A stretch of DNA of 64,000 nt from Chloroflexota bacterium. Lineage in GTDB: Bacteria; Chloroflexota; UBA6077; JACCZL01. Shown piece by piece: positions 1 to 64,000 of this stretch (position 1 is its first letter; each line of letters starts with the position of its first letter). Below the pieces are notes generated by a model that did no database searches, had not been told where the DNA came from, and saw nothing but the letters and a program-made list of their open reading frames with translations. A program made the position numbers and the translations under genes. The DNA lies in assembly GCA_020850535.1 (NCBI GenBank), contig JADZEM010000143.1, positions 1 to 64,000 on the forward strand. Reading direction: 5' to 3'.

Positions 1-209
1 CGATCAGCCCCTGTTTACGACCGCGTCTGGATCGTGGACCTCGACCTCGCCATGCTTGCGCCGCCGCTTGGCCAGCCCGGTGTGGCACCACGACCGGTCG
101 CGCTGCCAGCTCAAGTCGGCCTCGTGCTCGTCGATCGGCCCAACTGCTTCAGACTCTCCCGCTCGCCGGCCGTCAGGGCGCGCAGCGGATCCTTCCGTCG
201 TCGGCTCAT
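1..209 (-). pseudogene. IS630-like transposase remnant, internally deleted
   Basis: Read on the minus strand from an ATG at 209, the first 32 codons begin MSRRRKDPLRALTAGERESL, resembling the N-terminus of IS630-like helix-turn-helix transposases, and stop at 111-113. In another frame, the sequence running to the window edge encodes SWQRDRSWCHTGLAKRRR followed by HDPDAVV, which resembles the WC-TG-KRK-DPD region further along the same proteins. The helix-turn-helix part between the two is missing, so this is a deleted and frameshifted remnant. It may continue beyond the window. Family assignment is from remembered motif patterns. Confidence 0.55.
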
Positions 210-298
210 CTCATGCCTCCCAGACCACGGTCTACTCCAACTTGACCGGAATGGCCACTACCACGTCAAGTGACCCACTAGTTCCCGGTGGTCACGCG

Positions 299-515
299 CA
301 GGGCGATTGCATGTTGATGTCGTCGTGCCGCCGCGTCGGGGCTTGAAAGCCCCGCCTACCATCCTGCAGTCGCTGCGCGACGCTCCAGTCGCACCAGTGC
401 CTGCCGTTCCCGGTGTCCGTCGCGCAGCGACGGCGTGACGGTAGGCGGGGACTTCAGTCCCCGACCGCCCGTTCCATGATGCTTCGGGTACACCAACGAA
501 CAGGCAATCGCCCTG
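299..515. mobile_element. MITE-like palindromic element, copy 1 (217 bp)
   Basis: The element starts CAGGGCGATTGC and ends with the inverse (GCAATCGCCCTG). Inside lie the hairpins GGGGCTTGAAAGCCCC, GTCGC-TGC-GCGAC, CGTCGC-GCA-GCGACG and GGGGACTTCAGTCCCC, and CCCCGCCTAC pairs with GTAGGCGGGG. It has no coding capacity. The 10 bp on either side (tggtcacgcg and cggtcacctg) agree at 7 of 10 positions, suggesting a decayed target duplication. The same element recurs at 21893, 31102, 31297, 57178 and 57392. Confidence 0.85.
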
Positions 516-540
516 CGGTCACCTGCCGGGCGGCGCGAGA

Positions 541-1344
541 TCAGAGCGTCTGGTTGGCGATGCTCAGGTGGTAGCGGCTGTACGATTCCAGCCGATGGAG
601 CTGGTCTGCCGAGAGCACCTCGCAAGCCCAGCCCCAGTGGATCGAGACCGTGTCGCCCACGGCCGCCTGCTCCACGAAGCCCCGCCCCTCGATCTGGCGC
701 GTCACGCGCTCCCGGACAGGCGCGCCGAGGGCCAGCTTGCCGGCTTCGAGCAGCAGCGGGACTCGGTCCACCACCAGCTCGCCGCCGTCTACCTCAGCCA
801 CCCGGCCCCAGCTCACCCGGCAGTGATCCATCGCGTGCATCGTCTGGCCGAAGTCGCCGACGCGGCTGTGGACGTCCAGCACGTGGAAGCTGTGATGCGG
901 CCGGGCCCCGGCCGGCGCCTTTCCCAGGACGTAGTCACGCATGCGCCCCTGGAGCTGCTTGCCGAAGCGCGCCGCCAGCGAGTCGTACAACTGGCGCACC
1001 TCGACGCGATCCAGCAGGCTGTTCCCGATCCAGTACGCGTCCACCACGCGCCCGTCGAACGGGTCCGCGATGCCGTTCGCCCGCGCGATGAGCTGGAGAT
1101 ACGGCAACGCGCCGGTGAACTTTTGAAGGTGCTCCTTCAAGCCGCCGTCCACCACCTGCTCGACGGCGTGATCGAACAGCAGCCGGTTTTCGTCGCCGCC
1201 GCAGTAGCGGAGCCGGTTCGGCATGAAACCGTAGCGGATGAAGCGGATCATGCCGGCGAGCGGCGGCTCCGGGACGATCAGCGCGGCCGGGGTCAGCTCG
1301 GTGTCCGCGGGTGGCGGGGCGATCAGGCTGTCCGAGGGCGTCAT
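541..1344 (-). CDS. conserved hypothetical protein, possibly DUF6390 family
   Basis: The product has 267 residues. The start is well supported by AGGAGG five bases upstream of the ATG. It has no signal peptide or obvious membrane segment. A conserved-looking N-terminal block reads FIRYGFMPNRLRYCGGDEN, and the C-terminal part has HSFHVLDVH and HAMDHCRVSWGRV, rich in His and Cys. The overall look matches what I remember of DUF6390 proteins, whose function is not known to me; this assignment is tentative. The gene lies 80 bp downstream of the kinase-less kdpD on the same strand and could be the last cistron of the kdp transcript. A MITE-like element sits just beyond its 3' end. Confidence 0.7.
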   Translation of the reverse strand: MTPSDSLIAPPPADTELTPAALIVPEPPLAGMIRFIRYGFMPNRLRYCGGDENRLLFDHAVEQVVDGGLKEHLQKFTGALPYLQLIARANGIADPFDGRVVDAYWIGNSLLDRVEVRQLYDSLAARFGKQLQGRMRDYVLGKAPAGARPHHSFHVLDVHSRVGDFGQTMHAMDHCRVSWGRVAEVDGGELVVDRVPLLLEAGKLALGAPVRERVTRQIEGRGFVEQAAVGDTVSIHWGWACEVLSADQLHRLESYSRYHLSIANQTL

Positions 1345-1426
1345 GCGCGCCTCCTGGGAAGCGAATAGCTGCTCTCTACAGTATGCGCGTGCTGCGCCGC
1401 TGCTGTCGGGGTCATCCGCCCCGCGT

Positions 1427-2638
1427 TTACGGTGTCGCCACGCCCTTCGCCGGGGTGCGGTCCGCCACGATGTGCAGATCGACGTGCTGCGCGTGCCTGA
1501 GCACGTGGTTGATCACCGAGCCTTTCAGGAGAATCTGAAACCGATTGCGCGCTGACTGCCCAAGGACGAGGTGGTTGACGTTGTGCTCGCGCGCGAACTG
1601 TACGAGCGCGTCCCCGATGGCCAGCCGGCTGCCCGCGCCCGACAGCTCGTGAACCTCGATGCCCAGGTCATCTGCGAGCTGCAGGTTGTCCCTGAGCTGC
1701 TTCTGCTGGGTCAGGTTGAGCGATGCACGGTCCACGACTGTCACGGCCATGATGCCGCTTGCGCGGAGGCCATGCCCGAGCCGCCAGGCCGTGCGGAGCA
1801 GGTCTCGCGCGATGGGACGGTGGTCGATGGCGACCATCACCCGGTCGGACGTCGGCCAGCCGCCGGCGATGCCGTGCGCGCCCATGTACTGCTCGATCTG
1901 ATCCTGCACCTCCTTGGCGGTGCGGCGCAGCGCCAGCTCACGGAGCGCGCTCAGGTTTCCCACGCGGAAGAAGTTGGTCATGGCGGCGCGGGCGCGTTCT
2001 GGCGGGTAGATCCGGCCCTGTTCGAGCCGTTTGCGAAGCGCCTCGGTCGAGATGTCGATCAGCTCGACCTGATCGGCCTCGTCGACGATCCGGTCAGGGA
2101 TCGTCTCGCGGACCGCGACGCCGGTGATGCTCTCCACCGCCATGTGGAGGCTCTCCAGGTGCTGGATGTTCAGCGTGGCGATGACGTCGATGCCGGCGTC
2201 GCGGATCACCTCCACGTCGTGCCAGCGCTTCTCGTGGGGGGAGCCTGGCGCGTTGGTGTGGGCCAGCTCGTCTACGAGGCAGACGGCCGGCTTGCGGGCC
2301 AGAATGGCGTCCACGTCCATCTCTTCGACGGCGATCCCACGGTAGGCGACCGTCTTGCGTGGGATCACTTCGAGATCACCTTCACCCACGGCGGCGATGG
2401 TCTCGGCCCGCTGATGCGTCTCGACGAAGCCGGCCACCACGTCGATGCCCTCGGCCTTGAGGCGATGGGCGGCCTGGAGCATCGCGTAGGTCTTGCCGAC
2501 CCCGGGGGCCGCCCCAAGATAGACCGTCAACCGGCCGCGCCGTGGGCGCTCGTCGGCCTTGCACCGTTCGAGGAAGCGCGCGGCGGCCGGGCGCAGCGGT
2601 TCGGGCTCGTCCTGGCGCGGCGGCGTGTGAACATCCAT
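1427..2638 (-). CDS. kdpD: KdpD-like sensor protein without histidine kinase domain
   Basis: This 403-residue protein comprises the KdpD N-terminal cytoplasmic domain plus a universal-stress-type domain. Visible KdpD signatures are GAAPGVGKTYAML (Walker-A-like loop, around residue 44), DELAHTN and NIQHLESL. The USP-like region from about residue 265 begins VMVAIDH and ends in HNVNHLVLGQSARNR. It stops there: the four transmembrane helices, GAF, H-box and ATPase domains of full KdpD (about 890 residues in E. coli) are absent, and no KdpE is adjacent. The start ATG at 2638 follows AGGAGG with six bases of spacing. Such short KdpD proteins are known from cyanobacteria and other phyla; they may sense K+ or nucleotides, but their output here cannot be read. 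It is last in the kdp operon, 54 bp after kdpC. Confidence 0.88.
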   Translation of the reverse strand: MDVHTPPRQDEPEPLRPAAARFLERCKADERPRRGRLTVYLGAAPGVGKTYAMLQAAHRLKAEGIDVVAGFVETHQRAETIAAVGEGDLEVIPRKTVAYRGIAVEEMDVDAILARKPAVCLVDELAHTNAPGSPHEKRWHDVEVIRDAGIDVIATLNIQHLESLHMAVESITGVAVRETIPDRIVDEADQVELIDISTEALRKRLEQGRIYPPERARAAMTNFFRVGNLSALRELALRRTAKEVQDQIEQYMGAHGIAGGWPTSDRVMVAIDHRPIARDLLRTAWRLGHGLRASGIMAVTVVDRASLNLTQQKQLRDNLQLADDLGIEVHELSGAGSRLAIGDALVQFAREHNVNHLVLGQSARNRFQILLKGSVINHVLRHAQHVDLHIVADRTPAKGVATP

Positions 2639-2692
2639 CACCGGCCTCCTGCTGCACCCACGATGCCGCCCGCGACCACCTGAGATCGTTTC

Positions 2693-3307
2693 CTACGGCT
2701 TGCCGTACTGTGCGTCCAGTGCCAGGTTCAGCTTGAGGACGTTGATGCGCGGCTCGCCGAGGAACCCGAAGGTGCGGCCCTCGGTGTTCTGCTGAACCAG
2801 CGCCGCAACCTCAGCCGGCGCGGCTCCGCGCGCGGCGGCCACCCGGTCGATCTGCAACTGGGCGTTGGCCGGGGTGATGTGCGGGTCCAGCCCGCTGCCG
2901 CTCGCCGTGACCGCGTCGACCGGCACGATGGCGTCGTCCGGCAGGCCGTTGGTCTGGCGGTACGCCTTCGCGCGCTCCTCCACAGCGTCGATGAGCTTCT
3001 GGTTCGTCGGCCCGAGGTTGGATGCCGTCGTGTTGGCCGCATTGTACGGCCGGTCGTCGCCCGAGTCCGCGTCGACCGTGACCGAGGGGCGGCCGTGGAA
3101 GTAGCCGGGCGCGGTGAACTCCTGGCCGATCAGCTCTGACCCGATGATGGCGCCGGAGGCGTCGTAGAGCAGGCTGCCATTCGCCTGATGCGGAAAGATG
3201 ACCTGGGCGACGCCGGTGATGGCGAGGGGGTAGGCCAGCCCGAGGACGGCGGTCAGGATGACCGTCATCATCAGGGCGGGCCGGATCTGGTGCAGGATCA
3301 GCGTCAT
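2693..3307 (-). CDS. kdpC: potassium-transporting ATPase subunit C
   Basis: At 204 residues this is normal KdpC length. One N-terminal transmembrane helix (about residues 10-32) includes VILTAVLGLAYPLAITGVAQ. It is followed by the typical GSLLYDASGAIIGSELIGQEF and GYFHGRPS stretches, a DAVTASGSGLDPHITPANA block and the C-terminal GEPRINVLKLN. KdpC stabilises the KdpFABC complex and supports ATP binding by KdpB. GGAGAG precedes the ATG. The gene follows kdpB after 205 bp that carry a palindromic repeat, which may modulate readthrough in the operon. Confidence 0.97.
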   Translation of the reverse strand: MTLILHQIRPALMMTVILTAVLGLAYPLAITGVAQVIFPHQANGSLLYDASGAIIGSELIGQEFTAPGYFHGRPSVTVDADSGDDRPYNAANTTASNLGPTNQKLIDAVEERAKAYRQTNGLPDDAIVPVDAVTASGSGLDPHITPANAQLQIDRVAAARGAAPAEVAALVQQNTEGRTFGFLGEPRINVLKLNLALDAQYGKP

Positions 3308-3372
3308 GATGCTCTCCGGTTCTGGGTTGCAGGTGCCTGGCGTTTTCCCGGGCGCAGGGAACCAGCACCACT

Positions 3373-3484
3373 CCCGTCATCCCGAGTGGAGTGAGCTTGC
3401 GAACGAAGTCGAGGGATCGTCCTCTCTGCCTCAGAGGGGGCAGATCCCTCCACTTCGCTCGTTCCTCGCCGCGGTCGGGATGAC
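3373..3484. repeat. palindromic dispersed repeat (GTCATCCCGA ends), copy 1
   Basis: The element starts CCGTCATCCCGAGTGGAGTG and ends GTCGGGATGAC, so the ends are inverted copies. Internally GGGATC...GATCCC arms pair around a CCTCTCTGCCTCAGAGGGGG loop region. It sits between kdpB and kdpC. Related sequences occur at 19243, 23528 and 42659. Repeats of this GTCATCCTGAGC-type are seen in many bacterial genomes; no coding function is visible. Confidence 0.75.
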
Positions 3485-3512
3485 ACCCCTTCACGTCCAG
3501 GGTGGCATTGAG

Positions 3513-5753
3513 CTACGCGAGGCGCAGCACGGCCAGGAGCACGTCGATGATCTTGATGCCGATGAACGGCACGACGATCCCGCCGACGCCGTAGATCAGC
3601 AGGTTGCGCTGCAACAACTGGGCGGCGGGGACGGCCCGGTAGCCGACGCCCCGCAGGGCGAGCGGCACCAGCCCGATGATGATCACGGCGTTGAAGATGA
3701 CCGCCGAGAGGATCGCGCTCTCGGGCGTGGCGAGGTTCATGACGTTGAGCGCGCCCAGCTCCGGATAGGTCGCCATGAACATGGCCGGGATGATCGCGAA
3801 GTACTTGGCGACGTCGTTGGCGACCGAGAACGTAGTGATCGCGCCACGCGTGATCAGCAGCTGCTTGCCGATCATGACGACCTCGATCAGCTTGGTCGGA
3901 TCGCTGTCGAGATCGACCATGTTGGCGGCCTCTTTGGCGGCCTGGGTGCCGGTGTTCATCGCCAGCCCGACGTCGGCCTGGGCCAGGGCCGGCGCATCGT
4001 TGGTGCCGTCGCCGGTCATCGCCACCAGCTTGCCAAGGGCCTGCTCGCCGCGGATGATGTCGATCTTGTTCTCGGGCTTCGCCTCCGCGACGAAGTCGTC
4101 GACGCCGGCCTCGCGGGCGATGGTGGCGGCGGTCAGGCGGTTGTCGCCGGTGACCATGACCGTGCGGATGCCCATCCGTCGCAGCTCGTCGAACCGCTCC
4201 CGCATGCCCGGCTTGACGGTGTCTTTCAGGTAGACCAGCCCGAGGATGCGCCCGTTCTCGGAGACGGCCAGCGGCGTGCCGCCCTCGCGGGCGATCTGTT
4301 CGGCCCTGGTCTGGAGGTCCGCCGGGGCGACGCTCTGGGTGGCGGCCACAATCGAATCGACCGCCCCCTTCATCAAGGCTGTGCCGTTCATCCGCAGGCC
4401 GCTCATCCGCGTCTCGGCCGTGAACGGCACCACCTCCGCGCCGGTCGGGACCGCAACAGCCACGCCGCCATCGTTCTGGGAAGCGATGAGTCCCTCACCG
4501 CCCGATCTCCCCTCCCGCGTCAGGGCGAGAGGGTGTTCAGCAGCCCTGTCTCCCCCCTCGCCCGTGCACAGGGCCGTGGGGATCGAGGGGGCCCCTGGCA
4601 GGGTGGGGCGGGTGGCCGGAGGGGTGAGGGTGGCCGGAGGGGTGAGGGCGTCCCCGGCCACGCCGATTCGGCGCGCCAGCGTGACGATGCTGCGGCCTTC
4701 GGGGGTCTCATCGCCCAGGCTGGCGAGATACGCCGCGCGGACCAGCCGCTCGTGCGCCACGCCGCCGACTGGCACGAACTCGTAGGCCATCCGGTTGCCG
4801 AAGGTGATGGTGCCGGTCTTGTCCAGCAGCAGCGTATCGACGTCGCCGGCCGCCTCGACCGCACGACCGCTCATCGCCAGCACGTTGAAGCGGGTGACGC
4901 GGTCCATCCCGGCGATGCCGATGGCCGAGAGCAGGCCGCCGATGGTCGTCGGGATCAGGCAGACCAGCAGCGCCACCAGGATGACGACGGAGATCGCGCC
5001 GCCGGCGTAGATGGCGAACGGCTGCAAGGTCACCACGGCCAGCAGGAAGATGATGGTGAGGCCGGCCAGCAGGATCGACAGCGCGATCTCGTTGGGGGTG
5101 CGCTGGCGCTTCGCACCCTCGACCAGCGCGATCATGCGGTCGAGGAACGTCTCACCGGGGTTGCTGGTGATCTGGACCTTGATCCAGTCCGAGATGACCT
5201 GGGTGCCGCCCGTCACGGAGGAGGCCACATCTGAGCCCGGCTCCTTGAGGACCGGCGCTGACTCGCCGGTGATCGCCGCCTCGTTCACGTACGCGACGCC
5301 TTCGATGACCGTGCCATCTGAGGGGACGAGATCCTCGGCCTCGACGATGACGATGTCGCCCTTCTTCAGGTCCGTGGAGCTGACCGTCTTGAACGAGCCG
5401 TCACGCTGGAGCAGCTTCGCCGGCGTGTCGCGGCGGGTGCGGCGGAGGGTATCGGCCTGGGCCTTGCCCCGGGCCTCGGCCATCGCCTCGGCAAAGTTGG
5501 CGAAGAGGACGGTGAACCAGAGCCAGGCCGTGATCTGGCCCACGAACAGCAGGTTGATGTCGGAGCGGCCCAGGAGGCCCTGGACAAAGACCAGGGTTGT
5601 GAGCACGCTGCCGATCTCGACCACGAACATGACCGGGTTCTTGACCATCTGGCGTGGGTCGAGCTTCGGGAACGACTGGAGCGCCGCCTGCTTGATGAGC
5701 TGGCCGTTCCAGGCGCTGACCCCCCGCCGCCGGGTCTGCGCGATCTCTTTCAT
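3513..5753 (-). CDS. kdpB: potassium-transporting P-type ATPase subunit B, with in-frame insertion
   Basis: KdpB is the ATP-hydrolysing subunit of the high-affinity K+ pump. The product is 746 residues from the ATG at 5753 ([11 protein letters not shown]); an upstream in-frame extension is rejected because it reads through intergenic sequence. Hallmarks are [10 protein letters not shown], the phosphorylated Asp in [10 protein letters not shown] (D311), [28 protein letters not shown] and the [10 protein letters not shown] segment before the last membrane helices. The protein is about 60 residues longer than the usual ~680. The excess lies in the nucleotide-binding domain between [11 protein letters not shown] and [12 protein letters not shown], where E. 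coli KdpB has only a short loop. It is rich in TPPAT and Gly/Pro and matches no KdpB that I know. Key catalytic motifs flanking it are intact. Confidence 0.95.
4445..4660. repeat. GC-rich intergenic-type sequence inserted in frame in kdpB
   Basis: This part of kdpB reads as ccctcaccgcccgatctccc...gaggggtgaggg, with two adjacent copies of a tggccggaggggtgaggg-type unit (about 4611-4648). Similar CCCTCACC/GGGTGAGGG-rich stretches lie between genes at 5785-5840, 13610-13690 and 37467-37515. The segment accounts for the unusual extra residues in KdpB. The boundaries are estimates. Confidence 0.6.
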
Positions 5754-5862
5754 CGGTGTCTCCAAGGCGCCCGGACCGGGGCGCTCCTCCCCTCTCCTGC
5801 GTACAGGCCCCGCGCTGGGACTGGCTGGGGGTGAGGGCCGTTGATGTGCTTGCCGCGGCGGG

Positions 5863-7596
5863 CTACGACGAGAACGTCTGGCCGGCCAGGAGCTGGAAGT
5901 GCTCGACAATCGGGCCGAGCGACAGGGCCGGGAAGAAGGTCAAGGCTCTCATGATCAGGATCACGCCGACCAGCAGCCCGACCCAGACGCCGCCCGTTGT
6001 CGGAAATGTCCCGAGGCTCGGCGGCGTCCTGCGCTTGGCGGCGAGCGACCCGGCGATGGCGAGCATCGGCACGATCATCAGGAAGCGCCCGAACAGCATC
6101 GCGAGGCCGCCCGTCGTGTTGTAGAAGACGTTGTTCGCGCCGATGCCGGCGAAGGCCGAGCCGTTGTTCGCCGTGGACGAGGTATACAGGTAGAGGATCT
6201 CGGAGAAGCCGTGCGCGCCGGGGTTGTTGAGCGTCGCGGTGCCCCACTCCCCAACGGACGCCAGCCCCGTGAAGATGAGGATGCTGGCGGCGAGGATCAG
6301 CGAGGCGAGCATCGCCATTTTGACCTCGTAGCTCTCGATCTTCTTGCCGATGTACTCTGGCGTCCGGCCAACCATCAGCCCGGCGATGAAGACGGCCAGA
6401 ATCGCGAACATCAACATCCCGTACAGACCTGCGCCGACGCCGCCGAAGACGGCCTCGCCAAGCTTCATGTTGACCATCGGGACCAGCCCGGCCAGCGGCA
6501 TCAGGCTGTCGTGGAAGGCGTTGACAGCCCCGCACGAGGTGGCCGTGGTGATGACGATCCAGAGCGCCGAGAGGGCGACCCCGAAGCGGACTTCCTTGCC
6601 CTCCATGTTGCCGCCGGCCTGGAGCGCCGATGCCGTCTGGTCAACGCCCAGTGCGCCGATCAGGGGGTTGCCGCGCTGCTCGATCGTGACGGTCACGGCG
6701 AGGCCGACGACCACGATCAGAAAGGACGCGGCCCAGAGCGCCCAGCCCTGGCGGGTGTCCCCGACCATCCGCCCGAACGTGAAGAAGATGGCGGCCGGGA
6801 TGACGATGATCGCGAAGTTGGTGAGGAGATCCGTCAGCGGGCTGGGGTTCTCGTAAGGGTGGCCCGAGTTGACGTTGAAGAAGCCGCCGCCGTTGGTGCC
6901 CAGCTCCTTGATGATCTCCTGGCTGGCGACTGGCCCCCGCGCAATCGTCTGGGTCGCGCCTTCGAGCGTGGTAGCGTCCACGTAGCCGCCGAGCGTCTGG
7001 GGCGTCCCCAGCGCGACGAGAACGATGGCGAACACCACGCTGATCGGCAGCAGGATCCAGAGCACCGAGCGCACGAGGTCGACCCAGAAGTTGCCGATGG
7101 TGCTCGCGCCGCGGCGGGCGATCCCGCGTACCAGCGCGATGGCGACCGCCATGCCGATGGCGGCCGAGGTGAAGTTGTGGACCGCCAGTCCGACCATCTG
7201 GCTGAAGTAGCTCATCGTCGTTTCGCCGACGTAGGACTGCCAGTTGGTGTTGGTCGCGAAGGAGACGGCGGTGTTGAACGCCAGATCGGGCGTGGCGCCG
7301 GACAGTTCTTGCGGGTTGTAGGGCAGCAGTCCCTGCGTCCGCAGGATGGCGTAGGTCAGCACGAGGCCGAACAGGTTGAACAGGAGCATGGCGGCGGTGT
7401 AGCCGCGCCAGCTCTGCTCCTGCTGCCAATCGACGCCGCTCAGGCGGTAGATGGCCCGCTCGATGGGCGTCAGGATCGGGTCGAGCCAGGTCTGCTCGCC
7501 CTGGTACACCCGCGCCATGTAGCCGCCGAGCGGCTTTGTCAGTAGGAGCAGGAGCAGAAAGAAGACGGCAATCTGCACGATTCCGGGGAGTGTCAT
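5863..7596 (-). CDS. kdpA: potassium-transporting ATPase subunit A
   Basis: KdpA is the K+-binding, channel-like subunit of KdpFABC. The product is 577 residues and highly hydrophobic. The selectivity-filter segments of the four repeats are visible: [39 protein letters not shown] and [14 protein letters not shown] conserved [13 protein letters not shown] follows the first helix. I chose the ATG at 7596 (MTLPGIVQ) over the GTG codon immediately before it. The gene follows kdpF after 84 bp and is separated from kdpB by 109 bp of G/C-rich repeat-like sequence. Confidence 0.97.
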
Positions 7597-7680
7597 CACC
7601 GTTCATCCATCGCGGCGTCGGGCGGGCCAGGGCGGCCTGGCGCTTCGGACCAGCACCGCCATCGTGCCCCCCGGCAGCAG

Positions 7681-7767
7681 CTAGAAGCGCTCAGGCTCGA
7701 GCAGCGCCCACAACAGATAGACAAGCAGGCCGAGGCTCACCGCGCCGCCAACCATGTTCTCGAACAT
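7681..7767 (-). CDS. kdpF: potassium-transporting ATPase small subunit F
   Basis: A 28-residue single-helix peptide starts MFENMVGGAVSLG, continues LLVYLLWALLEPE and ends RF. The (L/Y)LLWALL-PERF pattern is the KdpF signature. KdpF stabilises the KdpFABC complex in the membrane. It sits directly upstream of kdpA, the standard operon position. An internal ATG at 7755 is an alternative start, but the 7767 start gives a more typical length. Confidence 0.9.
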   Translation of the reverse strand: MFENMVGGAVSLGLLVYLLWALLEPERF

Positions 7768-7864
7768 CGGTCAACCATCCTCCAGCGACCGGCCCAGGTG
7801 CAGATGTAGATACAGGTGCAGGTGCAGATACAGGTGTTGTCGAGTCATGCACGTTGCGCTGGCC

Positions 7865-7948
7865 CTACAGCCGGTCACAGCAGGCGGCGTAGCCGAACGA
7901 CACGCCGAAGAATCCCAGCACGATCCCGACGAACAGCAGATCCATCAT
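7865..7948 (-). CDS. tiny membrane peptide at the head of the kdp operon
   Basis: This 27-residue peptide starts MMDLLFVGIVLGFFGVS and ends GYAACCDRL. It is one hydrophobic helix followed by a short polar CDRL tail. Short peptides ending in a C-R/D-R-L tail, annotated only as hypothetical, often precede kdpF in other genomes, so I infer a role connected to the Kdp pump. It lies 97 bp upstream of kdpF on the same strand. Either of two adjacent ATG codons could start it. Confidence 0.7.
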   Translation of the reverse strand: MMDLLFVGIVLGFFGVSFGYAACCDRL

Positions 7949-8032
7949 GCGAACACTCCAGGTGCGCCATCGTGCTCGCGCGGCGCGATCCGCGTGGGCT
8001 GTGGCCCACCATCCAAGTGTCGGGCCGCTGCC

Positions 8033-8080
8033 CTAAGCGCTCGCCTAAGGGGCGGACGCGCGCGCTAAGCGTTCGCTAAG
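8033..8080 (-). promoter_or_regulatory. CTAAG-box cluster upstream of the kdp operon
   Basis: Four CTAAG pentamers (CTTAG on the kdp strand) begin at 8033, 8045, 8065 and 8076. The last two are 11 bp apart, one helical turn, within CTAAGCGTTCGCTAAG; the first two are 12 bp apart in CTAAGCGCTCGCCTAAG. Paired direct repeats with 11-bp phasing are typical of OmpR/PhoB-class response-regulator sites. The cluster lies 85-130 bp upstream of the first kdp open reading frame, so it is a candidate KdpE-type operator. This is inference. Confidence 0.45.
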
Positions 8081-8143
8081 CATTCGGCAGCGGCGGCCGG
8101 TGCTGGGTGGACGGAGCAGCCCGCTGTTGACGTCGGGCACGCG

Positions 8144-8174
8144 TTGCGGCGACCCCGGTTCCGTCCGGTATACT
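8144..8174 (+). promoter_or_regulatory. candidate promoter of tRNA-Pro
   Basis: A TATACT -10 box at 8169-8174 lies 20 bp before the tRNA. A weak TTGCGG -35 box at 8144-8149 gives a 19-bp spacer. Confidence 0.45.
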
Positions 8175-8193
8175 GCTGGAGCCGAACGGCAGA

Positions 8194-8267
8194 CGGGGTG
8201 TAGCGCAGCCTGGTAGCGCGCTTCGTTCGGGACGAAGAGGCCGGAGGTTCAAGTCCTCTCACCCCGA
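8194..8267 (+). tRNA. tRNA-Pro (anticodon CGG)
   Basis: The 74-nt cloverleaf has a CGGGGTG/CACCCCG acceptor stem, a GCGC/GCGC D-stem with the GCCTGGTA loop, an anticodon stem CTTCG/CGAAG around loop TTCGGGA (anticodon CGG, reading CCG codons), and T-stem GGAGG/CCTCT with loop TTCAAGT. The discriminator base is A. CCA is not encoded. A candidate promoter precedes it and an intrinsic terminator follows 7 nt downstream, so it appears to be transcribed alone. Confidence 0.96.
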
Positions 8268-8274
8268 CCTTCTT

Positions 8275-8302
8275 GGGTGCAACAGGATGTTGCACCCTTT
8301 TT
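8275..8302 (+). terminator. intrinsic terminator of tRNA-Pro
   Basis: Hairpin GGGTGCAAC-AGGAT-GTTGCACCC is followed immediately by TTTTT. Confidence 0.92.
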
Positions 8303-8397
8303 CTTCGCCCTGTGTCCATCCCCAACGGACTGCCTTCCCGACAGTGTTCCGAGGGGCGGGTCCACTGCCTACAGCGCCTTGAGGTTGCGAGGCCGAA

Positions 8398-8570
8398 ATG
8401 AGGCAGGCGCTGAACCCGTTGGAAGTCTGGCAAGGATGGAGCCAGGAGGAGGCGAGTCTGCCGCCGGAGCTGGGGGTGTGGCAGCAGTGTGCGCTGGCGC
8501 TGCTCAGCCTGGGGGTGGCGTCGGCGAAGCACTGCAGACTGGCCCGGCTGCACGGGGTGTTGCCTTCGCC
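8398..8570 (+). pseudogene. 5' fragment of a transposase gene
   Basis: An ATG at 8398 opens a reading frame whose first ~57 codons include LPPELGVWQQCALALLSLGV followed by ASAKHCRLARLHGVLP. This pattern (a W-Q-C-L-A-L-SLGV-A-HC-L-R block) resembles the N-terminus of a DDE transposase family that I recall from Chloroflexota insertion sequences. Beyond about 8570 the frame reads low-complexity Pro/Arg sequence antisense to the sulfatase gene, so only the 5' end remains. No inverted termini were located. Family assignment is uncertain. Confidence 0.45.
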
Positions 8571-10039
8571 CGCTCGCGAGCCTCGTTCGGGGCCGGCTCG
8601 AACTGGTCCGGCGCGGGGGTGTAGGGGATCTTCACACCGGCCGCCAGCACGGCCTCCGGGCCGCCGTGTTCCGCGATCCGGGCCTGCTGGCTCGCCTTGG
8701 CGCGGGCGTCGGTGGCGTCTGGGTCACAGATGGCACGAAGCCTTGCCTCGCAGTCAGCACGCGTCTCCGCGAAGCTCGGGTCAGAGGCGAGGTCGTGCGT
8801 CTCGCAACGGTCCGCCTCCATGTCAAACAACTGCGGCGGCATGTCGATGTATCGGATGTATTTGTAGCGGCCGGACCGCAGCATGAAGGCCGCGCTCGGA
8901 GACAAAATCGCGTGGTACTCGCTGAAGCTGATCCGCTCGCAGTCGTCCTGCTGCGCCAGCCGGAAGATGGACTCGCCCGGCAGATCAGCGTCCTGCGGCG
9001 CGAGGTCCGCGCCCACCGCTTCCACGATGCCCGGGAAGCAGTCGACCAGGTTGACGTTTGTGTTCGAGACCTTGCCCTGCGGGATCTCCGGGCCGGCCAC
9101 GATCAACGGGATGCCGACCGATGCCTCGAGCATCGAGGACTTCCACCACATGCCGTGCTCGCCAAGCTGCTCGCCGTGGTCCGTAGTGTAGATGATGCGC
9201 GTGTTCCCAGCTTGCCCTGACGCTTCGAGGGCAGCCAGGATGCGCCCGATGTTGTGGTCCAGGAAGGTGACCATCCCGTAGTACGCCGCGATGGCTCTCC
9301 TGATCGAGGCTTCGTCCACCGGCTCGTCGAGCGCCTGGATCTGACGCTGCCACACTTGGAACGGGTGCTGCGACCATTCGGCCTGCTGCCAATGGACCGG
9401 CATCGGGACCGCATCCGGGGGGTAGAGGTCAAAGAATTCCCGCGGTGCTCGCAGCGGGAAGTGGGGGTAGGTCAACGAGATGAAGACCGCCCACGGCTTT
9501 TCCTGCTGGGCTCCCTCATGCGTCAGGAAGCGGATCCCTTCCTCGGTCGTCGCGCGGTCGTAGCGGGTGTACTCCACCTCGCCCGGACCAGCCTCGAAGA
9601 TCTGCTTACGGCTGTGCGGCCGGACCGGCATCTGGTCGCGCAGGCAGCCGTAGATGTCCCCGACGCCCTCCAGAACGTGCATCGGCAGCCGCTGATCGTC
9701 GAAGCCGCTCGGGTCGTCCGCCTTGCGGTAGTGCAGCTTCCCGATGGTGGTGACCTTGTGGCCCTGCTCGGAGAGGCGCTTCCCCCAGGAGTCGGCCTCG
9801 GTCCCGATATAGGGCGTGCCGTTGTCCCAGGACCCGATGGTGTGGGCATAACGGCCCGTCGCGAGCGCGGCCCGCGACGGCACACAGATCGGGGTGGGGC
9901 AGTAGGCGTTGCGGAAGCGCGTGCCGCGTGCAGCCAGGGCGTCCAGGTTCGGCGTCTTGACGACGGGGTTGCCGTAGCAGCCCAGGACGCGCGGGCTGTG
10001 CTGGTCCGAGTTGATGAACAGGACGTTCGTTGGCCGCAT
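8504..10039 (-). CDS. sulfatase (formylglycine type)
   Basis: The 511-residue product belongs to the alkaline-phosphatase-like sulfatase family. Visible elements are the N-terminal metal-site strand NVLFINSDQHSPRVLGCYG, the C-x-P-S-R motif (CVPSRAALATGR, Cys52) that is converted to formylglycine, IGKLHY, and TTDHGEQLGEHG with the Asp/His metal ligands. There is no signal peptide, so it is probably cytoplasmic and acts on an imported sulfate ester; choline-sulfatase-like substrates are possible but unproven. It starts four bases after the ROK regulator gene, so the two are co-transcribed. The last ~20 residues (PRAAGPVCSASPTPPPG) are read antisense through a transposase remnant, so the natural C-terminus has probably been replaced. 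Confidence 0.9.
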   Translation of the reverse strand: MRPTNVLFINSDQHSPRVLGCYGNPVVKTPNLDALAARGTRFRNAYCPTPICVPSRAALATGRYAHTIGSWDNGTPYIGTEADSWGKRLSEQGHKVTTIGKLHYRKADDPSGFDDQRLPMHVLEGVGDIYGCLRDQMPVRPHSRKQIFEAGPGEVEYTRYDRATTEEGIRFLTHEGAQQEKPWAVFISLTYPHFPLRAPREFFDLYPPDAVPMPVHWQQAEWSQHPFQVWQRQIQALDEPVDEASIRRAIAAYYGMVTFLDHNIGRILAALEASGQAGNTRIIYTTDHGEQLGEHGMWWKSSMLEASVGIPLIVAGPEIPQGKVSNTNVNLVDCFPGIVEAVGADLAPQDADLPGESIFRLAQQDDCERISFSEYHAILSPSAAFMLRSGRYKYIRYIDMPPQLFDMEADRCETHDLASDPSFAETRADCEARLRAICDPDATDARAKASQQARIAEHGGPEAVLAAGVKIPYTPAPDQFEPAPNEARERAKATPRAAGPVCSASPTPPPG

Positions 10040-10043
10040 CGAG

Positions 10044-11357
10044 TCACACCGCCTTTTGCCGAAGCTGAGGGCCGTCCCCGGTGACGGACGCCGCGTCCGA
10101 CGACTGCCCGCGCGCGGGCAGCTGCAGCGACGGCGCGTAGAACAGGTCGTGCAGGGCCAGCGCCAGCCCGCCGAACAGCCGCAGGTCCGCGTCGAATGCT
10201 GAGGGCAGCACCCGGGTGACGCTCTCGGCCGAGCGATAGGCGCGCGCGGCCACGATCTCGCGGACCGTGTCCACGAACGTCGGGCACGCGACCATCACCT
10301 CCCCGCCGAGCAGCACCAGGTCGGCGTCCAGCACGCTCATGACGTTCGCGATGCCCTCGCCGAGCCAGCGCGCCGCCTCCTGGACGATCTGGACGGCCGC
10401 GGGATCGCCGTCCGCCGCGGCGGCGTACAGTCGCTGGCGCGGGAGCAACTCGGACTCGGCTGCCATCGCGCGCGCCAGCGCCGAGTCGGGCGCCTGCCAG
10501 GCCACCTCCCAGGCACGCTCGTCCAGAGCCGTCTCGCTTGCGACCGCGTCGAGGCAGCCCTGGCGGCCACACCGACAGCGCCGGTCCACCCCGGCGATGG
10601 TCAGGTGGCCGATCGAGCCGCCATCGCCGTGGGCGCCCCGGTACAACTGTTGATCCGAGACGATCCCGGCCACGATGGTGCTGCCGACGTGGACCAACAT
10701 GAAGTTGGGCACGCCCTGGCCGATCCCGAACATCATCTCGGCGAGCGCCATCCCGCGACGGCCGCTGTCTACCACCGTAGGCAGTCCGATCGCATCCTGG
10801 AGCAGCGACCGCAGCGGGACGTCCCGCCAGCCGATCTCCGGCGACGAGCTCAGCGTCCCCTGGCCGACGTCGACTGGGCCGACGATCCCGATGCCCAGGC
10901 CCAGGATGCGCTCCGGGCCGACCCCGGCCCGCTCCAGCAGGCCGGGGACCTCGGCGGCAATCCGTCGGACGACCGAGTTCGGGCCTTGCTCGGCCTGGGT
11001 CGAGAAGCGCGCACTGCTGACCAGGCCGCCCCGCAGGTCGCCGACGCCCAGAACGGTCCGCTGCAGGCCGATGTGGCCGCCGACCACCACCCTGCCGCGC
11101 GGCTCCAGGTCGATCAGCACCTCGCGCCGGCCGACGCGGGCCGGCCCGGCGCCCGGCTCGGCCACCCCCAGCTCGTGAATCAGCCCGGCCGCGATGAGCT
11201 CGCCCACGATCTGGGTGATGGTGGAGGCGGTCAGGCCGGTCTTGCGGCAGAGGGCCCGCCGCGAGAGCGGCCCGGCGCTCAAGACGCCGCGCAGCACCGC
11301 CGTCCGGTTCTGGCGCTTCAGGAGGGGCGCGTTGCTGCCGACAGCCGTGAAGCTCAC
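10044..11357 (-). CDS. ROK-family transcriptional regulator
   Basis: The 437-residue product has an N-terminal winged helix-turn-helix (about residues 15-65, with LSRRALCRKTGLTASTITQI) and a ROK domain. The zinc motif C-x-C-G-x-x-G-C is present as CRCGRQGCLDA, preceded by GDGGSIGHLTI. ROK repressors (NagC/XylR type) bind sugars or derivatives. The GTG at 11357 is preferred because GAGG lies seven bases upstream; a much longer in-frame reading crosses the opposing transporter gene and is rejected. It is the first gene of a regulator-sulfatase operon, divergent from an ABC transporter, which is the expected arrangement if it controls both. Confidence 0.9.
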   Translation of the reverse strand: MSFTAVGSNAPLLKRQNRTAVLRGVLSAGPLSRRALCRKTGLTASTITQIVGELIAAGLIHELGVAEPGAGPARVGRREVLIDLEPRGRVVVGGHIGLQRTVLGVGDLRGGLVSSARFSTQAEQGPNSVVRRIAAEVPGLLERAGVGPERILGLGIGIVGPVDVGQGTLSSSPEIGWRDVPLRSLLQDAIGLPTVVDSGRRGMALAEMMFGIGQGVPNFMLVHVGSTIVAGIVSDQQLYRGAHGDGGSIGHLTIAGVDRRCRCGRQGCLDAVASETALDERAWEVAWQAPDSALARAMAAESELLPRQRLYAAAADGDPAAVQIVQEAARWLGEGIANVMSVLDADLVLLGGEVMVACPTFVDTVREIVAARAYRSAESVTRVLPSAFDADLRLFGGLALALHDLFYAPSLQLPARGQSSDAASVTGDGPQLRQKAV

Positions 11358-11471
11358 GCAGTTCCTCGTTGATTCATGAAATGAACGAATGACGTTGTGA
11401 AGTCGAAACTGCGTGAAGCCTAAACGGACGTCCCGCCGGCAGTCAAGCATGTCGCGGTCCCGCCGTTCCCA

Positions 11472-11498
11472 CGTCAGGAGCGAGTGTCGCTCCTGACG
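11472..11498. promoter_or_regulatory. perfect 12-bp inverted repeat in the divergent region
   Basis: CGTCAGGAGCGA-GTG-TCGCTCCTGACG is a perfect palindrome with a three-base loop, lying between the ROK gene and the transporter genes and 12 bp before a -35 box. It has no T-run, so it is more likely a protein-binding site or a transcript hairpin than a terminator. Confidence 0.6.
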
Positions 11499-11510
11499 GC
11501 TCAGATGCAG

Positions 11511-11539
11511 TTGACGGTTCGGCGACCCGCCACTATACT
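11511..11539 (+). promoter_or_regulatory. sigma-70-type promoter for the ABC transporter genes
   Basis: TTGACG (11511-11516) and TATACT (11534-11539) are separated by exactly 17 bp. The predicted start near 11546 gives a leader of about 150 bases before the first permease gene. Confidence 0.7.
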
Positions 11540-11555
11540 GATCCGGGCCGCGCAT

Positions 11556-11578
11556 TGATTCGGTGATCGCATGAATCA
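11556..11578. promoter_or_regulatory. candidate ROK operator, TGATTC-N11-GAATCA
   Basis: The inverted repeat lies about 10 bp after the predicted transcription start, where a repressor would block initiation. A TTGATTC half-site also occurs at 11369-11375, just upstream of the ROK start codon, suggesting autoregulation. Assignment to the ROK protein is inferred from position and symmetry. Confidence 0.5.
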
Positions 11579-11697
11579 TACGGTGACCGTCAGGCAAACA
11601 GGCGACCGCGTCGGTGCGGGCGGGTTGGTTGAGGCGGGCCGGCTGGCGAAGAACCGAGCCCGCGCGAGACCGGATGATCGACAGGTGAGCGCGTACG

Positions 11698-12642
11698 ATG
11701 CTGGCATTCACCCTCAGGCGGCTGGCGCAGGCCATTCCGGTCGTCTTCCTCTCAACGGTCGCGGTCTTCTTGCTGCTGCACCTCGTTCCTGGCGATCCCG
11801 CGCTCGCGATCGCAGGCTCGGATGCACGTGAGGATACCCTGGCGGCGATCCGCCACGACATGGGGCTGGACCAGCCGCTCCCCGTCCAGTACCTCCGTTG
11901 GATCGGCCGGGTGGTGCAGGGCGACCTGGGCCGGTCGTACACGACGAGGCTGTCCGTGGCCGAGCAGATCTCGCTGCGCATCCCGGCCACGCTGGAGCTC
12001 TCGCTGGCAGGCCTCGCCATCGCCCTGCTGATCTCCATCCCCACCGGCGTGCTCGCGGCGATCAAGGAGCGGAGCGTGGCCGACTGGGTCGTCTCCTCGT
12101 TCAACGCCTGCGCCATCGCCATTCCGAACTTCTGGTTCGGCATCTTGATGATCCTGCTGTTCGCGCTGGCGCTCGGCTGGCTGCCGGCGAGCGGGCGGGG
12201 GGACTATGTTCGCGAGCCGCTGAAGGCGTGGACGTACCTGCTGCTGCCGGCCCTCACCCTGGCCCTGAATCAGGCAGCCGTCCTCTCCCGCTTCGTGAAG
12301 TCGTCGGTGCTGGAAGTCCTCCACGACGACTATGTCCGCACCGCCCGCGCGAAGGGCCTGCGCGAGCGGCTGGTCATCCAGCGACACGTGCTCGCAAATG
12401 CGCTTGTCCCGGTGGCAACGGTCCTCGGCATCCAGTTCGGGCGACTGCTCGGCGGGGCCATCGTGGTGGAATCCGTCTTCGCCTGGCCGGGCGTCGGCCG
12501 GCTGATCCTCCAGAGCATCGGCAGCCGGGACTACTCCACGGTGCAAGGTGTGCTGCTGCTCCTGGTGCTGGTGTTCGTCATCGTAAACCTGCTGACGGAC
12601 CTCACGTACGGGCTCCTCGATCCCCGGATCAGGCTCTCATGA
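11698..12642 (+). CDS. ABC transporter permease, Opp/Dpp (DppB) type
   Basis: This 314-residue inner-membrane protein has six predicted helices, beginning with LRRLAQAIPVVFLSTVAVFL. Family signatures are HLVPGDPA, GLDQPLPVQYLRWI, the EAA-like cytoplasmic loop DYVRTARAKGLRERLVI (contact site for the ATPase), and the C-terminal VFAWPGVGRL, IGSRDYSTVQG and DPRIRLS. With the next two genes it forms an importer for peptides, nickel or oligosaccharides. No OppD/OppF ATPase genes are present nearby, so they must be supplied from elsewhere. The gene overlaps or abuts the next permease. Confidence 0.95.
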   Translation: MLAFTLRRLAQAIPVVFLSTVAVFLLLHLVPGDPALAIAGSDAREDTLAAIRHDMGLDQPLPVQYLRWIGRVVQGDLGRSYTTRLSVAEQISLRIPATLELSLAGLAIALLISIPTGVLAAIKERSVADWVVSSFNACAIAIPNFWFGILMILLFALALGWLPASGRGDYVREPLKAWTYLLLPALTLALNQAAVLSRFVKSSVLEVLHDDYVRTARAKGLRERLVIQRHVLANALVPVATVLGIQFGRLLGGAIVVESVFAWPGVGRLILQSIGSRDYSTVQGVLLLLVLVFVIVNLLTDLTYGLLDPRIRLS

Positions 12643-12656
12643 GGGGTGGGGAACTG

Positions 12657-13589
12657 ATGCGCGAGCCGACAGCCTCGACGTCCGCCACACTCCCATCGGC
12701 CGGCGCGGCCTCGGCAAGCCGCCCGGCGGCTCGATCGTCGCGCGGTCCAATCACCCAGGCGTTGCTGCGGACGCTGCGCAATCGGATGGGAGCATTCGGG
12801 ATGGGGATCCTGCTGCTGCTCGTCGTGATGGCGGCCGGCGCACCGCTGCTCTCGCCGTACCACCCGAACTCGCAGCACGACGGCGACGAGCTGGTCGGGC
12901 CGGGCCAGCGGGGCTACGTGCTCGGGACGGATGAGCTCGGCCGCGACATCCTGAGCCGGGTGATCTGGGGCGCGAGGGTGTCGCTGTTGGTCGGGCTGAT
13001 CGCGGTCGCCATCGGGGCCGGCATCGGGGTCCCGACGGGCCTCGCGGCCGGGTATTTCGGCGGCTGGCTGGACAGCGTCGTCATGCGGCTCTGGGATGCG
13101 TTGCTGGCGTTCCCCGGCATCCTGACCGGCATCGCGGTGGTGACGGTTCTCGGACCGGGCGCGCTCAACGTGGCGATCGCGCTCGCCATCGTCAACATCC
13201 CGGAGTTCTCACGACTGACCCGCGCGTGCGTCCTGCGGGAGCGGGAGCGAGATTACATCCTGGCGGCGCGGTGCCTCGGTGGCAGCGACCGGCGGCTGAT
13301 AGCGCTCCATCTCGTGCCGAACTGCCTGCCGCCGCTGCTGGTCCAGTTGAGCCTCTCGATGGGCTTCGCGGTGCTTCTGGAGGCGTCGCTCTCATTCCTG
13401 GGGCTGGGGACCCAGGCTCCCGACCCTTCCTGGGGCAGCATGCTCAACGACAGCCGGACCTTCCTCCGGCAGGCCCCGTGGTACGGGGTCTTCCCGGGCG
13501 TGGCGCTCGCCATCCTCCTGATCGGGCTCAACTACCTTTCGGACGCGCTCCGGCTGGCGCTGGACCCGCGCCGGATCAACACCACCTAG
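12657..13589 (+). CDS. ABC transporter permease, Opp/Dpp (DppC) type
   Basis: The 310-residue partner of the preceding permease has an N-terminal ~45-residue Ser/Ala-rich cytoplasmic stretch, then NRMGAFGMGILLLLVVMAAGAP. The diagnostic LGTDELGRDILSRVIWGARVS follows, then the EAA-like loop RDYILAARCLGGSDRRLIALH and LEASLSFLGLG, PDPSWGSML. The ATG at 12657 has GAGGGGTGGGG just upstream; an ATG at 12639 overlapping the previous stop codon (ATGA) is an alternative start. It is translationally coupled to the preceding gene. Confidence 0.94.
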   Translation: MREPTASTSATLPSAGAASASRPAARSSRGPITQALLRTLRNRMGAFGMGILLLLVVMAAGAPLLSPYHPNSQHDGDELVGPGQRGYVLGTDELGRDILSRVIWGARVSLLVGLIAVAIGAGIGVPTGLAAGYFGGWLDSVVMRLWDALLAFPGILTGIAVVTVLGPGALNVAIALAIVNIPEFSRLTRACVLRERERDYILAARCLGGSDRRLIALHLVPNCLPPLLVQLSLSMGFAVLLEASLSFLGLGTQAPDPSWGSMLNDSRTFLRQAPWYGVFPGVALAILLIGLNYLSDALRLALDPRRINTT

Positions 13590-13898
13590 TGGGTCACGCT
13601 GTATTCGATTGAACCCACCCCCCGATCCCCTCCCTCATCAACTCTGGAGCCTCTCGGCTTGCGCCGCCTCTCCGGGTCACGCGGGAGAGGGGGAGCCGGA
13701 TCAGCAAAGCCGACCATCCTCAAGCAATTCGGGCGTGGCCCGCTGGCATCACCATCTGACCGTCACATCTGACCAAGATACCTGAAGGGGCATTCACGCA
13801 CGGTTGGCGGCTGGACCGCCGAATGTAGCCGACACGCAGCAGCACGCGGCAACGCGGCCGCACCCGGAGAGTCGCTCTCCGGAGGACGGAGGGGTCTC
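13590..13898. other. intergenic spacer with CCC/GGG-rich repeat-like sequence
   Basis: After the permease stop, 13610-13690 is a pyrimidine-then-purine-rich stretch (cccaccccccgatcccctcc ... gggagagggggagcc) that could fold, of the same type as the kdpB insertion. No gene was seen. A GGAGGACGGAGGGG purine-rich sequence immediately precedes the next start codon. Confidence 0.5.
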
Positions 13899-15629
13899 AT
13901 GGGATCGTTCGGGCGCCGGCCCATCTCACGTCGAATGGTGATCCAGGCTGCCCTTGGCGGGGTGGCGACATCGCTGTTGGCCGCCTGTTCGCCGGGCGCC
14001 CCGCCGCCGCCATCCAAGCCGGCGGAGTCCAAGCCGGCGGAGTCCAAGCCGGCGGAGGCTGCCAAGCCGGCTCAGCAGGCACCGGCCGCGACCCAGCCCG
14101 TCGCCGCCGCCGCCAAGCCCGGCGAGGCCAGCGCGCCCAAGCCGACAGAGGCCGCCAAGCCAGCAGCGGACGCCAAGCCGGCCGGCCAGCCCAAGAAGGG
14201 CGGCAAGCTGGTCATGGCGCAGGTGGGCGATAACAGCAACCTCGAGCCGTTCGTCCAGCAGCCGACCGCCACCATCTACCTGACTAACCTGTTCAGCACG
14301 CCGGTCCGCTATGACACCGAGATCAAGGCGAACCCGCAGCTTGCCGAGTCCTGGCAGGTGGCCCAGGACGGCAGGAGCATCACCCTCAAGGTCCGCCCCG
14401 GCGTCAAGTTCAGCAACGGCAAGGAAGTCACCTCTGAAGATTTCAACTTCTCGGTGGAGCGGGCCAAGGACCCGAAGGTCGGCTCGCTGTTCCGGCCGCA
14501 GGCGATGCTGGTCACCAAGACCGAGGCGCCCGACAAGTCCACCGCTATCTGGCGGTTCGACGCGCCGTTTCCGGCCATCGTGGACCTGCTGGCCCGCCAG
14601 TTCATCGTTTCCAAGGAGACGATCGATCTGGACAATTGGAAGCAGCGGCTGATCGGGACCGGCCCGTTCACCTGGGAGGAGTGGCAGCCGGGCGAGCGGG
14701 CGCTCTGGAAGCGGAACGCCAACTACTACGAGACGGACCTGCCGTACCTGGACGAGGTCGAAGTCCGGAGCTTCGGGGACGCCAACACGATGGCCGCGAA
14801 TCTCGAATCGGGCCAGGTTGACGTGATCGCGCGGCTCCCGATGACCGAGGTCGCTCGCCTGAAGTCGAACAGCAACCTCAAGGTGTTTCAGGCGCCGGTC
14901 CGCCTCTTCTACGACGTGCTCCTCCAGTCCATCTCGGCGCCGTTCGAGAACAAGCTGCTGCGGCAGGCGATCAACTGGGGCATCGACCGCGAGCGCTTCG
15001 TCAGGACCACGCTGGTGGGGCTGGCATCGGCCACCTCACAGCCGTTGCCGTCCCACTCCTGGGCGTGGTTCCCAGAATTGGACAAGACCTACTCCTTCAA
15101 CCTGGACAAGGCCAAGGAGCTGATGACGCAGGCCGGCTACCCGAATGGCCTGGAGGTCCAGTGCCTGACCTGCACGGCCCGCCAGAAGGAGCTCACGGCG
15201 CTGGCTCAGATCATGGCCGCTGACCTTGAGAAGATCGGCATCAAGCTGAAGATCGAGGACGTCGAGCCGGCCGTCTACGACAAGCGGCACCTGGCCGGCG
15301 AGTTCCAGATGGCGATCCACAACTACGGGCGGGCCAACCTCGATCCGAGCACGCTGTTCCGAGGGGCCGCCGCCTGGCACGCCGGTACCGGCATGACCAA
15401 GTTCGACGCGCCCGAGTATCGCAAGCTGATGGAAGACGCCGAGGCCAGCTACGACCAGAACGAGCGCAAGCCGAAGTACAAGGCGATGATCCAGTACATC
15501 CAGGATCAGTCGTTCGTGATCCCGGTCTCGCCCAATCCCGAGTTCTACATCATGCGCTCGCGGGTCCAGGGGTTCACCACGGACGGCGAGTCGAACGTCT
15601 CGCTGCGGCAGGTCTGGGTCGATGGGTAG
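13899..15629 (+). CDS. ABC transporter substrate-binding lipoprotein (SBP family 5)
   Basis: The 576-residue product has an RR-containing signal (SRRMVIQAALGGVATSLLAA) ending in a lipobox with Cys30, suggesting Tat or Sec export and lipid anchoring. Residues ~32-97 are an Ala/Pro/Lys-rich tether with three SKPAE repeats (15-bp DNA units). The binding domain starts at about residue 98 (KKGGKLVMAQVGD) and has family-5 landmarks: PQLAESWQVAQDGRSITLKV, VKFSNGKEVTSEDF, GTGPFTWEEW and LLRQAINWGIDRERF. It delivers its ligand to the two upstream permeases. Ligand identity is not readable; the sulfatase next door suggests a sulfated compound, as a guess. Confidence 0.95.
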   Translation: MGSFGRRPISRRMVIQAALGGVATSLLAACSPGAPPPPSKPAESKPAESKPAEAAKPAQQAPAATQPVAAAAKPGEASAPKPTEAAKPAADAKPAGQPKKGGKLVMAQVGDNSNLEPFVQQPTATIYLTNLFSTPVRYDTEIKANPQLAESWQVAQDGRSITLKVRPGVKFSNGKEVTSEDFNFSVERAKDPKVGSLFRPQAMLVTKTEAPDKSTAIWRFDAPFPAIVDLLARQFIVSKETIDLDNWKQRLIGTGPFTWEEWQPGERALWKRNANYYETDLPYLDEVEVRSFGDANTMAANLESGQVDVIARLPMTEVARLKSNSNLKVFQAPVRLFYDVLLQSISAPFENKLLRQAINWGIDRERFVRTTLVGLASATSQPLPSHSWAWFPELDKTYSFNLDKAKELMTQAGYPNGLEVQCLTCTARQKELTALAQIMAADLEKIGIKLKIEDVEPAVYDKRHLAGEFQMAIHNYGRANLDPSTLFRGAAAWHAGTGMTKFDAPEYRKLMEDAEASYDQNERKPKYKAMIQYIQDQSFVIPVSPNPEFYIMRSRVQGFTTDGESNVSLRQVWVDG

Positions 15630-15726
15630 AACGTGAGCTCGCCGGGCGCCCGCACCGCCATCGTCTTTGACCGGGTGCCTGGCACGGCACCGTCAGCACC
15701 GCGCATCCCACGGTAACGGAGTACCT

Positions 15727-16638
15727 ATGACAGCGGCAAAGCGAACTATCGGCTATATCGGGCTGGGCATGATGGGCGGCGGCATGGCGAGCCATCTCGC
15801 GAAGTCGGGCTACCCGATCACCGTCTTCGACCTGAACGACACGGCGGTCGAGGCCGTCATGGAGTTTGGCGCCGAGCGGGGCGCATCGCCGGCCGACGTG
15901 GCCGCCCGCTCCGAGATCGTGGTGAGCAGCCTGCCAAACCCGGCCATCGTGGAGGCCGTGGCTCTCGGCGAGGATGGCATCATCCACGGCGCGAAGGCCG
16001 GCGCCGTCTACATCGACATGAGCAGCATCGAGCCGCACACGACCCGCCGCGTGGGCGAGGCGCTCAAGGCGCGCGGCGTGGACATGCTGGACGTGCCGGT
16101 CGGGAAGGGGCCGCCGTCCGCCGCGAAGGGCGACCTGACGCTGATGGTGGGCGGCGACCCGGCCGTGGTGGAGCGGGTCGCGGACGTGCTGGACACGCTC
16201 GGCTCGAAGCGGTTCTACTGCGGACCGCTCGGCGCCGGCGTCACCACCAAGCTGGTCAACAATCTCGTCTCGACGGCGATCTGCGCCCTGACCGGCGAGG
16301 GGATGGCGATCGGGGCGGCGGCCGGGCTCGATCCCGAGGTGCTCGTCGCCGTGATGGCGAACACGGCCGCGAACAGCAATCATCTCGGGAACGCGATCAC
16401 CCACCGGGTGTTGACCGGCGACTTCTCGCCCACCTTCAAGCTTTCGCTGGCGCACAAGGATCTCGGGTTGGCGACGGCGCTGGCGGCCTCGCTCCGGGTG
16501 CCCAGCCTGATGGGCGCGGCGGCGTATCAGCTTCACGCGCTCGCGCTGGGAGCCGGCCTCGGCGACGAGGACCAGAGCGCCACTATCAAAGTGCTGGAGG
16601 CCTGCACCGGCACGCCGGCCCGGAAAGCGAAGGGGTAG
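15727..16638 (+). CDS. NAD(P)-dependent beta-hydroxyacid dehydrogenase (HIBADH family)
   Basis: The 303-residue product starts with the dinucleotide fold GYIGLGMMGGGMASHLAKSG. Substrate-binding residues lie in DVPVGKGPPSAAKGDLTLMV (usually D-APVSGG-A in the family, so this site is modified), and the catalytic Lys lies in GAGVTTKLVNNL. The family includes 3-hydroxyisobutyrate and tartronate semialdehyde reductases; the exact substrate is unknown. ACGGAG lies eight bases upstream of the ATG at 15727. It follows the transporter genes and may catabolise the imported compound. Confidence 0.9.
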   Translation: MTAAKRTIGYIGLGMMGGGMASHLAKSGYPITVFDLNDTAVEAVMEFGAERGASPADVAARSEIVVSSLPNPAIVEAVALGEDGIIHGAKAGAVYIDMSSIEPHTTRRVGEALKARGVDMLDVPVGKGPPSAAKGDLTLMVGGDPAVVERVADVLDTLGSKRFYCGPLGAGVTTKLVNNLVSTAICALTGEGMAIGAAAGLDPEVLVAVMANTAANSNHLGNAITHRVLTGDFSPTFKLSLAHKDLGLATALAASLRVPSLMGAAAYQLHALALGAGLGDEDQSATIKVLEACTGTPARKAKG

Positions 16639-17090
16639 GGATCGCCGCGTCGCTCTTGGGGCTGGAGGTGCTGGGGGCTGACGGCGGCGCCGTCGATTCC
16701 CGCTCGACGAGCCGCATCGGCAGGACGATCTCCTGGCCGCGCTGCTCCGTGGCGCCATCAAGCAGCGAGAACAGCAGATCGATGGCGATGCGCCCCTGCT
16801 CGCGGGCCGGGATCTCGACCTGTGTCATCCACGGTGCGCTGGCGTCCAGGTACTCGCCGGCGCCAGTCCCGATCAGCCCGAAGCGCCGGCGCTCGGCGTC
16901 GGGCAGCCGGTTCACCACCGAGAGCATGCCCAGCGTGTGCAGCCAGGACGACGCGAACACGGCCGTTGGCGGTGCCAGCGAGCTGGAGCTTACCCACCAG
17001 CCCGCAGTCGCACCCGACATCGGCGAGTCGGCGGGTCACGAGCCGCTCGGTGTCTGGGCAGGTCGTGTCGCCGTTGCAGCGGGCGCGGGC
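16586..17090 (-). pseudogene. LacI-type regulator remnant, frameshifted and truncated
   Basis: On the minus strand one frame reads TERLVTRRLADVGCDCGLVG, then the likeness moves to another frame: PPTAVFASSWLHTLGML, FGLIGTGAGEYLDASAPWM and TQVEIPAREQGRIAIDLLFS, ending RLVERESTAPPS. This is the effector domain of LacI/GalR regulators, whose last strand is typically R-STAPP. The DNA-binding domain and most of the N-terminal subdomain are absent. The final codons overlap the end of the dehydrogenase gene by 53 bp. It was probably the regulator of the adjacent genes. Confidence 0.6.
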
Positions 17091-17092
17091 TG

Positions 17093-17269
17093 CTACCGCC
17101 CTCGGCGCTTGCGGTTGTGATCCGCCATCGTCTTCGCCAGCGTGGCCTGCCAGAGCCGTGCCCGGAAGACCTCTTCCTGCACGATGTTCTCCTGCGGCAT
17201 GCGGTGCTGCTCCGTGGCCGTCTGGGCACGGTAGAGCGCTGCAACTCGGGCGATCGGCGTCGTACTCAT
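17093..17269 (-). CDS. small hypothetical protein, 58 residues
   Basis: Starts MSTTPIARVAALYRAQTATE and ends in a basic tail (HNRKRRGR). It is predicted helical with many Gln, Arg and Glu, and has no recognised family. AGGTGAG lies directly in front of the ATG, closer than usual. It borders the LacI-type remnant. It could be a chance reading frame. Confidence 0.35.
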   Translation of the reverse strand: MSTTPIARVAALYRAQTATEQHRMPQENIVQEEVFRARLWQATLAKTMADHNRKRRGR

Positions 17270-17402
17270 CTCACCTACATCATCGACGCCCACAGCAGCG
17301 CGCTGAAGGTTTCCCGTTTTCGAGATTCCGGACGGGACAGGACCGGACCACACCGACGTGGGCCGGGCAGACCTCGCGTCAGCCCTGCTTCAGCGCCCCG
17401 CG

Positions 17403-18158
17403 TCAGCCGCCGGCCACCGTGAACGGCAGCGTTCGCGACAGTTGCCCATCCAGCAGGATGTCTACCCTGTACATGCCGCGCGGGAGGCGACCGGCCGTCG
17501 GCTCCAGCGTGAAGTCGATGTTGCGCGAGCCTTCGACGCGCGCCTCCGTCGCGGTCAGCACCGTGTTGGGCGGGGTCTCGCCGTGCGCGTCCACGGCCAC
17601 CCAGAGTGCCTTGACCACGGACCCGGCCGGCAGGTTCTGGATGGTGATGACGGCGTGGAAAATCGGCTGGTCGGCGGCGAAATCGCTGACGACGCCGCGC
17701 GGCTCATAGCGGTCCCCGAAGGTGCTGAGCGCCGTGACCGCGTTGCCGATGCCCGGCGGCTGCGTCATCAGGAAGACGTGCTCACGCCAGTCTCGGGGCG
17801 AGCGCGCAAACGACCGCTCGACACTGGCCGACTTCAGCACGATCACCAGTTTCTCGACCTCGTCGATGCGCGGAAAGCACTCAAGGGTGAACGCGGCGAC
17901 GTCGCCGGCTGCCTGCTCGTCGGTCGCGGCGGCCGGCGGTCGATCCAGCGTCACGGTCAGCGTGTCCTTGCGGACCCCGTTCACGCTGTTGAACGTGACG
18001 GTGACGCCGACCCCCGTGTACCCCTGCCCGCCGAGCTGGCGGGAGAGCATCGCGGACTCGACGTACGCGCCCGGCAGGCCACAGGCAGCCATAGATGCCC
18101 CCAGCGATGCGAGGAGCAACGCGAGGGCGACGATCAGGCCGCGCCGTCGATCAGCCAT
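17403..18158 (-). CDS. lipoprotein of unknown function
   Basis: The product is 251 residues from ATG 18158, which follows a GGGGGG purine run. The signal peptide RRRGLIVALALLLASLGASM ends in a lipobox AAC, so it is predicted to be an anchored extracytoplasmic protein. The mature part lacks a recognised enzyme motif. The C-terminal segment (RLPRGMYRVDILLDGQLSRT, then LPFTVAGG) resembles an immunoglobulin-like beta domain that often ends such surface proteins. It stands alone, between a decayed regulator and a divergent SDR gene. Confidence 0.75.
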   Translation of the reverse strand: MADRRRGLIVALALLLASLGASMAACGLPGAYVESAMLSRQLGGQGYTGVGVTVTFNSVNGVRKDTLTVTLDRPPAAATDEQAAGDVAAFTLECFPRIDEVEKLVIVLKSASVERSFARSPRDWREHVFLMTQPPGIGNAVTALSTFGDRYEPRGVVSDFAADQPIFHAVITIQNLPAGSVVKALWVAVDAHGETPPNTVLTATEARVEGSRNIDFTLEPTAGRLPRGMYRVDILLDGQLSRTLPFTVAGG

Positions 18159-18456
18159 TGAGCCCCCCAGCTCTGGCTCGGGCTGCCCCGCGCGCCGGTG
18201 CGTCTGCCAGGACGCCAATCGGCACGGGTGTTGGTCGATCGAGAGACCGCCAGTATAGGACATTCCAGGGGCATTCCCGGAAACCTGTTGCTGCAGACGG
18301 GCGCGATGGTGGCTGGCGGGCGCGGCGCGCGGCTACCCTTGAGCGTTCAGCGGAGCTTTGACACGGTACGGGAAACCGTCCGAGCGAGCGTGGCTCGCGT
18401 GCGCGTGCAGGCAGTGAGGCTCGCACCAGGACCACCGACGGAATGGAGTGTGTGTG

Positions 18457-19203
18457 ATGGATCTGAAGGGGAAGGTCGCTATCGTCACGGGCGGCGGCAC
18501 TGGCATGGGCAAGGCGATCTCGACGCTGCTCGGCGCGGCGGGCGTCAACGTCATCGTCAACTACTCGCGGTCCGAGGCTGATGCCGTCGCGACGGCCGAG
18601 GAGCTGACGAAGGGCGAGGTCAAGGCGTTGCCGATCCGGGCGGACGTCTCGAACGCGGCAGACGTGGCGGCGATGGTCGAGCAGGCTGAGCGCGAGTTTG
18701 GCCGGCTGGACTTCCTGGTCAACAACGCGGGCTACACCCAGTTCGTCCCGATGAACGACCTCGACGGCATGCCCGAAGAGGAGTGGGACAAGATCATGGA
18801 CGTCAACGTCAAGGGGATCTGGCTCTGCTCGAAGGCGGTCGCCCCGGCGATGCGGCGCTCCGGCGGCGGCGCGATCTGCAACGTGGCGTCCATCGCAGGC
18901 CTCAAGGTGGCCGGCAGCAGCATGGCCTACGCCGTCTCGAAGGCCGCCGCGATCCACCTGACGAAGTGCCTGGCGCTGGCGCTGGCCCCGGACATCCGGG
19001 TCAACGCGGTGGCCCCAGGCCTCGTCGTGACGCGCTGGTGGGCGCACGCCAGCGAGGAGCGGCTGGCCCAGATCACGGATGGCCTGCCGCTCAAGCGGTC
19101 CGTCTCGCCGGAGCAGGTCGCCACCACCATGTTCGAGCTGCTGACGAACGAGGCGGTGACGGGACAGACGGTGGCGCTGGACTCGGGAGCGCTGCTGCCA
19201 TAA
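18457..19203 (+). CDS. short-chain dehydrogenase/reductase
   Basis: The 248-residue classical SDR has the cofactor motif TGGGTGMGKAI, NNAG, and the catalytic Ser in NVASIAG with Tyr and Lys in YAVSKAA. The C-terminal VTGQTVALDSGALLP matches the usual V-G--DGG end. It is probably an NAD(P)-dependent alcohol or 3-oxoacyl reductase. GGAG precedes the ATG at 18457 by nine bases. A repeat array follows the stop codon. Confidence 0.93.
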   Translation: MDLKGKVAIVTGGGTGMGKAISTLLGAAGVNVIVNYSRSEADAVATAEELTKGEVKALPIRADVSNAADVAAMVEQAEREFGRLDFLVNNAGYTQFVPMNDLDGMPEEEWDKIMDVNVKGIWLCSKAVAPAMRRSGGGAICNVASIAGLKVAGSSMAYAVSKAAAIHLTKCLALALAPDIRVNAVAPGLVVTRWWAHASEERLAQITDGLPLKRSVSPEQVATTMFELLTNEAVTGQTVALDSGALLP

Positions 19204-19242
19204 GGGGAGGGCGTCAGGCAATGGTGAGCGACGCGCACCCCA

Positions 19243-19538
19243 CCCTGTCATCCTGAGCGCAGCGAAGGACCTCACCCGCTGACGCGAGCGTTGACGGTCA
19301 GCGGGTGGGGTGCCGGGTGGCACTCGACGCGTGACGCGAGTGCTGCTGGTCAGCGGGTGGGGTGCCGGGTGACACTCGACGCGTGATGCGGGCGTGACGG
19401 TCAGCGGGTGGGGTGCCGGGTGACACTCGGCGGGTGATGCGGGCGTGACGGTCAGCGGGTGAGGTGCCGGGTGGCACTCGACGGGTGATGCGGGCTTGAC
19501 GGTCAGCGGGTGAGGTCCTTCGCTGCGCTCAGGACGAC
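19243..19538. repeat. palindromic repeat amplified into a 51-bp tandem array
   Basis: The outer ends are inverted: CCCTGTCATCCTGAGCGCAG at the left and CTGCGCTCAGGACGAC at the right. Between them GTCAGCGGGTG recurs at 19297, 19349, 19400, 19451 and 19502, giving units of 51-52 bp containing GTGCCGGGTG-CACTCG. Units differ at several positions. It is non-coding and fills the gap before the DNA glycosylase gene. A CCCTAT triplet repeat follows at about 19559-19577. Confidence 0.85.
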
Positions 19539-19624
19539 AACTGGAAGTTGCAGCTTTTCCCCTATCCCTATCCCTATCCCGATCCCTGGGATCCACCTCG
19601 TTCTGCCTGTCTGAGGGTGCGTGC

Positions 19625-20245
19625 ATGAGCGCGAACAGCGAGCGGCTTCCGCGTGCATTCTACGCCCGTCCGACCCTGGAGGTTGCCCCGGATCTGCTCG
19701 GCCTGTGGCTCGTCCACGAGCTGCCGGGCGGCTGCCGCTCGGGCCGGATCGTCGAGGTGGAGGCGTACGGTGGGCTGGACGATCTCGCCAGCCACGCCTC
19801 GAAGGGCCAGACCGCCCGCACACGCGTGATGTACGGGCCGCCAGGGCACGCCTACGTCTACCTGATCTACGGGATGTATCACTGCTTCAACGTGGTGGCG
19901 CACGCCGACGGCGAGGCCGGCGCGGTGTTGATCCGCGCCCTGGAGCCGGACGCTGGGCTGCTCGAGGGCACCAACGGTCCGGGCCGCCTGGGCCGGGCAC
20001 TGGGGATCGACCGGACGCTGAACGGCCTCGACCTGACAGCCGAGACGACGGGGCCGCTCTGGCTGGAGCGCCGCAACAGTGCACCCCTCGGCCAGGTTCA
20101 CAGGTCGGCGCGCATCAACGTCGAGTACGCCGGCGCCTGGGCAGCGCTCCCGTGGCGCTTCTACCTCCCCGAGAGCCGGCATGTCTCGGTGCGCCCCCGG
20201 CGGCCCCCCCGGGCATCTGGACCGACCCACCCGGCAGATGCCTGA
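19625..20245 (+). CDS. mpg: 3-methyladenine DNA glycosylase (AAG/MPG family)
   Basis: The 206-residue product removes alkylated purines in base excision repair. AAG landmarks are present: YARPTLEVAPDLLGLWLV, the catalytic Glu region RIVEVEAYGG, DLASHASKGQTARTRVMYG, GHAYVYLIYGMYHCFNVV, AVLIRALEP, GPGRLGRALGI and SARINVEYA. Length matches bacterial members. GAGGG lies nine bases upstream of the ATG. Confidence 0.96.
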   Translation: MSANSERLPRAFYARPTLEVAPDLLGLWLVHELPGGCRSGRIVEVEAYGGLDDLASHASKGQTARTRVMYGPPGHAYVYLIYGMYHCFNVVAHADGEAGAVLIRALEPDAGLLEGTNGPGRLGRALGIDRTLNGLDLTAETTGPLWLERRNSAPLGQVHRSARINVEYAGAWAALPWRFYLPESRHVSVRPRRPPRASGPTHPADA

Positions 20246-20429
20246 CAGCCGTTTGCGACGAAAACGCCGGGGCGTGTGTGGGGCGTCGGATATACTCATG
20301 GTGCTGGTTCGTTTCGCCGGTCCGCCCTCGGGCTGGGCGGCTGCAGGCGGTGGTCATGCACCGCTGTTGCGTCCCCTCGTCGTCTCGCGCTGACGGAACC
20401 GCCAAGCCACTGTCCCTGGGGTGTCAGCG

Positions 20430-20834
20430 TTGAGTTACGCAGACCGCGCGATAACGTGCCGCGATTGCGGCCAGTCCTTTGTTTTTACTGCCGGCGAGCA
20501 GGAGTTTTTCGCCTCGAAGGGGTTCGACAGCCCGCCGTCGAGGTGCGCCGATTGCCGGGCCGCCCGTAAGGCCAGCCGCAACGACTCGGGTGGCGGGTAC
20601 GGCGGCGGCTACAGCTCGGGCGGGTACAGCTCTGGAGGGTACAGTTCCGGCGACTCGTACGGTGGCGGCGGGTACGGCCGCTCCGAGCGCACCATGTACA
20701 CGGCCCTTTGCTCCGAGTGCGGCCAGGAGGCCCGCGTCCCGTTCCAGCCGCGCGGCGACCGACCGGTCTACTGCTCGGACTGCTTCTCCCGCCAGCGGGG
20801 TGGCTCCAGCGGGTCGAGCCGCGCCTACCGCTAA
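20430..20834 (+). CDS. double zinc-ribbon protein with Gly/Tyr/Ser linker
   Basis: The 134-residue product has two zinc ribbons: CRDC...CADC near residues 10-42 and CSEC...CSDC near 94-120. They are joined by a repetitive SSGGY/GGGYGGG linker. The first ribbon, with FTAGEQEFFASKGF and P-RC-DCR, is the widespread bacterial zinc-ribbon-domain type, and the second resembles a C-x-E-C-VPF-P-GD-PVYC-DC motif; function is unknown, RNA or protein binding being likely. A TTG start at 20430 fits homologues that begin MSYADR-like and has GGGG at good spacing; GTG at 20421 is an alternative. A strong terminator follows. Confidence 0.85.
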   Translation: MSYADRAITCRDCGQSFVFTAGEQEFFASKGFDSPPSRCADCRAARKASRNDSGGGYGGGYSSGGYSSGGYSSGDSYGGGGYGRSERTMYTALCSECGQEARVPFQPRGDRPVYCSDCFSRQRGGSSGSSRAYR

Positions 20835-20847
20835 ATCGTTCATCGAG

Positions 20848-20874
20848 GCCGGGCCGAAGAGGCCCGGCTTTTTT
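20848..20874 (+). terminator. intrinsic terminator of the zinc-ribbon gene
   Basis: Hairpin GCCGGGCC-GAAGA-GGCCCGGC is followed by TTTTTT. Confidence 0.93.
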
Positions 20875-20985
20875 CGTTGCCGACCCGGCGTCTCCGCGCC
20901 GACGCTTCTGGCGCGTCGCGGACCGCCCGGACCGGCGTCACGCACCGCGCACAGCACCAGCGCTCGACAAGCGAGAGGAGACCAT

Positions 20986-21294
20986 GTGCCAAAACGCTCG
21001 AATCGCCGCCCAGTTCGCCGTCGCCCCCAGGACCGCACCGAAGATCTGATCGCGCAGAATCGCATGCTCGACAGCATGGCGCGCAGCATGATGGGCGGGA
21101 AGTCCGCCGAGCAGCTGCGGTCGGAGCTGTACGACCGCGAGCTGCTGCTGGCCGAGGCTGACCGGGCCGCCCAGTTGGACCCGAGCGGTCAGAACCTTGC
21201 CCAGTTCCGCGCGGCACGAACGCAAGTGGATGCCGCTCGACGGGCCGTCGAGCTTGCGGCCAACGCCGAGCAGATGGGGCCTGCCGACGCCTGA
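20986..21294 (+). CDS. small helical protein, unknown function
   Basis: A GTG at 20986 follows GAGAGGAG with good spacing and opens a 102-residue frame; an ATG two bases earlier is in another frame and is rejected. The product has a basic N-terminus (PKRSNRRPVRRRPQDR) and long amphipathic helices (NRMLDSMARSMMGG, ELYDRELLLAEADRAAQLD, VDAARRAVELAANAEQM). This could be a coiled-coil protein. No family recognised. Its last codons are tandemly duplicated downstream. Confidence 0.65.
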   Translation: MPKRSNRRPVRRRPQDRTEDLIAQNRMLDSMARSMMGGKSAEQLRSELYDRELLLAEADRAAQLDPSGQNLAQFRAARTQVDAARRAVELAANAEQMGPADA

Positions 21295-21323
21295 GCAGAT
21301 GGGGCCTGCCGACGCCTGAGCAG
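21268..21323. repeat. 25-bp tandem duplication across the stop codon
   Basis: Two perfect 25-bp copies, starting gagcagatggggcctgccga, at 21268-21292 and 21293-21317, with gagcag of a third. The first copy encodes the end of the upstream protein; its stop codon spans the junction. Confidence 0.95.
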
Positions 21324-21443
21324 CCTTCGCCAAGGCACCAGTGCAGAAGCATGGCACGTTATAGGGAATCGTGGGGGCGTGTCTGCCCCCAGGACATCCG
21401 CCAGCACCTTGCCTGGAACCGCGCCGGCAGCCCGCCGCCTCGC

Positions 21444-21809
21444 CTACTCCTCGATCTGCGTCGTCGTGCTGCCCTTGGCCTGGATCGTGATGTGCGCCAT
21501 CGAGGTTGCGCCGGGCGCGCCGTGCCAGTGATCCTCGCCGGCCGGGATCAGCACCACGTCGCCAGCGGAGACGGTGCGTTCTTCGCTGTTCGTCGCCACC
21601 ACGCCGGTGCCCTCGGTGATAAGCAGGATCTGGTCACTGGTGTGACGGTGCATCTTGTTCCGCGAGCCCGACGCGAAGCTGACCACCCCGAAGTTCATGT
21701 TCGTCATCTCATCGGGGGCGAACGGCGTCTGGCGGCTGACGTCGCCACCGGTGAACAGCGGTGTGTTGACGGCTTCGCTCGGCAGCTCGCTCAGCTTGAC
21801 GACCTTCAT
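21444..21809 (-). CDS. single-domain cupin protein
   Basis: The 121-residue product has cupin motif 1 (KMHRHTSDQILLITEGTGVV) and motif 2 (VSAGDVVLIPAGEDHWHGA), with the His ligands H-x-H and the later His intact. It probably binds a metal. GGGAGG lies seven bases upstream of the ATG at 21809, and a long in-frame extension through the MITE-like element is rejected. It is downstream of the aldolase and carbonic-anhydrase-like genes on the same strand, but separated from them by the MITE-like insertion. Confidence 0.9.
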   Translation of the reverse strand: MKVVKLSELPSEAVNTPLFTGGDVSRQTPFAPDEMTNMNFGVVSFASGSRNKMHRHTSDQILLITEGTGVVATNSEERTVSAGDVVLIPAGEDHWHGAPGATSMAHITIQAKGSTTTQIEE

Positions 21810-21892
21810 AGGACACCTCCCAGCATCGTTGCTCGTCGAGGGGCATGGTCGTCCATCCGGCGGGGCGACGGCAACGTAGCGCGGCGGCGCGA

Positions 21893-22109
21893 CAGGGCGA
21901 TTGCATGATGAGCGCGTCATGCAGCGTCGTCGGGGCTTGAAAGCCCCGCCTACCATCCTGCAGTCGCTTCGCGACGCTCCAGGCTCACCAGCCCCTGCCG
22001 TTCCCGGCGTCCGTCGCGCAGCGACGGCATGACTGTAGGCGGGGGTTTCAACCCCCGACTGCCCGTCTTGCCACGTTCTGGGAACACCGGCGCACACGCA
22101 ATCGCCCTG
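21893..22109. mobile_element. MITE-like element, copy 2, with perfect 10-bp target duplication
   Basis: This copy is 217 bp, with ends CAGGGCGATTGCATG and GCAATCGCCCTG. The 10 bases directly left (21883-21892) and directly right (22110-22119) are identical: ggcggcgcga. The internal hairpins are as in copy 1. It lies between the cupin and carbonic-anhydrase-like genes, and so may have split a former operon. Confidence 0.92.
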
Positions 22110-22152
22110 GGCGGCGCGAGCCGAGGAACGGATACCTGGGGTCGGGCGGCGG

Positions 22153-22677
22153 CTACCAGCCGCGCCCGATCCCCTGGCGGTACTCGCGCGCCAGCCGCAT
22201 GTACCCTTTGCAGGTCTGCTCGATGCGCTCGCGCTCGGGCGGGCGCACCTCGCGAGCGATGCGCCCCGCATCTCCGACGACGAGCGAGCCGGCCGGCACC
22301 ACCGTCCCCGGCGGGACGATGGCGTTGGCGGCGATGATGCAACCGTCGCCGATGACGCAGCCCGGCATGACGGTGGCGTTCATGGCGACGAGGACGTGCT
22401 CGCCAACCTGGGAGCTGTGGACCTTCGCGGCGTGCCCGAGGCTGGTGTAGCTGCCCAGGCTGCACGGCTGGCCGGGCTGGCTGTCCACAACGGAGTTGTC
22501 CTGGATGTCCACGCCCACGCCGAGCGTGACCAGCGCACCCGCGCCGCGCACCACGCTGCTGAACCAGACGCTGGAGTGCTCGGCCATGCGCACCGCGCCG
22601 CTGACCTCGGCGTTCGGCGCGATGAACACGTCATCGGCAAGCTCCGGCGTCTGGCCGCCAGCAGCCTGAACAGGCAT
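22153..22677 (-). CDS. gamma-carbonic-anhydrase-like left-handed beta-helix protein
   Basis: The 174-residue product has hexapeptide repeats throughout (V-GAVRM, GVGVDIQDNSVV, VGEHVLVAMNA, VIGDGCIIAANAIV). It keeps VVRG and the paired His of GHAAKVH. The first expected zinc His, normally in QD-SV-H, is Asp (DNSVVDS), so classic carbonic anhydrase activity is doubtful; a transferase or orphan role is possible. AGGAGG precedes the ATG, and the gene lies 13 bp after the HpcH/HpaI aldolase gene. Confidence 0.88.
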   Translation of the reverse strand: MPVQAAGGQTPELADDVFIAPNAEVSGAVRMAEHSSVWFSSVVRGAGALVTLGVGVDIQDNSVVDSQPGQPCSLGSYTSLGHAAKVHSSQVGEHVLVAMNATVMPGCVIGDGCIIAANAIVPPGTVVPAGSLVVGDAGRIAREVRPPERERIEQTCKGYMRLAREYRQGIGRGW

Positions 22678-22690
22678 CGTTCCTCCTGGC

Positions 22691-23446
22691 CTAGCTGTTG
22701 ACCTTGTCGTCCTTGTGCTGGGCCACGAAGTCGCGGCCAGCGCCGAGGATCAGCGACTGCAGATCCATCGTCACGCTCATGTCGCCGCCAGCCTTCTTGC
22801 CGGCCTTGCGGGCACGGGCGTCGATCTCGGCGGTCAGGCGCACGCGCTCCGGGTGGTCCGGCTGGCCGGGGAACCCGAGCGAGGCTGCGAAGTCGTTCGG
22901 GCCGCCGGCGATGTAGGTCAGACCCTTCACCGCGATGATCTCGTCCAGGTTGTCGTACGCCTTCTTGGACTCGATCTGCGCGCTGACGATCATGTTGGCG
23001 TTCGCCCACTTCGCGAACCCGAGCTTGCCCTCCGGGAACCGCGAGAAGATCTCGGCGTCCTCGTTGAAGAGGGTGCCGCGACCGCCGCCCCACGAGCGCC
23101 AGCCATCTGGCGGGAAGAGGCAGGCGTCCGCCAGCTTCTGGGCATCCGCGCCGCTCTCGACGTGCGGGCCGAGGATGCCCTGCAACCCACGGTCCAGCCA
23201 GAGGTTGATCTGCCACGAATCGATGCTCGGGACGCGCGCCGTCACCGACATGCCGTAGCCGTGCGCCACCCGGGTGATCAGCTCGACCTCGTTCGGGTTG
23301 AACGAGCCGTGCTCGCCGTCGAGGTTGACGGCGTCGAAGCCGATGCGGGCGGCCAGCTCGATGGCCTCGGTTGACGGGAACGTCAGCGAGAGCACGAGCG
23401 CCTTCAACCCCTGGCGATTCTTCTTCAGAATCGAGTTCTCAATCAT
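22691..23446 (-). CDS. HpcH/HpaI-family aldolase
   Basis: The 251-residue product is a predicted class II (metal-dependent) aldolase splitting 2-keto-3-deoxy or hydroxy acids to pyruvate or glyoxylate. Landmarks are VNLDGEHGSFN (metal and base region), TARVPS, LQGILGPHVE, SAQIESKKA and IAGGPNDFAASLG. GAGGGGA lies upstream of the ATG at 23446; the long in-frame extension reads through a palindromic repeat. A second family member lies at 51274. Confidence 0.9.
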   Translation of the reverse strand: MIENSILKKNRQGLKALVLSLTFPSTEAIELAARIGFDAVNLDGEHGSFNPNEVELITRVAHGYGMSVTARVPSIDSWQINLWLDRGLQGILGPHVESGADAQKLADACLFPPDGWRSWGGGRGTLFNEDAEIFSRFPEGKLGFAKWANANMIVSAQIESKKAYDNLDEIIAVKGLTYIAGGPNDFAASLGFPGQPDHPERVRLTAEIDARARKAGKKAGGDMSVTMDLQSLILGAGRDFVAQHKDDKVNS

Positions 23447-23527
23447 CGAGGAATCCCCTCCTTCGCGAGTAGGCAGTATGCAGTAGGCGGTAGGCAGTGG
23501 GAGGTAGCGACAGGTGACATCGCGGGA

Positions 23528-23647
23528 CTGTCGTCGCGACCGAAGCGAGGCACGAGCGGAGTGGAGGGAGCTTTCCCCGTGTACACGTCGAACCAACGGG
23601 GAAGATCCCTCGGCTTCGTTCGCAGGCTCACTGCGCTCGGGATGACG
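23528..23647. repeat. palindromic dispersed repeat, copy 3
   Basis: An imperfect inverted repeat with GTCGTCGCGACCGAAGCGAG at the left and GCTCGGGATGACG at the right, and CTTTCCCCGT...ACGGGGAAG forming an inner stem. Related to those at 3373, 19243 and 42659. Upstream of it, 23455-23510 has short cagtag/ggcagt direct repeats. Confidence 0.65.
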
Positions 23648-23727
23648 GAGCAAACATCAACTGCAGCTGGTGGAATGCTGATGTTTGCTCTTGAGTCCAC
23701 TGCCTGCCGCATAGTCAATCAGTACGC

Positions 23728-25362
<1,635 letters not shown>

Positions 25363-25447
25363 CGTGTGGTGCTCCTCGCGTGCCGTGCTGGCTGCTGTTG
25401 GCGGCAGTGTACCCCGGGCGCAGCAGCCGTGCAGGCCGCGTGGAGGG

Positions 25448-25621
25448 TCAGGGGGCGGCCGGGGCCTCCCAGCAGGCGCGCAGGTTGCAGATCGTGCAGA
25501 GCAGCTCCTGGGTGGGCGCGGGTGGCGGGGAGGCTGCATCGGCCGGCGTGGCGGCGGTTGTGGCCGTCGCCGGTGTCACGTCGGGCGTATCCACGGAGGC
25601 AGTGCGCTCGATGCCTTCCAT
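25448..25621 (-). CDS. small Ala/Thr/Pro-rich protein with C-terminal CxxC motif
   Basis: The 57-residue product starts MEGIERTASVDTPDV, has a T/A/P-rich middle, and ends ELLCTICNLRACWEAPAAP, giving C-x2-C-x4-C followed by Trp. Its ATG lies one base after the stop codon of the alpha/beta hydrolase gene, implying translational coupling. No family recognised; the Cys cluster could bind metal. Confidence rests on position and the distinctive Cys motif. Confidence 0.5.
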   Translation of the reverse strand: MEGIERTASVDTPDVTPATATTAATPADAASPPPAPTQELLCTICNLRACWEAPAAP

Positions 25622-25622
25622 C

Positions 25623-26357
25623 TCAGCGACCGCCCGGCGTGTGCGCGCGAAGGAACTGACGCATCGTCTCGGTGGCCTCGGCGACGACCTCCGGCTCACG
25701 CCAGCGCTCGACGCGCTCGATGCCCGGCGCCAGCCGCGCGATCTCCTCGGAGATGCCCTTCGGATGGGCGCGGTCGTTGCCGTCCAGCAGGAGCAGCGGG
25801 GTGGCGATGCCGGGCAGGAACTCCCGTGAGACGCTGAACACGAAACCGGGATCGAACAGGCTGTGCCCGAACGCGGCGACCTGCTCCATCGTCAGCGGGT
25901 GGCCGTTGGCGATCAGGTTCTCGCCCCAGGGGGTCCAGGTCGCCTCGCCGAACGCGCCGGGGTTGGTCTCGTCCAGGCCGATGGGCTGCATCAGCACGCC
26001 GGCCACGATGCGCGTCGGCGCTTGCTCGACCAGTTGGAGGATGAACGACCCGCCGATGCAGCAGCCGGCCACCAGCGCCCGCTCGATCCCGAGGGCGTCG
26101 AGCACGGCCAGCTGGTCGGAGGCGTACATCTCCCAGCCGTCTCGGTCGACCAGCGGCCCGCGCGACTGGCCGGCGTTGCGCTGATCCATCGCGATGACCT
26201 GGAACTCGTCCGAAAAGGCGGCAATCGGGTTGAGCGGCATGCGGTGCCAGAACGGGATGGCCGAGTTGAGGCCGCCCGGGGCCAGCAGCAGGAGCGGAAA
26301 GCCGCGGCCCGTGACCTCGTAGTAGATCGTCGCTCCGTCGCGCTCGATGGTCGGCAT
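25623..26357 (-). CDS. alpha/beta hydrolase with Cys at the nucleophile position
   Basis: The 244-residue product has the family order: oxyanion strand LLLLAPGGLNS, MDQRNAGQSRGP, the nucleophile elbow VAGCCIGGSF, then LLLDGNDRAHPKG near the acid/His region. The elbow reads G-C-C-I-G instead of G-x-S-x-G, so the nucleophile would be Cys, as in dienelactone hydrolase; substrate unknown. It is the first gene before the small Cys-motif gene and divergent from a sulfatase. Confidence 0.9.
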   Translation of the reverse strand: MPTIERDGATIYYEVTGRGFPLLLLAPGGLNSAIPFWHRMPLNPIAAFSDEFQVIAMDQRNAGQSRGPLVDRDGWEMYASDQLAVLDALGIERALVAGCCIGGSFILQLVEQAPTRIVAGVLMQPIGLDETNPGAFGEATWTPWGENLIANGHPLTMEQVAAFGHSLFDPGFVFSVSREFLPGIATPLLLLDGNDRAHPKGISEEIARLAPGIERVERWREPEVVAEATETMRQFLRAHTPGGR

Positions 26358-26478
26358 GGCCGGCTCGTCTCCCTGGGTGCGGATACGGCAGGGTAGACGG
26401 TGCGGGCGGGCGGAGACAATCGTCTACCATCCTTGCGTCCGCGGCGTCGAGGACTGACGGCCGCACAGGGGGGAGCGC

Positions 26479-28755
26479 GTGAGCGCCAGTGAGCCAGCGT
26501 TCGGCGGTGTCATCGGCCGTGATTACCGAGAGTCGACGCCCTGGTGGCCCGAGCCGACAGCGGCTGCCGCCGGCGCGCCGAACGTCGTGTTCGTGGTGTT
26601 GGACGACGTCGGGTTCGCCGACCTCGGCTGCTACGGCTCGGAGATCCAGACGCCGAACATCGACCGGCTGGCCGCCGGGGGGCTGAGGTACGCCAACTTC
26701 CACACCACGGCGATGTGCTCGCCCACGCGGGCCTGCCTGCTCACGGGGCGCAACGCCCACAGCGTCGGGATGGGGATCATCGCCGAGTGGTCCACGGGCT
26801 TCCCGGCCTACCGTGGGCGCGTCACCCGACATGCCGCCAACCTCGCCGAGGTGCTGCGCGACCAGGGATACAACACGTTTGCCGTGGGCAAGTGGCACCT
26901 GATGCCGATGGACGAGGCGACGGCGGCCGGGCCGTTCGGCGACTGGCCGCTGAACCGGGGCTTCGACCGCTGGTACGGCTTCCACGGGGCGCTGGCGGAC
27001 TCCTGGCACCCGGAGCTGTTCGAGGACAACCACGCCATCGACGCCCCAAGCGGTGAGGGCTACCACCTCTCCGAGGATCTGGTGGCCCAGGCCGGCCGCA
27101 TGCTCCGCGATCAGCAGGCCGTTGCGCCCGAGCGGCCGTTCTTCCTGTACCTGGGGTTCGGGGCGGCGCACTGGCCCCACCACGTGCCAGAACCGTTCGT
27201 CGAGAAGTATCGCGGCCAGTACGCGCGCGGCTGGGACGTGATCCGCGAGGAGCGGCTGGCCCGACAGAAGGCGCTCGGGATCGTGCCGCCCGATACGGCG
27301 CTCGCGCCGCGCAACGCCGATGTGCGGCCCTGGGACAGCCTGTCCGAGGACGAGCGGCGACTGTTCGCCCGCATGCAGGAGGTCTACGCCGGCTTCGTCG
27401 AGCACACCGATGCCCAGGTCGGCGCGCTGGTCGGCCACCTGGAGCGGCTGGGCGTCCTCGACAACACGCTCGTGGTGCTGCTCTCGGACAACGGCTCCAG
27501 CCCCGAGGGCGGCGCGGTCGGCGCGGTCAACGCCCGCAAGCATCTCCAGTACGAGCCGGAGACGCTCCAGGATGGGCTGGCGGCCATCGACGCGCTCGGC
27601 AGCGACCGCACCTACGGGCACTATCCGACCGGCTGGGCGCAGGCCAGCAACACGCCACTCAAATGGTACAAGAAGGACGTCCACGCGGGCGGGGTGCGCG
27701 ATCCGCTGATCGTCCACTGGCCGGCCCGCATCGGCGAGGGGCAGGGCGGCGGGATTCGCGGGCAGTTCCACCACGTCGTGGACCTGATGCCGACCGTCCT
27801 GGAGCTGATCGGCGTGGACGTGCCGGCCACGTTCAACGGTCGAGCGCAACTGCCGATGCACGGGCAGAGCCTGGCCTACACGTTCGACCAAAAGGACGCG
27901 CCAACGCGCAAGTCCAGCCAGTACTTCGAGCTGCTGGGCGACCGCGGCATCTGGCACGACGGCTGGAAGGCGGTGGCGAAGCACGAGCGCGGCCAGCGCT
28001 TCGAGGATGACCGCTGGGAGCTGTACCACCTCGCCCGCGACTTCTCGGAGAGCAACGATCTGGCCGAGGCTGAGCCTGCGCGGCTGCGCCAGATGATCGA
28101 GCGGTGGTGGTCCGAGGCGGGTGCGTACGGCGCGCTGCCGCTGGACGACCGCGAGTACGAGCGGCTGGCCGAGAGCGTGGCGGCGCGGGCGCGCCAGACG
28201 ACCGTCTTCTACCCTGGCATGGCGCGGGTGGACCGGTTCAGCGCGCCGGACATCACCGACCGCTCGCACACGATCGCCGCCGAGGTGACGATCCCCGCAG
28301 GCGGCATGACAGCCAGTGGCGCAGCCGTCGAAGGCGTGTTGCTGGCGTCCGGGGCGCGTTTCGGCGGCTACGTGCTCTACGTCCAGGGCGGCCATCTGGT
28401 CTACGAGTACGCCTTTTCCGAGCGCGAGCGCTTCGCCGTGCGCGCCGAGATCCCCGTCCCGACCGGCGACGTGACCCTCTCCTACGTCTTCCGCCGGACG
28501 GGTCGGCGGCAGGGGGTTGGCACGCTGCTGGTGAACGGGCAGCCGTGCGGCTCGGTGACCCTTCCGAAGACCTGGCCGGTGGTGGCGGTGACGGCCGGCG
28601 TGCTGTGCGGTCGGGATGGGGGCTCGGCGGTCAGCGACGCTTACGCGCTGCCGTTCGCGTTCACGGGGACGCTGCACCGCGTGACGGTCACCCTCGACGC
28701 GGACGGCGCCCCGGACCCGCAGATCGCCTACCGCGCCGCCATGTCCGAGGAGTGA
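26479..28755 (+). CDS. arylsulfatase-type sulfatase
   Basis: The 758-residue product from GTG 26479 (GGGGGAG upstream) has no signal peptide. Landmarks are NVVFVVLDDVGFADLGCYG (metal site), C-x-P-x-R with Cys80 in CSPTRACLLTGR (formylglycine site), VGKWHL, LLSDNGSSPEGG and LKWYKKDVHAGGVRDPLI. The region after ~residue 600 is a separate beta-rich domain (GARFGGYVLYVQGGHLVYEY and TGTLHRVTVTLD). The domain order matches the large arylsulfatase group related to P. aeruginosa AtsA. Its formylglycine-generating enzyme is not in the window. Confidence 0.94.
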   Translation: MSASEPAFGGVIGRDYRESTPWWPEPTAAAAGAPNVVFVVLDDVGFADLGCYGSEIQTPNIDRLAAGGLRYANFHTTAMCSPTRACLLTGRNAHSVGMGIIAEWSTGFPAYRGRVTRHAANLAEVLRDQGYNTFAVGKWHLMPMDEATAAGPFGDWPLNRGFDRWYGFHGALADSWHPELFEDNHAIDAPSGEGYHLSEDLVAQAGRMLRDQQAVAPERPFFLYLGFGAAHWPHHVPEPFVEKYRGQYARGWDVIREERLARQKALGIVPPDTALAPRNADVRPWDSLSEDERRLFARMQEVYAGFVEHTDAQVGALVGHLERLGVLDNTLVVLLSDNGSSPEGGAVGAVNARKHLQYEPETLQDGLAAIDALGSDRTYGHYPTGWAQASNTPLKWYKKDVHAGGVRDPLIVHWPARIGEGQGGGIRGQFHHVVDLMPTVLELIGVDVPATFNGRAQLPMHGQSLAYTFDQKDAPTRKSSQYFELLGDRGIWHDGWKAVAKHERGQRFEDDRWELYHLARDFSESNDLAEAEPARLRQMIERWWSEAGAYGALPLDDREYERLAESVAARARQTTVFYPGMARVDRFSAPDITDRSHTIAAEVTIPAGGMTASGAAVEGVLLASGARFGGYVLYVQGGHLVYEYAFSERERFAVRAEIPVPTGDVTLSYVFRRTGRRQGVGTLLVNGQPCGSVTLPKTWPVVAVTAGVLCGRDGGSAVSDAYALPFAFTGTLHRVTVTLDADGAPDPQIAYRAAMSEE

Positions 28756-29156
28756 CCGTCAGATCCAGCAGGCCCGTGCGAACCGCGCCCACGAAGAACA
28801 GCAACTGGCCGACATCACGACATTCGTCGGACTGTAGACCGCTTCGAGCCTGGCCTTGTGCCGGGCCGTACGGACTGCCGTGGTCCTCACGATGCTGTTC
28901 GTGCTGACGGCATCGACAGTTGTCGCCAACGCTAGTCCCCCCGAATCAGCGCGCGCCTACGTGATGCTGAAATAGCAGGCGCGGCTGCCGCCACTTGGGG
29001 GGCGCTGCGCTCTGTGCTATACATGGACACGCCAACTGGACCATGCGATGCGGCGACGAGCGGCCTCGGGCATCGTCGCCGCTCGCCTCGGCCAATTGTT
29101 ATGCCCAGACTGGGCCACGCCGTCGTGGTCGGGCGGCTGACCAACGAGGAGTTTCG
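28756..29156. other. intergenic region without a convincing gene
   Basis: Between the sulfatase and the transketolase genes I see no repeat, terminator or clear promoter. A short frame ending at 28975 encodes a signal-peptide-like stretch (AVVLTMLFVLTASTVVANA) but is too small to support. ACGAGGAG precedes the transketolase start. Confidence 0.5.
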
Positions 29157-29996
29157 ATGCCAGAGACACGTGATGAGCTCATCAAGCGCCTGGAGGGGCA
29201 GGCGAACAAGATTCGCCGCAACATCTGGCGGGCATTGAAGGCAGGCGGCACCGGCCACGCCGGTGGCTCGCTCTCCGCTACCGACATGCTCAGCGCCCTC
29301 TACTTCTACAAGATGAACGTCCGCCCGGCCGAGCCGGACTGGGCCGACCGTGACCGCTTCATTCTCTCGAAGGGCCATGCCAACGCCGGCCTCGGCGCGA
29401 CCCTCGAACTGGCTGGTATCGTGGATGAGGGCTACTGCGACCGCTTCTACATGATGGACGACGGCCGCCCGCCCTTCGGCATGCACCCCGACATCAAAGT
29501 GCCCGGCATCGAGATGAGCACCGGCGGCCTCGGCCACGGCCTCTCGATTGGCGTCGGGATGGCGCTCGGCGCGCGCATCAAGGGCCAGGCCTTTCATACC
29601 TTCGTGATGATCGGCGACGGCGAGCTGCACGAGGGCTCCAACTGGGAAGCCGCGATGGCTGGCGCCAAGTACCGGCTCACCAACCTCACCGCCCTCATCG
29701 ACTTCAACAAGATCTCCCAGAGCGCCCACGTGGCCGAGGTGATGGGCCTGGAGCCGCTCGCCGACAAGTGGCGCTCGTTCGGCTGGGAAGTCCGCGAGAT
29801 CGACGGCCACAACATGACGGAGATCGTCGATACGCTCGATGCGCTGCCGTTCAGCGGCAACAAGCCCAACTGCGTGATCATGCACACGATCAAGGGCAAG
29901 GGCGCGAGCTTCGCCGAGGACACCCACCTCTGGCACCAGAACGCGGTCAACCAGGAGATCTACGACAAGGCGATTGCCGAGCTGGAGACGGTCTGA
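29157..29996 (+). CDS. transketolase, N-terminal subunit
   Basis: The 279-residue product is the thiamine-diphosphate-binding half of a split transketolase. Landmarks are TGHAGGSLSATDMLSALYF, RDRFILSKGHA, the GDGELHEGSNWEAA motif followed by IDFNKIS (Mg-TPP binding), and MHTIKGKGASF. GAGGAG precedes the ATG. The C-terminal partner begins two bases after the stop codon. Split transketolases are known in many bacteria and archaea; the reaction is two-carbon transfer between sugar phosphates, though the exact substrates are unproven. Confidence 0.95.
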   Translation: MPETRDELIKRLEGQANKIRRNIWRALKAGGTGHAGGSLSATDMLSALYFYKMNVRPAEPDWADRDRFILSKGHANAGLGATLELAGIVDEGYCDRFYMMDDGRPPFGMHPDIKVPGIEMSTGGLGHGLSIGVGMALGARIKGQAFHTFVMIGDGELHEGSNWEAAMAGAKYRLTNLTALIDFNKISQSAHVAEVMGLEPLADKWRSFGWEVREIDGHNMTEIVDTLDALPFSGNKPNCVIMHTIKGKGASFAEDTHLWHQNAVNQEIYDKAIAELETV

Positions 29997-29998
29997 TT

Positions 29999-30964
29999 AT
30001 GGCAGCAGACGCACTTACCACCGACTGGTACAAGAAGTCCGCGAGCCAGACGCGTCTCGCCTTCGGTCAGGCGTTGCTGACGCTCGGGGCGCTCGACCCG
30101 GACGTGGTCATCCTCTCGGCGGACACCCAGGATCTGCTCGGCGTCCGCGAGTACATCGAGCTGTACCCTGACCGCTTCATCGAGTGCGGCATCGCGGAGC
30201 AGGACAAGGTCGGTATCGCGGCCGGGCTGGCGACGGTCGGCCTCAAGCCGTACGTCTGCGGCTACGCGCCGTTCGTGACTGCCCGTGCCCTCGAGCAGGT
30301 CCGCAACGACGTCGCCTACGCCCACCAGAACGTCGTCATCGGCGCGGCCGCCAGCGGCATCTCGCTCGGCGTCTCCGGCGGCACCCACCACGCCGTCGAA
30401 GACCTGGCGACCATGCGGAGCCTTGCCGGCATGACCGTCATCGTCCCCGCCGACGTCCACGAGGCGTACAAGGCGACCCTCGCCGCTCACGAGATGGAGG
30501 GGCCGGTCTACATCCGCCTCGGCGGCCGGACGCCCGAGCCGGACATCACCGACCCCGACGCGCCGTTCACCCTGGGCAAGGCCACCGAGCTGCGCTCCGG
30601 CAACGACGTGGCGATCATCGCCTGTGGGTCGCTGGTCGAGATGGCCGTCAAGGCGTCGGACGCGCTCAAGGCCGAGGGCATCAACGCCCGCGTACTGAAC
30701 ATGACCACCATCAAGCCGCTCGACACCGAGGCGATCCTCAAGGCCGCCGAGGAGTGCAAGGGCATCGTGACGGCCGAGGAGCACCACGTCACCGGCGGGC
30801 TCGGCGGCGCGGTGGCCGAGTTCCTGGCCGAGAACCACCCCACCAGGATGCGGATCGTGGGCCTGGGCGACACGTTCGCGGTGATCGGCCCCACGCCGGC
30901 CCTGCGGGCGCGCTACGGGATGAGCGCGGACAACATCGCGGCCAAGGCGAAGGAGCTGCTGTAG
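29999..30964 (+). CDS. transketolase, C-terminal subunit
   Basis: The 321-residue pyrimidine-binding half has QTRLAFGQALLTLGALDPDV, FIECGIAEQDKVGIAAGLA (catalytic Glu), SGGTHHAVEDLATMRSL, GPVYIRLGG and TAEEHHVTGGLGGAVAEFL. It overlaps no other gene, is translationally linked to the N-terminal subunit, and is followed by a strong terminator, so the two form a complete unit. Confidence 0.95.
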   Translation: MAADALTTDWYKKSASQTRLAFGQALLTLGALDPDVVILSADTQDLLGVREYIELYPDRFIECGIAEQDKVGIAAGLATVGLKPYVCGYAPFVTARALEQVRNDVAYAHQNVVIGAAASGISLGVSGGTHHAVEDLATMRSLAGMTVIVPADVHEAYKATLAAHEMEGPVYIRLGGRTPEPDITDPDAPFTLGKATELRSGNDVAIIACGSLVEMAVKASDALKAEGINARVLNMTTIKPLDTEAILKAAEECKGIVTAEEHHVTGGLGGAVAEFLAENHPTRMRIVGLGDTFAVIGPTPALRARYGMSADNIAAKAKELL

Positions 30965-30991
30965 CCTTCGGGCACTTCGAGCAGTTGCACA

Positions 30992-31030
30992 ACGCCCCCG
31001 CTCCCGTGCACGGGAGCGGGGGCGTCTTTT
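30992..31030 (+). terminator. intrinsic terminator of the transketolase operon
   Basis: ACGCCCCCGCTCCCG-TGCA-CGGGAGCGGGGGCGT forms a 15-bp stem; a short CTTTT tract follows. Confidence 0.9.
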
Positions 31031-31101
31031 GTCTCGCCAACCCACCATCCGCCAGCCTACGCAGGCCGTCCAGCGCCCCGATCATCGGCCCGCCGCCCCC
31101 C

Positions 31102-31296
31102 CAGGGCGATTGCATGTTCGCTGGTGTTCCCGAAGCGCGACGAGGCGCGCAGTCGGGGGTTGAAACCCCCGCCTACAGTCATTCCGTCGCTGCGCGACGG
31201 CCGTGGGGAACGGCAGGCACTGGTGCGACTGGAGCGTCGCGCAGCGACTGCAGGATGGTAGGCGGGGCTTTCAAGCCCCGACGCGGCGGCACGACG
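31102..31296. mobile_element. MITE-like element, copy 3 (left member of a dimer, lacks right end)
   Basis: Begins CAGGGCGATTGCATG and is in opposite orientation to copies 1, 2, 5 and 6 (the GGGGCTTTCAAGCCCC arm is on the right). It lacks the terminal ~22 bp because copy 4 starts immediately. The flank left of it (gccgcccccc) and right of copy 4 (ccggctcccc) agree at 7 of 10 positions. Confidence 0.85.
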
Positions 31297-31513
31297 CAGG
31301 GCGATCGCATGTTCATTGGTGTCCCCGAAGCATCATGGAACGGGCGGTCGGGGACTGAAGTCCCCGCCTACAGTCACGCCGTCGCTGCGCGACGGACGCA
31401 GGGAACGGCAAGCACTGGTGAGACTGGAGCGTCGCGCAGCGACTGCAGGATCGTAGGCGGGGCTTTCAAGCCCCGACGCGGCGGCACGACACACCCAACA
31501 TGCGATTGCCCTG
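31297..31513. mobile_element. MITE-like element, copy 4 (right member of a dimer, 217 bp)
   Basis: Begins CAGGGCGATCGCATG and ends CATGCGATTGCCCTG; same orientation as copy 3. Internal hairpins are intact. Confidence 0.88.
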
Positions 31514-31560
31514 CCGGCTCCCCCCGAATTTCGCACGCGGAGTGCCGTCGCACAGTATCA

Positions 31561-31578
31561 TCTTAGCCCGTACTAAGA
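31561..31578. promoter_or_regulatory. inverted repeat TCTTAG-N6-CTAAGA upstream of nitroreductase
   Basis: Perfect six-base arms about 100 bp upstream of the nitroreductase start. This size and symmetry fit a MarR/HxlR-type operator, but no regulator gene is adjacent. Confidence 0.35.
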
Positions 31579-31678
31579 GTGTAGCTGCCGACGACAGCCG
31601 AACGGCGCGTCTCCTGTGGGGGCAGAACCCCGTCAGACGGCCGCCCGCCAGCCGGCGAGAACGTGAGGATGACCCTGC

Positions 31679-32263
31679 ATGGATGTGCTCGAAGCGATCC
31701 GGACCCGACGGACCGTCGGCAAGATGCGGCAGGACGTGCCGCCGCGCGCCCTGATCGAGGAGATCATCGAGGCCGCCACCTGGGCGCCGAACCACCGCCT
31801 CAACGAGCCGTGGCAATTCCATGTCGTGGCTGGCGAGGCGCGCCGACGCTTCGGCGAGATCATGGCCGCCGACGCCTGCGAGGCCAACGGTGAGCTGAGC
31901 CCGGAGAAGGCCCAGGGGCTGATCGACTCGCAGATGAAGAAGGCGCTGCGCTCGCCAGTGGTCATCGCCGTCTCGTGCGACCCCCCCAGCGGCCCGAAGA
32001 TCGACCCCGTCGAGGATGTCTGCGCCGTCGCCTGCGGCATCCAGAACCTGCTGCTCGCCGCCCACGCCCGGGGACTGGCGACCAAGTGGAGCAGCGGCCA
32101 GCCGTGCTATTCGGCCAGCCTGAAGCGCTTCTTCGGCCTGACGCCCGAGCACCAGATCCTGGGGTACATCTACCTCGGCTACCCGGACGAGGAGACCAAG
32201 CCGGCCGCGCGCACGTCGCACCACGAGAAGACGTCCTGGATGGGCTGGCCCACCGAAGGCTGA
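31679..32263 (+). CDS. nitroreductase family protein
   Basis: The 194-residue FMN-dependent oxidoreductase begins MDVLEAIRTRRTVGKM with the phosphate-binding RTRR and has ATWAPNHRLNEPWQF, CGIQNLLLAAHARGLATKW and YIYLGYPDE. It resembles the single-domain YdjA-like subgroup. It is convergent with the PhzF-like gene (six bases between stops). Confidence 0.92.
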   Translation: MDVLEAIRTRRTVGKMRQDVPPRALIEEIIEAATWAPNHRLNEPWQFHVVAGEARRRFGEIMAADACEANGELSPEKAQGLIDSQMKKALRSPVVIAVSCDPPSGPKIDPVEDVCAVACGIQNLLLAAHARGLATKWSSGQPCYSASLKRFFGLTPEHQILGYIYLGYPDEETKPAARTSHHEKTSWMGWPTEG

Positions 32264-32269
32264 CGGCCG

Positions 32270-33160
32270 TCAGGCCAGCAGCGCGCCCTCGGCCACCAGC
32301 ACCACGCCGCCGCCGACGGTCACCCGCGTTAGCGCGCCGCTCGTGACCGTCAGCCCGACGCCGATCTGGCTCGGGCGCAGCATCTCGTAGCCCTGCTCCA
32401 GCAGCAGGCGGCCGGGGCTGGCCAGTCCGTGCCGCAACAGGTAGCCGCCGGCCGGCCCGCTGGCGCTGCCGGTGGCCGGGTCTTCGCGCACGTCCGCCCC
32501 GAGCGCCAGGCTGAACATGCGGGCGTGCGCGGCGGCCTCGGGGGACTCGCCGCCCGTGCAGAAGGCGTAGACGGCCGGGTGCTCGCGCCCGGCAAAGTAG
32601 CGGACCAGGGGATCGGCCACGCCGCGCGCCCGCCGCACCGCGTCTAGGGAGCGCAGCCGCACGTACAGGAACGGGTTGCCCGACGAGCCGATCTCGGCCG
32701 GCGTCTCCAGCGCCAGATCCTCAGTCGTGAGGCCGAGCAGGCCAGCCAGGGCGGTCGGATCGGCGTTCGGGGGCGGGCTGAACGTCGGGACGTGCTGCTC
32801 CATCTCGGCCTCGCCGGTGACGCCGTCGCCGGGGTCGGCCTCGACGCCGAGCGTCCCGATCTTCAGCTCAAGGCGCAGGCTGCGCTTGCCGTTGGCCCGC
32901 GCCAGCACGAAGGCTGTCCCCACCACCGGGTGCCCGGCGAACGGCAGCTCGCGGCCGGGCGTGAAGATGCGGACCTTCGCGTCCGCCGTCGGATCGGCCG
33001 GCGGCAGCACGAAGGTCGTCTCCGAGAAGTTCATCTCGCGCGCAATCGCCTGCATCTCGTCGTCGGACAGGCCCTCGGCCTCCGGGAAGACCGCGAGCTG
33101 ATTGCCGCCGAAGCGGGTCCGCGTGAAGACGTCGACGTGGATCAGGCGATACTGGCGCAT
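32270..33160 (-). CDS. PhzF-family isomerase-like protein
   Basis: The 296-residue two-barrel protein of the PhzF/diaminopimelate-epimerase fold has HVDVFTRTRFGGNQLAVFP, the catalytic Glu in MNFSETTFVLP, FTPGRELPFAGHPVVGTAFV and VREDPATGSASGPAGGYL. No other phenazine genes are present, so it is probably a generic PhzF-like enzyme of unknown substrate. GGGAG precedes the ATG. Confidence 0.93.
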   Translation of the reverse strand: MRQYRLIHVDVFTRTRFGGNQLAVFPEAEGLSDDEMQAIAREMNFSETTFVLPPADPTADAKVRIFTPGRELPFAGHPVVGTAFVLARANGKRSLRLELKIGTLGVEADPGDGVTGEAEMEQHVPTFSPPPNADPTALAGLLGLTTEDLALETPAEIGSSGNPFLYVRLRSLDAVRRARGVADPLVRYFAGREHPAVYAFCTGGESPEAAAHARMFSLALGADVREDPATGSASGPAGGYLLRHGLASPGRLLLEQGYEMLRPSQIGVGLTVTSGALTRVTVGGGVVLVAEGALLA

Positions 33161-33218
33161 GCGTGCTCCCGGCGCTGGGTTCTGGGTTCTCGGGGGGCAT
33201 TCTCCCCGAACCCAGAGC

Positions 33219-34025
33219 CTACTTCTTCAGACGAGCGGACACCGACGGCGGCAGCGGCGAGTCCACCTGCGGCGAGCGCAACTGCGCCAGCATACCGCCG
33301 TCCACCGGCACGGTGATGCCCGTCACGTAGGAGGCATCGTCGGAGACCAGCCAGGAGACGGCTCCAGCGATGTCGTCGGGGTAGCCGACGCGCCCCAGCG
33401 GCACCGTCGCGCCGCGCCGGGCCAGCCCCTCGGGACTGGCGTCATGATCCTCGGTGTGGATCGCGCCGGGCTGCACCACGTTCACGCGGATGCCGAACGC
33501 CGCCAGGTCAATCGCCATCGTGCGGGTCATCGCCTCCATGCCGCCCTTGGTGGCGTCGTAGGCCGCCATGTAGCGGTGCGAGCGCGTCCCCGCGAACGAG
33601 CTGATATTGACGATGGCGCCCTTCTTGCCCTGATCCACCATGATGTTGGCGGCGCGGTGGCAGTGCAGGTAGATGCTGGTCAGGTTGGTCCGGATGACGG
33701 TGTCCCAGTGGTCGGGCGTCATCTCGAGGATGTGCGAGATCGGGCTGGCCCACCCCGCGTTGTTGACGACGATGTCCACCGTGCCCCAGGTCTCGAGCAC
33801 CTTCGCGAACATCGCCTCAACCTCATCCTTGATGCCGGCGTCGCAGGGGATCGCCAGCACCTCGCCGCCGGCCGCGCGGATGCTGTCGGCCGTCTTGTTG
33901 AGGAGGTCTGCGCCCCGGCTGGTCATGACGACCTTCGCGCCGTCCGCCGAGAGCCGCTTCGCAATGCCCGCGCCAATCCCCCGGCTCGAGCCGGTGACGA
34001 TGGCGACTTTCCCTTCCAGTCCCAT
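33219..34025 (-). CDS. short-chain dehydrogenase/reductase
   Basis: The 268-residue classical SDR has TGSSRGIGAGIAKRL (cofactor), NNAGWASP, catalytic Ser in NISSFAG, Tyr/Lys in YDATKGG, and VTGITVPVDGGML near the C-terminus. GGGAGG lies upstream of the ATG. It shares strand and direction with the amidase and PhzF-like genes, so a loose catabolic operon is possible. Confidence 0.93.
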   Translation of the reverse strand: MGLEGKVAIVTGSSRGIGAGIAKRLSADGAKVVMTSRGADLLNKTADSIRAAGGEVLAIPCDAGIKDEVEAMFAKVLETWGTVDIVVNNAGWASPISHILEMTPDHWDTVIRTNLTSIYLHCHRAANIMVDQGKKGAIVNISSFAGTRSHRYMAAYDATKGGMEAMTRTMAIDLAAFGIRVNVVQPGAIHTEDHDASPEGLARRGATVPLGRVGYPDDIAGAVSWLVSDDASYVTGITVPVDGGMLAQLRSPQVDSPLPPSVSARLKK

Positions 34026-34109
34026 GCTGCCTCCCAGTGTGTGGCGGCGGCCGCAGGCCGCCGCCGGTTCGCGCAGGTTGGTGAGGTGAATGTGCGTGCC
34101 CTGTTTGGG

Positions 34110-35504
34110 CTAGACCGCCGGCCGCTCCTTGTGCCAGCCGGCCCGCTGCTCGTAGACGTGGGCCAGCCGCAGCAACGTGGCTTCCTCGAACGGCCGCCCC
34201 ACCAGTTGCAGCCCGATGGGCAGCCCGTTCCGCGAGAAGCCGCACGGCACCGAGATGGCCGGCAGGCCCAGGATGTTGAACAACTGGGTAAAGCCGAGCA
34301 GCTGCCCGCGCGCCACCGGCCCCCGTGACTCCGGAATCGTCGGCGCGACGATGGCCGTCGTCGGGGTGGCGATCACGTCCACCGTCTCGAACACGGTCCG
34401 GAAGCGCTCCATCAGCGCCCGCCGCGCCTGCTGGCCGCGCAGGTACTGCGTCGCCGTCAGCCGTTCGCCCTGGCTCAGCCGCTCCAGCACGTCCGCGCCG
34501 TAGTCTGCGCGGCGGGTCTTCAGCCAGCGCTCGTGGATGGCCGCTGCCTCCGAGTAGAGGATGCCGAAGACCGCCCCCGCGCGGTACTCCACGTCTGACA
34601 CGGACAGCTCGCCGATGCTCACGCCCTGCCCCTCGAGGCTCCCGAGCGCTGACCGGACGGCAGCGGCGACCTCTGGCTGGACGTTCTCGCCCAGGTACTC
34701 TTGCAGCAGCCCGATCCGCAGGCCGCTGACCCGGTCGTCCAGGGCGGTGGTCAGATCGGGCATCACGCGGGTGGCCGAGGCCGGGTCCGCCGCATCGTAG
34801 CCGATGATGGCGTTCATGACGATGGCCGCGTCCTCGACGGTCCGGGTCAGCGGGCCGCAGTGGTCGAGCGACCACGACAGCGGCAGCACGCCGGCCCTGC
34901 TGACCAGGCCGTAGGTCGGCTTGACGCCGACGATGCCGCACAGGGCCGCCGGCAGGCGGATCGAGCCGCCCGTGTCCGAGCCCATCGAGGCGTACCCGAT
35001 GCCGGCCGCCACCGCCGCTGCCGAGCCGCCGCTCGACCCTCCCGTGATCCGCTCCGAGTTCCAGGGGTTGCGGGCTGGCCCGAAGTGCGGGTTCTCGTTC
35101 GTCGCACCGAACGCGAACTCGTGCAGGTTGTTCTTGCCGATGAGGACTGCGCCGGCCTGCCGCAGCCGCCGCGTGACGGTCGCGTCGGCCGTTGGGGTCC
35201 AGTCCTTGAGGATCTTCGAGCCGCCCGTGGTCGCGATGCCGGATGTCTGATACAGGTCTTTGAGGCTGATGGGGACGCCGTGCAACGGTCCGAGGTAGTG
35301 CCCGGACTGCAGCGACCGCTCGGCGGCCTGCGCCTGTTCGAGCGCAGCCTCGTGGGTGATGGTGATAAAGGCGTTCAGCGAGCCGTCAAGCGCGTCAGCA
35401 CGAGCCAGCGCAGCCCTGGTCAGCTCGACGGGCGAGATCTCCCGTCGCCTCAAGCGCTCGCCAACCCCTCGGATGGTCAGGAAGTGCAGCGACTCGTCAG
35501 CCAC
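34110..35504 (-). CDS. amidase (amidase-signature family)
   Basis: The 464-residue Ser-Ser-Lys hydrolase has the catalytic Lys in GVPISLKDLY, the signature GGSSGGSAAAVAAG with the cis-Ser, and GSDTGGSIRLPAALCGIVG with the nucleophile Ser. The C-terminus has GLPIGLQLVGRPFEEATLL. It is GatA-like, but no GatB or GatC gene accompanies it, so it is likely a free amidase. Start GTG at 35504 has AAGGAG nine bases upstream. A 55-residue gene precedes it. Confidence 0.94.
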   Translation of the reverse strand: MADESLHFLTIRGVGERLRRREISPVELTRAALARADALDGSLNAFITITHEAALEQAQAAERSLQSGHYLGPLHGVPISLKDLYQTSGIATTGGSKILKDWTPTADATVTRRLRQAGAVLIGKNNLHEFAFGATNENPHFGPARNPWNSERITGGSSGGSAAAVAAGIGYASMGSDTGGSIRLPAALCGIVGVKPTYGLVSRAGVLPLSWSLDHCGPLTRTVEDAAIVMNAIIGYDAADPASATRVMPDLTTALDDRVSGLRIGLLQEYLGENVQPEVAAAVRSALGSLEGQGVSIGELSVSDVEYRAGAVFGILYSEAAAIHERWLKTRRADYGADVLERLSQGERLTATQYLRGQQARRALMERFRTVFETVDVIATPTTAIVAPTIPESRGPVARGQLLGFTQLFNILGLPAISVPCGFSRNGLPIGLQLVGRPFEEATLLRLAHVYEQRAGWHKERPAV

Positions 35505-35580
35505 GCGCCCGGTCTCCTTCGTACCCGGTCCGCCCGGCGGGCCGCTGGGGCCTCCGCGTCAGGCGGCCACGCTCGCTCAG

Positions 35581-35748
35581 TCAGTCCCAGTGGAACTCCG
35601 AGGCCGGCTCCACGACGACGCGCCCGCGCTCGTCGGCCAGCCCGAGACCGTCCAGCGCGTCGATGGCTTCGCCGATGGCGGCCATCGCAGGGTCAAGCTC
35701 ACGGTCCTGGGCGGATGGTGGCCGCGCGGACGGCGACGACGGCGTCAT
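35581..35748 (-). CDS. small acidic protein upstream of the amidase
   Basis: The 55-residue product from ATG 35748 (GGAG eight bases upstream) has LDPAMAAIGEAIDALDGLGL and ends VVVEPASEFHWD. The position, size and -EPAS-F- ending recall the AtzG/GatC-like small partners of some amidases, but the likeness is weak and is inference. It is 76 bp from the amidase gene. Confidence 0.5.
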   Translation of the reverse strand: MTPSSPSARPPSAQDRELDPAMAAIGEAIDALDGLGLADERGRVVVEPASEFHWD

Positions 35749-35897
35749 AGTGATCGCTCCCGGAAAGGTCTCGACGTGGGACGATACCACGGACGTGCGG
35801 GTAGCTGGCAGGGACATGCGACAGGGGCGCGCCCGATGGCCGCAGTGCAGGATTCTGTGGGGCGCCCGCGACAGGGTGCTGGCAGGGACGTGCGCCG

Positions 35898-37457
35898 TCA
35901 GTGCTGTTGCTGGCGTCGGCGCGGCAGCAGCAGCACCGGCGCCAGCGTCAGCAGGCACAGGCCGGCGTAGACCAGGAAGCAGTCGTCGTAGGCGCGGACG
36001 CTGGCGACCAGCTTCGTGCGGTCGTTCAGGTAGCCGAGCGCCATCAGCGAGGCGTTGCCGGCCGAGACGCCCTGCTCCAGCAGGCGCACCATCATCGAGC
36101 TGAGCGTGCTGGCGACGGCTGTCGCGTCTGCCGTGACCGTCTGCACGAGGGTCGCCTGGTGGTGCTGCTGACGGGTCAGCAGCAGGCTCGCCGCCGAGGC
36201 CGCGCCGAACGCCCCGGCGATCTGCCGCATGACGGTGGCTAAGACCGTCGCGCGGCTCATCCTCGGCCCGGCGATGCGGTCCATCGCCACGGTCATCAGC
36301 GGCAGCATCATCATGCCCTGAGTCGCGCCGCGCAGCGCCAGGATGCCAGCAATCATCCAGTCGGGCGTGTCCGGGTCCAGCCGTGAGAGGAGCCAGTACG
36401 CCAGCGCCAGCCCGAACAGGCCGGGGATCGCCAGCGGCTTCGGCCCGAGCCGGTCCAGCAGCCGCCCGGCGATCGGCATCATGATCGCCGTGGCGATGGC
36501 TTCGGGGGCCATCAGCAGGCCCGTGGCGAACGGCGTCAGGCCGCGCGTGTTCTGCAAGAACAGCGGCAGCAGCAACTGTGACCCGAACATCATCACCATC
36601 AGCAGGCAGACGACGACGTTCGAGATCAGGTAGGTGCGGTCGGCCAGCACGCCGAGGTCGAGCAGGGGCTGGCGGTCCGTCAGCTCGATGATCACCCAGC
36701 AGCCAATCGCCGCCACCGCGACGAGCCACAGCGCGATCAGGTGCGGCGCGAACCAGCCATCGGCGGGCGCGCGGGAGAGCGCCGCCAGCGCCGCCGAGAA
36801 GCCGATGCCGCCCAGCAGGAACCCGAGCCAGTCGAAGCGGGCCTCGTGCTTGCGGGGCGTTTCGTGGAGAATCGCCATGCTGTACATAATGGCGGCGATG
36901 CCGACGGGCATCCCCAGCAGGAAGATCGGCCGCCACCCGACGCTGTCCACGAGGTAGCCGCCGAGGACCGGGCCGGTCATCGGGGCCACCAGCACCGGCA
37001 GCCCGAACATGCCCATCACCGCGCCGCGCTCGCGGGCCGGGGCCGTCTGAAAGATGATCGCCATGCCGAGCGGCATGATCAGCGCCCCGCCGATGCCCTG
37101 CAGCACGCGGAAGAGGATCAGCACGTCGATGCTGGGGGCGAGGCCGCACATGGCCGTGAACAGCGTGAACAGCGCCACCGACCCGATGTAGGCTCGCTTG
37201 GTCCCGAAACGGTCCGTCAAGAACCCGGTGGCCGGCATGAAGACGGCCAGGGCCAGCATGTAGGTGGTGAGCACGAGCTGGCCCTGATCGACGGTCGCCT
37301 GGAAGACCTGGATAATGCGCGGCAGGGCCACGTTGACGATGGTCTGGTTGAGCACCACCACGAAGGTGCCGAGCACCACGGCGATCAACGCCTGCCAGTG
37401 GTAGGCGAGGCTGATGCGGAAGAGGGGCCGGCGCTCGGCCTGCGCGACGGCTGCCAT
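35898..37457 (-). CDS. MFS multidrug efflux transporter, DHA2 (EmrB/QacA) type
   Basis: The 519-residue membrane protein is predicted to have 14 helices. DHA2 landmarks are VLGTFVVVLNQTIVNVALP (motif D1), LTDRFGTKRAYIGS (motif A), FRVLQGIGGALIMPLGMAII (motif B), and MTGPVLGGYLVDSVGWRPIF (motif C). It is paired with the following membrane-fusion gene, which begins 67 bp upstream on the same strand. Together they form a proton-driven drug exporter; substrate unknown. Confidence 0.95.
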   Translation of the reverse strand: MAAVAQAERRPLFRISLAYHWQALIAVVLGTFVVVLNQTIVNVALPRIIQVFQATVDQGQLVLTTYMLALAVFMPATGFLTDRFGTKRAYIGSVALFTLFTAMCGLAPSIDVLILFRVLQGIGGALIMPLGMAIIFQTAPARERGAVMGMFGLPVLVAPMTGPVLGGYLVDSVGWRPIFLLGMPVGIAAIMYSMAILHETPRKHEARFDWLGFLLGGIGFSAALAALSRAPADGWFAPHLIALWLVAVAAIGCWVIIELTDRQPLLDLGVLADRTYLISNVVVCLLMVMMFGSQLLLPLFLQNTRGLTPFATGLLMAPEAIATAIMMPIAGRLLDRLGPKPLAIPGLFGLALAYWLLSRLDPDTPDWMIAGILALRGATQGMMMLPLMTVAMDRIAGPRMSRATVLATVMRQIAGAFGAASAASLLLTRQQHHQATLVQTVTADATAVASTLSSMMVRLLEQGVSAGNASLMALGYLNDRTKLVASVRAYDDCFLVYAGLCLLTLAPVLLLPRRRQQQH

Positions 37458-37524
37458 CAGTTGACCTCACCGCGCAGCGGAGGGGGCCGGGGGGTGAGGG
37501 CCTCCGTCGCGGTGAGGGAAACCT

Positions 37525-38532
37525 TTACGGCTGCCACGGCACGCCGCCGCCCGGCTCGCGGACCTTGATCCGGACCGTTGCCGAGGTGCCCAGCGGCAGC
37601 GTTGCGCCGGCCGCGTTCACCTGAATCTTGACCGGCACCAGTTGCGTGACCTTCACGAAGTTGCCGGAGGCGTTCTGGCTCGGGAGCAGCGAGAAGCTGG
37701 CGGCGCTGGCCGGCGTGATCGCCATCACACGGCCGTCGAAGTGGTAGCCGAGCGCGTCCACGAACACTTCGACGGGCTGGCCGGGCTGAAGCCGCGCGAG
37801 CTTCGTCTCCTCGATGTTTGCCCGGATCCAGACGCGGGTAGGATCGACAATCGAGTAGATCGGCTGGCCAGCCGAGACGGTCCCACCGACATGGCTCAGG
37901 CGGGCCACCACCACGCCCGTGAACGGCGCGCGGACGGCGGCCAGCCGGTCGCCGGCGGCGGCGTCTTCCAGCACGCGGGTGCCGCCCATCGGCATGCCCA
38001 CTTCCTGCGGGATCCGGACGATGGCCATCTCCTGGCCGGCCTGGACCGACTGCCCGACCTCGGCGTGCGCCGCGACGATGCGCCCGGCGTTGAGCGATCC
38101 GACCTGGATCAGGTCGCCGGTGACCTGGGCGTTGTCGGTGACCACGAAGTAGGTGGACTCGTACCAGAAGTGGTAGCCGATGGCGGTGGCGGCCGTCCCG
38201 ACCACCAGCAGCACGGCCAGCACCCCGATGAGGCGGATCAGGCCCGGCCGGCGGCGTCTGGGCGGCGCTTCCTCGAAGGTGACAGACGAACGGACAGCCG
38301 GCGCAGCAGCAGCAGATGGCGCCGGCGCTGCGACGGCCGGCGGGGCGGCCTGCTGCCTGTCGGATTGACCAGGGGGATCAGCCGGACTGGCGGATGCGCG
38401 GTCGGGTTTCGGCGCTCGTGGCGGGGCTGTCGTGACGATTCTCCGATGAACGCGCCGTGGGCCGGCGGTGGCGTCGCCACTCCGGCGTGGCGCGCAAAGG
38501 GGGCGAGCATCAGCAGCGGCTGTATAGCACAT
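37525..38532 (-). CDS. HlyD/EmrA-family efflux adaptor
   Basis: The product is about 335 residues. A long Pro/Ala-rich N-terminus precedes one membrane helix (LIRLIGVLAVLLVVGTAATA), then DNAQVTGDLIQVGSLNAGRI (lipoyl-like half), RAPFTGVVVARLSHVGGTVSAGQ, and a beta-barrel domain with VWIRANIEETKLARLQPGQP. The coiled-coil hairpin of EmrA is replaced by a short VRIPQEVGMPMGGTRVLEDA link, as expected where no outer-membrane channel has to be reached. The start at ATG 38532 is uncertain (TTG at 38568 is also possible). Confidence 0.9.
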   Translation of the reverse strand: MCYTAAADARPLCAPRRSGDATAGPRRVHRRIVTTAPPRAPKPDRASASPADPPGQSDRQQAAPPAVAAPAPSAAAAPAVRSSVTFEEAPPRRRRPGLIRLIGVLAVLLVVGTAATAIGYHFWYESTYFVVTDNAQVTGDLIQVGSLNAGRIVAAHAEVGQSVQAGQEMAIVRIPQEVGMPMGGTRVLEDAAAGDRLAAVRAPFTGVVVARLSHVGGTVSAGQPIYSIVDPTRVWIRANIEETKLARLQPGQPVEVFVDALGYHFDGRVMAITPASAASFSLLPSQNASGNFVKVTQLVPVKIQVNAAGATLPLGTSATVRIKVREPGGGVPWQP

Positions 38533-38761
38533 CCGCAGGGTGTCGAGCGTGCGGCGCGGCGTCGCCAACGAGATGCGAAGGCATTTCGTACCCGAGATGG
38601 TGACGCTTCACGTGGTCCGGCCCCGTTCAAACTAGTGCATAGGGGCTAAATCTCCGTGCCGGTTGTCTTTCTCACGGTGTCGCCCGCCGTTGTCCTCTAG
38701 AGGAAGGGCGTGGGCGGCGTGCGTGCAGCGTTCTCACTCGCCGCGAACTCAGGAGGTCGAA

Positions 38762-41371
38762 GTGGCTCAGATCGTCTCGTCGGCGCGGCTGTGGCCGACC
38801 CGGTCCGAGGAGGCCGGCCGTCGAGCGGCTGGCCCGCTGGATCGGAACCCCGGCTCCCGCGGTTTCTATCTCTCGGTCTCATTCGTCTTCGCAATTCTGA
38901 CCTACCTGGCCGTCCAGCTCATCCAGTGGGGCGGGGCGATGGTGAACGCCTCGGCCACCGCCGCCGATCCGATGGTCGGGAGCCTGCTGGTGCACCTGAC
39001 CAGCCTGGTGGCCTGGGTCGGCGCGTGCATGCTGGCCGGGCTGGTGGCTCACTACTACCTCACACGGCTGGGCACCTCGCTGAGCGCCGAGCACCGGCGC
39101 GGCGAGAAGCTGGCGCTGGTCTCCGACGTGAGCGGCGCCATGACGGGGCCATACCCGCCCGCCGAGATCTCGACGAAGTTCCTCCAGCGCATTCGCAAGG
39201 TGATGCCCGACACGACGAGCGCCGCCGTCCTGCTCTACGACGAGACGGCGGAGTCCCTGTCCGGTCTGGCCGCCGATGGCCCGCATGCGAGCGACCTGGA
39301 AGGCCTCTTCCTCTACCTGTCCCTGCTGCCCGAGCCGATCCGCACCCCGCTGATGAAGAACCGCCCCGTCGTGATCTACGACGTGCGGGTGGACAACGCG
39401 ACGACCGGCGGCGCGGACACCTGGGGATCGTTCATCCGCCATCTGCCGGCCCTGCGGCAGGCCCGCACCTTCGTGGTGCTGCCGCTGCTCTCCCGCAACC
39501 GGCTGGTGGGCGCGCTGCTGCTGCGCGACGACCGCCCGAGCGCCGTCGACGTCGAGATGCTGCAGTTGCTGACCGTCCTGACCCACTTCCTGGCGGGCGC
39601 GCTGCACAACGCCTTCTCGGTCTCCGAGGCCGAGGCTCGCGCCGACCGCGCCGCGGTCATCAACCGGGTGGTCCGCCACGCGCACGCCGGCTTCGACCAC
39701 GAAGTGATGATGAAGAACGTGCTGGACGAGATGGGCGCAGCGATGCACATCTCGTCGGCGCTGGTGCAGCTGGGGAAGGCAGCGGACGATCTCCGCATCG
39801 CCTATGAGTGGACCGGCAACGGCGAGACCCCGGTCGGCATCGGTAGCCAGATCGAGCTGCCGATCGCGCGGTTGGCCGTCCGCGACGGTTGCACGGTGGC
39901 CGTGACCGACATGCGTACGGATGGCCGCCTGCAGCACGACGACCTCGGCCAGCCCGAAGACCACCTGCGAACCGGGGCGGTGGCCGTGCTCGCCACGCCG
40001 ATCAGCCTCGGCGGGCAACTGGTGGGCGTGCTGCTGCTCCAGATGCACGACGTTCCGCGCGCCTGGACCGGCGACGACATCCGACTGGCGGAGGGCGTCG
40101 CCCGTGAGCTGCGGGTGGCCCTGGAGACGGCCCGCCTGCTCGAATCCCGTGAGCGCGAGTCCAACCGCCTGATGGCGCTGCACCGCGCCTCGACGGAGCT
40201 TGCCACCCACACCGACACCCACACCGTTATCCAGTCGATCCTGCGCAACGCCACGACCCTCCTGGGCGGCGGCAGCGGCTCCTTCTTCCGCTGGGATCCG
40301 GAGGCCGGGCTGCTCCGGCGGGTCCAGACCTGGCAGACCCCGGACATCGACACCTCCTCCGAAGTGCGCCCTGGTGAAGGGCTGGCCGGGCTGGCGTTCG
40401 CCGAGGCGAAGCCGGTCATCATCAACGACTACCAGGCGTCCGACCTGGCGCGCCGGCGCGGCCGGGACCGCGGCCTGCGGGCTGGCCTGGGCGTCCCGCT
40501 GATCCCGAGCGGCAAGCCGCTGGGCGTGCTGCTGATCTCCTCCTACGACGACTCGACCCAGTTCAGCGAGGACGACGCCCGCCTGCTCGACCTCTTCGGG
40601 GATCAGGCGGCGGCGGCCCTGATGACCGCCGAGGCCTTCGAGGAGCAGGGCAAGGCCGTGGCCGAGCTGGAGCGGGTCAGCAAGGTCAAGAGCGAGTTCG
40701 TGGCCATCGTCTCGCACGAGTTCCGGACCCCGCTGACGGGCATCCAGGGCTTCAGCGAGATGATGCGCGATGAAGACCTGACCGTGGACGAGATGAAGGA
40801 GTACGCCGCCGACATCAACAAGGATGCGCGGCGGCTGAACCGCCTCGTCAACGAGATGCTGGACCTGAGCCGCATGGAGTCTGGCCGCATCCAGTTGAGC
40901 CTGGAGTCCATCGACCTCAACGCCATCATCTCGGACGTGGCGAGCTTGATGCAGCCCACCGCCCCGAAGCACACGTTCACCCTGCGGCTCGACAAGTCGC
41001 TCGCGAGCCTCGTGGCCGACCGCGACAAGATCACCCAGGTGGTGACCAACCTCGCCAATAACGCCGTCAAGTACGCCCCGGACGGCGGGGAGATCGTGCT
41101 GATGACGCGCGCCGAGGGCAACCTGGCGCACCTGATGGTGGTGGACAACGGCATCGGCATGCACAAGGACATGCTGGAGCATGTCTTCGAGCCGTACTCG
41201 CGCGTCGAGCACGGGGCCGCCCGGGTGATCTCGGGGACGGGCCTGGGCCTGCCCATCGCCCGGCAGATCGTCAAGCTGCACGGGGGCAGGATCTGGGCGG
41301 ACAGCATCGAGGGCAAGGGCTCGACCTTCCACTGCCTGATTCCGATCGGCGCAGCTGCCCGCGCTGCCTGA
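38762..41371 (+). CDS. membrane sensor histidine kinase with GAF domains
   Basis: The 869-residue product from GTG 38762 has AGGAGG five bases upstream; an earlier in-frame ATG lacks this. Two N-terminal helices (YLSVSFVFAILTYLAVQLIQ and LTSLVAWVGACMLAGLVAHY) precede about three GAF-like segments (roughly 130-290, 300-460 and 470-630). The kinase core has the H-box VAIVSHEFRTPLTGIQGF (His652), N-box NLANNAVKYAPDGG, VVDNGIGMHKDM and GTGLGLPIARQIVKLHGG. It is followed closely by a REC-ATPase gene that is a plausible partner. It is divergent from the efflux pair. Confidence 0.95.
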   Translation: MAQIVSSARLWPTRSEEAGRRAAGPLDRNPGSRGFYLSVSFVFAILTYLAVQLIQWGGAMVNASATAADPMVGSLLVHLTSLVAWVGACMLAGLVAHYYLTRLGTSLSAEHRRGEKLALVSDVSGAMTGPYPPAEISTKFLQRIRKVMPDTTSAAVLLYDETAESLSGLAADGPHASDLEGLFLYLSLLPEPIRTPLMKNRPVVIYDVRVDNATTGGADTWGSFIRHLPALRQARTFVVLPLLSRNRLVGALLLRDDRPSAVDVEMLQLLTVLTHFLAGALHNAFSVSEAEARADRAAVINRVVRHAHAGFDHEVMMKNVLDEMGAAMHISSALVQLGKAADDLRIAYEWTGNGETPVGIGSQIELPIARLAVRDGCTVAVTDMRTDGRLQHDDLGQPEDHLRTGAVAVLATPISLGGQLVGVLLLQMHDVPRAWTGDDIRLAEGVARELRVALETARLLESRERESNRLMALHRASTELATHTDTHTVIQSILRNATTLLGGGSGSFFRWDPEAGLLRRVQTWQTPDIDTSSEVRPGEGLAGLAFAEAKPVIINDYQASDLARRRGRDRGLRAGLGVPLIPSGKPLGVLLISSYDDSTQFSEDDARLLDLFGDQAAAALMTAEAFEEQGKAVAELERVSKVKSEFVAIVSHEFRTPLTGIQGFSEMMRDEDLTVDEMKEYAADINKDARRLNRLVNEMLDLSRMESGRIQLSLESIDLNAIISDVASLMQPTAPKHTFTLRLDKSLASLVADRDKITQVVTNLANNAVKYAPDGGEIVLMTRAEGNLAHLMVVDNGIGMHKDMLEHVFEPYSRVEHGAARVISGTGLGLPIARQIVKLHGGRIWADSIEGKGSTFHCLIPIGAAARAA

Positions 41372-41432
41372 GCACAGACCCGGGATGAGCCTGGGGCCCA
41401 GCGCGGCGGCGCCGCGACAAGGAGCATCGAGA

Positions 41433-42587
41433 ATGGACCAGCAGAAGATCCTCTTCGTGGACGACGAGGAGCAGATTCGTCGCCTGCTCAGCTCGTTCCT
41501 GACGCGGCGCGGCTACCTCGTCCAGACGGCGGTGGACGGCCAGGAGGCGCTCAACTTCCTGGAGCGCGAGCGGCCCGACCTCGTCATCACCGACGTCAAC
41601 ATGCCGAACGTGGACGGCGTCGAGCTGACTCGCCGGCTGCGGGCCGACCCTCGCCACGAGAGCCTGCCGATCATCATGCTCTCGGCCAAAGTGCAGACCG
41701 ACGAGATCCTGGCCGGCTACGCCGAGGGCGCGGACGAGTACGTTCCGAAGCCGATTGAGATGCGGATCCTGGCCGCCAAGGTCGAGTCGCTGCTGCGGCG
41801 CGTCTCACACGCTGCCGTGCCGGCTGCTGTCGAGACGGTCGCTGCGCCGGAGCCGCCGGCCAAGCAGGTGGTGGTGTTCATGCACGGCAAGGGCGGCGTC
41901 GGGACGACCACCCTGGCCGTCAACATGGCGGTGGCCCTGGCGACGGAGGCGGGCAAGTCGGTCTCGCTGGTGGATCTCGACCTCGCCTACGGCAACGCCG
42001 CCCGCATGCTCGGGCTGCACACCGAGCGCACCCTGGCCGATCTCGCGGCCGACGATCACATCAACCTCGACGCGCTCCGCGAGATCACGCTGGAGCATCA
42101 GAGCGGCGTCAAGGTGGTGGTGGGCTGCGACCAGCCGGAGCACTCCGCGACGGTCGGCGGGCTGCTGGTCCGCTGGACCATCGAACAGGAGCTTGAGCGC
42201 TCCGATGTCGTGATCGTGGACACGGCGTCCTGGCTCTCCGAAGCGACGCTGGCGGCGCTGCCGGAGGCCACCACGGTCTGCGTGGTGACCGCCCCACGAC
42301 TGGTGGCGTTGGAGGCGACGGCCAACTGCCTCGCCATGCTCAGGCGGCTGGGCGTCAAGCCCGAGCAGACCCGGCTGATGCTGAACAACACGTCGTCACG
42401 CGGTCTCAAGTCGGATGTGGTGGCGCGGCGGCTGGAGCGGCCGGTTGACCTGAGCGTGCCGTATCTGGCCTCGTTCGGGGATGCCGCGCGGACGCTCAAG
42501 CCGCTGGACAAGGGCCAGCCAGACGAGGTCGGCGCGATTGTCGCGCGCGACCTCGCGCACCGGGTGATCAGCTTCCCGGCGGCGTAA
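41433..42587 (+). CDS. response regulator fused to a CpaE/MinD-like ATPase
   Basis: The 384-residue product has a REC domain (KILFVDDEEQ; phosphoacceptor Asp54 in VITDVNMPN; Lys in YVPKP) followed by a ParA/MinD-type ATPase (HGKGGVGTTTLAVNMAVAL, VSLVDLDLAYGNAA, VIVDTAS). The ATPase loop keeps the signature Lys of KGG but has Thr where the P-loop Lys would be, as in CpaE/TadZ proteins that localise the pilus assembly. No tad/cpa pilus genes are in the window. AAGGAG is upstream of the ATG. Likely partner of the preceding kinase. Confidence 0.93.
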   Translation: MDQQKILFVDDEEQIRRLLSSFLTRRGYLVQTAVDGQEALNFLERERPDLVITDVNMPNVDGVELTRRLRADPRHESLPIIMLSAKVQTDEILAGYAEGADEYVPKPIEMRILAAKVESLLRRVSHAAVPAAVETVAAPEPPAKQVVVFMHGKGGVGTTTLAVNMAVALATEAGKSVSLVDLDLAYGNAARMLGLHTERTLADLAADDHINLDALREITLEHQSGVKVVVGCDQPEHSATVGGLLVRWTIEQELERSDVVIVDTASWLSEATLAALPEATTVCVVTAPRLVALEATANCLAMLRRLGVKPEQTRLMLNNTSSRGLKSDVVARRLERPVDLSVPYLASFGDAARTLKPLDKGQPDEVGAIVARDLAHRVISFPAA

Positions 42588-42658
42588 CGCCGGGAAGAGC
42601 GCCCATCCCCGGCCTCCGCTCCCTGTGCGAGGGAGCGGAGCGCCGCGCGTGCAACACA

Positions 42659-42769
42659 CCCTGTCATCCTGAACGGAACGAGCCTGCGAGTGAAGTGAAG
42701 GATCTCACCCGTTGACCGTCAACGCTCGCGTCAGCGGGTGAGATCCTTCGCAGGCTCAGGATGACAGGG
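42659..42769. repeat. palindromic dispersed repeat with perfect 14-bp ends, copy 4
   Basis: Ends are exact inverses: CCCTGTCATCCTGA and TCAGGATGACAGGG. Internally GGATCTCACCCG pairs with CGGGTGAGATCC. It is the shortest, cleanest copy of the family seen at 3373, 19243 and 23528. Confidence 0.85.
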
Positions 42770-42801
42770 AACTCGCGCACATTTCTGTGAAACCGCCATC
42801 G

Positions 42802-42895
42802 GTCACACCGGTGAACGCTTCGGACTGGACCTTCTTCCGATACCCTGGAGCCATGACAGCGATTCGGAAGTCACACCGGTGAACGCTTCGGACTG
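42802..42895. repeat. 26-bp direct repeat pair
   Basis: The sequence beginning gtcacaccggtgaacgcttc is present at 42802-42827 and 42870-42895, starts 68 bp apart, in the non-coding gap before the hydroxyacid oxidase gene. The ACCGGT core is palindromic. No function assigned. Confidence 0.8.
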
Positions 42896-42920
42896 AACCC
42901 GTTCACGGCAGCTCGGGGAC

Positions 42921-42965
42921 GCTCAGCCGCTCCTGGCTCAGCCGCTCCTGGCTCAGCCGCTCCTG
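42921..42965. repeat. 15-bp tandem repeat, three copies
   Basis: The unit gctcagccgctcctg is repeated three times without change just downstream of the hydroxyacid oxidase stop codon. Confidence 0.93.
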
Positions 42966-42982
42966 CGCTGTCGTAGCAGCCT

Positions 42983-44161
42983 CTACCGGGCCGGGCTGGC
43001 CTCCAGCGCTGCTGGCCGGCTGCCCGGCCAGCGCACCGCCGTTCGGTCCAGGTCCGCCAGCGTCGGGCGGCCGATCAGCGCCAGCGTGCGGTCGACCTCG
43101 GTCTGGAGGATCGTCAGCGCCCGCTCGACGCCGGGCTGCCCACCGGACGCCAGGCCCCACAGGTACGGCCGTCCGACCATGCACGCCTTCGCCCCGAGCG
43201 CCAGGGCCTTGACGACGTCCGTCCCGCGCCGCACGCCGCTGTCGAGCAGGATCTCGGTGCGGTTGCCGACGGCGTCGGCGATCTCCGGCAGCACGTCGAT
43301 CGAGGCGTCCATGTAGTCGAGCTGCCGGCCGCCGTGGTTCGAGACCACGATGCCATCGGCACCCTGGTCTACAGCCATGCGGGCATCCTCGACGGTGGTG
43401 ATGCCCTTGATGATCAGCGGCCCCTTCCAGAGCGAGCGGAACCAGCGGAAATCCTCCCAGCTCACCGACGAGTCGTGCAGGCTGGTCACATAGCCGCCGA
43501 GCCGCACCAGATCGTCGCCGCCAGCCCGCTCGCTGAGGCCCAGGAAGTTGCGATCCGTGATTTTGGGGCCGCCGAGCACGCGACGGATCCAGTCCACCCG
43601 ACGCACCGTGTCGAGCGCGTTCTTGACGGTGATCTTCGGCGGCACGGTGAAGCCGTTCCGCAGGTCGCGCTCACGCTGGCTGACGACCTGCACGTCCACG
43701 GTCAGGAACATCGCCTTCGCACCGACTGCCGCCGCCCGTTCCACCAGCCGCTTCGTCACCTCGCGGTCGCGCCAGACGTAGACCTGGAACCAGACGCGCC
43801 CGTTGGCGGCCTCGGCGACCTCTTCGATGGAGCAGGTGGCGCGCGTCGCCAGCGTGTAGATCGAGCCAACCCTGGCGGCAGCCTTCGCCGCCTCGATCTC
43901 GCCGCGCGGCCAGAGCAGGCCGGGCATGCCGGTCGGAGAGCAGACGACGGGCGTGGACAGCTCCTGCCCGAGGACGGTGGTGGTCTGGTCCCGCTGCGAG
44001 ACATCCACGAGGACGCGCGGCCGGAACGTGATCCGCTCGAACGCCGCGCGGTTCTCGCGGACGCTCCACTCATCCTCGCCGCCGCCGTCCACGAAGTCGA
44101 ACACGGCGCGCGGAAGCCGCCGGCGGGCGCGCTGCCGAAGGTCTTCAATGTTGATAGCCAT
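42983..44161 (-). CDS. FMN-dependent alpha-hydroxyacid oxidase/dehydrogenase
   Basis: The 392-residue protein of the lactate/glycolate/mandelate oxidase family. Landmarks are AVFDFVDGGGEDEWSVREN, CSPTGMPGLLWPRGEI, WFQVYVWRDR, LIIKGITTVEDARMAVDQGA, the active-site SNHGGRQLD (His base and substrate Arg), and ILLDSGVRRGTDVVKALALGA. ATG 44161 gives a normal N-terminus (MAINIEDLRQRARRRLP). It oxidises a 2-hydroxy acid to the 2-keto acid; whether O2 or the respiratory chain accepts electrons is not readable. Confidence 0.95.
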   Translation of the reverse strand: MAINIEDLRQRARRRLPRAVFDFVDGGGEDEWSVRENRAAFERITFRPRVLVDVSQRDQTTTVLGQELSTPVVCSPTGMPGLLWPRGEIEAAKAAARVGSIYTLATRATCSIEEVAEAANGRVWFQVYVWRDREVTKRLVERAAAVGAKAMFLTVDVQVVSQRERDLRNGFTVPPKITVKNALDTVRRVDWIRRVLGGPKITDRNFLGLSERAGGDDLVRLGGYVTSLHDSSVSWEDFRWFRSLWKGPLIIKGITTVEDARMAVDQGADGIVVSNHGGRQLDYMDASIDVLPEIADAVGNRTEILLDSGVRRGTDVVKALALGAKACMVGRPYLWGLASGGQPGVERALTILQTEVDRTLALIGRPTLADLDRTAVRWPGSRPAALEASPAR

Positions 44162-44264
44162 GCCTGCTGCCTCTTCCAGTACTGCGGGGGCAGCGTTGTG
44201 AGACGACCGCGACCCCGACGGGTACCCGACATGGTACCTGACCGCTGGCGGCACTGGTTCCGTG

Positions 44265-44292
44265 CCCGGATGTCGGCTGGCCGACATCCGGG
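44265..44292. repeat. perfect 13-bp inverted repeat, left flank of lrgB remnant
   Basis: CCCGGATGTCGGC-TG-GCCGACATCCGGG. A related palindrome (TGTCGGCCAGCCGACAT) lies at 44791-44807 on the other side of the remnant, and both are followed by a CTGGGATACTG sequence (44327-44337 and 44847-44857). Confidence 0.8.
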
Positions 44293-44422
44293 CTATTGGC
44301 TTGCCAGCAGTACTCGAAACAGACTCCTGGGATACTGGCATCTAGATTCAGTTGTGCGACTCAGCGCGGCAATGACGTAGCGCCACGACCGTCCGATGCT
44401 TGACCAGGAGAGGTGCGATTCC

Positions 44423-44736
44423 ATGATCGCTTCCCTCACCACCGCGCGGAACTGGCCCATCGCTCGTAGCTGTCTTCGCCATCGTGACCGGCACCATCGG
44501 GGCCATGTTCGGGCCGATGCTGCTGACCCGATTCGGCGTCACCGATCCGCTGGCGCGCGGCATCGCGCTCGGCACGACCTCCCACGGCCAGGGGACGGCC
44601 GCCGCGCTCCTGGAGGGCGAGTCCGCTGGGGCGATGTCCAGCCTGTCGATGGCGGCTGTCGCCGTCTTCACCGCCGCGATTGCACCGTTGTACATCTCGG
44701 CTGTACATCTCGGCGCTGCTGGGCCTGATCGCCTAA
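44423..44736 (+). pseudogene. LrgB-family remnant, frameshifted
   Basis: The C-terminal part of an LrgB (CidB-like) membrane protein: VAVFAIVTGTIGAMFGPMLL, DPLARGIALGTTSHGQGTAA, EGESAGAMSSLSMAAVAVFT, IAPLYIS. An ATG with GGAGAGG upstream at 44423 is in another frame, and the first ~130 residues are missing. A 13-bp perfect tandem duplication (44689-44701 and 44702-44714) breaks the end of the frame; removing one copy restores a natural ending ALLGLIA and the TAA at 44734. So it has at least one deletion and two frame changes. Confidence 0.75.
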
Positions 44737-44790
44737 GCCAGGGCTACGACGAGGCCTCCAACGCCTCGGCCTTGCTGAGACAAAGACAAG

Positions 44791-44807
44791 TGTCGGCCAG
44801 CCGACAT
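44791..44807. repeat. palindrome, right flank of lrgB remnant
   Basis: TGTCGGCCAGCCGACAT, near-identical in its arms to 44269-44287 but with CCAG instead of CTGG in the centre. A further atgtcggctg half-site follows at 44813. Confidence 0.6.
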
Positions 44808-44980
44808 CTGAAATGTCGGCTGTCAGGCATACGCGCCCGCGCGTGCCTGGGATACTGCCCTCGGGCTTCAGTCCGCGTACTCATTCATTCGAGGTAGCCG
44901 CCATCCCAAAGATGGTCAGTGACTACGGATGGGATCGGGCGCGTCGGAGAGCACGTCTGAAGCTGCGAGGAGCGGGATCG

Positions 44981-45364
44981 GTGCAGGACGAGGGACTTCC
45001 GTACGGCGAGCAGCCGCCAGGACCGCAAACGCTCTCCTGGCCCGCCGACGCCGTCACCGACGCCGTCGCCCCAGCGCCACCCGTGACATGCGACGTGGTG
45101 GCTGCTGCGCGCCTGGATGGCGTGCGCCTTGCCGCGCGCGAGATCGCCCACCTGCTCAACAACGACCTGGCCGTCTCGGTCGGGGCGCTCGATCTGCTCC
45201 GTCACTGCGAGGATCTGCCGCCGGCCCTCCACGACCTTGTCGAGCGGGCGCTCGCGGGTATCAGCGCCGCGACCGCCCACGTCGAACGGCTGCAGCGCGT
45301 CCAGCGGGTCGTGACGCACGAGACGCCGGCCGGACCGTCGCTCGACCTTGACCACTCGGGCTAA
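44981..45364 (+). CDS. stand-alone H-box (DHp-like) protein, paralogue 1
   Basis: The 127-residue product from GTG 44981 has GAGGAG eight bases upstream; an in-frame ATG at 44912 is an alternative. After a Pro/Asp-rich N-terminus, residues ~41-120 resemble the dimerisation and phosphotransfer helices of histidine kinases: LAAREIAHLLNNDLAV with His57 in an H-LNN context, then a second helix (AHVERLQRVQRVVT). No ATPase domain follows. The end reads ETPAGPSLDLDHSG. It shares its 16-residue H-box block exactly with the next gene. Function unknown. Confidence 0.7.
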   Translation: MQDEGLPYGEQPPGPQTLSWPADAVTDAVAPAPPVTCDVVAAARLDGVRLAAREIAHLLNNDLAVSVGALDLLRHCEDLPPALHDLVERALAGISAATAHVERLQRVQRVVTHETPAGPSLDLDHSG

Positions 45365-45585
45365 GACCACTCGAGCCCGGGTCACTCAGGCCAGCTTCCG
45401 GGGAGCAGTCCTCACGCCACATGGTGTGCTGCGCTCTTCCGTCGCCCTCACAGCGTGGTCACGAGGCGCGGCTTCGCTTGATTGTGGCGTCGTTGTAGCG
45501 CCATCGTGTCGGGGCAGCCGGTAGCATGACCCCGTCAGATGCAGTCTCGGTGGTGCATGCGGCTGCGTCAGGGTGGAGGACTCCG

Positions 45586-46005
45586 GTGGCACTTCCACGC
45601 AAAGCCCCATCGGCACGCCACAGCTTCGACCTGCCGGGTCGGACTGGCGTCATCGTGCAGCATCCGGCGGTCGAGGGCCTGCTGGATTCGCAGATGGTGC
45701 CGGCGGGCGCGGTCGGCGTGCTGGAGAGCCGCGCCCGCGACGAGGCGCGGCTTGAGGGCGTGCAACTGGCCGCGCGCGAGATCGCCCACCTGCTGAACAA
45801 CGATCTGGCCGTTGCGGTGGGCCTCGTGGAGTTGCTCCAGGAGCGCGACGATCTCCCCGCCCACCTGCGGGACATGCTTTTCGGGGCGGCCCAGAGCCTG
45901 GACTCCGCCGCGCGTCACGTCGCGCAGCTCCAGGGCATCAAGCGGGTGATCGTCAAGGAGACGCCGGCCGGTCAGAGCCTCGACCTGGAGCGCTCGCGCC
46001 GCTAG
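45586..46005 (+). CDS. stand-alone H-box (DHp-like) protein, paralogue 2
   Basis: The 139-residue product from GTG 45586 has GGAGGA five bases upstream; an in-frame ATG at 45526 is less likely. The core LEGVQLAAREIAHLLNNDLAV with His68 is followed by a second helix (SAARHVAQLQGIKRVIV) and the end ETPAGQSLDLERSRR. It lacks any ATPase domain. It is about 220 bp after paralogue 1 and upstream of a small-protein gene and a complete two-component system. A phosphotransfer or scaffolding role is possible. Confidence 0.72.
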   Translation: MALPRKAPSARHSFDLPGRTGVIVQHPAVEGLLDSQMVPAGAVGVLESRARDEARLEGVQLAAREIAHLLNNDLAVAVGLVELLQERDDLPAHLRDMLFGAAQSLDSAARHVAQLQGIKRVIVKETPAGQSLDLERSRR

Positions 46006-46237
46006 CCTCGTACCTCCAGCACGCGCGTCGCGCGGGCTGCAGCGGTCCCGCGGCCTCACGTCGGGTGTAACGTCTGCCGGCTGGCAGGGACTGAGCACGT
46101 GCAAGGCAGGCACGCTCCGCCAGGGCATGGCACGCGCCGTGCATTCTGGACGGGTGAGCCGCACTGCCGGCGGGGGAAGACCCCCAACATCTCGGGCGTT
46201 CGACGCGCCCGAAACACGTGCAACAGAGGTGACGACC

Positions 46238-46474
46238 ATGGCTCCGGCAACGACGATCGCGCCCGCGTCCCACACCGCTCCGACGGGCGGCACTGGTCAG
46301 ACCGGCGATTTCGTGCAGGATGTGGCCCTCGCAGCCGAGCGCATCGACCGCAAGCTTCGGTTGTCGCTCTCCCCGCGGCAGTACGCGATGGTGCAGGATC
46401 TGGTGCTGGCGACGCGCATCATGACCATTGCGCGGGATGCCGACGACGAGCTGGCAGCGCCCTCGGCCGCCTGA
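46238..46474 (+). CDS. small protein, IDR-L-QY-VQ-LV family
   Basis: The 78-residue product from ATG 46238 (GAGGTGACGACC upstream) has an Ala/Thr/Pro-rich start and a helical C-terminal half with AERIDRKLRLSLSPRQY followed by AMVQDLVLATRIM. The same pattern (IDRRLWLELPSEQYRLVQEL) is in the protein at 53934, so they are probable paralogues. Family unknown. It sits between the second H-box protein gene and the OmpR-type regulator gene. Confidence 0.65.
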   Translation: MAPATTIAPASHTAPTGGTGQTGDFVQDVALAAERIDRKLRLSLSPRQYAMVQDLVLATRIMTIARDADDELAAPSAA

Positions 46475-46764
46475 GCGCCGCCTCCGTGCAGGCGGCCCCG
46501 AGGCTGGCGGCGCGCCGAGTCGGAGCCGTTTCGTCGCGCCGCATCTTCAGCAAATCTCAAGCTTTCTCAGCTTGAAGCCTCAGCCACGCGCGGCATCATC
46601 GAAGGAGACGGCGCGCAGCCCGCGCCAGGATCCCGACGATGCCCCTCACGATACGGCTCCCGTGGCGCACCGGAGCGCCCCAGCGTCCGGCCGCATCGCC
46701 CACACCAGCCTCGCCACCTGCTCCATCGGCTGTCCCGACACGGTATCCTGATGTTGAGGACGCG

Positions 46765-47469
46765 ATGGTCACAGGATCAACCGGCGCGAATGGGACACCC
46801 CGTATCCTCGTCGTCGACGACGAGGATGCCATCCTCGACTTTGTCGAGCTGGGCCTGAAGTACGAAGGCTTCGAGGTCGAGCTGGCCCGCGACGGGCTGG
46901 CCGCGATCTCGTCGTTCAGCGCGCGCCGGCCTGACCTGATCCTGCTCGATCTGAACCTGCCCGGCCTGGACGGTCTCGACGTCTGCCGGCGTATCCGCCA
47001 GGCCAGCGACGTGCCGATCATCATGCTGACGGCGCGCGGCGACGTGGATGAGCGTGTCGAGGGGCTGGAAGCGGGCGCTGATGACTACCTCCCCAAGCCG
47101 TTCAAGTTCAAGGAGCTGTTGGCCCGCGTGCGGGCCGTCCTGCGGCGGCGCACCAGCTCCGTCGAGCGGGTGCTGCGCTTCGGGGCGCTCGAGTTGAACC
47201 GCGACACGCGCGAGGTCTTCCTCGACGGTCGCCCCGTCCACCTGACCCCCCGCGAGCTGGATCTGCTCGAAGTGTTCATGCTCCACCCGCGCCAGGTGAT
47301 GACGCGCGACGTGCTGCTGGACCGGGTCTGGGGCACCGACTACCTGGGCGACGGCAACCTGATCGAGGTTCATGTGAGCGCCCTGCGCGACAAGCTCAGC
47401 GATACCGATCGGAAGCTGATCCGCACGGTGCGGGGAGTCGGATACGCGCTCTCGGGCGGCCCGAGCTAG
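46765..47469 (+). CDS. OmpR-family response regulator
   Basis: The 234-residue product has a REC domain (ILVVDDEDAILDF; phosphoacceptor Asp62 in LILLDLNLPG; switch Thr in IMLTARGD; Lys in YLPKPF) and a winged-helix output domain (LTPRELDLLEVFMLHPRQVM, VHVSALRDKL, IRTVRGVGYAL). GAGGACGCG precedes the ATG at 46765. The kinase gene starts two bases after its stop codon, so they are one transcription unit. Confidence 0.96.
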   Translation: MVTGSTGANGTPRILVVDDEDAILDFVELGLKYEGFEVELARDGLAAISSFSARRPDLILLDLNLPGLDGLDVCRRIRQASDVPIIMLTARGDVDERVEGLEAGADDYLPKPFKFKELLARVRAVLRRRTSSVERVLRFGALELNRDTREVFLDGRPVHLTPRELDLLEVFMLHPRQVMTRDVLLDRVWGTDYLGDGNLIEVHVSALRDKLSDTDRKLIRTVRGVGYALSGGPS

Positions 47470-47471
47470 CC

Positions 47472-49004
47472 GTGGTTTTCCTGGCGAGCCTCAACCCCCG
47501 TAACTGGCCGATCCGCTGGCAGTTGACGATGCTCAACGTCGGCGTGCACGCCGTCACGCTGGTGACGTTGAGCATCGTGTTCCTGGCCCAGATGGACGGC
47601 GCGCTGGTGGGCATCGCCGCCGACAACCTGCGCGACAAGGCGCGGGGTGTCTTTGAGGATCGCCGCCCGCCACCGGATGAGGTCGGGCTGCGCCCGCCGC
47701 CGCCCCCGTTCAGCCTGCCGCGTATCGCCGCGCTGGTGGTCCGTCGTCTGAGCGGGCCGGACAGCGGCGCGCTCATCTTCGACCTGGACGGCAACCTCGT
47801 CGAGCAGACCCGCGTCGAAGAGGATCAGGAGCCGTGGCCGGCCCCGCCGCCGGCGATGCTGACGCAGGATGCCGGGCGCCCCGGCGCTGAGCGCACCATG
47901 ATCGTGCGACAGGAGTCTCGGCGCGTGCTGCTGCTGATCGTGCCGATGCCGAGCCCTGAGGACGGCGTGGTCGGGACCGTCGTGCTGGCGCGCTCGCTGG
48001 AGCTGGTCGACGCCGTGCAGGGGCGCCTGCTCTGGGCGCTGGTCGCCGTGGTGGTGATCGCCGTCGTCGTCGGCGGCACGCTCGGGCTGCGGGCGACCCG
48101 CGAGGCGTTGCGCCCGCTGGACCGTGTCATCCACGTGGCCCGGGCCATCGAGGCCGGCCAACTGGACGAGCGGCTGCGCCCGACCAAGCACGACGAGATC
48201 GGTGCGCTGGGCATCGCGCTGGACACGATGCTGGACCGGCTGGCCGGGATGGTCGCCTCGCAGCGGCAGTTCGTGGCGGACGCCGCCCACGAGCTGCGAA
48301 CGCCGCTGACGGCCCTCGGCGGGATGGTCGAGATGCTCCAGATGGGGGCCGACCGGGGCGATCCGAACACGGTCCGCCGGATGCTCGACACGATGAGCCG
48401 GGAGATCGACCGGCTCAGCCGGCTGGTGGCCGACTTGTTGACGCTCTCGCGGCTGGACGCCGAGCAGCCGCTGCACCCTGGCCCGGTCGACCTGCCGGCC
48501 CTGCTCAGCGAGGTGGCGATCCAGACGGACGTGTTGGCAAAGGGCCAGGAGATCGCCGTCGAGGTCGAGCGGCCGGCCACGGTCATCGCCGACGCCGACC
48601 GCCTCAAGCAGGTGCTGCTCAACCTGACCGCCAATGCGATCCGCTTCACGTCGGCTGGCGGGCAGATCGTCCTGGGCCTCACCACCGACGACGGCAAGGC
48701 GATCGTGACCGTCTCGGACACCGGCTCGGGCATCGCACCCGACCTGCTGCCTCGGGTTATGGACCGCTTCGTTCGGGGTGACGCCTCGCGGGCACGCTCG
48801 ACGGGCGGCTCGGGGTTGGGGCTGGCCATCGCCAGCGCCATCGTCGAGGCGCACGGCGGGACCATCGAGATCGCCAGCACGCTCGGCCAGGGCACGACGG
48901 TGACCATCTCGCTGCCTCGTACTGAGGGATCGTCCGCGCAGGCTCGGCCATCCTCCGACCTGCCCGCCGCCGTCGAGCGCCGCCAGCCCGTCGCCCCGAG
49001 CTAG
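47472..49004 (+). CDS. sensor histidine kinase, HAMP type
   Basis: The 510-residue product from GTG 47472 has a first helix (LTMLNVGVHAVTLVTLSIVF), a ~130-residue extracytoplasmic region rich in Pro, a second helix (LLWALVAVVVIAVVVGGTLG), HAMP (REALRPLDRVIHVARAIEAG), H-box FVADAAHELRTPLTAL (His273), N-box LLNLTANAIRFT, SDTGSGIAPDLLP and GGSGLGLAIASAIVEAHGG. It is the cognate kinase of the preceding regulator. Confidence 0.95.
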   Translation: MVFLASLNPRNWPIRWQLTMLNVGVHAVTLVTLSIVFLAQMDGALVGIAADNLRDKARGVFEDRRPPPDEVGLRPPPPPFSLPRIAALVVRRLSGPDSGALIFDLDGNLVEQTRVEEDQEPWPAPPPAMLTQDAGRPGAERTMIVRQESRRVLLLIVPMPSPEDGVVGTVVLARSLELVDAVQGRLLWALVAVVVIAVVVGGTLGLRATREALRPLDRVIHVARAIEAGQLDERLRPTKHDEIGALGIALDTMLDRLAGMVASQRQFVADAAHELRTPLTALGGMVEMLQMGADRGDPNTVRRMLDTMSREIDRLSRLVADLLTLSRLDAEQPLHPGPVDLPALLSEVAIQTDVLAKGQEIAVEVERPATVIADADRLKQVLLNLTANAIRFTSAGGQIVLGLTTDDGKAIVTVSDTGSGIAPDLLPRVMDRFVRGDASRARSTGGSGLGLAIASAIVEAHGGTIEIASTLGQGTTVTISLPRTEGSSAQARPSSDLPAAVERRQPVAPS

Positions 49005-49101
49005 CCGCTGACGCTGACGTGCGCGCGCCCCCTCACAGACGCCATCATGCTCACACGCAGCAGCGTCGGGCAGCGCTGGCGACGAGAGAGGATGACCGCG
49101 C

Positions 49102-50370
49102 ATGGCGATTGACCGAGCCAATGCACGTGAAGACTGGGACGCGCGTATCCGTGCCGCCGTGGCGGAGCTGACGCCGCAACTGCTGGAGACCAGCCACGAC
49201 ATCCATGCCAACCCGGAGCTGGCGTTCCGCGAGCACCGGGCCTGCGCGCGGCTGGCCGACGAGCTGGAGGCAGGTGGCTTCACGGTCACGCGCGAAGCCG
49301 GCGGCCTGCCCACGGCGTTCCGCGCCGAATACCGCGGCGGCGAGCCCGGCCCCACTGTCGCCATCCTCGCGGAGTACGACGCCCTGCCGGGCATCGGGCA
49401 CGCCTGCGGTCACAACGTCATCGCCACCAGCGCTCTGGGGGCCGGGCTGGCGTTCGCACGGGCCGGCCTGAAGTTCCCCGGCACGCTGCTCATCGTCGGG
49501 ACGCCGGCCGAGGAGGGCGGCGGCGGCAAGATCCTGCTGGCCGAGGCCGGCGTCTTCAAGGACGTAGACCTGGCCTACATGTTGCACCCATCCCAGACAA
49601 ACATGGTGCGGCGCGGCTCGCTGGCAAACAGCCGCGTCGAGGTCGTGTTTCACGGGCGGGCGGCGCACGCGGCCGGCGCTCCGGATCTCGGCATCAACGC
49701 CCTGGAAGCCGTCATCCAGACGTTCGTGAACCTGAACGCGCGCCGCCTGCACATGCGCGAAGACGCCCGTGTCCACGGCATCATTACGGATGGCGGCAAG
49801 GCCGTGAACATCATTCCCGACCGGGCAGCGGCACGCTTCAGCGTGCGGGCGCGGGACCGCGCCTATCAGCGGCGGCTCATGGAGATGGTGCGGCAGGCCG
49901 CCGAGGCCGGCGCGCTGAGCACGGGCGCGCGGCTCGAGTGGACGGAGACGCGTGGATACAGCAACATGGTGCCAAACAACGTCATCGCGGATCTCTTCGC
50001 GACGCATCTGCGGGCCACCGGGCGCACGGTAGACGAGCCGAAGCCGAACCAGCGGATGGGCTCGACGGACATGGGTGACATCAGCCAGATCATGCCGGCC
50101 ATCCACGCGTACCTCTCGATCTCGCCGCCGAGCGTCCCCAATCACACGCTGGAGTTTACGGCGGCGGCCGGCTCGCCGGACGGCGACCGGGCCTGCATCG
50201 ATGGCGCGCTGACGATGGCGCAGACGGCCGCCGACTTCTTCGCCAACCCTGCGCTCGTGGAGCAGGCGAAGGCCGAGTTCGCGGAGCGGCTGGCGAGCGG
50301 CGTGGCGGCCGGCTACGACGCCTGGGTTGAGGCCGGGAAGGCGTACGCCCCGGCCCCTCGGCCGGCCTGA
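49102..50370 (+). CDS. M20-family amidohydrolase (AbgB-like)
   Basis: The 422-residue metal-dependent hydrolase has SHDIHANPELAFREHRA, ILAEYDALPGIGHACGHN (metal Cys/His), GTPAEEGGGGKILLAEAG (catalytic Glu), VEVVFHGRAAHAAG and SVPNHTLEFTAAAGSPDG. It most resembles AbgB/p-aminobenzoyl-glutamate-type amidohydrolases; substrate unproven. GAGAGGA is upstream of the ATG. Confidence 0.93.
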   Translation: MAIDRANAREDWDARIRAAVAELTPQLLETSHDIHANPELAFREHRACARLADELEAGGFTVTREAGGLPTAFRAEYRGGEPGPTVAILAEYDALPGIGHACGHNVIATSALGAGLAFARAGLKFPGTLLIVGTPAEEGGGGKILLAEAGVFKDVDLAYMLHPSQTNMVRRGSLANSRVEVVFHGRAAHAAGAPDLGINALEAVIQTFVNLNARRLHMREDARVHGIITDGGKAVNIIPDRAAARFSVRARDRAYQRRLMEMVRQAAEAGALSTGARLEWTETRGYSNMVPNNVIADLFATHLRATGRTVDEPKPNQRMGSTDMGDISQIMPAIHAYLSISPPSVPNHTLEFTAAAGSPDGDRACIDGALTMAQTAADFFANPALVEQAKAEFAERLASGVAAGYDAWVEAGKAYAPAPRPA

Positions 50371-50377
50371 GGGTGTC

Positions 50378-50968
50378 GTGAGCCTCGATCTCTCGCTGGG
50401 CACCCTGCTGGTCGCGCCGCCGTCCGAGGACGCCGATCCGACGTTCGGCCGGACGGTGGTGATGATCGTGGACCGCGAGCCGGCCTGGACGATCACCGGG
50501 CTGGTGCTGAACCGGCCGACGGAGAATGTGGCGCTGGACGAGGCGGCGCGGGCGGCGCTGTTCCTGCCGGACTTCACGGCCCCGGCCTACTGGGGCGGCC
50601 CGGTCGGGCACGACCCGGTCGTCCTGGCCGAGATCACGGACCAGGACGGCCTGGAGTGGTTTCACCTCGATCAGGCACAGCGGCGGCCGTTCCCGGTGCC
50701 GGGGGTCGGGCTGGTGGCGCTCGGGGAGCACCATGAGCCGTTCGAGCGACGCATCGGGCGGGCGCGTCTGTACGTCGGGCTGACGGTCTGGGCGGCGGTG
50801 ATGCTCGAACGCGAGATCGAGGCTGGCGAGTGGTGGCTGACGCGCGGGACCGCCGAGGACATCTTCGCGCCCGATCCGGATGGCCTGCTCACGCGGGCGC
50901 GCGCCCGCGCCCGCCGCCCAGAACGACGGGGGCCAGCTGGCCTTTCGCGCCCCCTCGACGATCTGTAG
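50378..50968 (+). CDS. YqgE/AlgH family protein
   Basis: The 196-residue product from GTG 50378 begins LSLGTLLVAPPSEDADPTFG, followed by RTVVMIVDREPAWTITGLVL and NRPT, then WGGPVGHDPVVLAE, and has the late GEWWLTRGTAEDIFAPDPD. Function is unknown. It begins seven bases after the amidohydrolase stop codon (GAGGGT upstream). Confidence 0.92.
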   Translation: MSLDLSLGTLLVAPPSEDADPTFGRTVVMIVDREPAWTITGLVLNRPTENVALDEAARAALFLPDFTAPAYWGGPVGHDPVVLAEITDQDGLEWFHLDQAQRRPFPVPGVGLVALGEHHEPFERRIGRARLYVGLTVWAAVMLEREIEAGEWWLTRGTAEDIFAPDPDGLLTRARARARRPERRGPAGLSRPLDDL

Positions 50969-51152
50969 GGTGGGGTTGCTGGTTCTGGGTTTCGGGTTTC
51001 GTCTTCCTGGATCGGCTGTTCGGCGCGCACTGCGCGGTGGTGGACTGGCGTGCAGACCAGCACATCGTGTTCGTGCACACGGGCGGCGCACCAGGGTTGT
51101 TCGCGTACCGCTCGGCCTTCCCCGCTCCCCTGCCTTCTGACCCGTAACCTAC

Positions 51153-51270
51153 CTATCTCGTGGCTTCCAGGCAGACGACGCCGTGCGGCCCGACGACGGC
51201 CGCGTGGGCCGTGCCGGCCGCCAGATCGAGGCGGTCGCCGGCCTGAAGGTCGACGGACCGCCCCGCCCGG
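51153..51270 (-). pseudogene. cupin C-terminal fragment
   Basis: Minus-strand codons read DLQAGDRLDLAAGTAHAAVV then GPHGVVCLEATR and stop. This is the second cupin motif (A-GD-L-LPAGT-H-) and last strand of a cupin, without any N-terminal half. It lies just after the aldolase gene on the same strand. Its lysine/arginine-rich upstream part merges with the end of the aldolase gene. Confidence 0.45.
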
Positions 51271-51273
51271 CGC

Positions 51274-52035
51274 CTACTTCTTGCCGGAGGCCTTCGCCAT
51301 GAAGTCCTTCGCGCCGGCCGCGATCCACGGCTGGACGCCGGTCATGAAGCACTTCACGCCGAGGCTGGCGTAATGCTCGATGTTCGCGCTCGTCGCCAGC
51401 GTGCCGGCCGTCCGACCGGACGCCACGATCTTCTTGAGCGCGTTGTCGATGGTCGAGAGCACCTCGGGATGGGTGATGTTGCCGATGTGCCCGAGCGAGG
51501 CCGCGAGGTCCGACGGCGCGACGAAGAAGACGTCGATGTGATCGACGGTCAGGATCTCGTCCAGTTTGTTGACCGACGCGATGTCCTCGATCAGCACGAT
51601 CAGCGCCGTGTGATCGTTGGCGATCTTCACGTAGTCCGGGACGCCGTAGCCCTGGCGGCTGACGAACAGGCCGCGCTTGCCGATGGGCGCGAACTTCGCG
51701 GCGTTGACGAAGTGCTCGACCTCTGCCTTGTTGTTGACGTGCGGCATCACCAGCGCCTGCGCGCCACGGTCGAGCGCGCGGTAGATGACGCCGTACTCGT
51801 TCTGGTGGAGGCGCAGGACCGAGGTCATGCCCCAGAGGTCGCAGGCTCGGGTCAGGTCCGAGATGTCGCCGAAGTCGACGGGGCCGTGCTCGCCTTCGAG
51901 CCAGATGCCGTCCGCGCCAATCGGCCCCCACGAATCGATGGTGTCGGCATCGGCAGCGCCGGCCAGGATGGTCACGGCCTCGCCGGCGGCGAGCTTCTGC
52001 TTGATACGGTTGGGTCGGATGTTCACCACGGTCAT
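51274..52035 (-). CDS. HpcH/HpaI-family aldolase
   Basis: The 253-residue product is paralogous in type to the protein at 22691. Landmarks are AADADTIDSWGPIGADGIWL followed by EGEHGP (metal Glu region), TSVLRLHQNEYG, QALVMPHVNN, IVLIEDIASV and VFFVAPSDLAASLGH. Start ATG 52035 gives a typical N-terminus (MTVVNIRPNRIKQKLAAGE), though GAGG is closer to the ATG than ideal. It is probably a metal-dependent aldolase for a 2-keto or hydroxy acid; substrate unknown. Confidence 0.9.
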   Translation of the reverse strand: MTVVNIRPNRIKQKLAAGEAVTILAGAADADTIDSWGPIGADGIWLEGEHGPVDFGDISDLTRACDLWGMTSVLRLHQNEYGVIYRALDRGAQALVMPHVNNKAEVEHFVNAAKFAPIGKRGLFVSRQGYGVPDYVKIANDHTALIVLIEDIASVNKLDEILTVDHIDVFFVAPSDLAASLGHIGNITHPEVLSTIDNALKKIVASGRTAGTLATSANIEHYASLGVKCFMTGVQPWIAAGAKDFMAKASGKK

Positions 52036-52150
52036 TCCTCGCAGTCGAGCCGCCTCTGGAGATCGTCGCCGAGTCCGGGGCGGGCAGCCCGAGTGGTCGG
52101 ACATCGTAGCATGGGCTGCTGCGAGGTGCAGACTCGTATCATCACCGCGA

Positions 52151-52185
52151 CAGGCCGATGGCATGTTCGTCGGTGTTCCCCGACC
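52151..52185. repeat. end remnant of the MITE-like element
   Basis: caggccgatggcatgttcgt continuing cggtgttccccga resembles the left end of copy 3 (cagggcgattgcatgttcgc then tggtgttcccga). The rest of the element is absent. It is a solo end beside the anti-sigma gene. Confidence 0.6.
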
Positions 52186-52198
52186 GCTCGCGCCACGA

Positions 52199-53059
52199 TC
52201 AGCGCTGGCTGCGACGGTAGCCGGCGGCTTCGGCGTCCGCTGGCTGTGCGAAGCAGATCTCCGGGGCCGTGGCGTCGTAGAAGAAGCCGCCGGGCGCGTG
52301 GTAGATCATGCTGGCGCGGTTGCCCTTGAGCGGGTGGGTCGGCGGGCAGGCGTTGCCGGCCGGGGCGGCCACCCCGGTGGCCGAGGGTTGGCCGCCAGCG
52401 GCGCCCGGCGCAGCTGTCCCGGGCTGTCCGGGGGCCGTCTGCCTCGGCGCGGGGCCGGTCGGGGCAAGCTCCAGGCGCGGCGTCTCCTGTGGTTGTCCGC
52501 GCGACAGGTACGCCATGCCGATCAGGCTCAGGCCCATCAGCAGCACGGCGGCTGCCGCTGCGATCAGCAGCCGCTCGCGCCAGATCCGGAGCTGTCGCCG
52601 GCGATCCGCCTCAGCCTCGGCCAGGACCGGATCGGGCAGGCTGCCGACGTGAAAGCCTGAGTCGAGGGTGGTCCGTGGCCGGGCGTCCGGCCTGTCCTCG
52701 GGCGTTGGGCGCGGCCCCGGCCCCGGTCCTATCTCGGTGAGGCCGGGGCCGCCGCCGGGACCGCCACCCGGCCCTGGCCCGCCAGTCGATCTGCCGCCCG
52801 GCCCTGGCCCGTCGTCCTCTGACAGCAGCGCCACCAGTGCCCCGAGATCGTCCGCACAGGAGGAGCAGCCACTCTCCAGGTGCACCGCGACCTCCGGCAG
52901 CTGTCGGTCGGCGTCTGGGCGGCCGCGCTCCAGCAAGAGCTGGGCATACTCTCCGAGCGTCCCCGCATCCACAACGTGGACGACCGGTACGGCCTCAACA
53001 GCTTGGAGCAGGCGTGCACGGGCGGCCACAGACGGTCTGACGCGATAGTCGTCGGCCAT
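52199..53059 (-). CDS. putative anti-sigma factor with C-terminal sunset-type domain
   Basis: The 286-residue product has an N-terminal zinc-finger-like segment (VAVHLESGCSSCADDLGAL, H-x3-C-x2-C pattern), a Gly/Pro-rich linker, one membrane helix (LLIAAAAAVLLMGLSLIGMA), a Pro/Gly-rich outer stalk, and a C-terminal segment with GNRASMIYHAPGGFFYDATA and EICF, ending AEAAGYRRSQR, which resembles the short sunset domain. It begins four bases after the sigma-factor stop codon, the standard sigma/anti-sigma arrangement. The outer domain may be the signal sensor. Confidence 0.85.
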   Translation of the reverse strand: MADDYRVRPSVAARARLLQAVEAVPVVHVVDAGTLGEYAQLLLERGRPDADRQLPEVAVHLESGCSSCADDLGALVALLSEDDGPGPGGRSTGGPGPGGGPGGGPGLTEIGPGPGPRPTPEDRPDARPRTTLDSGFHVGSLPDPVLAEAEADRRRQLRIWRERLLIAAAAAVLLMGLSLIGMAYLSRGQPQETPRLELAPTGPAPRQTAPGQPGTAAPGAAGGQPSATGVAAPAGNACPPTHPLKGNRASMIYHAPGGFFYDATAPEICFAQPADAEAAGYRRSQR

Positions 53060-53063
53060 CGTC

Positions 53064-53615
53064 CTATCCTGTCCGATCCGAGCGCAGCGGCCCAACCGCC
53101 GCCTGCGCGCACTTTCGCAGCCGGTTCACGCCGTTGAAGACGATGCGGCGCGCGTTGACCTCGCTGACCCGCAGAACCTGGGCGATCTGCTCGGCCTTCG
53201 CCTCCGAGAAGTAGCGCAGCTCGACCGCCTGGCGGTCACGGGCCGGCAACCCCTCCAGGCAGCGATCCAGCACCACGAAGCGGAGATCGTCCGCGCTCTC
53301 GGGCGCGCCCGGGGCGGCCAGCTCGGGGGCGGCGTCGAGCGGCACGCGGCTCTCGCCCACCGTCCGCAGGACCCCCTTCGAGACGTTCAGATACTTGCCG
53401 ATGACGAACCCCTTGAACGTCTGCGGGCTGCGCGCGCTCTCGATGTCCAGCACGACGCCAGCGCACACATCGGCCACCGCGTCCTCGATCAGGTCCGGCG
53501 GACGGCCGCTCAGCTTCCCGTACGCCAGCGCCCGCACCCGCACGACCAGCGCATCCCAGGCCGCCTGGTCGTTGGCATCCTGCTGCAACCGTGTGCAGAT
53601 CGTTGCCCAGTCCAC
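53064..53615 (-). CDS. ECF-type RNA polymerase sigma factor
   Basis: The 183-residue product has a sigma-2-like N-terminal region (residues ~20-85 with IEDAVADVCAGVVLDI and FKGFVIGKYLNVSKG) and a sigma-4 helix-turn-helix (LEGLPARDRQAVELRYFSEA then KAEQIAQVLRVSEVNARRIV). It is likely held at the membrane by the following anti-sigma protein. Its region 2 is shorter than in group 1 sigma factors, as expected for ECF. The ATG is at 53615. Confidence 0.88.
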   Translation of the reverse strand: MDWATICTRLQQDANDQAAWDALVVRVRALAYGKLSGRPPDLIEDAVADVCAGVVLDIESARSPQTFKGFVIGKYLNVSKGVLRTVGESRVPLDAAPELAAPGAPESADDLRFVVLDRCLEGLPARDRQAVELRYFSEAKAEQIAQVLRVSEVNARRIVFNGVNRLRKCAQAAVGPLRSDRTG

Positions 53616-53790
53616 CCTGCCGCCCGCCCTCCGCGACTGCCGGTCGTTCGGAAGAGAAGTCTACGGGCGGCACGGCAGCATGTCTAGGCCGCCAGGTTCC
53701 GGCGTGGGCGCGTCTCACGCGCGACGCCCGCTCACCAGGGCATCTGGGCCGCCGTATTCGACACAAGGAGCATGAGAGCCAGCTCGTCCC

Positions 53791-53833
53791 AGAATTCCCG
53801 AACGGCGGGTTATGAGCGACGTTCTGGAATTCT
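53791..53833. promoter_or_regulatory. 13-bp inverted repeat between the sigma-factor gene and a divergent small gene
   Basis: AGAATTCCCGAAC (53791-53803) and GTTCTGGAATTCT (53821-53833) are inverse copies with one mismatch and a 17-bp spacer. They lie in the 318-bp divergent region, so a shared operator is likely. This region otherwise has no gene. Confidence 0.5.
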
Positions 53834-53933
53834 CCGCGAGCGACGTCGAAGATCGTAACACCGGCGGGAACTCTGTACCTCTTCATTCGAGAGCCGCCTG
53901 GGGCAGAGCCGGGCGGCACTGGGGGTGCGGGAC

Positions 53934-54248
53934 ATGCACGAGTTCAGCGACGGGGTGACGGCGCAGGATATCGACCGTCGGCTGTGGCTGGAGCTGCCGT
54001 CCGAGCAGTACCGGCTGGTGCAAGAGCTGGTGCGGCTGGAGAGCGACAGGCCGATCATCGGACTCCTCGACGAGTCCGAGCGCATCGTGGCAGCGCTCGC
54101 GGAGCGGTTCCCGGCCCTGCGCGCGGAGATCCTGGCAGCGGCCCAGGAGATCGTCGAGCGGGGCGCCATCTACGAAGATGGCGCCTCAGAGCCTGTCCGC
54201 GGCTGCGGCGACTGGCGGCCCGGACCGGCCAGCACCACGCTCGTGTGA
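53934..54248 (+). CDS. small protein, IDR-L-QY-VQ-LV family
   Basis: The 104-residue product from ATG 53934 (GGGGGT upstream; GTG at 53925 is possible) has the motif QDIDRRLWLELPSEQYRLVQ followed by ELVRLESD, shared with the protein at 46238. A second helical part follows (ERIVAALAERFPALRAEIL). Family unknown. It is divergent from the ECF sigma operon and upstream of ftsY. Confidence 0.65.
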   Translation: MHEFSDGVTAQDIDRRLWLELPSEQYRLVQELVRLESDRPIIGLLDESERIVAALAERFPALRAEILAAAQEIVERGAIYEDGASEPVRGCGDWRPGPASTTLV

Positions 54249-54368
54249 CGGGGGCGGCAGCGTGAATGACCACAAGCAGTGGAAGGTCTGCGATAATCGA
54301 GGGAACACTTCGGTGCGCCAGCGCCGCGCGCGCCCGCCCAGACCTTCCGGGAGCAGCAGACCGCCACC

Positions 54369-55316
54369 ATGCTCAGCCGCCTGTTCCGCCGCGAAAAGCT
54401 CGACCAGGGCGTCGAGAAGTCCCGATCCGGCTTCTTCGGACGGATCCGGCAGCTGCTCACCGCCGAGCGGCCCATTGACGACGACCTCTGGGATGAGCTG
54501 GAAGAGCTGCTGATCCAGGCGGACGTGGGCGTCCAGTTGACCGACGAGCTGATGGAGCGGCTGCGTGGCGAGCACCGCTCGGGCGAGATCCAGAGCTCGC
54601 GCGATCTGTTCGACGCGTTGAAGGATGCCCTCGCGACGGCCCTCGAGGATGTCGCCGAGAAGCAGGAGAAGGTCGGGCCGCTGGTCCAGAAGGGGAAGCT
54701 CTCCTGCATCCTGGTGGTCGGCGTCAACGGCGTCGGCAAGACCACCTCCATCGCCAAGCTGGGGAACCTGTACCGCGGCCAGGGCTACAGCGTGGTGCTG
54801 GCGGCCGGCGACACGTTCCGCGCGGCGGCCATCGACCAGTTGAAGATCTGGGGGGACCGCGCCAACGTGCCCGTCGTCGCGCACCAGCCGAACGCCGACC
54901 CTGGTGCGGTGGTCTACGACGCCCTCAGCGCGGCTCGCTCGCGGAACACCGACCTGGTGATCGTGGATACGGCCGGGCGGCTGCACACCAAGTTCAACCT
55001 GATGGAAGAGCTGAAGAAGATCCGCCGGGTGATCGACAAGCAGGGCGTGGACCGCGTCACGACGGTGCTGGTGGTGGACGCCACGACCGGCCAGAACGCG
55101 ATCACCCAGGCCCAGCAGTTCGCCAAGACGGCGGGCCTGGACGGGCTGATCGTGACCAAGCTGGACGGGACGGCCAAGGGCGGCGTCGTGTTCGCCGTGA
55201 CGCGCGAGGTCGGCGTGCCGATCATGTTCGTCGGGACCGGCGAGAAACTGGACGATATGTCGGACTTCGACCCCGACGATTTCGTGGATGTGCTCGTCGG
55301 CGACGGTCGCGCGTAG
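54369..55316 (+). CDS. ftsY: signal recognition particle receptor FtsY
   Basis: The 315-residue product has the N domain ([20 protein letters not shown]) and the G domain: P-loop [49 protein letters not shown] and [14 protein letters not shown]. It has only a short N-terminal extension (no long acidic A domain). It binds the Ffh GTPase at the membrane to deliver ribosomes. ffh follows 171 bp downstream. Confidence 0.98.
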
Positions 55317-55487
55317 TCTGAACGATCTGCTCGGCGCGGGTCAGAGGAAGAACATGGCGTCATTCAAGCGCTTGCCTGGCCAGCGAGCTGCCATCTTCGA
55401 GAACCTGAGGTTAGAGATATGCTGCGCACCGATGGCGGCGCGTAGTCTCGTCATTGAACCGAGGCAGAACACGCGGAGGAGACGGCG

Positions 55488-56822
55488 ATGTTTGAGAGTC
55501 TGTCTGATCGGCTGACCGCCGTCTTCGAGAAGCTGCGGAGCCACGGCAAGGTCACCGAAGAGGATCTGAAGGTTGCGCTGCGCGAGGTGCGGATCGCGCT
55601 CCTCGAAGCCGACGTCAGCCTCAAGGTCGTGCGGCAGTTCATCAAGTCCGTCGAGGAGAAGGCGCTCGGGGCCGACGTCCTCAAGGGCCTGAATCCCGCC
55701 CAGCAGGTCATCAAGATCGTCCACGACGAGCTGGTGGAGGTGTTGGGCGGCGGCGGCGCGGCGAAGCTGAATACGGCCACCCAGCCGCCGAACGTGATCC
55801 TGCTGGTCGGCCTCCAGGGCGCTGGCAAGACGACGCTCGCCGCCAAGCTGGCGCTGATGCTCCGCAAGCAGGGCCAGCGCCCGATCCTGGTGGCGGCCGA
55901 CCCGTACCGCCCGGCCGCCGTCACCCAGATCCAGACGCTGGGCAAGCAGCTGGACATCCCCGTCTACCACGAGGAGGGCCGCAAGCCGCCGGACCTCGCG
56001 CAGGACGCCGTCACGTACGCCCAGCGCATGAACTTCAACTACGTGATCGTCGATACGGCCGGCCGAACGGTCATCGACGACGCGATGATGAACGAGGTCG
56101 CGGAGATCAGGCGGCGGCTCAACCCGCCTGAGGTGCTGCTCGTGGCGGACGCGATGACGGGCCAGGACGCCGTCAAGGTGGCCGAGCAGTTCCACGCCCG
56201 CGTGAGCATCACGGGCGTCGTGCTGACCAAGATGGACGGCGATGCCCGGGGTGGCGCGGCGCTCTCGTTGCGCTCGGTGACGGGCGTCCCCATCAAGTTC
56301 GTCGGCGTCTCCGAGAAGCCGGACGGTATCGAGCAGTTCCACCCGGAGCGGATCGCGACGCGCATCCTCGGCATGGGCGACGTGATGACGCTCATCGAGA
56401 AGGCGCAGCAGCAGACCTCCGAAGAGGAGGCGCAGAAGCTGGCCGGGAAGTTCAAGAAGGGGACGTTCGACCTGGAAGACTTCCTGGAGCAGCTTCAGAA
56501 GATGCGGAACATGGGGCCGTTGGAGCAGCTGTTGGGGATGATCCCCGGGATGTCGCAGGCGCTGAAGGGTCAGGATCTCTCGGGCTCGGAGAAGCAGTTC
56601 AAGCGCATCGAGGCGATCATCCAGTCGATGACGCCCTACGAGCGGCGGAACCCGGACGTGATCGGGACCAGCCGGAAGCGGCGGATCGCCAAGGGCAGCG
56701 GCACGACCACCTCGGAGGTCAACAAGCTGCTGAACCAGTTCCGCGAGATGCAGAAGATGATGAAGATGTTCTCACGTGGGAAGATGCCACGCGGCCTCGG
56801 GGCGCTGATGGGCCGCCGGTAG
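55488..56822 (+). CDS. ffh: signal recognition particle protein Ffh
   Basis: The 444-residue product has the N domain, G domain ([72 protein letters not shown]) and the Met-rich M domain near the end (QKMRNMGPLEQLLGMIPGM then FREMQKMMKMFSRGKMP), with RRNPDVIGTSRKRRIAKGSG for 4.5S RNA binding. GGAGGAG is upstream of the ATG. It works with FtsY in co-translational membrane targeting. The 4.5S RNA gene was not found in this window. Confidence 0.98.
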   Translation: MFESLSDRLTAVFEKLRSHGKVTEEDLKVALREVRIALLEADVSLKVVRQFIKSVEEKALGADVLKGLNPAQQVIKIVHDELVEVLGGGGAAKLNTATQPPNVILLVGLQGAGKTTLAAKLALMLRKQGQRPILVAADPYRPAAVTQIQTLGKQLDIPVYHEEGRKPPDLAQDAVTYAQRMNFNYVIVDTAGRTVIDDAMMNEVAEIRRRLNPPEVLLVADAMTGQDAVKVAEQFHARVSITGVVLTKMDGDARGGAALSLRSVTGVPIKFVGVSEKPDGIEQFHPERIATRILGMGDVMTLIEKAQQQTSEEEAQKLAGKFKKGTFDLEDFLEQLQKMRNMGPLEQLLGMIPGMSQALKGQDLSGSEKQFKRIEAIIQSMTPYERRNPDVIGTSRKRRIAKGSGTTTSEVNKLLNQFREMQKMMKMFSRGKMPRGLGALMGRR

Positions 56823-56874
56823 GCCATCGCCAGGGTGGCCCACTCATCATTCACATCATCAGACGAGTTTGAGG

Positions 56875-57136
56875 GTGGTTGATCTCGACTTCACGGAGTA
56901 TGCGCGCGCCCGGATGTATCAGCGAAAGGTCTCTGAAGGCGCAGTCCATGCCATCGTCGAAGATGCAGATGCCGTCATTTGACGGAAGGATGGGCGCACC
57001 CGAGTACATCGGCGTCTGGCAAGGGCGTTTTCTGCTTGTGGTGGCTGAGGGCGATGTCGAAGATGACGACGACATCCTCGTCCTGAACGTCATTCATCAC
57101 GACGGTGACCAGACTTCGGGCCATCCAGCGCGCTAG
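56875..57136 (+). pseudogene. DUF4258-like protein gene, frameshifted
   Basis: A GTG at 56875 opens VVDLDFTEYARARMYQRKVS then EGAVHAIVEDADAVI and stops at TGA; the family continuation is in another frame, DGRMGAPEYIGVWQGRFLLV then VAEGDVEDDDDILVLNVIHH. Together they match the DUF4258 layout (F-E-A--RM--R-V---V--A--D). One frame change separates the halves. It is just upstream of a MITE-like dimer. Confidence 0.65.
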
Positions 57137-57177
57137 CTGAAACCCGAACACCCCGGCACATTCTGGGCGGCCAGGAA

Positions 57178-57381
57178 CAGGGCGATTGCATGTTGATGTC
57201 GTCGTGCCGCCGCGTCGGGGCTTGAAAGCCCCGCCTACGATCCTGCAGTCGCTGCGCGACGCTCCAGTCTCACCGGACGACGGCTGTTCCCGACGGCCGT
57301 CGCGCAGCGACGGCGTGACGGTAGGCGGGGACTTCAGTCCCCGACGAGGTCGCAGGACGTGCTCGTCATGCAATCGCCCTG
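57178..57381. mobile_element. MITE-like element, copy 5 (204 bp, left member of a dimer)
   Basis: Begins CAGGGCGATTGCATG and ends CATGCAATCGCCCTG (perfect 15-bp inverted ends). The 10 bases to its left (57168-57177, cggccaggaa) are repeated exactly to the right of copy 6. It is separated from copy 6 by 10 bp. Confidence 0.92.
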
Positions 57382-57391
57382 AGGGCAGCGT

Positions 57392-57608
57392 CAGGACGAT
57401 TGCATGTTGATGTCGTCGTGCCGCCGCGTCGGGGCTTGAAAGCCCCGCCTACGATCCTGCAGTCGCTGCGCGACGCCCCAGTCTCACCAGACGACGCCGT
57501 TTCCGGTGTCCGTCGCGCAGCGACTGAATGCGTGTAGGCGGGGACTTCAGTCCCCGCCCGCCCGTCTAGTCGCGCTTCGGGTACACCAATGAACATGCAA
57601 TCGCCCTG
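57392..57608. mobile_element. MITE-like element, copy 6 (217 bp, right member of a dimer)
   Basis: Begins CAGGACGATTGCATG (one mismatch) and ends CATGCAATCGCCCTG. The 10 bases immediately right (57609-57618, cggccaggaa) match the left flank of copy 5 exactly, so the pair is bounded by a 10-bp direct repeat. Confidence 0.92.
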
Positions 57609-57691
57609 CGGCCAGGAAGGGGAGCGCGGCCGACGCAGGTGTGCGTCGGCCCCTTCGCGAAGGTCTCGGCGATCCTCGCTGTTCGACCGGG

Positions 57692-57946
57692 CTAGACGCG
57701 GACCAGCTCGTCGCGGGCGAACCAGCGGCCCAGGGGCAGCAGCGGCTGCTGATCGGTCGGGCGGGGGCGGTTGGTGAAGAACACGAAAACCGGGTGATCG
57801 TTGGTCCCGTAGTCGATGTCCAGCGCGTGCCCTGACAGGTTGTTCTCTTGCGGACTGTGCTGGTGGTCCCCGCCATTGCAGCCTTCGCGCAGCTTCACAC
57901 TGACGTGCACGCCCGGGCCGATAGCCGTCGGTTCACACTGCACCAT
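57692..57946 (-). CDS. small hypothetical protein, 84 residues
   Basis: The ATG at 57946 is preceded by GGAGGT at good spacing, so the frame is probably translated. The product begins MVQCEPTAIGPGVHVSVKLR and has GHALDIDYGTNDHPVFVFFT and LPLGRWFARDELVRV. It has no membrane segment, signal or recognised family. It has several His, Asp and Asn but no clear motif. Confidence 0.65.
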   Translation of the reverse strand: MVQCEPTAIGPGVHVSVKLREGCNGGDHQHSPQENNLSGHALDIDYGTNDHPVFVFFTNRPRPTDQQPLLPLGRWFARDELVRV

Positions 57947-58352
57947 GAGACCTCCATATCTAGCGCGGGGGCGTCGCCCGCGTGTCCATCACCCAGGACC
58001 GCGCCATACATGCTCGAGCATGCTGCTGGCAACCTCTCGAATCACGGATGCACTGGTTACCGCCAGACACACCGATGGCGACGGGAGCAGCAGCTCGATT
58101 CATCGCTGGTCGTGTCGCAGAGATGAATGATCATTCAGTGAAACGGTCCTGCGCAGCGCAGAGAGACAATTCAGGATGCTGGCGTAAACCCGCCGCGAAG
58201 ACTCCAGGCTGCCTGCTCGTCCTGGCATGACTTGTGCGTCAGGATGTCTTGTGCGTCATGATGCGGATGCGTCGGCGCAGCGTCTGGCACAGCCTCTGCA
58301 TATCCTCGGATTGCGCCGACTCCGACGAGGGAGCGGTCCGCCGAGGTACCGC
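57947..58352. other. intergenic region without a recognised gene
   Basis: Between the small gene and the iron-permease-like gene there is a 16-bp direct repeat, cttgtgcgtcaggatg and cttgtgcgtcatgatg (about 58228-58264). Nothing else of note was seen. Confidence 0.5.
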
Positions 58353-58757
58353 ATGAACGAGCTCTTTCAGGGGCTGGCCCAGCGCACGGCGCGGGCGGCT
58401 GGCTCATCGTGGGCGTTCGTCTTTGCCGCGGGCATTGTTCTGGGCTGGGCGATCTCCGGCCCGATCTTTCATTTCTCGGATACCTGGCAGTTGATCATCA
58501 ACACTGGCACGACCATCGTGACATTCTTGATGGTGTTCCTGATCCAGAACAGCCAGAACCGCGACACCCAGGCCATCCACCTCAAGCTCGACGAACTGTT
58601 GCGGGCGGTCCAGGGCGCGCGCGAGGATCGCTTCATCGACCTGGAGGACGCGACCGAGCAGCAACTGAAGCGGGTTCGTCAGGAGATCGAGCGAGACGCC
58701 CACGCGGCCGAGATGCTCTCCTTCGAAGATCGCTCGTCACGCCCGCGCAGTGGCTGA
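58353..58757 (+). CDS. low-affinity iron permease family protein
   Basis: The 134-residue membrane protein has two helices (SSWAFVFAAGIVLGWAISGP and TWQLIINTGTTIVTFLMVFL) and the family signature IQNSQNRDTQAIHLKLDELL, then a basic/acidic coiled-coil tail. Members of this family are called low-affinity iron permeases from yeast Fet4 homology, though transport by the bacterial proteins is unproven. GAGG lies upstream of the ATG at 58353. Confidence 0.9.
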   Translation: MNELFQGLAQRTARAAGSSWAFVFAAGIVLGWAISGPIFHFSDTWQLIINTGTTIVTFLMVFLIQNSQNRDTQAIHLKLDELLRAVQGAREDRFIDLEDATEQQLKRVRQEIERDAHAAEMLSFEDRSSRPRSG

Positions 58758-58772
58758 GCACCGGCGGCTGTC

Positions 58773-60017
58773 CTACTCGTGCCAGACCGTCGCGCGGCGA
58801 TTCTCGACCACGACCCGACCCTCGGAGATCACCAGGCGCTTCTCGGCCTGACTGACGATGGCGTCCCACGGGCTGTCGGCGTCGAAGACGACAAGGTTCG
58901 CGCGGTCTCCAACGCTCACGCCGTAGCCCGTGAGGCCGAGCGCACGAGCCGCATTTGTGGTCGCCATCTCGAACACGGCGTGCACGTCACCGCGTCCGGC
59001 GAGGCGCCCGCCAGCCACCAGCAGGAGCCCGATCTCCAGCGGATCGGCGTTCCCGAACGGTGTGAAGGCGTTGCGGACGTTGTTCGAGGCCAGCGCCACG
59101 TTGACGCCCGCCGCCTGGAGCGCGCGCACGGGAGCGAGCGCCCGGCGCACGTTATAGGTGTCACCGCCGCCGCCCAGGTACAGGTCCGTCGCTGGTAGCG
59201 TGACGACGCTGATGTCGGCGCGGGCCAGCAGCTCGGCCAGGGGCTGGAGCTGCTCCGGCGGCAGTGCCCCCAGCGCCGTCGCGTGGCCGAGCGTCACGCG
59301 CCCCACGTACCCTTCGGCCAGGGCGCGCTCGGCGGCGTTGCGGGCCGTGAGACCTGGAGGGTCTGCGGGCGGCTCGTCGGAGAAGTCGGCGTGCAGGTCG
59401 AGCGGCACGCCGGCGGCCGTCGCCAGCGTGAACAGGGTGTCCAGGTGGGCAACCGGGTCTGGATCGACGTATGGCGCACCGCCGAGCACATCCGCTCCGA
59501 GTCGCAGCGCCTCGCGCAACAGCTCCTCGGCGCCCGGCGACTTCTGGATGCCCTCCTGCGGAAAGGCCGCGACCTGGAGCGTCATCAGGCCGGCCAGCCG
59601 CTCGCGTAGCTCGAGGGCCATCTCCAGGGCGGACAGCCCGAGGATCGGATCGACCTCGACATGCGCCCGTGCGTAGAGCGTCCCGTGCCGGCGCGCCATC
59701 TTCAGCACCTGCTCGGCGCGCGCCTGCATGTCGGCCCGAGTGAAGCCGCGTTTGAGGGCCGCCGTCAGCGCGATGGCCTCGCCAACGGACGCGACCTCGC
59801 CGGGCAGCTGGTCGAGCAGCAGGGCTTTCTCGATATGCAGGTGGGCCTCGACGAACGCTGGCGCGAGCAGCCGCCCGCCTGCGTGGATTCGCTCGACGCC
59901 CGGCTCGGCCTCACGGAGCGCCGAGCCGTAGGCGAAGATCCGGCCGTCACGCAGGAGCACGTCGGTCGGCCCGATCCCGCTCGGCAGGCGAACCGATTCG
60001 AGGAGCAGATCGGGCAT
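58773..60017 (-). CDS. cytosine-deaminase-like amidohydrolase
   Basis: The 414-residue metal-dependent TIM-barrel hydrolase has LAPAFVEAHLHIEKALL (first metal ligands H-x-H), LDLHADFSDEPP, VTLGHATALGAL, and the C-terminal GDRANLVVFDADSPWDAIVS. The last expected metal/catalytic Asp, usually in a (G/A)-S-D-N-V/I-R context, appears as ASNNVRNAFTPFGNADP, so Asp is replaced by Asn. This may change or remove activity. GGAGG is upstream of the ATG. It is convergent with the iron-permease-like gene. Confidence 0.9.
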   Translation of the reverse strand: MPDLLLESVRLPSGIGPTDVLLRDGRIFAYGSALREAEPGVERIHAGGRLLAPAFVEAHLHIEKALLLDQLPGEVASVGEAIALTAALKRGFTRADMQARAEQVLKMARRHGTLYARAHVEVDPILGLSALEMALELRERLAGLMTLQVAAFPQEGIQKSPGAEELLREALRLGADVLGGAPYVDPDPVAHLDTLFTLATAAGVPLDLHADFSDEPPADPPGLTARNAAERALAEGYVGRVTLGHATALGALPPEQLQPLAELLARADISVVTLPATDLYLGGGGDTYNVRRALAPVRALQAAGVNVALASNNVRNAFTPFGNADPLEIGLLLVAGGRLAGRGDVHAVFEMATTNAARALGLTGYGVSVGDRANLVVFDADSPWDAIVSQAEKRLVISEGRVVVENRRATVWHE

Positions 60018-60042
60018 GATGTGGCCTCCGGACCGGTGGCGG

Positions 60043-60837
60043 CTACCGCTGACGTGCTTCCAGCGCCCCGCCGGCCCCGAGTCGCCGTCGTGCGTACAGC
60101 CAGACCAGGATCACCAGATAGCTCAGCCCCAGGGCGTAGGATGCCAGCACGTCGCTGGCCCAATGTTGCCCCATCCAGATGCGTGACGGCCCGACGAACA
60201 GGATGAGCAGCCCGCTGATCCAGAGGATCGCGGTCCGCAGGCGGCCCGGCTTGAGCTGGGCGTAGGCGAGGTACGCCAGGAAGCCGAAGAACGTCACATA
60301 GAACAGGGTGTGCCCCGAGGGGAAGCTGTTACCAGTGGCGCCCTGGATCACCGTCACAAGCGCCGCGTCCGGCCGTGGCCTGCCAACCAGCCACTTGAAC
60401 ACCTCCGTGAGCGCCACCGATGCGCTCGCCGCGAGCATGAACCACATCTCGGTGCGATAGCCGGCCAGCCGGAGCAGTACCGCCACCACGGCGATCAGCA
60501 CAGCCACCTGGGGGAAGAAGCCGGGCAGACTCACGCCCAGCATCAGCGGCCCGAAGAACGGCAGCCCGACAGACTGTATGGTCTGCGTCGTCGCCAGGTC
60601 GAGCTCAGCCGTTCGGCCACCCGTGACGAGCGCCGCTGTGCCCCCGAATCCCACCAGCCCCAGCCCGGCCAGCGCCGTGAACGACTGCGTGCGGTACGCG
60701 GCGACCCAGCGCGGCACCAGCGAACGACGCACGGCGTCACGCAGGGCGGGGTCGGCGCCGGCGACCGTTTCCGGCTGAACCGGGGCAGTGAGGCGGGGCA
60801 GGATCGTGTCATCCTGGTCGGTTGGCGTGTCGCTCAT
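60043..60837 (-). CDS. PAP2-family phosphatase
   Basis: The 264-residue membrane protein has the acid phosphatase motifs KWLVGRPRP, NSFPSGHT and SRIWMGQHWASDVLASYALG, with about five to six helices. It probably dephosphorylates a lipid such as undecaprenyl pyrophosphate or phosphatidic acid; the exact substrate is unknown. It starts 26 bp upstream of the amidohydrolase gene, same strand, so the two may be co-transcribed. Confidence 0.93.
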   Translation of the reverse strand: MSDTPTDQDDTILPRLTAPVQPETVAGADPALRDAVRRSLVPRWVAAYRTQSFTALAGLGLVGFGGTAALVTGGRTAELDLATTQTIQSVGLPFFGPLMLGVSLPGFFPQVAVLIAVVAVLLRLAGYRTEMWFMLAASASVALTEVFKWLVGRPRPDAALVTVIQGATGNSFPSGHTLFYVTFFGFLAYLAYAQLKPGRLRTAILWISGLLILFVGPSRIWMGQHWASDVLASYALGLSYLVILVWLYARRRLGAGGALEARQR

Positions 60838-60902
60838 CCTGCCAACTGCTCCCCGGCCGCGTGCTTTGCTGGGACAGTATGCCGGACGGTGGTCCCACCG
60901 GT

Positions 60903-60956
60903 ACGGCCCGACGCCCCTGGCCCTCCTGCTGGGGAGAACCAGGGGCGTCGGGCCGT
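60903..60956. terminator. long perfect stem-loop between convergent or spaced genes
   Basis: Arms ACGGCCCGACGCCCCTGG and its exact inverse (18 bp each) flank an 18-base loop. No T-run follows, so it may act as a Rho-assisted or transcript-stabilising hairpin. Confidence 0.55.
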
Positions 60957-61023
60957 GACCGGCGGGACTCCGCTGGCGCGTGAGCCGTGAACGACCGCGT
61001 GTCGGGTCAGCCGGGTGTCTGGG

Positions 61024-61206
61024 TCAGGTCAGCGTGTCCGCGTACTCGCCGCTGGGCGGCCCAGCGATCTCGTGTTCGAGGCGACCTCGTTCACCCAGCC
61101 AGCGCAAGAAGAGCAGTGAGGCTCTGGCTGGCTCGTGCGCCGTATCCACGAACATCTGCAGCTCACCATCGTACCGAGCGCCACGCTTCGTCTGCTCCGC
61201 GTTCAT
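61024..61206 (-). CDS. small hypothetical protein, 60 residues
   Basis: GGAGG lies seven bases upstream of the ATG at 61206. The product has GELQMFVDTAHEPARASLLF then LRWLGERGRLEHEIAG and ends SGEYADTLT. It is charged and probably soluble. No family recognised. Confidence 0.6.
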   Translation of the reverse strand: MNAEQTKRGARYDGELQMFVDTAHEPARASLLFLRWLGERGRLEHEIAGPPSGEYADTLT

Positions 61207-61534
61207 CGGGGGCCTCCACGCTCTCCTGTACGGTCAGATCGGCGTCGACGTCCCGGTGTCCGCTGGTGCTGTTGGGACGCCTGACCGCTCTTCTGCCTGA
61301 TCTCAGTGTCCAACATTTCGGTCCGCGGCTCCGTCCACCCGGGCACATTCCAGCTATCGGGTTGGAAACGTTCAGGGTGTCTCCTTCTCGTGGGAGCCGT
61401 CGTTATGCTGAATACAGGCTGAGTGCAGGCTGAGTGCGCCGTCGCGTGACCGGCGTGCCTGATCCGACGCCCCGACGCCGTATGGCCGCTTCGATCGTGC
61501 GCCTGACGCTGTCGGACCTCGCTGGGAGGCCCCG
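61207..61534. other. intergenic region
   Basis: No gene seen. The right part has a short caggctgagtg direct repeat (61419-61429 and 61430-61435 region). It is probably the promoter region for the adjacent genes. Confidence 0.4.
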
Positions 61535-62659
61535 GTGCCGAACGAGTCAATTCCGCCACCTGCACGATCTCAGCTGCCATTTCGCATCGCGTTCTTCCTG
61601 GTGGCGTCCATCGTTCTCGGGCTGATTGTTGCCCTGCCGTTCGCCATCCGCAGCCTGACCGACGACCTGTTCAACTCGGTGGAGAGCAACGTCTACCCCT
61701 TTCAGGGGCTGACGGCGACGGCGGCACGCGGCCAGATCCACATCAGCATCGTCGACCTGGACGAGGCGCGCCTGCGGGCGACGCTCCGGCTCTCCGGGCA
61801 CCGCAACTGCCCGGGCCAGTGCCCGCCCGGCAACCGAGTCGTCCTGTTCTCCCTCTGGAGCACCGACGGCGACGCGGCCGGATCGCCGCCCTCGGCGAAG
61901 GTGGACATGACGAACGCCTCGTCGGTGGTCTCGGACGACCTGACGCTGCCCGTCCACGGACATCCGACGCTCTACCCGTTTGACACCTACGAGCTATGGC
62001 TGGGCGTGGGCGTGGCCGCGCTGTTGCCGGACGGCTCGGTGCGGCCGATCACCCGGGACGAGTCGGCAGGGATGCTGCGGGCCACCATCCAGGAGCAACT
62101 GCCGCGCGAGTCGATGGGCGCGCCACAGCCACTGTCGCTGACCGACATCGACGACCCCAGTCAGCCGTACCAGCTCGTCGGCGCCGAGCGGCTGGTGTTC
62201 ACGCGGCCGATTCACGAGCGCGTCCTGGCCGTCTTGCTGGTACTGCTGGTGGCCGCCGCCGCGTGCTACGCCGTCTTCATGCGCCCGCTGCACGATCTGG
62301 TCATCAACAGCGGCGGTCTGGTGCTGGGCGTCTGGGGGATCCGCGCGCTCCTGTCGCCGGGCACCGCGTCACGGACCCTGGTCGACCTCTCGCTGTCGCT
62401 GGTGATCCTGTTCCTGCTCAGCGCGATCACGTTCCGCGCCCTGCAGTTCTTGTGGGGGCGGGGTGGCTTCTCATGGCGGCGGCCCGCCCCACCGGTCACG
62501 GCCGAGGCTGCGCCCGCGGCGCCGGCCGCCGACGCGGCGCCAGCCAGGCCGGATGCGCCGCCAGCCAGGCTGGATGCGCCGCCAGCCAGGCCGGATGCGC
62601 CGCCAGCCAGGCCGGATGCGCCAACGGAGACGCCGAAACCAGGAGAGCGCGCCGCCTGA
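61535..62659 (+). CDS. DUF4436-like membrane protein with PARPDAP tail
   Basis: The 374-residue product from GTG 61535 (GGGAGGCCCCG upstream) has an N-terminal helix (FRIAFFLVASIVLGLIVALP), a ~180-residue outer domain containing the characteristic YPFDTYELWLGVGV, and three more helices (LAVLLVLLVAAAACYAVFMR, INSGGLVLGVWGIRALL, LVDLSLSLVILFLLSAITFR). The C-terminus has four PAR(P/L)DAP repeats (21-bp DNA units, about 62541-62620). Members of this family are of unknown function. Confidence 0.8.
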   Translation: MPNESIPPPARSQLPFRIAFFLVASIVLGLIVALPFAIRSLTDDLFNSVESNVYPFQGLTATAARGQIHISIVDLDEARLRATLRLSGHRNCPGQCPPGNRVVLFSLWSTDGDAAGSPPSAKVDMTNASSVVSDDLTLPVHGHPTLYPFDTYELWLGVGVAALLPDGSVRPITRDESAGMLRATIQEQLPRESMGAPQPLSLTDIDDPSQPYQLVGAERLVFTRPIHERVLAVLLVLLVAAAACYAVFMRPLHDLVINSGGLVLGVWGIRALLSPGTASRTLVDLSLSLVILFLLSAITFRALQFLWGRGGFSWRRPAPPVTAEAAPAAPAADAAPARPDAPPARLDAPPARPDAPPARPDAPTETPKPGERAA

Positions 62660-63013
62660 CGCACGCGCACAGACGCGCGAGCGTGCCGGAGTGTGCTTCG
62701 GAGCACACCCGACCAGCGGTACAGTGTTCGTAGGGGCGGCGTCCCTGGAGGGGCGTGTTTGGAGAGGCGTGCCTGCCCCGTGAACGATGCATCCTGCACG
62801 CGGCGGCGTCATCGCCCGATGGCGGCTGTGGCACTTCCGCCTCAAGGTGGACGAGCCGGAGCCGGGCCGCGTGATGACGGAGTCCGACCTGCTCTCGACG
62901 ATGGTCACGACCTGGACGCTCACGCCGCTGTGCCCTGTTCCCTGGAACCTGCCCCCTCTCGCCTGTTCCCTGTAACCTCTCCCCTGGAACCTACCCTCTG
63001 GCCTGGAGAGCGC
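62660..63013. other. intergenic region with CCTGTTCCCTGGAACC repeats
   Basis: The stretch at 62935-63000 has repeated cctgttccctggaacctgcc / cctgttccctgtaacctctc / cccctggaacctaccctc units. No gene supported. Confidence 0.45.
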
Positions 63014-63985
63014 ATGAGCCCGGTCACCATCGTCGTCCCGGACGACTTCCCGATCTCCTACGGCAGCGTCACCCACCCGGACCTCGCCCGCCTACTGCTG
63101 TACGGCACGGTGGTCACGCACACCACCCGCTTTGCAGATCGCGACGAGTTCTTCAGCCGCATCGCCGAGGCCGACGTCGTCATCAACGTGCGGGCCTATT
63201 CGCGCTTCGACGAGGAGGCGTTGAGCCACGCGCCGAAGCTCAAAATGATCTCGGTGCAGGGCGTCGGGACGGACAACATCGATCTTGCCGCTGCAAAGGC
63301 ACGCGGCATCACCGTCACCAACACGCCCGGGGTCAACTCGGTCTCGGTGGCGGAGCTGGCCATCGGGCTGATCTTCGCGGTCGTGCGTGCCATCCCCTTG
63401 AGCGACACGCGCATGCGGGCGGGCACGTGGCAACACCCGCCGGCCTTCGAGCTGCAAGGGAAGACCATCGGGCTGCTCGGGCTGGGAGCGATTGGCGCGC
63501 ACACGGCGAAGCTGGCGGCCGGCCTCGGGATGAAGCCGATCGCCTGGAGCTGGAATCTGGATCAGGCCCGCGCCGAGCGCCTGGGCGTCGAGCTGGTGGA
63601 CCGCGACGAGCTGTTCCGCCGCTCGGACATCGTCTCCGTCCACCTCAAGAACACGCCCGAGGCCCGTGGGAGCGTCGGCGCGCGCGAGCTGTCGCTGATG
63701 AAGCCGACGGCGATCCTGATCAACACGGCCCGCGCCGCGATCCTCGACCAGGATGCCGTGGTGGAGGCGCTCAAGGCAGGGCAGATCGCCGGGGCCGGCC
63801 TGGATGTCTACCTGACCGAGCCGTTGCCGCTGGCAGAGAACCCGTTCGCCGTGATGGAGAACGTCGTCCTGATGCCGCACGCAGGCGGCGTCACCGCCGA
63901 GAGCAGCGTCCGCTCGAACAAGGCCCCCGTGGACAACGCGATCGCCTACCTGGAAGGCCGGCCGGCCAACGTGGTGAATCCGTAG
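63014..63985 (+). CDS. D-2-hydroxyacid dehydrogenase (NAD-dependent)
   Basis: The 323-residue product from ATG 63014 (GGAGAG upstream) has the catalytic domain ISVQGVGTDNIDLAAAKARG with VTNTPGVNSVSVAELAIGLI, the cofactor fold GLLGLGAIGAHTAKLAAGLG, and the catalytic region NTARAAILDQDAVVEALKAG (Arg), LDVYLTEPLPL (Glu) and LMPHAGGVTAES (His). The usual N-T-A-R-G here is N-T-A-R-A. It probably reduces a 2-keto acid; substrate unknown. Confidence 0.92.
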   Translation: MSPVTIVVPDDFPISYGSVTHPDLARLLLYGTVVTHTTRFADRDEFFSRIAEADVVINVRAYSRFDEEALSHAPKLKMISVQGVGTDNIDLAAAKARGITVTNTPGVNSVSVAELAIGLIFAVVRAIPLSDTRMRAGTWQHPPAFELQGKTIGLLGLGAIGAHTAKLAAGLGMKPIAWSWNLDQARAERLGVELVDRDELFRRSDIVSVHLKNTPEARGSVGARELSLMKPTAILINTARAAILDQDAVVEALKAGQIAGAGLDVYLTEPLPLAENPFAVMENVVLMPHAGGVTAESSVRSNKAPVDNAIAYLEGRPANVVNP

Positions 63986-64000
63986 GGGATGAGTCGTCAG

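Follow-up and report, generated by a model that had tools for sequence, protein, structure and literature searches.

Analysis of the window, i.e. the whole stretch of 64,000 nucleotides studied here, reveals two tandem genes on the forward strand at positions 44981–46005. The gene of protein 1 (44981–45364, 127 residues) starts with GTG and is preceded by a Shine-Dalgarno-like GAGGAG, 8 nt upstream on direct reading; that of protein 2 (45586–46005, 139 residues) also starts with GTG, 6 nt behind a GGAGG, and a longer frame is open from the ATG at 45526. Both frames score as coding with a simple in-house gene caller, and both gene assignments draw on the structure models described below as well. 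Protein 1 consists of an N-terminus of about 36 residues, unstructured in its model, followed by a DHp-like hairpin module without ATPase domain (45107–45358; family profile 128.5 bits, E = 6.4e-37) which contains the putative phosphoacceptor His57 (codon 45149–45151) and the conserved C-terminal tail ETPAGPSLDL (45320–45349). Protein 2 combines an N-terminus for which no homologue was found in the class with the same kind of ATPase-less module (45742–45996; 125.2 bits, E = 7.0e-36), the putative phosphoacceptor His68 (codon 45787–45789) and the tail ETPAGQSLDL (45958–45987). In the alignment, the residue following the histidine (His+1) is Leu and the one at His+4 is Asn in both proteins. The numbering of the two histidines in the first-pass annotation, made from the sequence, agrees with the GTG starts at 44981 and 45586; the ETPAG-SLDL ending that it gave for both proteins is present, followed by a few residues, and the chains stop one or two residues past the module.

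The two proteins are 57% identical (48/84 residues, BLASTP, E = 6e-30), which rules out a chance likeness. The 16-residue H-box LAAREIAHLLNNDLAV, reported from the outset as common to both, is indeed identical in proteins 1 and 2, and the four of its 16 codons that differ do so synonymously. Overall, dN is 0.37 and dS 0.64 (NG86), a modest sign of constraint.

Upstream of the pair lie a three-GAF histidine kinase and then a protein combining a receiver (REC) with a ParA-type ATPase (41385–42587), and downstream follow a 78-residue protein, an OmpR-type regulator (46639–47469) and a HAMP histidine kinase. This corresponds to the setting proposed earlier, a GAF kinase/REC-ATPase block on one side and an OmpR-type system on the other, which had left unmentioned two features separating the upstream block from the pair: a minus-strand gene for an FMN-dependent dehydrogenase and a probable remnant of an lrgB gene. 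The latter (44484–44740) adjoins the pair; its product matches the LrgB family PF04172 at positions 142–212 of 214, i.e. over the C-terminal third. The two genes of the pair are separated by 221 bp when counted from the GTG starts, or by 161 bp if protein 2 begins at ATG 45526, and a terminator-like match is found between them, so that their co-transcription is uncertain; nor is it clear that the pair shares an operon with the two-component genes on either side. The contig contains HATPase_c matches at 41018–41347, 48591–48923 and 69891–70223 only, leaving none between 41347 and 48591, which bears out the earlier statement that the two proteins have no ATPase domain.

The first-pass annotation had expected a helical hairpin fold, and the structure models display one. 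The AlphaFold2 model of the protein 2 module, computed as a single chain, comprises two long helices, a short β-hairpin and a terminal helix with a pLDDT of 93.8, and the single-chain model of protein 1 shows the same helical hairpin; in both predictions the histidine is located on helix 1. A Foldseek search against the PDB returned mostly DHp domains at the top ranks, e.g. that of GacS (TMt 0.85), with the RetS–GacS DHp complex among the matches, at weak E-values of about 0.1 as expected for a fold that is no more than a hairpin. A PDB search with a single sequence gave nothing meaningful, while the family profile matched kinases, among them KinB (E = 5.4e-6) and LvrB. Alignment of the family with DHp domains of intact hybrid kinases by hhalign (98.5% probability, E = 1.4e-15) superimposes both the histidine and the LDL tail, so that the tail corresponds to the strand which opens the ATPase (CA) domain of intact kinases, and the window chains end there. 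With the HisKA family PF00512 the window proteins score 14.9 and 21.7 bits, below the Pfam gathering cut-off of 26.9, and a relative (L146) reaches 36.0 bits. NCBIfam yielded no match, Pfam detected neither an N-terminal sensor nor a REC domain in the pair, and no degenerate catalytic domain follows the DHp hairpin in chains of this length. No match of the window proteins to a non-signalling family was found, the profile matches being to kinases and DHp domains. The histidine-containing phosphotransfer (HPt) family PF01627 was considered as well; a search of the source genome at E ≤ 1 did not report the window loci, and an HPt identity was rejected. The window proteins, as modelled, thus have a kinase-type phosphotransfer hairpin with an obvious phosphoacceptor histidine and without the ATPase domain.

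Searching the source genome (7.65 Mb, 227 contigs) with protein 2 identified at least eight members, i.e. the pair and at least six paralogues located elsewhere. In these paralogues the module is C-terminal in REC-GAF, PAS-GAF, REC, GAF or PAS proteins, none of which has an ATPase domain. A family profile built from eight source-genome members found relatives in related genomes: at the level of the class, 18 of 29 genomes match at E ≤ 1e-8, some of the weaker matches being intact kinases, and in a draw of 400 genomes from the phylum at least 18 match at E ≤ 1e-12, with at most 12 candidates scored per genome. Of the latter, 15 (counting the source genome) come from the same class and three from two other families. 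A scan of genome contigs with a five-sequence alignment gave two loci, one relative comes from a Dehalococcoidia MAG listed under Chloroflexota, and a scan of viral sequences found no relative. The family is thus found mainly in one class of Chloroflexota. Among 26 full-length members, Pfam recognizes GAF in 15, HisKA in 13 (E ≤ 0.01), REC in 10, PAS in several and HATPase_c in none, and the chains extend 0–21 residues past the module. In the larger set of 54 members a few have a longer extension, of about 40 residues at most, which leaves no room for an ATPase domain. The module mostly forms the C-terminal part of a REC, GAF or PAS protein, so that the stand-alone form is an exception within the family; this description, given earlier to the two proteins, holds for the pair, which represents minimal members of an ATPase-less family. 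Other short members occur in related genomes (L060, L146). A further relative of the pair (L050, 5801–6280) has two hydrophobic segments before the module, as read by eye, and is probably membrane-anchored.

In a tree of 54 ATPase-less modules and the DHp domains of 16 intact kinases the two groups lie on opposite sides of one branch (support 100/97), and the same split is recovered from the DHp columns with the tail left out (92/91). As all 54 modules fall on one side of a single split, they constitute a coherent family and not scattered broken kinases. The intact kinases in the tree are those retrieved with the family profile, so that the tree demonstrates one coherent family without proving a single loss of the ATPase domain. 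That the window pair consists of broken kinases was rejected in view of this split, the conserved tail and the absence of any HATPase remnant nearby. The full tree pairs protein 1 with protein 2 (99/83), a placement that is not starred without the tail and that would be as expected after a tandem duplication.

Comparison of the same 54 members and 16 intact kinases shows that conservation within the module is highest at the phosphoacceptor histidine (51/54). A leucine at His+6 is present in 51 members, and His+4 is N, Q or T in 50 (N in 46). On the other hand, an acidic residue at His+1 is found in all 16 intact kinases versus 28 of the ATPase-less members. In HisKA proteins kinase but not phosphatase activity depends on the acid at His+1, and the reverse holds for the Thr/Asn at His+4 (PMC3510030). 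This residue pattern is what would be expected of a module that faces receivers and no longer an ATPase domain. Wherever a REC fused to the module has a complete frame, its phosphoacceptor Asp and its Lys are retained. In three variants the hairpin is kept and the histidine is replaced, by Asp in L131 (5063–5668) and L132 (4354–4998) and by Glu in L125 (4759–5379).

The genes directly adjoining family members are enriched in two-component genes (16/99 versus 16/240 at a distance of three or more genes, p = 0.0075) and in hybrid kinases (6/99 versus 2/240, p = 0.009). Domain calls in these counts used profiles built from the window proteins, and the p-values are optimistic because sister species contribute loci that do not count as independent, L053 and L055 being apparent orthologues. 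The clearest gene order, hybrid kinase(-REC)/REC-GAF-module/REC-wHTH, is that of these two loci, from two genomes of one genus; in L049 and L146 a hybrid kinase lies within about 25 bp of the member.

We regard a receiver-facing phosphotransfer module, comparable to Spo0B and ChpT but without a remnant of the catalytic domain, as the best reading of these data and give it somewhat less than an even chance. The two proteins are tandem paralogues, each with a predicted DHp-type hairpin that is related to the one of hybrid kinases and cut at the first strand/helix of the CA domain. The modules would most likely dimerise into a four-helix bundle, whose conserved histidine would receive the phosphoryl group of one REC (in a hybrid kinase, single-domain or, in other members, fused on the same chain) and then hand it to another REC, as in Spo0B and ChpT. 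For the window pair we infer dimerisation, phosphorylation, the direction of transfer and the partners. This reading is favoured by the conservation of the histidine and of N/Q/T at His+4 combined with the relaxation of the kinase acid at His+1, replaced by Leu in the pair, and from the enrichment of two-component and hybrid-kinase genes alongside members and the integrity of the fused RECs. Among the roles listed in the first-pass annotation, that of phosphorelay intermediate remains our best guess. Several observations count against a relay: a two-component gene occurs within two genes in 16 of the 54 members only, and loci from relatives do not count as independent; the histidine is missing from three members; and no hybrid kinase adjoins the window pair. 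Moreover, ordinary HPt domains (PF01627) are present in these genomes, six in the source genome and some in 20 of the 29 genomes of the class, so that a substitute for them is not strictly needed; the idea that the family replaces a missing HPt was dropped for the same reason.

A purely phosphatase role fits the motif data equally well. The module would then dephosphorylate its cognate regulators without forwarding the phosphate, or act as a phosphate sink, under the control of the attached GAF, PAS or REC domain if there is one. We rank this as the main rival, rather unlikely if far from implausible. It agrees with the retention of the His+4 residue in the face of a relaxed His+1 and with the phosphatase role already suggested for archaeal proteins of similar build (PMC5847659), and an EnvZ report bears a title announcing phosphatase activity without the kinase catalytic domain (cited in PMC8971529); yet in a later study, in mammalian cells, no such activity was apparent for the DHp domain of EnvZ by itself (PMC8971529), the histidine is more conserved than the His+4 residue, and the order hybrid kinase/REC-module/REC-wHTH points to a relay more than to a sink.

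Pairing with full kinases has a small probability in our view. Mixed dimers, in which the module is phosphorylated by the ATPase domain of its partner or blocks it as in RetS–GacS, are conceivable given that a DHp fold can pair with another DHp, that the RetS–GacS complex is among the structural matches and that 95 HATPase_c matches in the source genome represent many possible partners. However, the acid required for phosphorylation is Leu in both window proteins, which makes pairing or inhibition less likely, and is missing in about half of the family, and the tree parts the modules from the intact kinases sampled; no evidence favours the decoy or kinase inhibitor that had also been put forward. 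It is similarly improbable that the module is a mere dimerisation domain of REC, GAF and PAS proteins and the stand-alone pair a decaying remnant of such a protein. The three members without histidine, the N-terminus of protein 2 without detectable homologue in the class and the lrgB remnant next door would fit this explanation, but conservation is strongest at the histidine, the two window genes are open with Shine-Dalgarno-like sites and purely synonymous changes in the core, and other short members exist in related genomes, including the one with two membrane-like segments.

Degenerate kinases working as phosphotransferases are established in the cases of Spo0B, ChpT and PhyT (PMC5898713). 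The module proposed here as a phosphotransfer element shares with these proteins a kinase-derived DHp-type hairpin and a phosphoacceptor histidine, and ATPase activity is not expected in either case. Spo0B and ChpT keep a degenerate catalytic domain. So does PhyT (PMC5898713), whereas the window chains end at the first strand of this domain. The likeness to DHp domains of HDxNN-type hybrid kinases extends to the hairpin, the H-x-x-N-N box and the following LDL strand, all of which align, but these intact kinases have the acid at His+1, HATPase_c and usually a C-terminal REC, and the 16 sampled separate in the tree. With HPt domains, a different family, the module would share the proposed role, a REC-to-REC phosphotransfer step.

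A close precedent is archaeal. Regulators described as 'HisKA, no HATPase', with REC-PAS/GAF-HisKA architectures as in AF_1472, were suggested to have phosphotransfer or phosphatase roles, had no experimental study, and appear in P2CS as 'possible incomplete histidine kinase' (PMC5847659). The present family, too, has a HisKA-like domain with a conserved histidine, no HATPase and N-terminal REC, PAS or GAF domains. It differs from the archaeal proteins, which we compare by their description, in being bacterial and in forming a coherent sequence family with an LDLxRS tail and minimal, sensor-less members. The suggestion made earlier that the pair belongs to an undescribed family thus stands in part: the general kind is known in archaea (PMC5847659), and as far as the literature was searched no bacterial description was found, one elsewhere being possible, so that the bacterial family, its tail and its minimal members are apparently undescribed. 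It is possible, if somewhat doubtful, that they represent a new bacterial phosphotransfer class, namely a DHp with only the first ATPase strand and its own C-terminal tail, portable on REC, GAF and PAS proteins, also free-standing, and present in at least eight copies per genome in some Chloroflexota. Proteins that resemble kinases but lack the ATPase domain are mostly either labelled histidine kinases or passed over. Should the module transfer phosphate, gene annotation would be overlooking relay branches in these genomes. As the family is compact and has a conserved histidine, a fixed tail and natural stand-alone versions (about 130 residues), the effect of a bare DHp on receivers is directly testable.

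Two minor observations concern other genes. The 78-residue protein downstream of the pair (46238–46471), without Pfam match and without relative elsewhere in the class, looks helical by eye and has one weak paralogue in the source genome (C166). At L012, two further members of the family (6462–7256 and 8060–9613) are arranged divergently in the same genome, less than 3 kb apart.
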